Assembly: GCA_003212345.1 (NCBI GenBank)
Contig: QCPZ01000012.1
Location: 1 to 40,647 of the forward strand
DNA: 40,647 bases
Reading direction: 5' to 3'
Source: SAR116 cluster bacterium AG-447-A06
GTDB taxonomy: Bacteria > Pseudomonadota > Alphaproteobacteria > Puniceispirillales > Puniceispirillaceae
Part shown: positions 1 to 40,647 of the stretch, piece after piece
How the letters are laid out: each line of letters opens with the position of its first letter
Position numbering within the stretch: the stretch's first letter is position 1
Position numbers and translations under genes: made by a program
The notes under the pieces: model-generated
Databases searched by the model: none
What the model was told of the DNA's origin: nothing
What the model saw: the letters and a program-made list of their open reading frames with translations, nothing else

Positions 1-66
1 CAAATATCCAGTTTGACCTATCGCACCCGGTCTGTCTGCAGGCAGGAATTTTGACGGCGAGCGCAT
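1..66 (-). CDS. ntrB: Partial CDS, probable start of nitrogen regulation kinase NtrB
   Basis: An open frame on the minus strand starts with an ATG that overlaps the dusB stop codon (TGATG, 64-68) and stays open for 22 codons to the window edge (it begins MRSPSKFLPADRPGAIG). The stop-start overlap implies translational coupling to dusB. In many alphaproteobacteria dusB (nifR3) is followed directly by ntrB and ntrC, and that order is the only reason for the name. No PAS or kinase motif is visible in so short a piece, so the identity is inferred from position. Confidence 0.4.
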   Translation of the reverse strand, partial: MRSPSKFLPADRPGAIGQTGYL

Positions 67-1055
67 CACGCCGCCTCATCACTTGCGTCAAGCGCTTCAA
101 AAAATTGATCAACCGCAGCAAACACCATCGCGGAGTCGCTATTGTTATTGGCAATTTCACGCAATTTCGCAGCACCGGGAAGACCATGCGCATACCAGGC
201 GATATGTTTGCGTGCCAACCGCATCGCCGCAGTACCATAATGGCTAAGCATATCGTCAAGATGCGCCCGCATCAGTTGATGGCGAATGCCAATTGATGGC
301 GTTGGGCGAACTGCCCGCCCTGCCAAAAAGTCACCAGCCTGCGCCAAAAGCCACGGACGCCCTTGCGCCCCACGTCCGATCATCACACCAGCAGCACCGC
401 TTTGGTCAATCGCATTTTGCACTGTGTCGAGACAGGTAATATCACCATTAGCAATAACCGGAATATCAACTATGTTCACAACGTCAGCAATTTTTGCCCA
501 ATCTGCCGTGCAATTATACATCTGACAGCGTGTTCTGCCGTGAATGGACAGCATTTTGACTCCAGCATTTTCAGCCATCTTGGCAAGTTGCGGCGCATTC
601 AGGCTGTCATGATCCCAACCAAGCCGCATTTTCAACGTAACCGGCACATCAACAGCATCAACCACGGCCGCCATAATAGCACCGGCAAGATACGGATCAC
701 GCATCAAGGCCGAGCCTGATAATTTGCCAGTAACCCTTTTGACAGGACAACCCATATTGATATCGATAAAGGTTGCACCAAGATCAGCACAGATTTTCGC
801 CGCTTCGGCCATAACCGGCGGTTCCCACCCAGCAAGCTGGATTGATAACGGCGCCTCGGCGATCGCTTCAGTTCGCAATTTCCGCATCTCGCTTTTCACA
901 TCGCGCAAAACGGCGGCGCTGGCAATCATTTCGGTAACCACCAAACCGCCGCCACAGCGGCGTACCGCGCGCCGAAATGGCCAGTCGGTTACCCCTGACA
1001 TCGGCGCCAGAATGGCCGCATGGGGCAAGAGGTTTCCATCAATAGTAAGAGACAT
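66..1055 (-). CDS. dusB: tRNA-dihydrouridine synthase (DusB/NifR3 family)
   Basis: This flavoenzyme reduces specific uridines in the tRNA D-loop to dihydrouridine, using NADPH and FMN. The 329-residue TIM-barrel protein shows the family signature ILAPMSGVTDWPFRR near residues 15-29, the catalytic-cysteine loop INMGCPVKRVTGK (Cys about 103), and the FMN-binding IHGRTR and GVMIGRGAQGRPW segments. I chose the ATG at 1055 because a GGAG box lies eight bases upstream; an in-frame start 14 codons earlier has no such site and adds an unrelated extension. The gene is divergent from ispDF across about 220 bp, and its stop overlaps the next start, as in the classical nifR3-ntrB arrangement. Confidence 0.93.
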   Translation of the reverse strand: MSLTIDGNLLPHAAILAPMSGVTDWPFRRAVRRCGGGLVVTEMIASAAVLRDVKSEMRKLRTEAIAEAPLSIQLAGWEPPVMAEAAKICADLGATFIDINMGCPVKRVTGKLSGSALMRDPYLAGAIMAAVVDAVDVPVTLKMRLGWDHDSLNAPQLAKMAENAGVKMLSIHGRTRCQMYNCTADWAKIADVVNIVDIPVIANGDITCLDTVQNAIDQSGAAGVMIGRGAQGRPWLLAQAGDFLAGRAVRPTPSIGIRHQLMRAHLDDMLSHYGTAAMRLARKHIAWYAHGLPGAAKLREIANNNSDSAMVFAAVDQFFEALDASDEAA

Positions 1056-1279
1056 AAAGGACTCCGAAACAGACCCGAAAAGATGCGTTCCGATCATGAA
1101 AATCGGTAAAAACGCCTATATAATAGGCAATTAGTGCACAAAAATCCATCACTTAACGTCAATTGTCACCAAAGCGCCAGTAATATTATCAAATTTGCTG
1201 GCAGCTCCGATGACGCTAGCTCGCCTAGCTGAATATCCATTGGACAAAGTGGCATACATTGGGGATAAGAAGGACTGTT

Positions 1280-1885
1280 ATGCAAAATAAAATAACCTCA
1301 CGCCCTGATCAGGCTGACCCTAGTTCGTACGCGGCGGTTATCGTCGCTGCTGGCTCAGGCGTGCGTGCGGCAAGCACCGGCAAATTCGATGCGCGCCAAG
1401 ATGGCTCCTTTGGGAACAATAATTTGGGTTATGATCTGCCAAAGCAATTCTGGCGATTAGGAGACAAACCCGTTGTCGCCCATGCGTTTGACTATTTTCA
1501 TCACCATCCGGCGATTGCTGCAATCATTCTAGTCGTGGCCGAGCCTTTTATCACCCTTATGACCAATACTTTACCGAAAGCGCTGAAACCTGTTCACCTT
1601 GTCGCTGGCGGCGCTACACGACAGGAGTCGGTTCACGCTGGTTTGACCGCCCTTGCTGGGCTCAAAGATTGCAAAAATATCGACTATGTTGCGATCCATG
1701 ATGCCGCCCGCCCGTTAATACCAACCAATCTATTAGACGATTTGATCGCGGCTATCGACAAAACCAATTACAAAAAACAGAAAACTGAAATCATTGGCGC
1801 CGTTCCAGTTATGCTGCTTGCCGACAGCATCAAAACCATCGACAAGAACAACAGCCAAAACAAGCCTTATTACCGGCGGCGTTGA
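1280..1885 (+). CDS. ispDF: IspD domain of a bifunctional ispDF gene, cut by a frameshift
   Basis: This is the N-terminal part of 2-C-methyl-D-erythritol 4-phosphate cytidylyltransferase, the third step of the MEP isoprenoid pathway. It shows the nucleotide-binding start [11 protein letters not shown], then [31 protein letters not shown] and [13 protein letters not shown]. About 23 residues are inserted between the glycine loop and PKQF. The ATG at 1280 has AAGGA five bases upstream. The frame runs into a stop at 1883-1885 just after [13 protein letters not shown], where the family continues with TGGVDR..L.AAQTPQ.F; exactly that sequence continues in the next frame. Removing one A from the AAAA run at 1857-1860 restores one reading frame to 2672. 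The gene is therefore broken, or the base is a sequencing or assembly error. Confidence 0.8.
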
Positions 1886-2672
1886 CCGAAACCAGCTAGC
1901 AGCCGCGCAAACACCCCAATTATTCCGCCGCGATATCATCACCAAATTGCATTATGATTTTGCCGGCAAAGGCGGCTTTACGGATGATTGCAGCCTTGCT
2001 GAGGCAGCCGGTTTCAAAATAACCATGATAAATGGTGCCAAACAGCTTATGAAGCTGACCGATGCTGATGATTTTGCTATGCTATCGTATCTTGTCGCGT
2101 CCGAAAGGGCAGCGCAGAGTCACCAGCACAAAACGGATAATAACAGCATGACAGAAACACGCTTTGGCACGGGCTTTGATGTTCATAAATTCAGCGATGA
2201 AGCTGGCCCAATCTGGCTTGGCGGTATCAAGCTGGATAGCGACCGTCAAATCTTGGCGCATTCTGATGGCGATGTTGGTTTACATGCCTTATGCGACGCA
2301 ATTCTGGGTGCAATTGCCGATGGCGATATCGGCGCCCATTTCCCACCATCTGATCCGCAATGGCAAAATGCAGATAGCACAATATTTTTAGATTTTGCCA
2401 CCAAACGTGTTTTGGCTTGCGGCGGCCGCATTACGGGTCTTGACCTTACCTTTATTTGCGAGATGCCAAAAATTGGCCCGCATCGCGATGCCATGCGTCA
2501 CCGCATTGCCGAAATATGCGGTATTTCAATAGACCGCGTTAGCGTCAAGGCCACAACCTCCGAAGGGTTGGGCTTTACTGGTCGCGGCGAAGGGATCGCA
2601 GCGCAAGCAAGTGCCAGCATCACCTTGCCTGCCCCTTCTGACCAGGGCTTGCCCGCTGGCACGACAAAGTAA
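1794..2672 (+). CDS. ispDF: C-terminal IspD remainder plus complete IspF domain (frame-shifted continuation of ispDF)
   Basis: In this frame genuine homology begins near 1862 with [20 protein letters not shown], the end of the IspD domain, followed by [15 protein letters not shown]. The IspF (2-C-methyl-D-erythritol 2,4-cyclodiphosphate synthase) domain starts at [15 protein letters not shown] (ATG 2148) with its zinc ligands DVH. It continues with [30 protein letters not shown] and [20 protein letters not shown], all diagnostic. The two activities are fused in many alphaproteobacteria, so this is the second half of the gene starting at 1280. The listed start is only where the frame opens (TTG); if the frameshift is real, IspF might be made from the ATG at 2148, which has only a weak ribosome site. 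The stop overlaps pgpA by one base (TAATG). Confidence 0.82.
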
Positions 2673-3151
2673 TGTTTATTAGCGGCTCACTTCGATCGTC
2701 GCTTACCTATCTCGCCACGCTTGGCCCGATTGGGCATTTACGCCCTGCCCCGGGTACAATCGGATCGGCTATCGGGGTTGTCAGTGGCTATATGATTGCC
2801 AGCTATGGTGCTGGAATATTAGTCGCAGTAACATTGCTTGTTACAATCATTGGCATTTTAGCAGCCGATGCTCATAGTCAAGCCACCGGCCGCAAGGACG
2901 CGCCAGAAGTCATAATTGACGAAGTGGCGGGGCAATGGATTGCCCTGATCATTCTGCCGCTTGATCTTTGTTGGTTCGCCGCTGCCTTTGTTTTGTTCCG
3001 GTTTTTTGACATTACTAAGATTGGCCCCATTGGCATAGCTGAGCAGCTTTCAGGCGGTGTTGGCGTTATGGCTGATGATATTGTCGCAGGTATCTTAACC
3101 GCCCTCTGTCTTTGGGGCGCAGGGCAAATATTTTTCGGTTTTCAGATTTAA
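2672..3151 (+). CDS. pgpA: Phosphatidylglycerophosphatase A
   Basis: This inner-membrane enzyme removes the terminal phosphate from phosphatidylglycerophosphate to give phosphatidylglycerol. The 159-residue protein is of normal family length. It shows the GHLRPAPGTIGS segment near residues 22-33, the conserved DEVAGQWIAL motif near residue 84, and FRFFDITKIGPI near residue 109. Three or four hydrophobic stretches fit a membrane protein. The usual KPWPI form of the last motif reads KIGPI here. Its ATG overlaps the ispDF stop, so translation is probably coupled, and cinA follows after 18 bp on the same strand. Confidence 0.9.
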   Translation: MFISGSLRSSLTYLATLGPIGHLRPAPGTIGSAIGVVSGYMIASYGAGILVAVTLLVTIIGILAADAHSQATGRKDAPEVIIDEVAGQWIALIILPLDLCWFAAAFVLFRFFDITKIGPIGIAEQLSGGVGVMADDIVAGILTALCLWGAGQIFFGFQI

Positions 3152-3169
3152 ATCCAGTGGCGAGGCGCA

Positions 3170-3670
3170 ATGACTGATAATGCAACCATGACAATATCTG
3201 AACTGGCCAATGCCATCATTAAACTTGCCAGTGAAAAAAACGTGATGCTTGTTCTTGCCGAGTCCTGCACCGGCGGCATGATTGCCGCTGCCTTAACCAA
3301 TATTGCCGGTTCATCTGCGGTTCTTGATCGTGGCCTTGTGACCTACAGCAATCAGGCAAAACAAGACCTTCTCGGGGTTAGAGATGACATCTTGGCAGGG
3401 TATGGCGCGGTCTCGGCCGAGACTGCCATTGCTATGACCAACGGCGCGCTGTTGAAAACGCCGGCTGCCCGTTTGGCAGCATCGGTTACCGGCATTGCCG
3501 GACCTAGCGGTGGCAGCTACGATAAACCTGTCGGACTTGTGCATTTTAGCTGTCAATGGCGCGGCAAGCCAGCGGTTCATGAGCATCAAACCTTCACTGG
3601 CGATCGTGATACGGTTCGCAAAAAAGCCTTACATAAAACACTAATAATGATTTATAGTGAGTTGAAATAA
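3170..3670 (+). CDS. pncC: Stand-alone CinA C-terminal domain protein, nicotinamide-nucleotide amidase
   Basis: This cytoplasmic enzyme deamidates nicotinamide mononucleotide to nicotinate mononucleotide in pyridine-nucleotide recycling. The 166-residue protein is the CinA C-terminal (PncC) domain alone, with no molybdopterin-binding-like N-terminal half. Diagnostic segments are VLAESCTGGMIAAALTNIAG (about residues 26-45), GLVTYSNQAKQDLLGV, GAVSAETAIAM and SVTGIAGPSGG. A GAGG box lies just before the ATG. It is the last gene of the ispDF-pgpA-pncC run and meets the COQ10-like gene tail to tail four bases later. Confidence 0.9.
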   Translation: MTDNATMTISELANAIIKLASEKNVMLVLAESCTGGMIAAALTNIAGSSAVLDRGLVTYSNQAKQDLLGVRDDILAGYGAVSAETAIAMTNGALLKTPAARLAASVTGIAGPSGGSYDKPVGLVHFSCQWRGKPAVHEHQTFTGDRDTVRKKALHKTLIMIYSELK

Positions 3671-3674
3671 TATA

Positions 3675-4124
3675 CTATTTATTGATAATTCTTTTTCCGT
3701 ATAAAGAATCGGCACGTGTTTCAAACGCCCGAACCATACGTTTAACCGCCTCGGTAAAAAGTGCCTCAATGACCGATTGCAACAGCCGCGAATTAAACTC
3801 AAAATCGACATAGAAATCAATTTCACAGCCATCAGAGTGATCAAGAAACCGCCAATGGTTAGTCAAATGCTTGAACGGCCCTTCGGCATATTTTACCGTG
3901 ATTTCCAGCGTTGTAGGCTCAAGTTCGACATAGGATGTGAACCGTTCGCGAAACATATTAAATCCAATGATCAAGTCAGCGGTCAAAGCATCGGTTGATT
4001 CTTGCCGGATGCGTGACGCCAGACACCATGGCAGAAATTCAGGATATGACCGCACATCGGCGACAAGCGCGTAAAGGTCTTGTGGCCGGTGATGGATCAC
4101 CCGTTTTTCTTTATGGATTGTCAT
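3675..4124 (-). CDS. START-fold COQ10/RatA family protein (probable ubiquinone-binding)
   Basis: This 149-residue single-domain protein of the polyketide cyclase/START family starts with the typical KRVIHHRPQDLYALVADVRSYPEFLPWC and later has FKHLTNHWRF and DFYVDFEFNSRLLQSVIEALF. In mitochondria and alphaproteobacteria the family (Coq10) binds ubiquinone and supports respiration. Escherichia coli RatA belongs to the same family and was described as a ribosome-association toxin. No antitoxin partner adjoins it here, so the COQ10 role is more likely. It lies 18 bp downstream of lipA on the same strand, as in many alphaproteobacteria, and is probably the last gene of the pdh-lpd-lipA transcript. 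Confidence 0.85.
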   Translation of the reverse strand: MTIHKEKRVIHHRPQDLYALVADVRSYPEFLPWCLASRIRQESTDALTADLIIGFNMFRERFTSYVELEPTTLEITVKYAEGPFKHLTNHWRFLDHSDGCEIDFYVDFEFNSRLLQSVIEALFTEAVKRMVRAFETRADSLYGKRIINK

Positions 4125-4142
4125 TCTTGAGCGCTCCGGTAA

Positions 4143-5096
4143 CTATGCGCCGAGAAAAGCAGCGTTTCGGGCCACCTGCAATGCGGCAAAATCAGCATCA
4201 GCATGATAGCTGGATCGGGTCAAAGGCGTTGACGATATCAGCAAAAACCCCTTACCAACCCCTAATTTTGCAAATTGCGCGAATATAGACGGCTCGACAA
4301 ACCGGTCGACAACCGCATGTTTTGGTGTTGGCTGCAAGTATTGACCAATCGTCATGAAATCAACATCGGCACTTCGCAGGTCATCCATCAATTGCCCAAC
4401 CTCGCCATCGGTTTCACCAAGGCCAACCATAATGCCCGATTTGGTGAAGATGGTTGGATCAAGCTCTTTGACCTTCTGCAAGATGGATAGCGAGTGAAAA
4501 TATCGCGCACCGGGCCGAATTGTCGGATAAAGGCGCGGTACCGTTTCCATATTATGGTTAAACACATCAGGTCGTGCCGAGACAACAATTTCAACGGCGC
4601 CATCTTTGCGGAGGAAATCTGGCGTCAAAACCTCAATCGTGGTGCCAGGTGACAAATGGCGGATAGCCAAAATCGTATCGGCAAAATGCTGTGCGCCGCC
4701 ATCATCCAAATCATCGCGGTCAACTGACGTAATCACCACGTGACGAAGTCCAAGCTTTGCCACGGCTTTGCTTACATTTTCCGGCTCATGCGGATCCAAA
4801 AGATCAGGTCGCCCCGTGGCAACATTGCAAAAAGCACAAGCCCGCGTGCAAACCGATCCTAAAATCATCATGGTGGCGTGTTTTTGTGCCCAGCATTCGC
4901 CAATATTCGGGCAAGCCGCCTCTTCACATACGGTCACAAGATTGAGATCACGCATTAAGGATCTTGTTTCAGCATAGGCAGCGGAAACCGGCGCTTTTAC
5001 GCGCAACCATTCAGGGCGGCGCGGTTGCGGCCGGTCCGGATTTTTGCGTTTTTCGGGGTGGCGTTCCGCCCCTTTGCTTGTGTTCATCTGTGGCAT
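4143..5096 (-). CDS. lipA: Lipoyl synthase
   Basis: This radical SAM enzyme inserts two sulfurs into protein-bound octanoyl groups to form lipoyl cofactors. The 317-residue protein carries both iron-sulfur cluster motifs: auxiliary-cluster cysteines at about 57, 62 and 68 ([13 protein letters not shown]), and the radical SAM CxxxCxxC at about 83, 87 and 90 (CTRACAFC). The C-terminal [13 protein letters not shown] supplies the conserved serine ligand. A second ATG four codons in is also possible. Placement directly after the pyruvate dehydrogenase genes fits its job, since pdhB and pdhC each carry a lipoyl domain that must be modified. Confidence 0.95.
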
Positions 5097-5215
5097 GGTT
5101 TTTTCTTAGCAGACTGACCAGATAAAGAACAACCGATTAACGGCTGGCAAAAAGGCTTTTGCCAAAAAACAGATAATGCAAAGACAAGACAGCCAGCATC
5201 ATCAGCCTTACAATT

Positions 5216-6610
5216 TTAGAAATGAATGGCGCGATCATAGGCATCAAGAACCGACTCATGCATTGCTTCAGACAGGGTTGGATGCGGGAAAATCGTTGCC
5301 ATTAATTCGGCTTCGGTTGCTTCTAATGTCCGCGCAATTGCATAGCCTTGAATCAATTCGGTAACTTCAGGCCCAACCATATGCGCCCCGAGCAATTCGC
5401 CGGTTTTCGCATCGAAAATCGTTTTGACAAAACCGCCATCATCACCAAGGGCAATCGCCTTGCCATTGCCGGTAAATGGAAACTGGCCAATTTTCAGATC
5501 ATGGCCAGCCTGTTTTGCCGCCGCTTCGGTCATGCCAACTGATGCGACTTGTGGGCGGCAATAGGTGCATCCGGGCACAGCCCCCGCGCCAATAGCATGA
5601 ACATCTTTTTGACCGGTGATTTTTTCGACACAGATGATGCCTTCATGGCTGGCTTTATGCGCCAGCCACGGCGGACCGGTTACATCACCAATGGCATAGA
5701 TGCCAGCCTCGCCAGTCGCCCCCCATTGATCGGTCACGATATGGCCGCGATCGACTTTTATTTTGGTCGTCTCAAGGCCAAGATTTTCGGTGTTACCGGT
5801 AATGCCAACGGCAAGAATTATCCGGCTTGCCTGCAATGGCTGGTCACGGCCTTCAATGCTAGCCTGAACCCCGTTTGCGTCGCTTGTTACCGCCTGCAAT
5901 TTGACGCCAGTCATAATCGTGATCCCGCGCTTTTCGAAGGCTTTTTGAACGAAAGCAGACACATCTTCATCTTCAACTGGCAAAATACGCTCAAGCGCCT
6001 CGACCAACGTCACCTTTACGCCCATATCATGATAGAATGAGGCAAATTCGCTTCCAATCGCACCGGAACCAACAATGATAAGCGATTCCGGCATGGTTTC
6101 GGGAACCATTGCTTCGCGGTAGGTCAGGATGGTTTTGCCATTAGCCTCGATATTCGGTAAAGCGCGGGCGCGGGCGCCCGTAGCAATAATCACATGCTTG
6201 GCTAATAACGTATCCCCATTTGACAGGTTAATCTGGCGCAAACCGCCCTTTGCCGCACCAAGCTTGGCTTCGGCCGCAATCACCGTCACCTCGTTTTTTT
6301 TCAGCAGATGCTTAACCCCCATCGACAGGCGGCCGGCAACCTTGCGTGATCGTTTCACCACCGCCGCAAGATCGACTTTCACCTCGCCAACAGTGATACC
6401 AAAATCGGCCATTTCATCAATTGAATGACGCAATTCGGCAGCGCGCAGCAATGCTTTGGTTGGTATACAGCCCCAATTCAGACAGATACCACCAAGATTC
6501 TCACGCTCGATCACCACCGGCTTTAGCCCAAGCTGGGCCGCCCGAATGGCCGCAACATAGCCACCAGGCCCGCCACCAATCACGGCAATGTCAAATTGGG
6601 TATCGGTCAT
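5216..6610 (-). CDS. lpdA: Dihydrolipoyl dehydrogenase (E3)
   Basis: This flavoprotein reoxidises dihydrolipoyl groups of 2-oxoacid dehydrogenase complexes with NAD+. The 464-residue protein shows the FAD-binding GGGPGGYVAA (11-20), the redox-active disulfide in GGICLNWGCIPTKA (Cys 43 and 48), the NAD-binding GSGAIGSEFA segment, and the C-terminal His-Glu pair HPTLSEAMHE (about 443 and 448). AGGAG stands six bases before the ATG. It lies 74 bp downstream of pdhC in the same direction, so it is probably the E3 of the pyruvate dehydrogenase complex. A short hairpin (GGCAAAA/TTTTGCC, 5146-5163) lies between it and lipA but has no following T-run. Confidence 0.95.
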   Translation of the reverse strand: MTDTQFDIAVIGGGPGGYVAAIRAAQLGLKPVVIERENLGGICLNWGCIPTKALLRAAELRHSIDEMADFGITVGEVKVDLAAVVKRSRKVAGRLSMGVKHLLKKNEVTVIAAEAKLGAAKGGLRQINLSNGDTLLAKHVIIATGARARALPNIEANGKTILTYREAMVPETMPESLIIVGSGAIGSEFASFYHDMGVKVTLVEALERILPVEDEDVSAFVQKAFEKRGITIMTGVKLQAVTSDANGVQASIEGRDQPLQASRIILAVGITGNTENLGLETTKIKVDRGHIVTDQWGATGEAGIYAIGDVTGPPWLAHKASHEGIICVEKITGQKDVHAIGAGAVPGCTYCRPQVASVGMTEAAAKQAGHDLKIGQFPFTGNGKAIALGDDGGFVKTIFDAKTGELLGAHMVGPEVTELIQGYAIARTLEATEAELMATIFPHPTLSEAMHESVLDAYDRAIHF

Positions 6611-6684
6611 TCTTGTCTCCTAATCGGCGAACTGGTCGGCTTGCAATTGGTCAATCGCACGGCGCATTACAAAAGCATCGTGCC

Positions 6685-7959
6685 TTACAAAAGCATGGTA
6701 ACGGGATTTTCAACAAACCCCTTAAAGGCCTGAAGCCATCTGGCACCAACCGCCCCGTCAACAGCGCGATGATCGGCCGAAAGGGTAACGCTCATCGCCG
6801 TTGCCACGGCAAGATTGCCATCAATGACAATTGGCCGCTGTTCACCGGCACCAACCGCCAGAATACCACCATGCGGCGGGTTAATGACCGCGGCAAATTC
6901 ACGAACACCAAACATGCCAAGATTGGAAATTGTAAAGCTGCCACCGGTATACTCGTTGGCGGCTAATTTCCCATCACGCGCGCGGGCAGCCAGATCGGCG
7001 GTCACCTGCGATAGTGCGGCAAGCCCCTTTTGTTCTGCGGCCCAAACGATTGGCGTGATTAACCCGCCATCAATGGCCACTGCCATGGCAATATCGGCAT
7101 GATTGAACATGCGGGTATTCTCGCCTTCCCATGACACGTTGGCTTCAGGAACAGCAATCAATGCCATCGCCGCGGCGCGAATAATCATGTCATTGACCGA
7201 GATTTTTATCCCCTCGGCTGCCTTGGCATTCAATGCTTTACGCGCTTCAAGTAAATTGTCGATCACACAATCAACAGTCAGATAGAAATGTGGCGCCTGC
7301 TGTTTTGAGTCTTTCAGCCGGTCAGCAATCGTCTTGCGCATCTGGCTGTTGACAACAAGATAGCTGTCACCCTGCTGTATCGCCTCTGTCTGTGCTGCGG
7401 TTGTTTCCGCGATTGGGGTGATTGCGACAGCATCAACATCACGGCGCAAAATCCGGCCATGGGGTCCGCTTCCCGTAATGCCATCAAGCGCAATATGCCG
7501 ATCAGCTGCAATCCGGCGCGCTAGTGGGCTGGCAAAAATTCTTGGCTTTGCTCTACTATTGGTTTGGGGAGCTGACGCTGCGGTAGCTATTACCGGTGCT
7601 GCGCTCACTGATGCCGGCACTGGTTCGGCTAGCGCTTTTGCGTCGGTTGCGACTGAAAGCACAGGTGCTACCGATGATTCCTGAAGGCTGGTTTTGGCAA
7701 CATCACTTGCAGTTTCGCCATCTTCTGCCAGAACCGCGATTACCGCGCCAACAGCGACATTCTCGGTGCCGGAGTCAACAAAAATTTTGGCCACAACGCC
7801 ATCATCGACGGACTCAACTTCCATTGTTGCCTTATCGGTTTCGATTTCGGCAATAACATCTCCCGAATTGACGCGGTCGCCCGCGCCAACAAGCCATTTT
7901 GCCAGCGTTCCGGTTGTCATGGTTGGTGACAAGGCCGGCATTTTAATTTCAATCGCCAT
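6685..7959 (-). CDS. pdhC: Pyruvate dehydrogenase complex E2, dihydrolipoamide acetyltransferase
   Basis: E2 transfers the acetyl group from lipoyl arms to coenzyme A and forms the core of the complex. The 424-residue protein has one lipoyl domain with the modified lysine in [13 protein letters not shown] (Lys 43) and an Ala/Pro-rich linker. A peripheral-subunit-binding domain follows ([20 protein letters not shown]), and the C-terminal catalytic domain has the HRAVDG active site (His about 397, Asp about 401). Start and order are firm: pdhB ends six bases upstream and its last codons supply the ribosome-binding AAGGGG. Together with pdhA, pdhB and lpd it makes a complete complex. Confidence 0.96.
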
Positions 7960-7964
7960 CAGCC

Positions 7965-9356
7965 CTACCCCTTAAAACCTTTACAGGTGGTTCGCACTGC
8001 GGCAACAATGTCGCCGATTTGTGGCAATGCCAGCGCCTCAAGATTTGCTGCATAAGGCATTGGAACATCCTTGCCGGTCACTCGCATAATTGGCGCATCA
8101 AGCCAGTCAAAGGCCTGTTCCATCACCTGCATGGCAATTTCAGCGCCAATACCAGCATAAGGAAAGCCTTCTTCACACGTAACCAGACGCGAGGTCTTTT
8201 TCACCGACTCAATAATCGTCACACTATCAAGCGGGCGGATTGACCGCAGATCAATCACCTCGGCACTAATGCCCTGTTCGGCAAGACGATCAGCCGCCTC
8301 TAATGCGCGGCCAACCATGATGGAAAAGGCCACGATTGTAACGTCGCTGCCTTCACTCATAATTTTGGCCTTGCCAATCGGAACCACCCAATCATCATCA
8401 TCCGGCACATTAAAACTTTGTCCATAAAGAACTTCATTTTCCAAAAAAATAACCGGGTTTGGATCACGAATAGCAGCCTTTAGAAGGCCTTTTGCATCCG
8501 CTGCAGAGTAAGGAGCCACAACTTTTAGCCCCGGGCAATGAGCATACCAACTGGCAAAACATTGTGAATGCTGGGCTGCAACGCGGCTAGCCGCCCCGTT
8601 TGGCCCACGAAACACAATGGGACAACCCATCTGGCCACCAGACATATACAGCGTTTTTGCCGCCGAATTGATAATTTGGTCAATCGCCTGCATGGCAAAA
8701 TTAAAGGTCATAAATTCAATAACAGGCCGCAATTCGCCAAAGGCCGCCCCGACACCAAGCCCGGCAAAGCCCTGTTCGGTAATTGGCGTGTCAATAACTC
8801 GTTTTGGTCCAAATTCATCCAAGAGCCCCTGCGTTACCTTGTATGCGCCCTGATACTCAGCTACTTCCTCGCCCATGATAAATACATTTTCATCACGGCG
8901 CATTTCTTCGGCCATCGCATCGCGAAGCGACTCGCGAACGGTAAGCGGTGTCGAACTGCCTGACCAATCGGTTTCTGCCGCCCGGGTTGTAACCGTTGCT
9001 GAGACTGTTTCTGCCACTGTTTCAGCGGATGCTATCGCATCATCGGCAACAGGCGCGGCCGCTGGTTCAGCGGACGCATCAAGCGTTGGTAACTTCATAT
9101 CACTGGCGTTTTCGCCATCTTCCAGCAAGATTGCAATCACGGCATTCACCTTTACATACTGGGTTCCAGCAGGCACCAAAATCTGGCCGATTTTGCCATC
9201 TTCAATAGCCTCGACTTCCATCGTTGCCTTGTCAGTTTCAATTTCAGCAATTACATCACCGGACCGCACCTCATCACCTTCAGCAACCAGCCATTTGGCA
9301 AGGGTGCCCTCTTCCATGGTTGGCGACAATGCTGGCATTCTGATTTCAATGGCCAT
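7965..9356 (-). CDS. pdhB: Pyruvate dehydrogenase E1 beta subunit with N-terminal lipoyl domain
   Basis: This is the beta half of the thiamine-dependent E1 that decarboxylates pyruvate. The 463-residue protein is longer than a simple E1 beta because residues 1-80 form a lipoyl domain ([20 protein letters not shown]; lysine 43 in [11 protein letters not shown]). An Ala-rich linker follows, then E1 beta from about residue 137 ([52 protein letters not shown]). A lipoyl-bearing E1 beta is well known in alphaproteobacteria. The lipoyl region is nearly the same as that of pdhC next door, which suggests an old internal duplication. It lies three bases from pdhA. Confidence 0.96.
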
Positions 9357-9359
9357 GAT

Positions 9360-10427
9360 CTATGCCTTTGCAATAAGCCGCGCATCAGTCAACGGCAGCA
9401 GAATGTCAGTGAAGAGTTCGCTTGGGTCTGGTTCAGGGCTGGTTTGAGCAAACTCGGTCGCTGCCGTGACCATTGCTTTGACGTCTGAGTCAATGTCTTT
9501 CAGGCGCACATCGTCAACATTCTGGCTTTTGAGAAGATCGCGAATATGGTCAATTGGGTCATGCTGCCTGCGCATCGCATCCACTTCTTCGCGGGTGCGG
9601 TATTTTGCTGGATCTGACATTGAATGCCCACGGTAGCGATAGGTTTTCATCTCGAGGATATATGGGCCTTTCCCTTCCCGGCAATGGGCTAAGGCTTCAA
9701 GAGCGGCGGTGCGCACGGCCAGCACATTCATGCCATCAACCTGTTTTCCTGGAATACCATAGGCCATGCCCCGATCAGCCAAGGCCCGACCCGCCGCGGC
9801 CCGCGTGACCTTTGTGCCCATGCCATATTGGTTATTTTCAATCACGAAAACGACCGGAAGATCCCACAAGGCAGCCATGTTAAAACTCTCGTAAACCTGC
9901 CCCTGATTTACCGCGCCATCACCAAGATAGGTCATGCAAACATTTGGTTGCGCTTTGTATTTATGAGAAAAAGCAAGGCCAACGCCAATGGGCACCTGCG
10001 CGCCAACAATACCATGACCACCGAAAAAGTTTTTTTCACGGCTGAACATATGCATTGAGCCCCCTTTGCCGCGCGAATACCCACCCTCGCGGCCAGTCAA
10101 TTCTGCCATAACGCCGCTGGAGTGCATCCCACAAGCAAGCATATGGCCGTGATCGCGGTATGAGGTAACAACGGTATCGCCTGGTTGAGAGGCTGATTGC
10201 AACCCAACAACCACGGCCTCTTGGCCAATATAGAGATGGCAGAACCCACCAATTTGCCCCATGCCATATAGCTGTCCTGCCTTTTCTTCAAAACGGCGGA
10301 TCAACAGCATATCCTTATACATTTCCACGAGTTCTTCAGTTGGCAGCATGTCATCCACGCCAGAAGCAACTGTTTTTGGCGGTCGACCCGGCCCACGCTT
10401 ACGTTTGATTGCTGCTTTTGTGTTCAT
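9360..10427 (-). CDS. pdhA: Pyruvate dehydrogenase E1 alpha subunit
   Basis: This is the alpha half of E1, carrying most of the thiamine diphosphate site. The 355-residue protein shows GQEAVVVGLQSA, RDHGHMLACG, the TPP/Mg motif from GDG (169-171) to NN (198-199), and YRYRGHSMSDPAKYR (phosphorylation-loop region). I chose the ATG at 10427, with GAGGTGAG six bases upstream, over a start 25 codons earlier. The N-terminus is very basic and includes KRKRGPGRPPKT (residues 8-19), an AT-hook-like sequence that is not part of the enzyme fold. It is the first gene of pdhA-pdhB-pdhC-lpd-lipA. The 207 bp upstream, up to ftsB, are strongly A+T-rich and probably hold the operon promoter. Confidence 0.95.
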   Translation of the reverse strand: MNTKAAIKRKRGPGRPPKTVASGVDDMLPTEELVEMYKDMLLIRRFEEKAGQLYGMGQIGGFCHLYIGQEAVVVGLQSASQPGDTVVTSYRDHGHMLACGMHSSGVMAELTGREGGYSRGKGGSMHMFSREKNFFGGHGIVGAQVPIGVGLAFSHKYKAQPNVCMTYLGDGAVNQGQVYESFNMAALWDLPVVFVIENNQYGMGTKVTRAAAGRALADRGMAYGIPGKQVDGMNVLAVRTAALEALAHCREGKGPYILEMKTYRYRGHSMSDPAKYRTREEVDAMRRQHDPIDHIRDLLKSQNVDDVRLKDIDSDVKAMVTAATEFAQTSPEPDPSELFTDILLPLTDARLIAKA

Positions 10428-10634
10428 GCTTCTCACCTCATTTTGACCGTAATACCATAACCAAAAATGGACAGACCATGCGAACGTGACTTGCGGCCTC
10501 ACAAGCTACAAGCAACTTTACGATTAAGAATTCAGCGATTTTTTAATTTTTGCAACATTTTTATTATGCTGTTTTTATTATATTTTTTATGAATAAACTG
10601 AATTTTAGTTAACTAATTATAAAAATTTTGGATA

Positions 10635-10955
10635 TTAAAATTTCAAATCTGGCAGATCTATTGAAACAATCACATCATTTGGCGCAAACAGCCCCAACTC
10701 AGAACGCGCAGTTTCAGCGAGAATATCAGCATCAACACCGTCTTTATGCATCAACGAAATACGATGGCTCAAAAAAGACTTATGCTTCTCAAGTAAAGAT
10801 AATTGTTCTTGAGCCTGTATGATTTTATGCTCGAGTTGTGGCCTCGCGAGAATTCCGCGATCGCCGGCGATAGTATGGAACCCAAAAAACGCGACCATTG
10901 TTCCCAGTAGAAAGAAACTACCAGCAAATGCAAAGGTCTTTCTCATTACATACAT
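10635..10955 (-). CDS. ftsB: FtsB/DivIC-type septum formation initiator
   Basis: This small bitopic cell-division protein links early and late divisome proteins with FtsL and FtsQ. After a short basic N-terminus there is one membrane segment (TFAFAGSFFLLGTMVAFFGF). Then come the family's GDRGIL turn, a coiled coil rich in Leu, Glu and Lys, and a C-terminal TARSELGLFAPNDVIVSI, which matches the conserved A-R-x-E-L-G-x-x-x-P end. The start is uncertain: ATGs at 10970, 10955 and 10946 are all possible, and I prefer 10955, with GGGG nine bases upstream. It sits between eno and pdhA, the standard alphaproteobacterial place. Confidence 0.85.
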   Translation of the reverse strand: MYVMRKTFAFAGSFFLLGTMVAFFGFHTIAGDRGILARPQLEHKIIQAQEQLSLLEKHKSFLSHRISLMHKDGVDADILAETARSELGLFAPNDVIVSIDLPDLKF

Positions 10956-11091
10956 CGGTCGCAACCCCATCACGATACAAGTTGCACAAAAGGCTGAGCA
11001 ACCCAACACAAAATACAGTGAATCAGACCCCGAGTACCGCGTCAAGAAAAATACGAATCGCCGGTTTTACTCGATTTTTGCGATATTCTGG

Positions 11092-12423
<1,332 letters not shown>

Positions 12424-12453
12424 TCACGGACCAGTGCAACCATTCACCAAGCG

Positions 12454-13272
12454 CTAACCCCGCCTCGCCTGATCAATTCGCATCAACATATCTAGCACTG
12501 CTGGCATTTCAGATAATGGAACCATATTTGGCCCGTCAGATGGCGCCTGATCAGGGTTTTGATGAGACTCCATGAAAAGACCTTGCACACCAACAGCCAC
12601 CGCCGCGCGTGCCAACACTGGTACAAATTCCCGTTGCCCACCCGAGCTATCTCCGAGGCCACCCGGTTGTTGGACCGAATGAGTGGCATCAAAAATAACT
12701 GGGTGCCCCAACGCCGCCATCGTTGGCAAGGCGCGCATGTCAGATACTAATGCGTTATAGCCGAATGATGTTCCCCGCTCAGTTAGCAATAGTTTATCAT
12801 TACCAGCCTTGATAATTTTTGCTGCAACATGTTCCATATCCCATGGGGCCAGAAACTGTCCCTTTTTCAGATTTATCACACATCCGGTTTTGGCCGCTTC
12901 GACTAGAAGGTCAGTTTGCCGACACAAAAAGGCTGGGATTTGAATGACGTCCAGCACTTCAGCCGCCGCAGCGCATTGCTCAGGAAGGTGGACATCACTT
13001 AGCACTGGTACACCAATCTTCGCTTTAACCATGGCCAAAATTTCAAGGCCACTATCCATGCCAACGCCCCTCGCAGCGCCGGCAGATGTTCGATTTGCCT
13101 TGTCATAAGATGATTTATACACAAACCCCATTCCGGCCGTGGCTGCCATTTTGGCGAGCGCCTCGGCACAATACAGAGCATGGTCAGCGCTTTCGATCTG
13201 GCAAGGTCCTGTAATCAACAGCAGCGGCGCATCGCCGCCACATGCAACGTTACCGATTGTTACAGCCTGCAT
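12454..13272 (-). CDS. kdsA: 3-deoxy-8-phosphooctulonate (Kdo-8-phosphate) synthase
   Basis: KdsA condenses phosphoenolpyruvate with arabinose 5-phosphate to make Kdo 8-phosphate for lipopolysaccharide, so the cell has a Gram-negative outer membrane. The 272-residue TIM-barrel protein shows [88 protein letters not shown] and [19 protein letters not shown] chose the ATG at 13272, behind GGAG, because the 12 extra codons upstream do not match the family. It lies between pyrG and eno, in the common pyrG-kdsA-eno order. Confidence 0.96.
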
Positions 13273-13323
13273 AACACCTGCTCCCTGACACAAATAGCGG
13301 TCGCTCACGGCCCATAGCCACGA

Positions 13324-15018
<1,695 letters not shown>

Positions 15019-15061
15019 TCAAAATTGTTTGGATTGACAAATGGCGAATCACCACTTGCAA

Positions 15062-15373
15062 TTATTTTCCTGTTGGCACAGCCGGGCCGGAGGGGATTGA
15101 TGGCACTTCTTTAATAACATCATCGACAATAGACATAGGCGGCTTTCCGACACCGGCCATAATTGCAAGAATTATGGTTGTTGAAAAGAAGCCAACGGCC
15201 AAAATGGTTGTGGCTCTTGTAAGTAAATTTGCTGTTCCACGCGCTGTCATAAAGCCTCCGCCAGCACCACCGCCGCCGATACCAAGACCACCACCCTCAC
15301 TCCGCTGCAATAAAACAGTGATAACCAGCCCTAGGGCGATCAGAATATGAATGGTCAGAACCAGCGTTTCCAT
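15062..15373 (-). CDS. secG: Preprotein translocase subunit SecG
   Basis: SecG is the small non-essential subunit of the SecYEG inner-membrane channel. The 103-residue protein has an N-terminal membrane helix (LVLTIHILIALGLVITVLLQ), the conserved RSEGGGLGIGGGG loop, a second helix (TTILAVGFFSTTIILAIMAG) and a Pro-rich tail. AGGA lies about ten bases before the ATG. It sits between tpiA and pyrG, the common alphaproteobacterial order. The 122 bp between it and tpiA hold no gene. Confidence 0.92.
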   Translation of the reverse strand: METLVLTIHILIALGLVITVLLQRSEGGGLGIGGGGAGGGFMTARGTANLLTRATTILAVGFFSTTIILAIMAGVGKPPMSIVDDVIKEVPSIPSGPAVPTGK

Positions 15374-15495
15374 AGTTTAGTTTTCCTGAAAGTTGGAGTG
15401 ATTGGGCGCTTATATGGTGTCTTTATTTTGTTTTCAACAAAAATGCCGCAAATATGGCTGAATTTTGGACTCATTTACCTTATTTTCAAGACAGG

Positions 15496-16248
15496 CTAGG
15501 ATTTTGACATCTGTGTCCGCGCCGAGTCGCAAATTGAACCAAAAGCCTCGGCGTCGAGGCTTGCACCACCCACAAGCCCTCCGTAAACATTATCAAGCGC
15601 GAAAATAGCGGCCGCATTTTCCGCATTCACCGACCCACCATAAACGACCGGTACTTTAGCCGCAGCCACCCCCTCCTGACTTTTGGGGAGTTCGCTGGCA
15701 ATTGCGTTATGCATGGCAACGATATCATCAAGTGAAGCGACTTCGCCCGTACCGATAGCCCATACCGGCTCATAGGCAATCATCAAACGATCGTGCGGCG
15801 TATCATCAGGCACCGAAATACGCAACTGATCAATAACAACTTGTTCAGCCTTCCCTGCCTCGCGCTCGCCCAGCGTCTCGCCAAGACAAATCATAACATC
15901 CAAGCCATGCGCTAATGCCTGACGCGCTTTTGCTGCGACTAACTCACTTGTCTCGCCGTGATTTGCTCGACGTTCAGAATGCCCTAATAGCACAATTGAA
16001 GCCCCGCAATCTCGAAGCATTGCAGCTGAAACGTCGCCCGTATGTGCACCAGCCGCATCCTGATGGCAATCCTGCCCACCCAGACGGATTTCACTTTGCC
16101 CAAGGCGCACCGATAACGGCACTAGGTAAGGGTGCGGCAAAAATAAAATGCGCTTTACCGGTTGAAAACTGCACGCATCTAGGCCGGCTACAAGCCTGCC
16201 CGCGGCATCAAATGACGGGTTCATTTTCCAATTAGCGGCAACAATCAT
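15496..16248 (-). CDS. tpiA: Triosephosphate isomerase
   Basis: TpiA interconverts dihydroxyacetone phosphate and glyceraldehyde 3-phosphate. The 250-residue TIM barrel carries the substrate lysine in VAANWKMNP, the catalytic His in LLGHSERRANHGE, the catalytic Glu in IAYEPVWAIGTGEVAS, and the phosphate-binding PVVYGGSVNAENAAAIFALDNVYGGLVGGASLD. It is the first gene of the minus-strand series tpiA-secG-pyrG-kdsA-eno and is divergent from ppiD. Confidence 0.96.
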   Translation of the reverse strand: MIVAANWKMNPSFDAAGRLVAGLDACSFQPVKRILFLPHPYLVPLSVRLGQSEIRLGGQDCHQDAAGAHTGDVSAAMLRDCGASIVLLGHSERRANHGETSELVAAKARQALAHGLDVMICLGETLGEREAGKAEQVVIDQLRISVPDDTPHDRLMIAYEPVWAIGTGEVASLDDIVAMHNAIASELPKSQEGVAAAKVPVVYGGSVNAENAAAIFALDNVYGGLVGGASLDAEAFGSICDSARTQMSKS

Positions 16249-16656
16249 TTCATAACAACTATTTTAATATTTTTCATTTACGGTTACCATACCGAGCTAA
16301 ACCTCATTCGTCGCTGGTATTATAAACTATCTGATAAAAACCTAACCAAAAGAGCATATTCAATTGCGGATTCCAGCATTCAACTTTCAGTTCCATTCGT
16401 CCTTTTTCAATACGTTGTCCGGGCAACAGTACCCGCAACGGGATAACCTGACTAGCCTTGGCTTTACCTCCTGTGTAAAATGGGGCAAAAAGCCCTGATT
16501 TTTGGTGTTAAATACGATATCTACCGATATTGAAGTTGCCCCGCTTGTTGGCAATCTTTATTACCATATCTAACGACTAAAGTTTTATGACTCAAACCCT
16601 GCTATGATCTCATAGCGAAAATCGACTGACTAAACCAAGAAATGGACACCTGAAAA
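16249..16656. other. Divergent intergenic region between tpiA and ppiD, no gene seen
   Basis: About 400 bp separate the divergent tpiA and ppiD starts and must hold promoters for both. I see no open frame that looks coding. The only distinct structure is the short inverted repeat at 16601-16616, with a TGCTATGAT extended -10-like sequence overlapping it. Confidence 0.5.
16601..16616. promoter_or_regulatory. Inverted repeat in the ppiD upstream region, possible operator
   Basis: Perfect 7-bp arms (GCTATGA and TCATAGC) are separated by two bases, 41 bp before the ppiD ATG. The left arm overlaps a -10-like TATGAT preceded by TGC. This position suits a repressor site or a short 5' hairpin. The assignment is by shape and place only. 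Confidence 0.3.
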
Positions 16657-18513
16657 ATGCTACAAGCAATGCGCAGCGGCACCAAATCACCAATTATGAA
16701 GTTTTTTCTGCTGTTTTTGGCAGCTGGATTTGCTTTGTGGGGTATTGGCGATGGTACAACCGGCCTCATTGGTGGCAGCGATAAAGCCATTTCAGCCAGT
16801 GAGGAGGCTGTTTCACCGCGCGAAGTCGCCTTTGAGTTTGAGCGCACACGAAGAAATTATATGCCAAACAGCAGCGTTGGCGAAGCCTTGCAAGACGGCT
16901 TACTCAGCGATGTGATGGGCTCTTTGTCGCGCGAGGTTCTTTTCCGGGCTGAAAATCGCTCGCTTGGCTTGACTGTAACGCGCGAAATGCAGCGTGATGC
17001 AATCATCAGCGAAAAATCCTTTCATGATGACACAGGCGTTTTTTCAGAAGGCCGATTCATACAGACGCTTGCCAATGCGGGGATATCCGAATCAAATTAT
17101 CTAAAACGTGTCGATAATGTGTTGATGCGCGACCAATTGGTTGGTGCTCTATCATCTGGTGTCCGTTTTGACAACACCACCGCTCATGCTATTGCCGCTT
17201 TTGATTTGGAAAAGCGTGTTGTTCGGCTAACCAGCTTTTCTGTTAATCCCGAGACGATTACCCTGCCAACCGATAGCGAAATTGACGACTTTTTCGCAGA
17301 AAACAAATCTGCCTATGATGCTCCTGATCTCCGAAATGTAACCATTGCGAGTATATCAGCCGATATGATTGCCACCGGGCTTGCAATTAGTGAAGCCGAA
17401 ATAAAAACTGCTTTCGAAAGCCGCCTTGACGAGTTCAGCACGCCGGAACGACGAAACATACGGCAAATGGTTTTTGATGACATAGATAAGGCGAAGACCG
17501 CCCTATCGCGCCTGGATGCGGGGGAAGAATTTAATGCCGTTGCTGCCGACATGTTGAACTGGACCGAAGATGACACAAAACTCGGCGATGTCAGCAAATC
17601 AGCGCTAGATCCAGCCTTGGCAAAAATTGCCTTTAGTAGTGAAACTGGCAGCCCCACGGGGCCTGTGGAAACAGCTTTTGGGCAACATGTCATTATCGTT
17701 GATAAGATCACAATGGGCGGACAAGCTTTGCTGCCGGATGTGAAAGAAAAAATCATAGCTACACTTCGTGCCGAACAATCGATTGACCTACTTTATGACA
17801 AGGCCAATGAGTTTGAAGATGCAATCGGCTCGGGTGCCACCCTGCGTGAAGCTGCTGAAAAATTAGGCGGTAGCCTTGTCACCGTCGAAAATGTCAGTCG
17901 AAATGGCCGAGATATTGATGGCGCCGTAATCACAGGCGACGGGGCCAATCTAATACAGGATACCGCTGTGCTAGATTTGATTTGGAGTAGTGACGTCAAC
18001 GAAACAAGTGTTATTCAAGAGGGCGGCGACGATATGTTCTTTGCGGTTGAGGTCAATTCAGAAAGCCCGCAACAAGAGCGCAGTCTTGACGACGTCAAAG
18101 CGCGTGTCATTGCTGACATGAAACGGATCGAAGCTATAAAGAAAGCTAAAGCCAGTGCCGAAGCCGCGGCCAAACTCAACAATGATAACGGCACCATCAG
18201 CGAGCCGTTTCGCCGTAACGGTCTGGGCTTTGATCACGAGGCCGCAGGCATTATTGCCAACCAAGCCTTTGATCAGGCGAGTGGTAGCAGTGGTGTCGTT
18301 GAAACCGGCAACGAGGTGATTGCTGTAAAAACAGTGAAAATTGTTCCAGCCGGTGACAAAGAAGTCAAAGAAACCACCAAAATTGTTGTTGAGGTGTTAA
18401 ATAACGCGCTTCGTGAGGATATGCTCAATATGGTACTATTGGCTTTGTCGGAAAGTCATGATCTTCAGTTAAACCCAGCAGGTGTTCGCCAAATATTGGT
18501 CGGGACCCAGTAG
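16657..18513 (+). CDS. ppiD: PpiD-like periplasmic peptidyl-prolyl isomerase/chaperone (SurA N-terminal type)
   Basis: PpiD is anchored in the inner membrane next to the Sec channel and helps newly exported proteins fold. The 618-residue protein has a short cytoplasmic start (MLQAMRSGTKSPIMK), one membrane segment (FFLLFLAAGFALWGIGDGT), a SurA_N-like helical region to about residue 190, and a parvulin-like segment around residues 240-350 (TPERRNIRQMVFDDIDKAKT, then GPVETAFGQHVIIVDKI). A long C-terminal chaperone region follows. The parvulin domain looks diverged, so isomerase activity is uncertain. trpE follows two bases after its stop, an order seen in many alphaproteobacteria. Confidence 0.87.
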   Translation: MLQAMRSGTKSPIMKFFLLFLAAGFALWGIGDGTTGLIGGSDKAISASEEAVSPREVAFEFERTRRNYMPNSSVGEALQDGLLSDVMGSLSREVLFRAENRSLGLTVTREMQRDAIISEKSFHDDTGVFSEGRFIQTLANAGISESNYLKRVDNVLMRDQLVGALSSGVRFDNTTAHAIAAFDLEKRVVRLTSFSVNPETITLPTDSEIDDFFAENKSAYDAPDLRNVTIASISADMIATGLAISEAEIKTAFESRLDEFSTPERRNIRQMVFDDIDKAKTALSRLDAGEEFNAVAADMLNWTEDDTKLGDVSKSALDPALAKIAFSSETGSPTGPVETAFGQHVIIVDKITMGGQALLPDVKEKIIATLRAEQSIDLLYDKANEFEDAIGSGATLREAAEKLGGSLVTVENVSRNGRDIDGAVITGDGANLIQDTAVLDLIWSSDVNETSVIQEGGDDMFFAVEVNSESPQQERSLDDVKARVIADMKRIEAIKKAKASAEAAAKLNNDNGTISEPFRRNGLGFDHEAAGIIANQAFDQASGSSGVVETGNEVIAVKTVKIVPAGDKEVKETTKIVVEVLNNALREDMLNMVLLALSESHDLQLNPAGVRQILVGTQ

Positions 18514-18515
18514 AG

Positions 18516-20012
18516 ATGCCGGTAATTCGTGACGAATTTAATAAATTTGCTGCCACCTTTGATGCAGGAAAATGTCAACTTGTTCACCGCGCCCTAGTCG
18601 CAGATACCCAGACCCCTGTTTCCGCATATCTTAAGCTAGCTGTGGGCAAACCAAATAGTTTTTTACTGGAGTCTGTTGAAGGTGGTGAAGTAAGGGGCAG
18701 GTTCTCAGTCATCGGCTTGGATCCTGACCTGATCTGGCGTTGTCGCAAGGGGCAGGCAGAGATTAATCGCACACCACATGGTGAAAACAAATTTGAAGCG
18801 GATAACCTACCACCCCTTGAGTCATTGCGGGCATTGATGCGGCAATCAGAAATGCCTGATACAGGCGACTTGCCGCCCATGGCTGCCGGATTATTCGGCT
18901 ATTTTAGCTATGATATGATCCGCCAAATCGAAGACATCCCTGATACCAATAAAACAATTGTTGAAATGGATGATGCCCTATTATTACGACCATCTCTTAT
19001 TGCAATTTTTGATCGGCTGAAAGATAGCATTACCCTTGTCACTCAGGTCCGGCCCCAGGATTGGGATAATGCGAGAGTGGCATTGGATAGTGCGCGAGAT
19101 CGCCTCGCCAAGGCCATTGATGACCTTGATAGCCCACTTCCTCATACTGAAATTGGTAACTCTGACGAACCACTTCCCGAACCACAAACCAATATGAACA
19201 AATCAGCCTTTTTGTCTATGGTCGCAAAAGCCAAAGAATATATTCGTGCAGGCGACATCTTCCAGATTGTTGTCTCCCAGCGCTTCAGCATTCCATTTCA
19301 CTTGCCCTCTATCAATCTTTATAGGTCATTGCGCCGCTTAAACCCTTCACCATTTCTGTTTCATTTTGATTTTGGAGGAATGACACTTGTCGGATCCAGT
19401 CCAGAAATTCTCGTTCGGTTGCGTGGCAATCAAGTCACTATTCGTCCGGTTGCTGGCACCAGGAAACGTGGTAACACACCTGATGAAGATGCAGCAAACG
19501 CAGCTGATTTAATGGCCGACGTCAAAGAGCGAGCTGAACACTTGATGCTGCTTGATCTCGGACGCAATGATGTTGGCCGTGTTTCAAAGCCCGGTTCCGT
19601 GCGGGTTAAATCCAATTACGAAGTTGAATACTACAGCCACGTGATGCACATAGCATCGGAGGTTGAAGGAGAAATCCGTGAAGGCCTTGACGCGGTTGAC
19701 GCATTAATTGCCGGATTTCCAGCTGGCACAGTATCGGGCGCTCCAAAAATCCGGGCAATGGAACTTATTGACGAACTTGAACCAGATCGCCGTGGCGCTT
19801 ACGCTGGTGCCATTGGCTACATTTCAGTTGCCGGCGATCTAGATACTTGCATCGCGCTACGAACAGCGATTGTTAAGGATCAGAAAATGTATGTTCAGGC
19901 TGGTGCGGGCGTTGTTTATGACAGTGATCCAAACTCTGAATATGAAGAAACGCTCAATAAAGCGCGTGCCTTAATACGGGCAGCTGGTGAGGCCTTGCGC
20001 TTCACCCGCTAA
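18516..20012 (+). CDS. trpE: Anthranilate synthase component I
   Basis: TrpE makes anthranilate from chorismate, with glutamine-derived ammonia supplied by TrpG, in the first step of tryptophan synthesis. The 498-residue protein shows the N-terminal tryptophan-feedback region (SFLLESVEGGEVRGRFSVIG) and the chorismate-binding domain: IRAGDIFQIVVSQRFS, PSPFLFHFDFGGMTLVGSSPEILVR, RPVAGTRKRG, LMLLDLGRNDVGRV, FPAGTVSGAPKIRAMELIDELEP and GAGVVYDSDPNSEYEE. It is spaced two bases from ppiD, so it is probably co-transcribed. Unlike many relatives, no trpG, trpD or trpC follows; the next gene is a LysE exporter. Confidence 0.96.
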   Translation: MPVIRDEFNKFAATFDAGKCQLVHRALVADTQTPVSAYLKLAVGKPNSFLLESVEGGEVRGRFSVIGLDPDLIWRCRKGQAEINRTPHGENKFEADNLPPLESLRALMRQSEMPDTGDLPPMAAGLFGYFSYDMIRQIEDIPDTNKTIVEMDDALLLRPSLIAIFDRLKDSITLVTQVRPQDWDNARVALDSARDRLAKAIDDLDSPLPHTEIGNSDEPLPEPQTNMNKSAFLSMVAKAKEYIRAGDIFQIVVSQRFSIPFHLPSINLYRSLRRLNPSPFLFHFDFGGMTLVGSSPEILVRLRGNQVTIRPVAGTRKRGNTPDEDAANAADLMADVKERAEHLMLLDLGRNDVGRVSKPGSVRVKSNYEVEYYSHVMHIASEVEGEIREGLDAVDALIAGFPAGTVSGAPKIRAMELIDELEPDRRGAYAGAIGYISVAGDLDTCIALRTAIVKDQKMYVQAGAGVVYDSDPNSEYEETLNKARALIRAAGEALRFTR

Positions 20013-20170
20013 ACACTGATCTTCAGTAAATTGTCTCTATTATACCGTACTAAAGTTAGTTTCACATTGGTAACCTTCATGTTGTCAAATCCAGATATCT
20101 CTGCCAAAAATAGGGCTGGAGTATAATTAAGTATCAAGGCTTCACCCGGCTCACAAATCAAAAGCACCCA

Positions 20171-20767
20171 ATGGATTTACCAAGCATTTTGTCATTCACT
20201 CTATTTGCATCTGTTTCCGCATTTACTCCAGGGCCTAACAACATAATGCTGGCAGCATCGGGCGCAAATTTTGGGTTTCGAGCAAGCCTACCGCATATCC
20301 TTGGGGTCTCGGTGGGCTTTATCTCATTGGTGATTGCAGCTGGATTTGGGCTTGCCAGCCTGTTTGCTGCGTTTCCCAACCTTTATGATGTTATGAAAAT
20401 CATCAGCTTTATATTCCTGATCTATCTAGCATGGCGGATTGGCAGTGCTGGCCGAGCGCAAACTCGACGGCCCAACGAGCCTTTGAAGTTCTGGCAAGCT
20501 GCGATGTTTCAGTTGGTGAACCCAAAAGGAGTATCTGTTATCATTAGTTCGGTTACCGCCTACACCAGCAGCGCAACAACAGTAGCAAGCGAGGTATTTG
20601 TGCTGTTTGTTGTGTTCTCTTTTGTCACCGTTGGATCCACCATCACATGGACCCTATTTGGTCTGGTGATCGGACAAGTTCTTAATACACCAAAAAGGCT
20701 GCGACTGTTCAACATCGCAATGGCCAGTTTGTTACTCATTAGCCTTCTACCAGTTGTTATCACTTAG
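20171..20767 (+). CDS. LysE/RhtB family exporter
   Basis: This 198-residue membrane protein belongs to the family that exports amino acids and related solutes. It opens with the family signature FTPGPNNIMLAASGANFGFRASLPH (near residues 19-43). The second conserved block, QLVNPKGVSVIIS, is at about residue 117, and there are five or six hydrophobic helices. The substrate cannot be read from the sequence. It stands alone, about 160 bp after trpE and 215 bp before the acyl-CoA synthetase gene, with no clear ribosome-binding site. It marks the start of the accessory segment. Confidence 0.88.
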   Translation: MDLPSILSFTLFASVSAFTPGPNNIMLAASGANFGFRASLPHILGVSVGFISLVIAAGFGLASLFAAFPNLYDVMKIISFIFLIYLAWRIGSAGRAQTRRPNEPLKFWQAAMFQLVNPKGVSVIISSVTAYTSSATTVASEVFVLFVVFSFVTVGSTITWTLFGLVIGQVLNTPKRLRLFNIAMASLLLISLLPVVIT

Positions 20768-20838
20768 CCAATTTCCTGTTTTGGCGGGACTAAAGGGATC
20801 CACTCCGTCCTGCTCACTCCGCAAAAATTCGTCGAACA

Positions 20839-20886
20839 AACATGCTCACATGTTCGCGGGAGGTGTATATGGAAGGCAAAATCTAA
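20839..20886 (+). promoter_or_regulatory. Hairpin followed by a five-codon reading frame with strong ribosome site, upstream of the acyl-CoA synthetase gene
   Basis: An inverted repeat, AACATG/CATGTT around a CTCA loop (20839-20854), is followed by GGGAGG and then ATG with only five codons (MEGKI) before TAA at 20884-20886. The next gene starts 97 bp further on. A leader peptide or the remnant of a lost gene start would both fit. No function is established. Confidence 0.2.
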
Positions 20887-20982
20887 AAAACGAATTTAAA
20901 TTTTCTCGCAATCAGATTTGCAATTAGGCCAACTTTCGATAGGCTTAAAAATTACTCATTATCAGAACAAAGTACCACAAGC

Positions 20983-22767
20983 ATGAATCAGAAACCTGCG
21001 ACATCGATTGATCAAAGCAATGGTAGCAATGCAAACCTCGTTTCTGCTTTTTTCAAAAATGCGGTCAGCTTAGGTGAGAGGCCACTACTGTTTCACAAAA
21101 AAAAAGGGAAATGGACCGGAACATCCTGGAATGAAGTCTCGGATTCAATAAAGCGACTTTCTGGAGCTTTGGTTGCTGCCGGCGTGCAACCGCGCGACCG
21201 CGTTATGATCTGTGCGGAAAACCGCCCTGAATGGGCCATCGCCGATCTCGCTATAATGGCAATCGGCGCTATTGTTGTGCCGGCTTACACAACCAATACC
21301 GAAGATGATCACGTTTATATAATGGAGCATTCTGGTGCGGTCGTAATCATCACGTCGGGGGGCATTTTGAGCAACCGTGTGGCCCTTGCGGCATCACGTG
21401 TTCCAAACATCCGCATGCTAATCACAATGGATCCTGACACTGATTTGCCTGACATTGCCCCTACCACTATCACTACTTGGCAATCTTTGCTGAAAACAAC
21501 CAAACCTCTTGTTGATATTGATGCCCGCATTTACGCTCAGAATGCCGATGATATATGCTGTTTTGTTTATACATCGGGCACCGGAGGGCGGCCAAAGGGA
21601 GTAATGCTGACGCATCGATCTATTCAAGCCTGCATCACAGCTGCAAAAGAAATTCTGATGGAGGGTGGTGTTCCTGAAAACCAAAGATTTTTATCACTTT
21701 TACCATTATCGCATTCCTATGAGCACACCGCTGGCATGCATCTTCCCATACAAACCAAATCCGAAGTGTGGTATTGCGAGTCCGCTGAACAGATTGGCGC
21801 AAATTTGCAAGAGGTTTCGCCGAGCCTTATGACCGCTGTACCGCGCCTTTATGATGTTCTCCATGAGCGCATTATTCGGAGCGTTCGCGCCAAAGGTGGG
21901 CTGTCAGAAACACTTTTTATGGAAACGGTTCGCCTTGGTCGCAAACGGCTTGCCGGGAAACGGTTACTGCCACATGAATTTTTGTTAGACCGTGTGCTTG
22001 AACGCCTCGTCCGTAACAAGATACAAGCACGGCTTGGTGGCCGGCTGAAATATTTTATTTCCGGTGGTGCTGCACTAAATCCGGAAATAGGCACCTTTTT
22101 TATGGCGCTTGGCGTTAAGCTATTGCAAGGATATGGCCAAACTGAGGCCTCACCATTGATTTCGGCGAACCGGCCAAATAAAATTAAGATTGAAACGGTT
22201 GGCCCTCCCGTTGCAGGTGTTGAGGTACGCTTCGCTGAAGATGGCGAAATCCTTGTGCGGGGCGACGTTCTGATGAAAGGCTATTGGCGCGACGAACACA
22301 GCACCGCAGCTGCAATCCAGGATGGTTGGCTACACACGGGTGATATCGGCAATTGTGACAAAGATGGTTACATCACGATTACCGGCCGAAAAAAAGAAAT
22401 GATTGTTAATTCTGGTGGTGAAAACATCGTACCTAGCCGGGTTGAAGCCTTGCTAACCATCGAACCTGAGATTGAACAAGCTATGGTTGATGGCGATCAA
22501 CGGCCATGGCTGGCGGCAGTGATTGTGCCAAGTGCCGAAGCCCGCGAGACTGCTGAGTCAAATGAGGCGTTAAGATTGCTGATTGCGGATACTATTGAAC
22601 GGGCAAATGGCCGCCTATCCCAGATCGAGCGCGTTCGCCGTTTTGTTATTGCTGATGAGTCTTTTACAACTGAAAACAGTCAATTAACAGCAACACTTAA
22701 AATTAGAAGGCATATTGTAAAAGCGGAGTACCAAGACAGGATTGCCGCTCTCTACAACCGCCAATAA
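20983..22767 (+). CDS. AMP-forming acyl-CoA synthetase (long-chain fatty acid-CoA ligase type)
   Basis: This adenylate-forming enzyme activates a carboxylic acid, probably a long-chain fatty acid, to its CoA thioester. The 594-residue protein shows the P-loop-like CFVYTSGTGGRPKGVMLTH (about 192-210) and LSLLPLSHSYEHTAGM. It also has YFISGGAALNPEIGTFFMALGVKLLQGYGQTEASPL and the C-terminal hinge DGWLHTGDIGNCDKDGYITITGRKKEMIVNSGGENI. The length and GYGQTE motif fit the FadD15/long-chain subfamily rather than acetyl-CoA synthetases. It is monocistronic by spacing. The exact substrate is not readable from sequence. Confidence 0.92.
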   Translation: MNQKPATSIDQSNGSNANLVSAFFKNAVSLGERPLLFHKKKGKWTGTSWNEVSDSIKRLSGALVAAGVQPRDRVMICAENRPEWAIADLAIMAIGAIVVPAYTTNTEDDHVYIMEHSGAVVIITSGGILSNRVALAASRVPNIRMLITMDPDTDLPDIAPTTITTWQSLLKTTKPLVDIDARIYAQNADDICCFVYTSGTGGRPKGVMLTHRSIQACITAAKEILMEGGVPENQRFLSLLPLSHSYEHTAGMHLPIQTKSEVWYCESAEQIGANLQEVSPSLMTAVPRLYDVLHERIIRSVRAKGGLSETLFMETVRLGRKRLAGKRLLPHEFLLDRVLERLVRNKIQARLGGRLKYFISGGAALNPEIGTFFMALGVKLLQGYGQTEASPLISANRPNKIKIETVGPPVAGVEVRFAEDGEILVRGDVLMKGYWRDEHSTAAAIQDGWLHTGDIGNCDKDGYITITGRKKEMIVNSGGENIVPSRVEALLTIEPEIEQAMVDGDQRPWLAAVIVPSAEARETAESNEALRLLIADTIERANGRLSQIERVRRFVIADESFTTENSQLTATLKIRRHIVKAEYQDRIAALYNRQ

Positions 22768-22802
22768 TTAATATCAAAACTTTGAAACGCGAATCAATGA
22801 CC

Positions 22803-23030
22803 CTATTTCACCCAGGTTGAGCTGCGTTTTGGCCCAAGGTCATCGCGCATGAGTTGGCTAAAGGCTTCTGCAAAATTGCGATGCGCCTCACGGTTCTTTT
22901 TCAAAACCGCGTCCAGCGGAATCACAATGTCGCCGTCTTTACGAAGTCTTGGTGGATCATAATTACTAAAGCGGACAGTTAAATCCTGCAAAGCTGCCAT
23001 TAAATTTTTTTCCTGTTCATCATACGCCAT
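22803..23030 (-). CDS. Small conserved-looking hypothetical protein (75 aa)
   Basis: This is a 75-residue soluble, charged protein from MAYDEQEKNLMAALQDLTVR to PKRSSTWVK. I chose the ATG at 23030 because GAGGAG lies six bases upstream; the longer in-frame start lacks a site. It has no membrane segment or cysteine, and the central part (REAHRNFAEAFSQLM) is probably helical. I do not recognise the family. It ends 36 bp from the end of the acyl-CoA synthetase gene, in the opposite direction. The good ribosome site is the main argument that it is real. Confidence 0.6.
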   Translation of the reverse strand: MAYDEQEKNLMAALQDLTVRFSNYDPPRLRKDGDIVIPLDAVLKKNREAHRNFAEAFSQLMRDDLGPKRSSTWVK

Positions 23031-23595
23031 ATCAATCTCCTCAACATGAAGCGTGAACCGCATATCACGCATGTTACATTAGGCAACGACACGGATTTTT
23101 GCAATTAAAGCTACAATCCCCCTTTTATTGCCAAATCCCTGCCTTATACAAAAGCAAATGCTTTGCCCGTGCACCGGCGCATTAAACTACAGATACCTGT
23201 GGCGCAAATGTCGCTTGCTCTGAAGTTCATTTGAAACCGGCCTAGACCGATTTTTTCTTTAATCAAAAACTGATTTAATTAGATTAAATCTACAATTGAT
23301 GAACCCAAAATCATTGGTAATTTTTGCCTGATTAGTCTTGCTCTTACCGCCATTGATGCTGATGTAATCGTTAACGAGTCTGTGCCCAATGCTGGAACCA
23401 TCGTGCACCGGTTCACTTCGGGCGGTTTTGCCAATGCATCGCAAAGATCGATCACCCTTGCAATAGCACCAAAAACCATGCATCAGGTCTTGATCGCTAG
23501 ACAGTTGACTTCTTGGTCTACAGGCTTGATGCTGACTATTATGTTGCGCCATTATTGGGCGCTATCGCGAGCAGAATGCGTAATTAGGCAAACAA
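23031..23595. other. 565-bp gap without a convincing gene; possible gene remnant at 23279-23479
   Basis: No frame here has a good start plus a recognisable family. On the minus strand, 23279-23479 encodes a protein-like 66-residue stretch (MVFGAIARVIDLCDALAKPP at its start) that ends exactly at an A+T hairpin with a following T-run. A stop sits two codons before its ATG and there is no ribosome site, so it may be the tail of a decayed gene. The opposite frame in the same place is also open, but its only start is internal and it runs into the transporter gene. Confidence 0.35.
23264..23290 (-). terminator. Putative intrinsic terminator (minus strand)
   Basis: Perfect 8-bp arms (GATTTAAT/ATTAAATC, 23272-23279 and 23283-23290) enclose a 3-nt loop and are followed on the minus strand by AG and five T. 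The stem is all weak pairs except the end C-G pair, so strength is doubtful. It overlaps the stop of the possible remnant frame at 23279-23479. Confidence 0.3.
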
Positions 23596-24552
23596 ATGAA
23601 ACAACAATTTTTGGCTATAGTTCAGTCACCAACTGGTGACAGGCCGATAATTGCTGTAATCTTTTTACTTGTTGGCGTCTTCATTCTTGCCCTTCAGGAC
23701 GTAACGGTAAAATTGATTGCGACTGAAACTTCCTTCTGGCAATTTCAAACATTGCGTTCGGTTGGAAATGGATTGTTTCTCGCAAGCTTAGCATGGTTTA
23801 GTGGCGGATTTGGCATTCTTGCCTCCAAAAGCTGGCGCCCTGTATATTTTCGGGCATCAATGCTAACCATATGTATGTTCTGCTTTTTTTCAGGCGCACC
23901 ATACCTATCTGTCGCGCAAATGACTGCCGGACTTTATACCTATCCATTATTCGTATCGTTGCTTGCCGGTCCCTTCCTCGGTGAGTCAGTGGGGCCGTGG
24001 CGTATCGGCGCCATTGTTGTTGGTGCGAGCGGAGCGGGGCTAATCCTTGATCCATTCAATGCTAGTTTTTCACTCGTCCAACTACTTCCTATTGCAGCAG
24101 GTTTTTTTTACGCCTGTAACATTCTAATCCTACGCCATGCGTGCCGATATGAGTCGGCCTTATCACTTATGATGCCAGTTGCCGTTTTATTTATTCTTAG
24201 CGGGCTTTTAGGAGTTGGGCTTTTAACGCTGTTTCCCCTTACCAGCGATCTCGCAATACAAATGCCTTTTGTCGCGATTGGCTGGCCCAAATTAACAATG
24301 GTTGTGCTTGGTATTGCCATTTTCTGCTCCGCATTGAACCTAAGCGGTAATATTTGTCTTGCGCGAGCTTATCAGACCGCAGATAGCAGCTGGCTGGCAC
24401 CGATAGATTTTACGTATTTGCTCTTTGCTGCCTTTTGGGGCCGAGTTATTTTTGGGACATGGCCAACACCAAAAGCCCTTTTGGGCATGAGCCTGATTGC
24501 CACTGCTGGCATTGTGATCGCTTGGCGAGAGCAGCGTCGCTTGAAGGATTGA
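23596..24552 (+). CDS. EamA/DMT-family transporter
   Basis: This 318-residue integral membrane protein has about ten hydrophobic segments in the two-fold EamA arrangement. The first half opens IIAVIFLLVGVFILALQDVTVKLI and includes LYTYPLFVSLLAGPFLGE; the second half includes IAAGFFYACNILILRHACRY and ends with GMSLIATAGIVIAWREQRR. Members export or import amino acids, nucleobases and other metabolites; the substrate here is unknown. A second, separate EamA gene lies at 25257-26138 on the other strand. Confidence 0.88.
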   Translation: MKQQFLAIVQSPTGDRPIIAVIFLLVGVFILALQDVTVKLIATETSFWQFQTLRSVGNGLFLASLAWFSGGFGILASKSWRPVYFRASMLTICMFCFFSGAPYLSVAQMTAGLYTYPLFVSLLAGPFLGESVGPWRIGAIVVGASGAGLILDPFNASFSLVQLLPIAAGFFYACNILILRHACRYESALSLMMPVAVLFILSGLLGVGLLTLFPLTSDLAIQMPFVAIGWPKLTMVVLGIAIFCSALNLSGNICLARAYQTADSSWLAPIDFTYLLFAAFWGRVIFGTWPTPKALLGMSLIATAGIVIAWREQRRLKD

Positions 24553-24618
24553 GTCTAATTTATCTGAACCCAAATCTGCGCGTTGAAATACGTGCATCAT
24601 ATGTCTAAAGTGGGTCCA

Positions 24619-24647
24619 TAGACATTAATTTACTTGCTATAGATAAA
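24619..24647 (+). promoter_or_regulatory. Candidate sigma-70-like promoter of the cupin gene
   Basis: TAGACA (24619-24624) and GATAAA (24642-24647) are spaced by 17 bp, 31 bp before the cupin ATG. This is a sequence-match guess only. Confidence 0.25.
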
Positions 24648-24677
24648 ATTTGAAACGAAATTTAGGAGTTTGTTTTT

Positions 24678-25178
24678 ATGAATAAAGTTTTAGAAGGTTT
24701 AGCGCAAAAATGTCAAAAGATACTAAGAGATCGACCCGGGCCAGAGGGCCGTGAAAAAGTTGCTGAATTACTGCAAGTGCTATTATCTGATCCGGCAAAT
24801 GTTGACGCCCTTGTCCCAAAAACAACAGGCGAGCGCGACATGTTATATAAGGATCCTGAGCTGGGTTTTTGCATCCTGGCGCACAAATATGACGGCGAAA
24901 AAACATCGCCACCGCATGACCATGGACCATCATGGGCGATTTATGCTCAGGCTCGTGGTGAGACAATCATGCGCGATTATGACAAGATAGAAGACGCCTA
25001 CGCCGACAAGCCTGGCAAGGTAAAAGTATCACGCACATACAGTCTTACCCCGGGCATTGCCCATGTTTATAACGAGGGAGACCTCCATTCGCCAACACGC
25101 GTTGGACCAACGAGCCTTGTTCGTGTTGAAGGCACTGATATGAGTCAGGTAAAACGGCATCGCTACGAGCTTGCTTAA
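24678..25178 (+). CDS. Cupin-fold protein, cysteine-dioxygenase-like
   Basis: This 166-residue protein has a helical N-terminus and then a double-stranded beta-helix with the metal-ligand pattern SPPHDHGPSWAIYAQARGE (His 80 and 82, Glu about 95) and later histidines in PGIAHVYNEGDLHSP (129 and 137). The pattern resembles the cysteine dioxygenase/thiol dioxygenase branch of cupins, usually iron-dependent. No substrate can be assigned. AGGAG lies nine bases upstream of the ATG. It lies between two EamA transporter genes, convergent with the second, which may hint at a shared small-molecule theme. Confidence 0.72.
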   Translation: MNKVLEGLAQKCQKILRDRPGPEGREKVAELLQVLLSDPANVDALVPKTTGERDMLYKDPELGFCILAHKYDGEKTSPPHDHGPSWAIYAQARGETIMRDYDKIEDAYADKPGKVKVSRTYSLTPGIAHVYNEGDLHSPTRVGPTSLVRVEGTDMSQVKRHRYELA

Positions 25179-25256
25179 ATATTGCTATACAGACAACGCA
25201 CGCGGTTCCCAGCAGGCGTTATCGTTCGGACGCCTCACCCTTACGCCAAGGCTCGA

Positions 25257-26138
25257 CTAACGTGCAATATCTTTTTTGAGTTTTGCTTGACGCCAGATAA
25301 TCACAAGACCGCCTGCAACAATGGCAAAAACACCCGGAAACAGGCGCTCAATCGGGGCTTCCGCAAAAAACCACCAGCCCAGCAACAAGGCGAAGGGAAT
25401 ACCAAAATATTCAAACGGGGCGAGCAGACTCAGCTGCGTCATGCGGTAAGCAGAAACAAGTCCTAAAACCCCAACACCACCTAAAGCTCCAAGCGCCAAA
25501 AACAGGCCAAGATCATTGGCGGACGCAATGGGCTTTATCTCGTCAAAGCACACCCATAGGATTAACGAAAACCCAGCCGTGAAAATCTGTGATCTGAATT
25601 GAATTACACTTGACAAGTAATCGGCTGGGAACAGTTTTACGAGCGTACTGGATGTGGCATAGCAAAGTGCCGCCATCACGGGCAAAACCGAAAATACCGA
25701 AAAAATACCGATGCCGGGCTGCATTATCATCACTACCCCGCCAAATCCCATGAATACCGCCGACCATCTCCAGAAACCAACCTGCGCGCCAAGCACTGGG
25801 ACCGACAAAGCGGTCACAAAGAACGGACCAGCAAACACCAACGTACCAACTGTAGCAAACTCCAGCTTTGTATAAGCGGTAAAAAGGCAAATTTGTGCTA
25901 TTGCAACACTGCCGCCGCGTGTAACGCAAATCAGCCATTCGCGCCGCGTAAAGGGTACTTTCAATGCATTTATTTGCCGGCTATACGCCAACATTAATAG
26001 GATAGGTAAAAAACCAAACAAGTTACGCGTAAACGAAATCTGAAACACCGAATAATCCGCAGTCAAAAAACGTACAGCGACGCCCATCAAGGAAAACGAA
26101 AAAATGGCTCCGAGGATTGTTAAAATGGCCCGTGTCAC
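25257..26138 (-). CDS. EamA/DMT-family transporter with GTG start
   Basis: This 293-residue membrane protein has about ten helices and the EamA family pattern: AILTILGAIFSFSLMGVAVRFL at the start, FATVGTLVFAGPFFVTALSVPVLG in the first repeat, and LLAPFEYFGIPFALLLGWWFFAEAP in the second. The start codon is GTG at 26138, supported by AAAGGA about six bases upstream. It is not a close copy of the other EamA gene at 23596-24552, so a recent duplication is unlikely. The substrate is unknown. Confidence 0.88.
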   Translation of the reverse strand: MTRAILTILGAIFSFSLMGVAVRFLTADYSVFQISFTRNLFGFLPILLMLAYSRQINALKVPFTRREWLICVTRGGSVAIAQICLFTAYTKLEFATVGTLVFAGPFFVTALSVPVLGAQVGFWRWSAVFMGFGGVVMIMQPGIGIFSVFSVLPVMAALCYATSSTLVKLFPADYLSSVIQFRSQIFTAGFSLILWVCFDEIKPIASANDLGLFLALGALGGVGVLGLVSAYRMTQLSLLAPFEYFGIPFALLLGWWFFAEAPIERLFPGVFAIVAGGLVIIWRQAKLKKDIAR

Positions 26139-26220
26139 AAAATTTCCTTTAGCCCGGTGTGTTTAGACTCGTAAGCCACTGTTTTTCTCTAGTGTTCAAA
26201 TAAATTAGCGCTCGCTTGGA

Positions 26221-26766
26221 CTAATGCTCACCCTCATCAGTTGGTATTGGATCAATATCAAATGTCTTGATAGTCATGGAGATCAGCGCATAGTAGCCCA
26301 GTATTCCAACCAAATCGACCGCACCAGCCTTACCCAAAATCGAAACCACGCGCTCATAAAGCTCATCAGATACACCACGGTTAATGTTTAATTCACGGGT
26401 GAATTCATATACTACTGCCTCATCCTCGGCCGCGAAAATTGGATGCTCATCTGCCGATAGTGAGTCAATAACGGTAGGGTCAAGACCGGCAGCCAAGGCA
26501 GGCGACAAATGTGCCTGCCATTCAAACGTTGCCTCCCAAATACGGGCTGTTGTCAGGATTGCTAGTTCCGACAAACGTGGTGCCAAGGAAGAATCATACC
26601 GACAATATTGCCCTAGTGCCTGCGCCTTATCCGCAAACTCAGCCCGGTGGAGCCATATCGCCAATGGGCCACGCACATTCCCTCTTGGACCAGTTGCGAT
26701 GACATCATATACCTGTTTCTGTCGTTCATCCATCTGGCTTTGTTCAAGCGCGGGCAATCTGGCCAT
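26221..26766 (-). CDS. Carboxymuconolactone-decarboxylase-like (AhpD superfamily) protein
   Basis: This 181-residue all-helical protein matches the CMD family: PRLSELAILTTARIWEATFEWQAH, EDEAVVYEFTRELNINRGVSDELYERV, and a C-terminal DLVGILGYYALISMTI. The CxxC pair used by AhpD-type peroxidase partners is absent (the position reads EWQAH). A hydrolase or decarboxylase-type role on a small organic acid, or a purely structural role, is therefore more likely than peroxide reduction. The ATG at 26766 has AAGG seven bases upstream; a TTG two codons earlier is less likely. It is divergent from the PrpF-like gene. Confidence 0.83.
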   Translation of the reverse strand: MARLPALEQSQMDERQKQVYDVIATGPRGNVRGPLAIWLHRAEFADKAQALGQYCRYDSSLAPRLSELAILTTARIWEATFEWQAHLSPALAAGLDPTVIDSLSADEHPIFAAEDEAVVYEFTRELNINRGVSDELYERVVSILGKAGAVDLVGILGYYALISMTIKTFDIDPIPTDEGEH

Positions 26767-26961
26767 AATCAAACCTTTTTCAAAACGGAGGGACTAATGG
26801 TGGAATATATCTATCCGCCACTATAAGCACGGCACATTGTTATTGCCAACGACTTGTTTGCCAGCGAACTTCTGTATCCTGATACGTCAATTTTTTCAAA
26901 AGATCATCGGCAAAATATTGTATATACTTTGGTCCTAGGTCAATTTCGGCACGGTATTATC

Positions 26962-28095
26962 ATGTCAAATCAAACTGCAATTCCTTTCATTCAAATGCGC
27001 GGCGGCAGTTCAAAGGGTATTTACTTCCATTCCAAAGATTTACCCAACGATAGCGATCAGTGCGATGCTGTTTTGAAATGGGTTATGGGTGCGCACGGTG
27101 ATGCCCGGCAAATCGATGGGTTGGGCGGAGCTGATCCATTAACCTCAAAAATTGCCATTATCTCTCCTTCCAAACGTAGTGATTGCGATATCGACTATAA
27201 ATTTATTCAAGCCATTGTTGGTGAAAATCGATTGGATGACACCCCAAATTGTGGGAACATTTTATCCGGTGTTGGCGCATTCTCCATTGAAACCGGTCTT
27301 GTTAAACCCACTGGAGATCAGGCAAGTATAAGGGTTTATATGACCAATAGTGGAAATCGTTGCCTGCTAAAATTTCCGCTGGAAAACGGGCAGCCCATCT
27401 ATCATGGCGATACACGAATTGACGGCGTCATTGGTTCCTCAGCAGCCATAATGTGCCTGTACCAGGATCTCGAAGGGTCTGCCTGCGGAAGTCTCTGCCC
27501 CACCGGAAACCAGTGTGACGAATTTGACAGTATTCATGTAACCTGCATTGACAATGGAATGCCTGTTATCTGTTTGCGGGCCAAAGATTTAGGCCTTAAT
27601 GGTTTGGAAACCCCCGATCAGTTGAATGCTAATGAAAATTTGAGGTTGCAACTGGAATCAATCCGTCTCCAGGCAGGTCTCGCAATAGGGCTCGGAGATG
27701 TATCGAGTAAAGCTATACCCAAAATGTGCCTTGTCTCTGAACCCAGACATGGCGGCACAATAAACACTCACACCTTTATCCCTAAAAAATGCCACAAAGC
27801 CATCGGGGTTTTAGGAGCAGTTTCGGTAGGTACTGCCGCACTAATGCAAGATAGCATTATTCATAACCTTGCCAGCTTTTCCGATAATCAAATAGCAGAA
27901 AAGAACTTGGAAAAGATAATTATTGAACATCCATCGGGCAGTCTCACAGTGGAGCTTGAGATGTCACTTAAAGGTGCTCAACCTATGGTTAAACAAGCTG
28001 GTTTGTTGCGAACCACCCGGATGCTTTGTCGAGGTGAGGTCTACATCCCAAAATCGGTTTGGGACGGAAAGAGTGCGTCAATCCCGCCGAAATAA
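26962..28095 (+). CDS. PrpF/4-oxalomesaconate tautomerase family protein
   Basis: This is a 377-residue member of the PrpF family (diaminopimelate-epimerase fold), whose members isomerise double bonds of small tricarboxylates such as aconitates or oxalomesaconate. It shows the opening FIQMRGGSSKGIYFHSKDLP, the GGADPLTSKIAIISPS block, the active-site cysteine region DTPNCGNILSGVGAF (Cys about 97), and the late HPSGSLTVELEM block. The ATG at 26962 begins at the family N-terminus; an upstream TTG would add 36 unrelated residues. With the divergent CMD-like gene it suggests breakdown of an aromatic or tricarboxylic acid, but the pathway is not complete here. Confidence 0.87.
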   Translation: MSNQTAIPFIQMRGGSSKGIYFHSKDLPNDSDQCDAVLKWVMGAHGDARQIDGLGGADPLTSKIAIISPSKRSDCDIDYKFIQAIVGENRLDDTPNCGNILSGVGAFSIETGLVKPTGDQASIRVYMTNSGNRCLLKFPLENGQPIYHGDTRIDGVIGSSAAIMCLYQDLEGSACGSLCPTGNQCDEFDSIHVTCIDNGMPVICLRAKDLGLNGLETPDQLNANENLRLQLESIRLQAGLAIGLGDVSSKAIPKMCLVSEPRHGGTINTHTFIPKKCHKAIGVLGAVSVGTAALMQDSIIHNLASFSDNQIAEKNLEKIIIEHPSGSLTVELEMSLKGAQPMVKQAGLLRTTRMLCRGEVYIPKSVWDGKSASIPPK

Positions 28096-28115
28096 AGCAC
28101 CTCTTTGATACCCTT

Positions 28116-29318
28116 TTATGAATGCTTGTCATCTAAGGCAAGGCGGCTTGACATTCCAACAACCGCCAAACAGGCCGGAACGAGGCATAAAATACCGAGG
28201 CTCCAATTCTGGGTTACATCAACAACCCAGCCAACAAGAGCTGGACCTATAAGCATGCCAAGCCCTTGAATTTGAAACGTCCATGCCACAAACATCGGTA
28301 AGGCCTTCGGATCATGATTTGATCGACTAACAAGAAAGAAAAAGATAGGGGCCGACCCACCAGTGGCTAGCCCGACCAGGCCCAATAGAAGAAACAGCAA
28401 CGGTGATGAGTCATTGAACAAGACAAGGGCAATCAACAACAACGGTACAATTGAAAAAATAAATCGTATAATATGCGCGGGTTTACTGCCACGTTGCAAT
28501 GCTCGCCCGGCAATCAAATTTCCAAAAAAATTCAACAAGCAAAACAACCCTGTTATCAAAGCACCTTCAGTAGCGCTAATGCCAGCAAATGACTGTGTTA
28601 TCAATGGTGTAAACTGGATCAGGGTTTGATAAACTAGCGAATGACAAGCAAAACTGAGACCTATGAAAGTCAATAATGGCAAACAGACCGCACGCCGCAA
28701 TGGGGCTATGTCAAAATTATATTGTATCGGCCTAGAATCATTTGGAATAAATAGCCATCCCAGCAAACATACAATAACCGAAAATACGAGCCCCGCCTGC
28801 CATACCAATTGCCAACCACCCTGCTCAATCAGATACGGTGCAGAAATGATAGCAATCGCACAGCCAAAAGGCATAAATCCACCCCAGATTCCCATTACCC
28901 AGCCCCGATTTGCCAATGCGGTATGTTGGGCTAAAATAGTCGGTGCGGTTAAAGTTAGTGCGATCAAGCTTACCCCCTCAATGGCGCGTCCAGCATAAAG
29001 GGTTACCAACGACCCACCAAAAAGGCTAATCATGTTTCCAAGACAGGCAACCAACAAAGCCGCCAACAAGATGCGCTTCGCTCCAATTCCGTGCACAAAG
29101 CCACCAATTAATGATCCAGCGAGCACCATGATGATGGTAAAAATTGATGCTAATATTCCTATTTGAGCCAAGCTGAGGCCAAATTCTGCCGCAAGTGTGG
29201 TGATCGTTGGTGCCAGCTTGGCGATATTAATCCCACTCAATGCACCACAGAACAGAATGACAATTGCAAGCCTCAGGTCACGAGTGAGAGATGAAAGAGA
29301 TTCTGCCATGTTGTCCAT
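28116..29318 (-). CDS. MFS transporter
   Basis: This 400-residue major facilitator superfamily protein has twelve likely helices. Its first half contains LSLAQIGILASIFTIIMVLAGSLIGGFVHGIGAKRILL, the loop between helices 2 and 3, and RAIEGVSLIALTLTAPTIL. The loss of the usual acidic residue in the loop motif is common. Substrate unknown. AAGGA lies close before the ATG at 29318. It is followed tail to tail by the PrpF-like gene and preceded, 62 bp away on the same strand, by another MFS gene, so the two may be co-transcribed. Confidence 0.88.
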   Translation of the reverse strand: MDNMAESLSSLTRDLRLAIVILFCGALSGINIAKLAPTITTLAAEFGLSLAQIGILASIFTIIMVLAGSLIGGFVHGIGAKRILLAALLVACLGNMISLFGGSLVTLYAGRAIEGVSLIALTLTAPTILAQHTALANRGWVMGIWGGFMPFGCAIAIISAPYLIEQGGWQLVWQAGLVFSVIVCLLGWLFIPNDSRPIQYNFDIAPLRRAVCLPLLTFIGLSFACHSLVYQTLIQFTPLITQSFAGISATEGALITGLFCLLNFFGNLIAGRALQRGSKPAHIIRFIFSIVPLLLIALVLFNDSSPLLFLLLGLVGLATGGSAPIFFFLVSRSNHDPKALPMFVAWTFQIQGLGMLIGPALVGWVVDVTQNWSLGILCLVPACLAVVGMSSRLALDDKHS

Positions 29319-29380
29319 TTGTCCTTCGTTGGCCGCATGGCCACAAAATCACCGGAGCAGCCGTTTAAGGCTGGTACCAC

Positions 29381-30532
29381 CTATGCAGGTTGAATAATCA
29401 ACCGCCATCCCGAAGATCGAACAAACATTGTGAGCGCAAACATAAAAGCCAGTGCGACAAAAATATGCATTATTTCGGGTTCAATAAAGGCAAGACATGC
29501 CCCCGCTGCGAGTGGGCCAGCAGCCGCGCCAACATCACGCCATGTTTGGTTGCGCGCTAATGCTTTGACCTTATCTTCTGGATAGATGCGCGCAACGGCA
29601 GCAGGAAATAGGGTTCCCAATGCACCGCGTGATATTATGAGGGCAATAGATCCAAGCATCAATAGTCCACCACCAATTAACCCAAACCCCGCAATCGTTA
29701 GCGCAATCGCTAAAAACAATGGCGAGCGAATGCCAAACCTGTCTGCAATCATACCGGCGCAAGGGGCTATCAACATCTCGCTTAGGCGCCGCCCAGCCAG
29801 AATACTTCCCCCAATAAGAATAGCTGTTTCGATTGATAAATACTGTGCCCACATAAGAGAAATTGACACAGTAAACACACCATCAATGCCCGCGCCCATC
29901 CAAAATATTAGAAAATCCAGGCTATCTGGCCGAGGAAAGATTTTATCACGTGCCCTCGGCCGCTTTACCCGCCTTTTTTGACCAGAGTCATTTAGTCCAA
30001 ATGCAAGGCCAATTGAGACTGCTGTTGCCAACGACAAATACAGAAACACATCCCGCGGACCAGCAATGGCTGCAAGCCACGCACCAACAGTCATTGCCAG
30101 CAATGGGCCAACCTGCTCGACCGATCGACTTATTCCAATTCGGGTGCCGGTTTTTAGCGGATTCGCTGCCGCGTATGATAGAGTTACGAGCAATAAAGCA
30201 GCAAAAGACAGGCCCCAAACCATGCGTGATATGGTTAACAGAATTTCTCCCTCTAGAAATCCATAACCGGCGGTTGATAGAGTTGCGCTTAAAGCAGCAA
30301 TGAGACACATTTTTTTTAAGCCAATACGCTCTGCCAAATCAGCAATAAACCCATAAGCAAAAGTACGAATGATTCGGTTCACCGCAAGTAAAAACCCAAC
30401 CATCAGCATGCTGATACCGAACGCATCAGCATGGACCGGCAGTATCACGTAGAGGAGCGCATCTCCAAAAAGCGAGAGCGATAATACCCAAGATGAAATC
30501 CAGACATTTCGTATAACCAATCGATCGTTCAT
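29381..30532 (-). CDS. MFS transporter
   Basis: This 383-residue major facilitator superfamily protein has twelve likely helices, with FAYGFIADLAERIGLKKMCLIAALSA (loop 2-3 motif) and, in the second half, APCAGMIADRFGIRSPLFLAIAL. A Lys/Arg-rich central loop (GQKRRVKRPRARDKIFPRP) divides the halves. I chose the ATG at 30532 with AGGA upstream over an earlier GTG. It differs clearly from the next MFS gene. Substrate unknown; the neighbouring enamidase-like and PrpF-like genes make an organic acid or heterocycle possible but unproven. Confidence 0.87.
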   Translation of the reverse strand: MNDRLVIRNVWISSWVLSLSLFGDALLYVILPVHADAFGISMLMVGFLLAVNRIIRTFAYGFIADLAERIGLKKMCLIAALSATLSTAGYGFLEGEILLTISRMVWGLSFAALLLVTLSYAAANPLKTGTRIGISRSVEQVGPLLAMTVGAWLAAIAGPRDVFLYLSLATAVSIGLAFGLNDSGQKRRVKRPRARDKIFPRPDSLDFLIFWMGAGIDGVFTVSISLMWAQYLSIETAILIGGSILAGRRLSEMLIAPCAGMIADRFGIRSPLFLAIALTIAGFGLIGGGLLMLGSIALIISRGALGTLFPAAVARIYPEDKVKALARNQTWRDVGAAAGPLAAGACLAFIEPEIMHIFVALAFMFALTMFVRSSGWRLIIQPA

Positions 30533-30912
30533 GAATAGGTATCCTGTAAAACAACATTGGATGGGCTTGCTCACCGATACTCTGCAAGCTTCGGCCTCAG
30601 AACGATCAAGGAATTAAATGCTGACAGCCCTGACGCTAATCCGCAACAATTTTATCCGAGGGTACCTTTCAAACGCGGCTCTTTAAAAAGCTAATTATAA
30701 AAATTGAGGCAATTTATAATTACTTTTGGTTGCCCGTTTTCAGGCAGTGGCTACGTTAAATGTTATTAAGAGCAATACTGTGATTCCGATTGACAGCGCA
30801 GTAACTAACGGAGGCATTATTCTCTAAATCCCACTATCTGGTGTATATACAACTGAGCGACACAAGATCTAGCGAATTCATTTGGGGTTGTCAAATATCA
30901 ATGTGCCTAAAA
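30533..30912. other. 380-bp gap between MFS gene and DUF1185 gene, no gene seen
   Basis: There is no credible open frame. It must contain the promoter of the minus-strand MFS pair and the end of the enamidase-DUF1185 transcript. The clear structure in it is the A+T-rich inverted repeat at 30692-30722. Confidence 0.5.
30692..30722 (-). terminator. Inverted repeat, possible terminator of the enamidase-DUF1185 transcript
   Basis: The arms TAATTATAAA and TTTATAATTA pair perfectly and extend through ATTG/CAAT with a two-base bulge around AGG. On the minus strand the hairpin is followed by GC and five T. It lies about 190 bp past the DUF1185 stop. The stem is A+T-rich, so it may be weak. Confidence 0.35.
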
Positions 30913-31512
30913 TCAACGAAGACCATCCCCACCCCTAACATCTGACTGACTGAGGCCACCAAGCCGCGCATGAAGCCGGCCACGAGAGGCTCCCGCGAAT
31001 AAAACCAAGATTTCGTCTGCTCTTGGAGCATCATGCGCAGACACAGTTACGGTGTCATAATGTGAGCGCACGTATAGTGCATCTTTATGCGCCAACGGAA
31101 TATCAACAGCCGTTCCTGGACCACCAACTTTGCCAGTTGATGGTATCCAAGCTTGTCCACCACCGATGGCCTTACGAACAGGGTTTGCAAATGCAGTGGT
31201 CAGGCACGCATTACCGTGCTCATATTCGCCATCAACACCAACGACGCATGATTTACCATAGCTTTGGACAGGGTGCCCATTGGCAGCCCTGATCAAACGC
31301 TTGCCAAAAGCGTCACCGAGCCTACTCGAGTGCTCCGTCAAAAGAGACAGGTCCTGAGAGAATTTGTTGGCGTAGGGGTTTTGTATTACAACGCCAACAA
31401 CGAACTTAGCGATAGGTTCGCCGTCAGCTTCAACACCCATCTCATTAGATGCGGATTCTTCAAAAAACTCAAACCATTTGCGAACTTTATAGCCTTCCAC
31501 ATTTGTGTTCAT
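30913..31512 (-). CDS. Amino acid synthesis family protein (DUF1185/AA_synth)
   Basis: This 199-residue protein matches the DUF1185 (Pfam AA_synth) family closely. It has IAKFVVGVVIQNPYANKFSQDLS, YGKSCVVGVDGEYEHGNACLT, RKAIGGGQAWIPSTGKVGGPGTAVDIPLAHKDALYVRSHYD and a C-terminal DEILVLFAGASRGRLHARLGGL. The family name reflects an old suggestion; the biochemical role is unproven. The ATG at 31512 follows the enamidase-like gene's stop by nine bases, so the two are surely one operon, which points to joint action on one substrate. Confidence 0.88.
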   Translation of the reverse strand: MNTNVEGYKVRKWFEFFEESASNEMGVEADGEPIAKFVVGVVIQNPYANKFSQDLSLLTEHSSRLGDAFGKRLIRAANGHPVQSYGKSCVVGVDGEYEHGNACLTTAFANPVRKAIGGGQAWIPSTGKVGGPGTAVDIPLAHKDALYVRSHYDTVTVSAHDAPRADEILVLFAGASRGRLHARLGGLSQSDVRGGDGLR

Positions 31513-31521
31513 CAAACTGCC

Positions 31522-32709
31522 CTATCCCTCATACATATCGATGATATTCGATTTAATAACTTCTATCTTCCGAACCGGTGGCGGCGTATTCCTACTTCGC
31601 CCCACGAACCTCGGCACACCCGCTGTTATTACAGCACCTACTGCACATGGATCCCCATTTTTAAGCGCTGACAGCGCGTCACTCTTGGTTCCACCAAGAG
31701 GCGCATCAATCAAAACGACATCAGCATCATAGCCAGCTTTTAAAAAACCACTGCTAAGGCCATAACATTTTGCAACATTACCTGTCGCAGCGGCAATTAG
31801 TTCAGCCACGTCAAAATCCGCAAGTGAAGATATCTGGCTGATCGTGTAGATCAAACCAAGCGGCATAATTCCACTTCCTGTTGGTGTATCCGTCGCAATA
31901 AGAAAGCGCTCAAACGCATCATGTTTTTTTGCCATTTCAGCACAGAGTATTGCCGTCCTGAGGTTTCCAGCGGTGCAAACCTGCATCGCTATTTCTGTAT
32001 CTCGGGCAATAACCTCGAAATATTTGTCCTCCATTGATACCGGACCACCATTAATGTGAAAAGACACCTGCGGATTGATTTTGATAAGATCTTCGCCAGT
32101 TATCGGGAATGAACCGGGAATGGACGCCCCACCGGTGTGCAAGGTGGTAAATAAGCCAGCGTTTCTGGCTTCCGTTACTAGTTGGATGTATTCGGACGCG
32201 TCACCAACGGCGCCAAAGCCAGCTTTTGCAAGCCAAACACCCTTTGACACAACATCTTGGTAATCCTGTGATGTCAATCCTGGCTCTAAAATCAAAGAAC
32301 CGGCATGCACACGCATGCCACTTGGTCTAAAATTCTCAAAACATTTTTTGGCGGCAACAGCCAGTGCTTTTACACCATCAGGGTCCGTTGGCCGTCCCGG
32401 TACATGTACTTCTGAAGCCGAAATACTAGTAGTGACACCACCGTGGAGATAACTGTGAAGGTAACCCACAGTGTTTTGTCTTGGAGTATAGTCACCGAAG
32501 GTAATGTGCACATGTGAATCAATCAGACCTGGTACTGCAACTGAGCCAGCAGCATCAATGATAACGTCACTGTTATCAATGTCGGAACCCGTGACCTCAC
32601 CGACTTTACAGATCTGCTCTTCCTCTAACAAAATTGAGTTACCAGGAGTTATTGGATACCGCCAATTGCCCGATATAATCTGACCAATATTTAAGATGGC
32701 TGTTTTCAT
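31522..32709 (-). CDS. Enamidase-like amidohydrolase
   Basis: This 395-residue protein of the metal-dependent amidohydrolase superfamily has metal ligands HVH (66 and 68) in GLIDSHVHITFG, His 191 in LHTGGASIPGS and His 218 in FHINGGPVS. The segments GGVTTSISASEVHVPGRPTDPDGVKAL, TPTGSGIMPLGL and the C-terminal GDPCAVGAVITAGVPRFVGRSRNTPPPVRK closely follow bacterial enamidase, which hydrolyses a cyclic enamide in nicotinate fermentation. Substrate identity here is not shown, since no other nicotinate genes are present; a lactam or cyclic amide is the safer statement. It is first of a two-gene operon with the DUF1185 gene. Confidence 0.85.
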   Translation of the reverse strand: MKTAILNIGQIISGNWRYPITPGNSILLEEEQICKVGEVTGSDIDNSDVIIDAAGSVAVPGLIDSHVHITFGDYTPRQNTVGYLHSYLHGGVTTSISASEVHVPGRPTDPDGVKALAVAAKKCFENFRPSGMRVHAGSLILEPGLTSQDYQDVVSKGVWLAKAGFGAVGDASEYIQLVTEARNAGLFTTLHTGGASIPGSFPITGEDLIKINPQVSFHINGGPVSMEDKYFEVIARDTEIAMQVCTAGNLRTAILCAEMAKKHDAFERFLIATDTPTGSGIMPLGLIYTISQISSLADFDVAELIAAATGNVAKCYGLSSGFLKAGYDADVVLIDAPLGGTKSDALSALKNGDPCAVGAVITAGVPRFVGRSRNTPPPVRKIEVIKSNIIDMYEG

Positions 32710-32829
32710 AACACACTAATACGCCAATGAGCCTATATTTGGTTGCCGCAAAGCTTACTTTATTAACAGGCCTTTTGGACCTTCCAATCTATTCACAAGG
32801 CGTTGCACTCCTATTCAAGATTTTTGGAT

Positions 32830-33243
32830 TCAACGATGTTTGCAAAAAGCAGTCTCCCTGCCCCCGGGTTGGGACTGTTTCCATGTTTGGCCCAATTTAG
32901 CAAAGCGATACCTTCTTTTCCAAGACGGTTTAACAAAATCAATAACTGTCTCACCCCAGACAAGTTTGTTTTGAAGCCGCACTCCAGACAATTTACAAAT
33001 CGCAGTACCCCGTCCAAATGATGGCTTTTGAGACTCAGTTTCTGGACACCAATCTATAAACTGGCCTTTGGGTTTTTTATAAAGGACCTTGCTTGAAAAA
33101 ATTCCGCTATCGAGGAAAAAAATACGCTGGCCGACGCCTTTAACTTTGCAGATAATTTCTTCATCTGCAAACGACGTTGTAACTAAAAAAAAAGAAAGAA
33201 AGAAAATCCCTATCAAAGAACTTATCAGCTTCATCAGTGCCAT
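32830..33243 (-). CDS. Small secreted protein of unknown function, four cysteines
   Basis: This 137-residue protein has a clear signal peptide (basic MALMK, hydrophobic ISSLIGIFFLSFFLVTT, likely cleavage after SFA at residue 26). The mature part is basic and Trp- and Lys-rich, with cysteines near 32, 66, 83 and 134, which could form two disulfides in the periplasm. I recognise no family. The first ATG has AGAAGG very close upstream; an ATG three codons later is possible. It is separated by about 120 bp from the enamidase-like gene, both on the minus strand. Confidence 0.6.
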   Translation of the reverse strand: MALMKLISSLIGIFFLSFFLVTTSFADEEIICKVKGVGQRIFFLDSGIFSSKVLYKKPKGQFIDWCPETESQKPSFGRGTAICKLSGVRLQNKLVWGETVIDFVKPSWKRRYRFAKLGQTWKQSQPGGRETAFCKHR

Positions 33244-33731
33244 CTACCTTCTTAACCAAAATCCAAAAAAGTATCACCACCTCCGGACACAGATATTTGT
33301 CCCAAAGGCAAACCAGTGCGAACCCGCCATATCTTCAAGTCCGACCCCCAAAGGTTAACACAACTCCCACAATTGCAAAAGTGAAGCAGTTACAGCACCT
33401 CAAAAAATTCCCAGTGTTGCCCTGTAACGTATTAACGCCAACAATAATTCATCCGGTAAGAGAACCATTGCGGTCTAGTCATTTGCATGTTTCATTTGTT
33501 GCCCAGCACTCATGTTGGTCTTTCCTTGTACAGATTAATGGTGCTAACTTTGTTGCGCCATGTGAGAGAAGAACTTCAATGCTCAACTGGGACAAAAAAT
33601 ATTGGGCGTATTATCGTCGTGATCACTCGGGACGAGTACAACGATGGTGTCTTCATGAGGTTGACGAGAGAACAACAAAAACCATCACACGAATTATTAA
33701 ATTTACGTGAACTAACCTGAAGGAGGTAAGA
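33244..33731. other. 488-bp gap, no convincing gene
   Basis: Two overlapping plus-strand frames are open here (33237-33710 and 33487-33720), but neither has a ribosome site, a normal composition or a family match. They contradict each other in frame. The gap ends in the AAGGAGG box of the next gene and probably contains that gene's promoter. It may be decayed accessory DNA. Confidence 0.4.
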
Positions 33732-34112
33732 ATGGGTTTTAGAACTGGAAACACCACATTTGGCTTTACGATGCGAGTGCCGGCGAACGAGGCCGCAACC
33801 GTTGACGATTTAATTGACTCCCACGCAAAATGGATGTCAGAAACCCATTCACTCGAACCTGAAAATGGAAAACTGCAAACACTTGAGTACTTTGTTTCTA
33901 AGGCAACCGAACTAAATGACATGATGGACCCTTCAAAAGGTTCTACTGGAAATATTATCTACAACGTGAGTGAGGTTCATATAGACGATGAGCACTTTGG
34001 CAAACATGTTGAGCTTGGGCAAAGTTGGGATCGCATCGGTGAGTTTTTTGGATTATTTGAAAGATACTCGCCTTTGGTGACAATGGGCGGACGGGTTATC
34101 GCTAAATTATGA
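33732..34112 (+). CDS. Unknown protein (126 aa) with consensus ribosome-binding site
   Basis: This 126-residue soluble, acidic protein has a near-perfect AAGGAGG box seven bases before the ATG, so it is very likely translated well. It starts MGFRTGNTTFGFTMRVPANE and ends RIGEFFGLFERYSPLVTMGGRVIAKL. The alternation of strands and helices and the short C-terminal GGRVIAKL resemble a ferredoxin-like alpha/beta-barrel (Dabb type) subunit, but this is only an impression. No signal peptide, membrane segment or cysteine is seen. It stands alone between two gaps. Confidence 0.65.
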   Translation: MGFRTGNTTFGFTMRVPANEAATVDDLIDSHAKWMSETHSLEPENGKLQTLEYFVSKATELNDMMDPSKGSTGNIIYNVSEVHIDDEHFGKHVELGQSWDRIGEFFGLFERYSPLVTMGGRVIAKL

Positions 34113-34212
34113 CCTATTACAAAACATAGAAAATGAAATTCAATGCCCTTAAAAATAACATTTTTCACCGATTACATATCTGAAATTGGAAGACTTCTGT
34201 TTTTGGCAACCT

Positions 34213-34428
34213 ATGAACTGCAAAAACACGATGACTGAAGTGATCCATAACATTGTTGCTCAAATCGAACAGATAATTTTCTGGCTCACGGTCACGGTTT
34301 ACTTTATTTTTGGAATTTGTATTGTATGGCTTATCGGGTTTGTCAGGCGTCATCTTGGGTTGGACGCACACTCTATTGAATTGCGGCGTATTCGAAGAAT
34401 TCTAGAAGGCCAGAATTCAGGGAAATAG
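34213..34428 (+). CDS. Small single-pass membrane protein, unknown
   Basis: From the ATG at 34213 this is a 71-residue protein with one strong membrane helix (IIFWLTVTVYFIFGICIVWLIGFV) followed by a positively charged tail (RRHLGLDAHSIELRRIRRILEG). A TTG nine codons earlier and an ATG six codons later are alternatives, and there is no clear ribosome site. The tail might form an amphipathic helix. No family is recognised. It lies about 140 bp before the left boundary of the tRNA-Pro element and seems to be outside it. Confidence 0.45.
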   Translation: MNCKNTMTEVIHNIVAQIEQIIFWLTVTVYFIFGICIVWLIGFVRRHLGLDAHSIELRRIRRILEGQNSGK

Positions 34429-34568
34429 TTTGCATTGACCTTTTTAAGCCTTGATTAACTCAGCCGCCGCGGGCCAGGTTTCTTAACACCATGAGAGAAT
34501 ACCCAAATACAAAAACGAATCTGGGTGATAAAGGCCGGTGACCAATAAAAATTGATTGATGAGAAGTT

Positions 34569-34616
34569 TTTGGTCGGAGCGGCGGGATTCGAACCCACGA
34601 CCCCTACACCCCCAGT
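34569..34616 (-). repeat. Distal attachment site: copy of the 3' half of tRNA-Pro
   Basis: This is identical over 48 bases to 36377-36424, that is, the CCA end, acceptor 3' strand, T arm, variable loop and anticodon 3' arm of the tRNA-Pro gene, plus two flanking T. It stops in the anticodon loop, and the 5' half is missing, so it cannot be a working tRNA. A 3'-half tRNA copy at the far end is the classic trace of tyrosine-recombinase integration into a tRNA gene. Outside it, 34429-34568 holds no gene; inside, 34617-34796 holds one heptamer pair and no gene. Confidence 0.85.
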
Positions 34617-34701
34617 AAATAAAATAAGGGTGTTGCAGTAGGTTTTCTAAGGTTTTAAGCCAGTTTTTACTTGTCCAATACGCTGCTGTACGCTGTAGTT
34701 T

Positions 34702-34719
34702 ACTCCCCATTTACTCCCC
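34702..34719 (+). repeat. ACTCCCC heptamer pair, left end of element (candidate integrase arm site)
   Basis: Two ACTCCCC heptamers start at 34702 and 34713, 11 bp apart, about 86 bp inside the left attachment copy. The same doublet is found at the other end at 36292-36309. One helical turn of spacing at both ends suggests binding sites for one protein, most likely the arm-type sites of the absent integrase. Confidence 0.5.
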
Positions 34720-34796
34720 AATTATGCTTTCTCCTTCTTCTATTTAAAGCCACCGAAGGTTGCTGCCGTGTAAAGGCGGTAACACTAATTCAGAAC

Positions 34797-36215
34797 TTAA
34801 AAATCGAAAGATTCCTGTCGCCGTCTAAAAATGGGCAGATCAGCAGTCAAGTCAACTTCTCTTCCATCATCTAAAGCCAACACATCTTTAGTAAAAATTT
34901 CTGTATTTCCTTTACGAAAAATCTTGGGACCCGTGTATTTAAATTCGTTAAATTCGCCTAAAATATCGCTTTCAAACTTCTCTGCCTCTGTACCCTTTTC
35001 AAAACGCCACAATTTTACTATTCGTATTTTAGCTCTATCTCTTACTGGAAAACGCTGCTCCACCGAGTGATTAGTTATCCCAACTTTATAGAGTATTTTT
35101 CCATCATCCAAATTTATAGCTATGTAATAGAGTAGCGCAGGTAAGTTGTGATCAAACCTGAAGTCTGCACATTTTGGACAACCCGTGAAGCGCCTGCCGT
35201 TAATGCTGGCTTTCCATTCGTGGTCATTTACTTTTGGACACTTCCACCAAAATAATTTTGATGATCCTTCAGTAAATTGTTCTGGTCTGAGATCGCCATT
35301 TTTTGTTGGATGCCAATCTTTAGCAATCTCTGGATATTTGTATAAAAAATTATTAGTTTTGCTAACTTTTTGGCCCGCACAAAATGGACAGCCAGTTTTT
35401 TGCCTTACTCTTAGAATAACACTGGTCATCCATTCATGATCATCACCTTTCGGACATTTCCACCACACTCTTTTATTTGACTCTGAAACAACTTTATCTG
35501 GTCTTAAGTTACCATTTTTTGTTGGGTGCCATTCTTTAGCTATCACTGGATGATTGATTAAGAGAGTATTGTTTTTACTTATTTTTTGATTTGCACAAAA
35601 AGGGCATTTTCGTTTATTGGCTGTTCTATTATTTATTGCCGTTTTCCACTCATGATCATCTCCATGAGGGCATTTCCACCACACTTTTTTTCCTGAACCA
35701 AAGGTTGAATTCTCTGGTTTCAAATCACCATTTTTTGTTGGGTGCCATTCTTTGGCGATCTCAGGATATTCAACTAACAGATTATTAGTTTTACTTACCT
35801 TTTGACCTGCACAAAATGGACAGCCAAATTTTCTTTGAGTTCGAAGGTTGATCGGCGTTGACCATTCATGATCATCCCCTTCTGCGCACTTCCACCAGAC
35901 TTTTCTTGTCATGTTTGGCGTGACATCTTCCGGTCTTAAGTCACCGTTTTTTGTTGGGTGCCACTCATTGGCGATTTTAGGATCGCTGACTAGCAGGTTA
36001 TTAGTAACACTCACTCTTCTGCCAGAGCAAAACGGACAACCCCTACCCCTAGTTCTATCGTCTATTCTTGTAACCCATTCATGGTCATCACCTTCCGGAC
36101 ACTTCCACCACACTTTTTTGCCTGAGCCATAGGTATAATTCACCGGGTTGAAATCACCATTTTTTGTTGGGTGAATTTGCTCACATAAATTTGGATAGTC
36201 TGCCAAAGTTCTCAT
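34797..36215 (-). CDS. Five-repeat zinc-ribbon/treble-clef (DUF4379-like) protein with C-terminal GIY-YIG-like nuclease domain
   Basis: Five tandem units of about 71-73 residues (numbering from the upstream TTG at 36233) each have HPTKNGD (21, 92, 163, 235, 308), then WWKC, DDHEW and CPxC. First cysteines are 45, 116, 188, 260 and 332; CxxC pairs follow at 66, 138, 210, 282 and 352. The WxC...HEW...R...CPxC pattern is that of DUF4379 zinc domains. After about residue 365 the fold changes: LLYYIAINL, YKVGITNHSVEQRF (382-395), FESDILGEF (Glu 421) and GNTEIF (442-447) follow the order of GIY-YIG/T5orf172-type endonucleases. The likely role is DNA binding and cutting; a defence or element-maintenance function is inference. 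I chose the ATG at 36215; the TTG at 36233 is possible. It is the only gene between the tRNA-Pro copies. Confidence 0.82.
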   Translation of the reverse strand: MRTLADYPNLCEQIHPTKNGDFNPVNYTYGSGKKVWWKCPEGDDHEWVTRIDDRTRGRGCPFCSGRRVSVTNNLLVSDPKIANEWHPTKNGDLRPEDVTPNMTRKVWWKCAEGDDHEWSTPINLRTQRKFGCPFCAGQKVSKTNNLLVEYPEIAKEWHPTKNGDLKPENSTFGSGKKVWWKCPHGDDHEWKTAINNRTANKRKCPFCANQKISKNNTLLINHPVIAKEWHPTKNGNLRPDKVVSESNKRVWWKCPKGDDHEWMTSVILRVRQKTGCPFCAGQKVSKTNNFLYKYPEIAKDWHPTKNGDLRPEQFTEGSSKLFWWKCPKVNDHEWKASINGRRFTGCPKCADFRFDHNLPALLYYIAINLDDGKILYKVGITNHSVEQRFPVRDRAKIRIVKLWRFEKGTEAEKFESDILGEFNEFKYTGPKIFRKGNTEIFTKDVLALDDGREVDLTADLPIFRRRQESFDF

Positions 36216-36291
36216 CAGGACATTTAAGCCCAATTTAGGGTCAGTCTCAACGCCGCAAACAGGCGAAAACTGTCAGACAAAGCAATAAATT

Positions 36292-36309
36292 ACTCCCCAA
36301 TCACTCCCC
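36292..36309 (+). repeat. ACTCCCC heptamer pair, right end of element (candidate integrase arm site)
   Basis: ACTCCCC starts at 36292 and 36303, again 11 bp apart, about 68 bp inside the tRNA-side attachment copy and just upstream of the nuclease-like gene. It has the same orientation and period as the left pair. Confidence 0.5.
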
Positions 36310-36315
36310 AAAATC

Positions 36316-36346
36316 AAAAAAAGCCATCAACCAATTTAGATAGATG
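36316..36346 (-). terminator. Possible terminator downstream of tRNA-Pro
   Basis: On the minus strand an imperfect stem (CATCTATC against GGTTGATG) is followed by GC and seven T. It lies 33 bp past the tRNA 3' end, a plausible stop for the tRNA transcript. It lies inside the element, so it was supplied by it. The stem has a mismatch and a wobble pair, so confidence is low. Confidence 0.3.
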
Positions 36347-36376
36347 ACTAGTAATAAATTGATTTTATTTATAAAA

Positions 36377-36424
36377 TTTGGTCGGAGCGGCGGGATTCGA
36401 ACCCACGACCCCTACACCCCCAGT
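36377..36424 (-). repeat. Proximal attachment site: 3' half of the intact tRNA-Pro
   Basis: This is the partner of the copy at 34569-34616, identical over 48 bases. It runs from two T outside the CCA end to the anticodon loop, the region where tRNA-directed tyrosine recombinases usually cross over. The tRNA gene is complete on this side because the incoming element restored or retained its 3' half. Confidence 0.85.
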
Positions 36425-36455
36425 GTAGTGCGCTACCAGGCTGCGCTACGCTCCG
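36379..36455 (-). tRNA. tRNA-Pro (anticodon GGG)
   Basis: This 77-nt cloverleaf on the minus strand has acceptor CGGAGCG paired with CGCTCCG, D arm GCGC..GCGC with GCCTGGTAGC, anticodon stem CTACA/TGTAG around loop CTGGGGG (anticodon GGG), T arm GTGGG-TTCGAAT-CCCGC, and an encoded CCA end. The first base C of the acceptor is typical for bacterial tRNA-Pro. It lies downstream of plsX-fabH-ihfA-merR, a common alphaproteobacterial neighbourhood, and is the integration site of the element on its 3' side. Confidence 0.96.
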
Positions 36456-36531
36456 GCCATGCGTATTGTATAGTCGCACCGAAGATTATAGGCAATCAGC
36501 TTTTCGATGAGAACAAGGGATACCCGTCCAA

Positions 36532-36924
36532 TTATGCGACAGGGCTATCTACCATAGAGCCCAGCTTTTGTTTAAGCGCGGCAATTCGTATTTTAACGTC
36601 ATTCAGCATGGTAATAGCTGCAGAAAAACTCTGTGAATCTGAACCTGCAGAGTCTGTCATGAAAATAGACTCTTCACAAGAATCTTTACTGCGTATCAGC
36701 TTTTGCGCGCCTTTTATTGTAAAACCATCGACGTAAAGCAATTTTCTGATCCGACGCAGTAAGGCGATATCATCGGGCCGGTAATACCGTCTACCGCCAC
36801 TGCGTTTTAAGGGACGTAGGCTAATAAATTTTCCTTCCCAGAACCGCAACACATGGGGCGGCACGTCAAGCAGTACAGAAACTTCAGAAATTGTCTTGAG
36901 AGCGTCGTCGGCCTTGGTGCTCAT
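36532..36924 (-). CDS. MerR-family transcriptional regulator
   Basis: This 130-residue protein has an N-terminal winged helix-turn-helix of the MerR type: [67 protein letters not shown] (residues 11-77). After it comes a short variable linker and a C-terminal coiled segment ([21 protein letters not shown]) for dimerisation. No effector-binding cysteines are seen. Its ATG overlaps the ihfA stop (ATGA), so it is translationally coupled, as in many alphaproteobacteria. Its target is unknown. Confidence 0.92.
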
Positions 36925-37211
36925 TTTGCGCCGTCTACGCGATCCTTGAGGATGTGGGAAGGCCGGAAAGATAAGACTCTTCGCGGCGTTATTACAGCTT
37001 CAATTCCCGTTTTCGGGTTTCGGCCAACTCGTTCACGTTTTGATTGGACCGAAAAAGTGCCAAAAGAAGATAGCTTGACTTCCTCACCTTTTTCCAAACA
37101 AGCACATATCTCCTCCAGCACTGACTCGACCAGATCGGATGATTCGTTCCTGGATAGGCCTATGCTTTGGTATACGGATTCTGTTAGATCTGCGCGAGTA
37201 AGTGTTTTCAT
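36921..37211 (-). CDS. ihfA: Integration host factor subunit alpha
   Basis: IHF alpha pairs with IHF beta to bend DNA in transcription, replication and site-specific recombination. The 96-residue protein shows [46 protein letters not shown], the DNA-inserting arm [23 protein letters not shown], and a short Lys/Asp tail. It lies between fabH and the merR gene, all on the minus strand. IHF is the usual host partner of tyrosine integrases, so its gene lies by chance or otherwise about 500 bp from a tRNA attachment site. Confidence 0.95.
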
Positions 37212-37357
37212 GATGAAGCTACAGTATCCACATTTTTTCAGATGGTCAATTCACAATCTAAGCACATTTATGCGATTCAGAAAAAAACAATAAAGACGTT
37301 AAATGTGTCACCTTAGGAAATGCATGCAAAATCAATTTCTAGCCATTTTTTCTAAAC

Positions 37358-38338
37358 TTAATGAGGTTTGCCAAACCTGACCAATGCAGCACCCCAAACA
37401 AGCCCACCACCGATTGCTTCCATCGCTACAACATCACCATTTTTGATTCGACCATCATCGACTGCTACCGCCAATGCCAACGGTATTGATGCGGCTGACG
37501 TATTCGCATGCTGCTCTACCGTTCGCACAACGCGGTCCGATGCCATTCCCATTTTTTTTTGCATGGCATCAATAATACGGATATTGGCCTGATGTGGAAC
37601 AAGCCAATCAATTTGCGTGGCATCCATTTGGGCGGCATCAAGTGCTTCGTCCATCACCGCCGCTAGCTTTTCAACAGCGTGACGAAACACCTCTTTGCCC
37701 TCCATACGAACGTGACCAACCAGCGCATTGCTGGATGGCCCGCCATCAACATAAAGAATATCACGATAAGCCCCGTCAGAGTGCAGGACAGATGAAAGAA
37801 TGCCCCAGTCATCAAAATTTTCAGCAAGTTCCAAAATCACGGCACCGGCACCATCCCCAAACAGGACGCAAGTGGTTCTGTCTTCCCAATCCAACAATTT
37901 TGAAAAACTTTCTGCACCAACAACCAGGGCACGACGCCCCCGCCCTGATTGAAGCATCGCCTCCGCAATATCAAGCGCATAAACAAAACCAGCACAAACA
38001 GCCTGCACATCAAAGGCTATGGCCCCTTTTGCACCAATCAAATGCTGCAATTTTGTTGCAGTTGATGGGAATGTATTATCTGGCGTTGTGGTAGCGACAA
38101 TAATCAAATCGATGTCACGACCACTCAAGCTAGCATTTTTCAGGGCCTTTTTCGCGGCATGTTGAGCCAAATCAGCAGTAGTTTCGCCCTCGGCAACAAG
38201 ATGGCGCTGAGCAATACCCGTACGCCGTCTAATCCAGACATCATCGGTATCCACAAAATTTGAAAGATCTTCATTGGACACAATGTTAGCTGGGAGGTAG
38301 GACCCGACTGCAGTCATTAAAACGCGTGAGCTATTCAT
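37358..38338 (-). CDS. fabH: Beta-ketoacyl-ACP synthase III
   Basis: FabH starts fatty-acid synthesis by condensing acetyl-CoA with malonyl-ACP. The 326-residue protein has the catalytic triad in family context: Cys 115 in FDVQAVCAGFVYAL, His (about 253) in DWLVPHQANIRII and Asn in VEQHANTSAASIP. FGDGAGAVILE and the GGGLVWGAALVRFG end are also typical. Its ATG overlaps the end of plsX by eight bases, so the two are coupled. ihfA follows after about 150 bp. Confidence 0.96.
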   Translation of the reverse strand: MNSSRVLMTAVGSYLPANIVSNEDLSNFVDTDDVWIRRRTGIAQRHLVAEGETTADLAQHAAKKALKNASLSGRDIDLIIVATTTPDNTFPSTATKLQHLIGAKGAIAFDVQAVCAGFVYALDIAEAMLQSGRGRRALVVGAESFSKLLDWEDRTTCVLFGDGAGAVILELAENFDDWGILSSVLHSDGAYRDILYVDGGPSSNALVGHVRMEGKEVFRHAVEKLAAVMDEALDAAQMDATQIDWLVPHQANIRIIDAMQKKMGMASDRVVRTVEQHANTSAASIPLALAVAVDDGRIKNGDVVAMEAIGGGLVWGAALVRFGKPH

Positions 38339-39374
38339 TGCAAATCTTTCTTTTGTCGCGGATTAGATCCGCCTTTTTAATGGCAGCACTTACATCAGGA
38401 ATAAACCCATGATCAACGAGGTTGGCAGCAACATCAATAGCGTTGGAAAACCCGAGCGCATCTGTGCCACCATGCGATTTAACCGCAATGCCATTCAATC
38501 CCAAAAACACTGCACCATTGTAGCGCCTAGGATCCATCCTTGCGCGAAAAAGCTTAAGAGCATTGCGAGCGAACAAATATCCCACCCGCGATAATAATGA
38601 TGCCCTAAAAGTGCGGCGTAGCATCAAAGCAAATAGACCCGCAACCCCTTCCGCAGTTTTAAGCGCAACGTTGCCTGAAAAACCATCAGTAACAACAATA
38701 TCGACGCTTCCTTTTACCAGATCAGATCCTTCGACAAATCCGCAATAATTCACACCCAAATCTGGATTTGACAACTCCTGTGCAGCCAATCGAAGATATT
38801 CGTGCCCTTTTTGCTCTTCTTCACCAACGTTTAACAGTCCGACTGATGGATTAACCTTACCCATTAATGACAAATAAAAGGCCTGTCCCATCAATGCAAA
38901 CTGTACCAAATTCTCCTCATCACACTCTAGATTCGCACCAAGATCTAGCATACACATGGGGTTGTGTTCAGTTGGAAAGAAGCCGGCGATGGCTGGGCGG
39001 GTAATGCCAGGCATAGTGCGCAACTGTAATTTGGCCATCGCCATAAGCGCGCCCGTATTACCTGCTGACACAATTGCATCAGCGCGATTTGCAGCCACTT
39101 CTGCGATTGCGAGCCACATCGAGCTATCACGGCCTCGTCGAACGGCCTGCGATGCTGTATCGCTAGATGAGACTGCCTGATCGGTGTGAAAAACCTCAGC
39201 ATTCTTAAAAAACTTGGATTTTCCAAGAAGCGGTCGGATGATATTTTCATCACCAACAAACAGAATTTCAATATGTGGGGATTTTGCTTTTGCAATATCT
39301 GCACCATCAACAACTGATGCAGGGGCGCTGTCGCCACCCATCGCATCAAGCGCAATCTTAACAACTTTAGACAG
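38331..39374 (-). CDS. plsX: Phosphate acyltransferase PlsX, probable CTG start
   Basis: PlsX makes acyl-phosphate from acyl-ACP for phospholipid synthesis. The protein shows VKIALDAMGGDSAPASVVDGA, the SAGNTGALMAMAKLQLRTMPGITRPAIA segment, CMLDLGANLECDEENLVQFA, GLLNVGEEEQKGHE, DIVVTDGFSGNVALK and a C-terminal GLNGIAVKSHGGTDALGFSNAI. The family starts directly before K(V/I)xIALDAMGGD. The only codon there at a proper distance from the GGAGG box is CTG at 39374, seven bases downstream; the in-frame TTG at 39389 overlaps the box itself, and the next ATG lies inside the conserved DAMGGD. Length from CTG is 347 residues. Confidence 0.93.
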   Translation of the reverse strand: MSKVVKIALDAMGGDSAPASVVDGADIAKAKSPHIEILFVGDENIIRPLLGKSKFFKNAEVFHTDQAVSSSDTASQAVRRGRDSSMWLAIAEVAANRADAIVSAGNTGALMAMAKLQLRTMPGITRPAIAGFFPTEHNPMCMLDLGANLECDEENLVQFALMGQAFYLSLMGKVNPSVGLLNVGEEEQKGHEYLRLAAQELSNPDLGVNYCGFVEGSDLVKGSVDIVVTDGFSGNVALKTAEGVAGLFALMLRRTFRASLLSRVGYLFARNALKLFRARMDPRRYNGAVFLGLNGIAVKSHGGTDALGFSNAIDVAANLVDHGFIPDVSAAIKKADLIRDKRKICNE

Positions 39375-39401
39375 GGTATATCCTCCCAACTCGCAGGGCT
39401 A

Positions 39402-39914
39402 CTATTTCGGGGGCTGGCGTTTTAACGCGGCTAGTCCAGCAAATGGATGCTCAGACATTTCCTCACCACTGGTATACGTTTCCGGCGCTTCAGGAGCCCG
39501 CGGCCAAGGTGTAACCGCGATCGCGAGTGATTGAGCCAGCAGTTCGCCAATATTGATTGCCTCATTTTCAAGTGGCTCCGCCACACCCATATGGACTTCG
39601 ACTTCTTCCTGATGCCCAACGGTGCGAACATAGCGTTCTTCGATCAGAAAATCTACTGTCTCACGAAGCGGGACACCTGTTGAACTGCAAGTCTGCACAA
39701 CATCACCTTTCAATTGCCCGACAACATCCCAACAATCACGGGCAGATTTACTAATTGTCAACTCAGCCGACAATGCTAAAACATCGAGAAATTTAAAACG
39801 CGTGGCAAGGCTTTTTAGTTCTTTATCACTCGCAACAAATGTGAAAAAATTTTGCGAATCCGGCCGAATTCGGTCAACGTTTAAAATCGAATCCAGTGTA
39901 GCTTTAGACATCAT
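39402..39914 (-). CDS. DUF177 (YceD) family protein
   Basis: This 170-residue protein of the DUF177/YceD family is needed in many bacteria for 23S rRNA or large-subunit maturation and is encoded near rpmF or plsX. It has the central ARDCWDVVGQLKGDVVQTCSSTGVPLRETVDFLIEERYVR, with the conserved basic-to-cysteine strand, and an acidic middle that leads to an NIGELLAQSLAIAVTPWPRAPEA segment. Only one cysteine of the usual cysteine pair is kept. It precedes plsX by 27 bp, the normal order. Confidence 0.88.
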   Translation of the reverse strand: MMSKATLDSILNVDRIRPDSQNFFTFVASDKELKSLATRFKFLDVLALSAELTISKSARDCWDVVGQLKGDVVQTCSSTGVPLRETVDFLIEERYVRTVGHQEEVEVHMGVAEPLENEAINIGELLAQSLAIAVTPWPRAPEAPETYTSGEEMSEHPFAGLAALKRQPPK

Positions 39915-40016
39915 AACTCTATCAAACTATCTCTAGTAGATTTTCATGGCTGCTAGTGTTTAGGTTTACAGCGTAAAAACAACAGAACACATCTTTTTGA
40001 AAACCTGTTTTCTGCA

Positions 40017-40571
40017 CTATTTGAAAACTTCAATTTGACCAGTCAGCATTGCTCTCGCAGGTAGATTGTCGATTTCTTTGCTTAAGTCTAGCAAATAATC
40101 AACAAGGCCATTAGCCAAAGGATCAATCGCTTCATTCCCACGAAACAAATTACGGACTAACGCAGCTGAAAATGCTTCTCTATCATCTTCATCAATGGCT
40201 GCGACATATGAGTTAAGCCGTCCCATAAAGGCCTCAGCCATCACTCTAACGCGTTTCGAAACTCCAATGTCCCCTGCGCCCATCTCACGAAGAGACAAAT
40301 CCATATCCGCAAACATGGAATCAAATAAGTCTTGGCTTAGTGTTTTTCCGCCCTCATCAAGAGATTTCAAACGCCGCATGACAAGAATAACCATCAGACT
40401 CAACGCGTCAAAACGTCCATCAACATCATCAGCTACGCCATATTTTTGAAAAAACTCAGGCCTACGAGACAAGCGAATGGCTTCAGCATATAATTTTTCT
40501 GCACTTCCACTTTGACGACGGGCACCCCAACCCAGTAGATTGCCAAACCACGCTTGCGCTTTTTCCCTCAT
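40017..40571 (-). CDS. Ubiquinol-cytochrome c chaperone family protein (CBP3-like)
   Basis: This 184-residue protein resembles alphaproteobacterial relatives of mitochondrial CBP3, which help assemble the cytochrome bc1 complex. Visible family features are EKLYAEAIRLSRRPEFFQKYGVADDVDGRFDALSLMVILVMRRL, DLFDSMFADMDLSLREMGAGDIGVSKRVRVMAEAFMGRLNSY and the C-terminal DNLPARAMLTGQIEVF. Alternative ATGs at 40589 and 40634 exist; 40571 starts nearest the family N-terminus, but no start has a strong ribosome site. It lies about 100 bp before the DUF177 gene in the standard alphaproteobacterial order. Confidence 0.85.
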   Translation of the reverse strand: MREKAQAWFGNLLGWGARRQSGSAEKLYAEAIRLSRRPEFFQKYGVADDVDGRFDALSLMVILVMRRLKSLDEGGKTLSQDLFDSMFADMDLSLREMGAGDIGVSKRVRVMAEAFMGRLNSYVAAIDEDDREAFSAALVRNLFRGNEAIDPLANGLVDYLLDLSKEIDNLPARAMLTGQIEVFK

Positions 40572-40647
40572 TGTTGCAACATCCCGCATTATTGACCAAA
40601 TTCGTAATGATGAGCAAACTAACCGCTCGGCCATTCTATATCGCAGG

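Follow-up and report, generated by a model that had tools for sequence, protein, structure and literature searches.

The window analyzed here is a stretch of DNA of 40,647 nucleotides in which ARAGORN predicts a single tRNA gene, a tRNA-Pro(GGG) at 36379 to 36455 on the minus strand. A 48-bp sequence at 34569 to 34616 is repeated exactly at 36377 to 36424, and the sequences diverge beyond both edges of the repeat. Since the one tRNA call spans 36379 to 36455, the copy at 36377 to 36424 is part of the gene and the copy at 34569 to 34616 is a 3' fragment. An exact 48-mer pair with one partner ending at the 3' end of a tRNA 1.8 kb away far exceeds what chance would produce. The interval between the copies measures 1760 bp, with a GC content of 38.8% versus 47.6% for the whole window, and 82% of it is taken up by one open reading frame (ORF) of 478 amino acids at 34797 to 36233 on the minus strand. 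These results agree with an earlier, sequence-only reading, which had described the two copies as identical, only the second as lying in a full tRNA, and the interval as almost filled by one gene. Hidden Markov model (HMM) searches of ORFs of at least 60 amino acids found no integrase in the element, and no integrase or relaxase families were among the matches of its single large ORF. The features are as follows.

34569 to 34616, minus strand: distal att copy, the tRNA-Pro 3' half without the 5' half (exact 48-bp match to 36377 to 36424; no tRNA call)
34617 to 34701, minus strand: P-arm spacer, the core of the left end (alignment with the left attP arms of phages L142, L143, L149, and L150)
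34702 to 34720, minus strand: paired arm-type repeats of the P side, TGGGGAGTAAATGGGGAGT (within a few bases of where the phages have them relative to the core)
34721 to 34790, minus strand: remnant similar to the 3' terminus of the phage gene next to attP (alignment; putative gene tail)
34797 to 36233, minus strand: cargo gene with five DUF4379 modules and a T5orf172 domain (PF14311, phrog_681, and T5orf172 matches)
36234 to 36291, minus strand: promoter-side sequence common to related island ends with other cargo (alignments; putative regulatory role)
36292 to 36310, minus strand: paired arm-type repeats of the P' side, TGGGGAGTGATTGGGGAGT (pattern search; phage attP geometry)
36311 to 36349, minus strand: degenerate hairpin and T-run between the tRNA and the arm repeats (alignment with phage AGCCCTCGGCCTTAACTGGCCGGGGGCTTTTTTT; putative terminator)
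36377 to 36424, minus strand: proximal att copy within the tRNA gene (exact 48-bp repeat)
36379 to 36455, minus strand: intact tRNA-Pro(GGG), the target gene (ARAGORN)

Two other assignments were rejected. A transfer-messenger RNA match at 34571 to 34664 scored 16.2 bits against an Rfam cut-off of 47 and was taken as chance, and a tRNA-Val remnant at the left inner end was dropped after the 3' end of the phage gene had aligned there.

The cargo ORF starts at a TTG, with an alternative ATG 18 bases in. Its product contains five DUF4379 treble-clef zinc stretches (PF14311, E 5e-102) and matches the phrog_681 endonuclease (E 6.1e-41). At the C terminus, a T5orf172 (GIY-YIG-type) match reached 20.9 bits with the isolated domain, against a cut-off of 20, and 18.3 bits, below the cut-off, with the whole protein. 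The zinc modules were modeled well, most blocks of ten residues through residue 350 having a pLDDT of 84 to 95, and the model of the C-terminal domain was of low confidence. Foldseek returned six PDB matches with E <0.001, all from trypanosomatid mitoribosome structures, and several of these mitoribosome proteins were named DUF4379 in the sequence search. With PADLOC, no defense system matched the cargo convincingly (best E 0.022). The gene probably encodes a zinc-module nuclease, perhaps one with an anti-phage or anti-competitor role.

Directly inside both ends of the element lie direct repeats of the form TGGGGAGT-N3-TGGGGAGT (34702 to 34720 and 36292 to 36310, minus strand). The pair pattern matched twice in the 2.0 Mb of the element's own genome (G000), both times at the element ends, and five times among 61 genomes, always at tRNA-Pro element ends (two in G000 and three in the SAR116 single cell AG-390-P06, G006). 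The three matches in AG-390-P06 cover both ends of its tRNA-Pro element; at a contig edge, where the att copy itself is missing from the contig, two of them overlap. Ends of this type are rare: arm pairs occurred in 2 of the 61 genomes and in none of the 40 most complete ones, the element-type left end occurred in 3 of 61, and a related left end occurred in 3 of 136. The paired arm repeats had no place in the earlier reading, and we consider them more telling than the 48-bp repeat.

The attP sites of marine phage contigs, each with an integrase adjoining, match the left end of the element (about 150 bp), its right end (about 105 bp), and the positions of its repeats. Over the whole left end, identity to phage attP was 67 to 78%, with a score far above those of 300 shuffles. 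The left-arm pattern was found in four viral contigs and the right-arm pattern in the same four (two of which, L142 and L144, are the same stretch), in every case at the attP adjoining the integrase. Arm repeats in the window start at -103/-92 on the left and at CCA+69/+80 on the right; in L142, L149, and L150 they start at -101/-90 and +71-72/+83-84, and in L143 and two islands of AG-390-P06 nearly as in these. The positions in the window thus fit the attP layout of the L142 family (about -101/-90 and about +71/+83) to within 4 bases. Phage attP sites also have a hairpin and T-run between the tRNA and the arm repeats, as the element does at 36311 to 36349. The position of 36234 to 36291 is where the integrase module starts in the phages, and the one gene of the element occupies the slot and orientation of that module in related phages. 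To judge from these alignments, the ends form an attP-like site at phage geometry: a P arm with two repeats, a core, a hairpin, and a P' arm with two repeats. Right ends have in common an inner motif of about 26 bases, a candidate packaging signal; it had no match in the viral contigs, nor did a second inner end motif of such islands.

In all four contigs with GGGGAGT arms the core is Glu or Asp-like, the arms of the Pro-core phage L143 are GGATACA, and no phage combining GGGGAGT arms with a tRNA-Pro core was seen among the viral contigs. Among nine integrases, N-domain identity followed the arm motif (a level reached in 7 of 5000 permutations) and middle-domain identity followed the core (68 of 5000). 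These nine came from 13 aligned integrases, with repeat records of the same phage not added; before permutation, L241 (a near copy of L240), L239 (no attP on the contig), and L143 and L252 (both divergent) were removed. L143, checked after the test, has the arms of L253; the N-domains of the two are 86% identical and the middle domains 20%. The L142 and L240 integrases are 95 to 99% identical outside the N-domain, and their N-domains and arms differ.

AG-390-P06 carries the same right end and tRNA-Pro, and the adjoining genes differ from those in the window. The two right ends differ by 1 mismatch in 142 non-coding bp (99.3% identity), compared with 59 mismatches over 315 bp of intergenic DNA (Fisher p 2e-9); the DNA neighboring the element is 77 to 90% identical, with an intergenic difference of 12 to 23%. 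Site-specific insertion at the tRNA, as proposed earlier, is therefore well supported, in that the ends align with phage attP, arm repeats included, and the relative has the same ends and tRNA with different genes; it follows that the gene at 34797 to 36233 is cargo. A different cargo module, at 93 to 95% identity, lies at tRNA-Glu in one species and at tRNA-Pro or fragments of that tRNA gene in two others, with different arm repeats. Compared with the tRNA-Glu island of AG-390-P06, it is 93.0% identical in G011 (1421 bp) and 95.3% identical in G014 (1342 bp); host genes of AG-390-P06 and G011 are 75.4% identical over 2700 bp. In the G011 copy the gene is split into two frames, and behind it there is no recognizable left end or att.

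By our HMM, an integrase was absent from 16 of 18 att-bounded intervals, and 9 of the 18 had no common 7-mer arm signal above shuffles. The count covers intervals whose two att copies lie on a single retrieved locus, except the second interval of G014 contig C34 (L095, 10795 to 19528), in which no integrase was found and which was left out because its end is a suspect duplicate. Also outside the count are two full tRNA-Pro genes (GGG and CGG) as pairs, an island in G020 (two loci, weak integrase match), and C39/C55 of G006 (contig breaks). Tandem islands occurred in G006, G012, and G014, and one single cell carries a tandem pair of integrase-less islands at tRNA-Glu. On G014 contig C34, the stretch of flank, att, and left end is present twice, identical by eye; since it could be an artifact of amplification or assembly, we place little weight on that array.

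The sequence-only reading had attributed the locus to a tyrosine recombinase. Its insertion part stands, but the element holds no recombinase, and the own genome (80% complete) yielded no integrase beyond XerC/XerD-like recombinases. The best models of the two tyrosine recombinases there are XerD/PRK00283 and XerC, both below equivalog cut-offs. The recombinase thus either acts in trans or was lost; with the genome 80% complete and in 69 contigs, the uncovered remainder might encode a helper. Next to the element in the window, no autonomous element was observed. The empty site for which the earlier reading had proposed examining relatives did not turn up in 136 genomes of the order, queried with the outer flank plus att; the flank-att junction is common only to G014 and is occupied there, so we claim no empty site. 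Nor did the 136 genomes yield the L142 integrase, a result that alone says little, and a search for a helper among annotated phages gave only distant integrases (<60% identity). DNA matches to annotated phages were mostly tRNA pieces, with an endolysin stretch of HTVC027P and 50 bases of Syn5 in addition; HTVC027P is a Pelagibacter phage and Syn5 is a Synechococcus phage.

The element has no recombinase, yet both of its ends resemble the docking site of a temperate phage, and it therefore probably moves by means of a borrowed phage integrase. We put the probability at about two in three that it is a small integrative element resembling a cis-mobilizable element (CIME), lacks a recombinase of its own, and is addressed to an integrase that a phage provides in trans. 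A temperate phage reading GGGGAGT arms and a tRNA-Pro core would enter the cell and supply the integrase, which would excise the element as a circle or insert it at the tRNA-Pro of another cell. The address would have two parts, the integrase N-terminal domain reading the arm repeats and the core-binding and catalytic part reading the tRNA core, and an island gaining a new attP module around the same cargo would change its helper. Tentatively, and at somewhat less than even odds, SAR116 may have an integron-like system of recombinase-less cassettes, from one gene to operon sized, that run on phage integrases, with an attP module, a two-part address, tandem stacking at tRNA genes, and a change of helper by attP swap.

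Among the alternatives, an immobile scar fares best, although we consider it unlikely: a prophage or integrase-bearing island at tRNA-Pro would have lost its integrase and most of its genes. The left end does resemble the 3' end of a phage gene, and neither a helper in the covered part of the own genome nor an empty site among the 136 genomes was found. Moreover, a 1.7-kb tRNA-Pro interval in G029 has by eye an integrase-like start and then breaks off, so such decay seems to happen in these genomes. A scar would not lead us to expect a right end 99.3% identical to that of AG-390-P06 beside intergenic DNA differing by 12 to 23%, the same ends around different cargo, intact arm pairs at both ends, or the tandem integrase-less pair at tRNA-Glu. 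Exchange of cargo by homologous recombination between conserved ends that act as passive homology arms is improbable. It is consistent with the 100 to 200 bp of ends common to islands with different cargo and with one cargo being carried by different attP modules, but it leaves unexplained the arm repeats at phage geometry, the extra att copies in tandem arrays, and the presence of the same cargo at two different tRNA genes. Still less probable is that the cargo nuclease spreads itself by cutting the empty tRNA-Pro site in the manner of a free-standing homing endonuclease; the GIY-YIG-type C-terminal domain and the phrog_681 endonuclease match fit this, but AG-390-P06 has the same ends with mere fragments of the gene (in the 72% of its genome covered), and homing neither makes att repeats nor needs arm sites. 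Tandem duplication of the tRNA gene with decay of one copy accounts for a 3' half present twice but can practically be dismissed, given an exact 48 bp kept without any sign of a 5' half, phage-type arms inside the interval on both sides, and close relatives that differ in interval content; none of the loci examined showed such decay or core DNA between the copies, the patterns named earlier as refuting an insertion.

Tycheposons and VEIMEs are associated with tRNA genes and have metabolic cargo, and tycheposons carry their own tyrosine recombinase, unlike the present element. Two papers name them among marine islands and possible satellites (PMC11389934, PMC10803314). Also comparable are the CIMEs of Streptococcus ICEs and IMEs, described in PMC7563491 as 1.2- to 13-kb units with att sites and cargo only, without recombination genes, that accrete in tandem at the target gene. 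The element likewise is flanked by att copies of its target and lacks recombination and transfer genes. In that account, CIMEs are taken to be ICEs or IMEs that have decayed and that are moved in cis once they have accreted (PMC7563491), whereas the element's ends match temperate-phage attP, with complete arm repeats on both sides and no autonomous neighbor seen. Fifteen ssrA islands of Dehalococcoides lack an integration module as the element does (PMC3146451), but they belong to a serine-recombinase family. Phage satellites (PICIs, P4-like elements, and PICMIs) are similarly small islands in the chromosome, and dependence on a phage would be common to them and the element; the described satellites need their own integrases and excision factors, according to the PICMI paper (PMC10803314), whereas the element encodes neither, and its one gene is, by the families found, no replication or packaging gene. 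Integron and CALIN cassettes are one-gene units with the recombinase encoded elsewhere (PMC11389934). The element instead has a tRNA att core with phage-type arms and is anchored at a tRNA gene, and this core explains its ends.

It is easy to dismiss islands that carry only cargo and no recombinase as dead scars. Because the arm repeats and core of this element predict the acting integrase, its mobility is directly testable, and the phage family is a natural series for arm-site reading by N-domains because L142 and L240 differ in this domain and in their arms and are nearly identical elsewhere. If our proposal is confirmed, temperate phages would be a common engine for single-gene cassettes in this marine lineage, and islands could change their helper through the swap of a short attP module.

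The 1,760-bp interval beside tRNA-Pro in the window is an att-bounded insertion. The sequence-only reading had described an exact 48-base repeat, with the second copy alone in a full tRNA, and an interval nearly filled by one gene. Both points were borne out by the following features.

34569-34616: left-hand 48-base copy of the tRNA-Pro 3' half
34797-36233: the single large ORF inside the element (cargo gene)
35191-36173: five DNA repeats, spaced 213 to 216 bp and 64 to 79% alike, that encode the zinc modules of the cargo protein
36377-36424: right-hand 48-base copy, identical to the left-hand one
36379-36455, minus strand: tRNA-Pro(GGG), which contains the right-hand copy only

The sequences differ beyond both edges of the copies, and the interior has a GC content of 38.8% versus 47.6% for the window. 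The check proposed at the same time, a clean empty site with one tRNA copy and no element, was sought in 136 genomes of the order and none was found. The cargo protein carries five DUF4379 treble-clef zinc modules (PF14311, E 5e-102), and as a whole it matched phrog_681, "endonuclease" (E 6e-41). Scanned alone, its C-terminal domain matched T5orf172 (GIY-YIG type) at 20.9 bits against a cut-off of 20; within the whole protein the same match scored 18.3 bits. The predicted structure was of high confidence in the zinc modules and of low confidence at the C terminus, and any role for the cargo gene would be putative. By eye, DUF4379 modules in viral relatives seem fused to other C-terminal parts.

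The ends of the element resemble a phage attP and have phage geometry. Directly inside each att copy lies a repeat pair, TGGGGAGT-N3-TGGGGAGT, in the same orientation. With a spacer of 3 to 8, this arm-pair pattern occurred twice in 2.0 Mb of the element's own genome, both times at the element ends (control, 0). Across 61 genomes (own plus 60 relatives), the N3 pair gave five matches in two genomes: two at the window element and three at the ends of a tRNA-Pro element, with a third repeat at its left end, in G006 (single-amplified genome AG-390-P06 of an uncultured SAR116 bacterium of the same genus). Searching marine viral contigs with TGGGGAGTAAATGGGGAGTAA returned four contigs, and the right-arm pattern TGGGGAGTNNTTTGGGGAGTAA returned the same four; because two of them, L142 and L144, contain an identical stretch, they represent three distinct sites. 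In all four, arm pairs stand on either side of a tRNA 3' half and are followed by an integrase gene. L143, a fifth phage contig, combines the left-end core and TTGGATAC arms with a tRNA-Pro core and a different integrase. Aligned to L142, L143, L149, and L150, the window's left end was 67 to 78% identical (142 to 166 columns) and its right end 70 to 76% (102 to 108 columns), each alignment scoring far above 300 shuffles. Taken as motif starts as searched, the window repeats ahead of the core begin at -103 and -92 and those that follow the CCA at +69 and +80; in L142, L149, and L150 the starts are -101/-90 and +71-72/+83-84; L143 and two G006 islands lie within 3 bases of the latter values. Window and phages also have in common a hairpin with a T-run ahead of the right arms. 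The cargo gene occupies the position of the phages' integrase, in the same orientation; in L142, a 76-amino-acid ORF precedes the integrase.

Ends and cargo have recently moved or been exchanged between species. At its tRNA-Pro, G006 has the same right end, then a short remnant of the cargo gene start and a pair of small unrelated genes, with left-end arms following at the edge of the contig. Window and G006 differ at 1 of 142 aligned noncoding bases beside the tRNA, versus 59 of 315 in three pooled spacers (Fisher p = 2e-9); the tRNA-merR spacer is 88% identical and the two others 77% and 79%, and the genes merR, ihfA, fabH, and plsX are 82%, 87%, 89%, and 89.5% identical. Elsewhere in G006, contig C55 has the left end, its arms of GGATACA type, around a LacI/transporter-like cluster, C69 has the right end with a degraded cargo-gene start adjoining a TPR-methyltransferase gene, and C38 has two tandem islands of 5.5 and 1.65 kb at tRNA-Glu, both lacking an integrase. 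The window's end type had few matches among the genomes searched (left end, 3 of 61; right end, 6 of 61, some short), and the C38 left end matched in 3 of 136.

The 1.65-kb G006 island, which holds a PF00144 gene, is 93.0% identical over 1,421 bp to DNA directly 3' of tRNA-Pro in G011 and 95.3% identical over 1,342 bp to an array of tRNA-Pro 3' fragments in G014; for comparison, G006 and G011 share 75.4% identity across 2,700 bp of host genes. Within an otherwise similar right end, the arms are TTGGAT-type in G006 and GGGGAGT/GGGGAAG-type in G011. One cargo, 93 to 95% alike and with differing arms, has thus been wrapped in different attP modules and occurs at different tRNA genes, tRNA-Glu and tRNA-Pro. 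Against a clean swap stand the G011 copy's gene, which is broken into two frames, and the lack of a recognizable left end or att copy behind that module. In G014 contig C34 (L095, 7700-8200 and 19370-20000), a flank-att-left-end stretch is present twice, identical by eye, which reflects either a chimera formed during amplification or a true duplication. A gene that is purF-like by eye, at the distal end of the G014 tRNA-Glu array, is enclosed by two degenerate tRNA-Glu 3' copies (L096, 1624-3496); purF is usually a core gene.

We surveyed 18 intervals of 1.4 to 12.8 kb bounded by tRNA-Pro or tRNA-Glu 3' copies, each on a single fetched locus. A home-made HMM, whose sensitivity may fall short of that of Pfam's model, detected an integrase in 2 (G004 and the first G012 island) and none in 16. 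Nine intervals had a 7-mer common to both ends that no more than 24 of 300 shuffles equalled; in one of them it was the low-complexity AAACAAT. Nothing comparable emerged in the other nine (224 or more of 300), and so part of the set is decayed, composite, or of another kind. Nine island proteins were scanned, with matches including GAF, CoA-transferase, ABC transporter, TauD, and Fe-S families. Behind one G012 tRNA-Pro (L041, 3296-18200; L042, 168-9951), four islands stand in tandem, with an integrase by HMM in the tRNA-proximal one only and five TGTCTCC copies over the two ends of the 1.9-kb second one. A 1.7-kb att-bounded interval at G029 tRNA-Pro (L099, 8926-10603) has four TGGCGTA repeats and, by eye, integrase-start-like first codons that then break off; it is possibly an intermediate between autonomous islands and those lacking an integrase. 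The nearest known kinds are the CIME (PMC7563491, PMC3146451) and the CALIN, a hitchhiker element that likewise has no integrase (PMC11389934); phage satellites, as described in PMC10803314, carry their own integrase, unlike the window element. In searches of the open-licence literature for SAR116 islands or prophages and for integrase-less satellites with an attP, no title or opening of an abstract described such an element.

The L142 integrase, used as a query against the viral contigs, matched 17 loci. Upstream DNA was inspected at 15, and an attP preceded the integrase in 14, the exception being L239, a contig that begins at the integrase gene. In the 14 attPs, several of which repeat one phage, the arm codes of the two sides, read by eye, agreed to within a base (GGGGAGT, GGCAACG, GGGTACG/GGGTACA, GGGGAAG, or GGATACA), and cores were tRNA-Glu or tRNA-Asp-like. 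In lambda-type integrases, the N-domain reads the arms and the remainder reads the core. Among 10 integrases, the 7 pairs that share an arm code averaged 91% identity over residues 1 to 62, and the 38 pairs with unlike codes 64%; over residues 63 to 170, the 21 pairs with a common core averaged 85%, and the 24 pairs whose cores differ 52%. Label permutation with 9 integrases, L143 being left out, gave 7/5,000 for N-domain versus arm, 68/5,000 for middle domain versus core, and 55/5,000 for C-terminal part versus core, with no signal in the crossed comparisons (1,691, 3,124, and 3,507 of 5,000). L143 and L253, both with GGATACA arms, share 86% of the N-domain and 20% of the middle domain; the L142 and L240 integrases are 58% identical in the N-domain and 95 to 99% elsewhere. 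These domain identities fit recognition of arms by the N-domain and of the core by the rest. Across the related marine phages L142, L143, L149, L150, and L240 to L253, several arm codes occur mixed with tRNA-Glu, -Asp-like, or -Pro cores, and the integrase N-domain is swapped in step with these combinations. The phage code GGATACA also occurs in G006 islands (C55 and the second on C38), and G014 C34 has one GGCAACG copy and a GGGAAG/GGGGAGG pair.

No recombinase was found inside the window element by family matches of its protein or by the home-made HMM. In its own genome (80% complete), two tyrosine recombinases exceed the Pfam cut-off, with XerD/PRK00283 and XerC as best models, and a search of 136 genomes of the order did not recover the L142 integrase. 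Nor was a phage with an L142-type N-domain and a tRNA-Pro-type remainder seen in the viral contigs examined. We infer that a phage integrase acting in trans moves the element today, and the route of its DNA between cells is a matter of similar reasoning. On the two-part reading of the integrase sequences, the element would call for an enzyme that joins an L142-type N-domain to a tRNA-Pro-type remainder.
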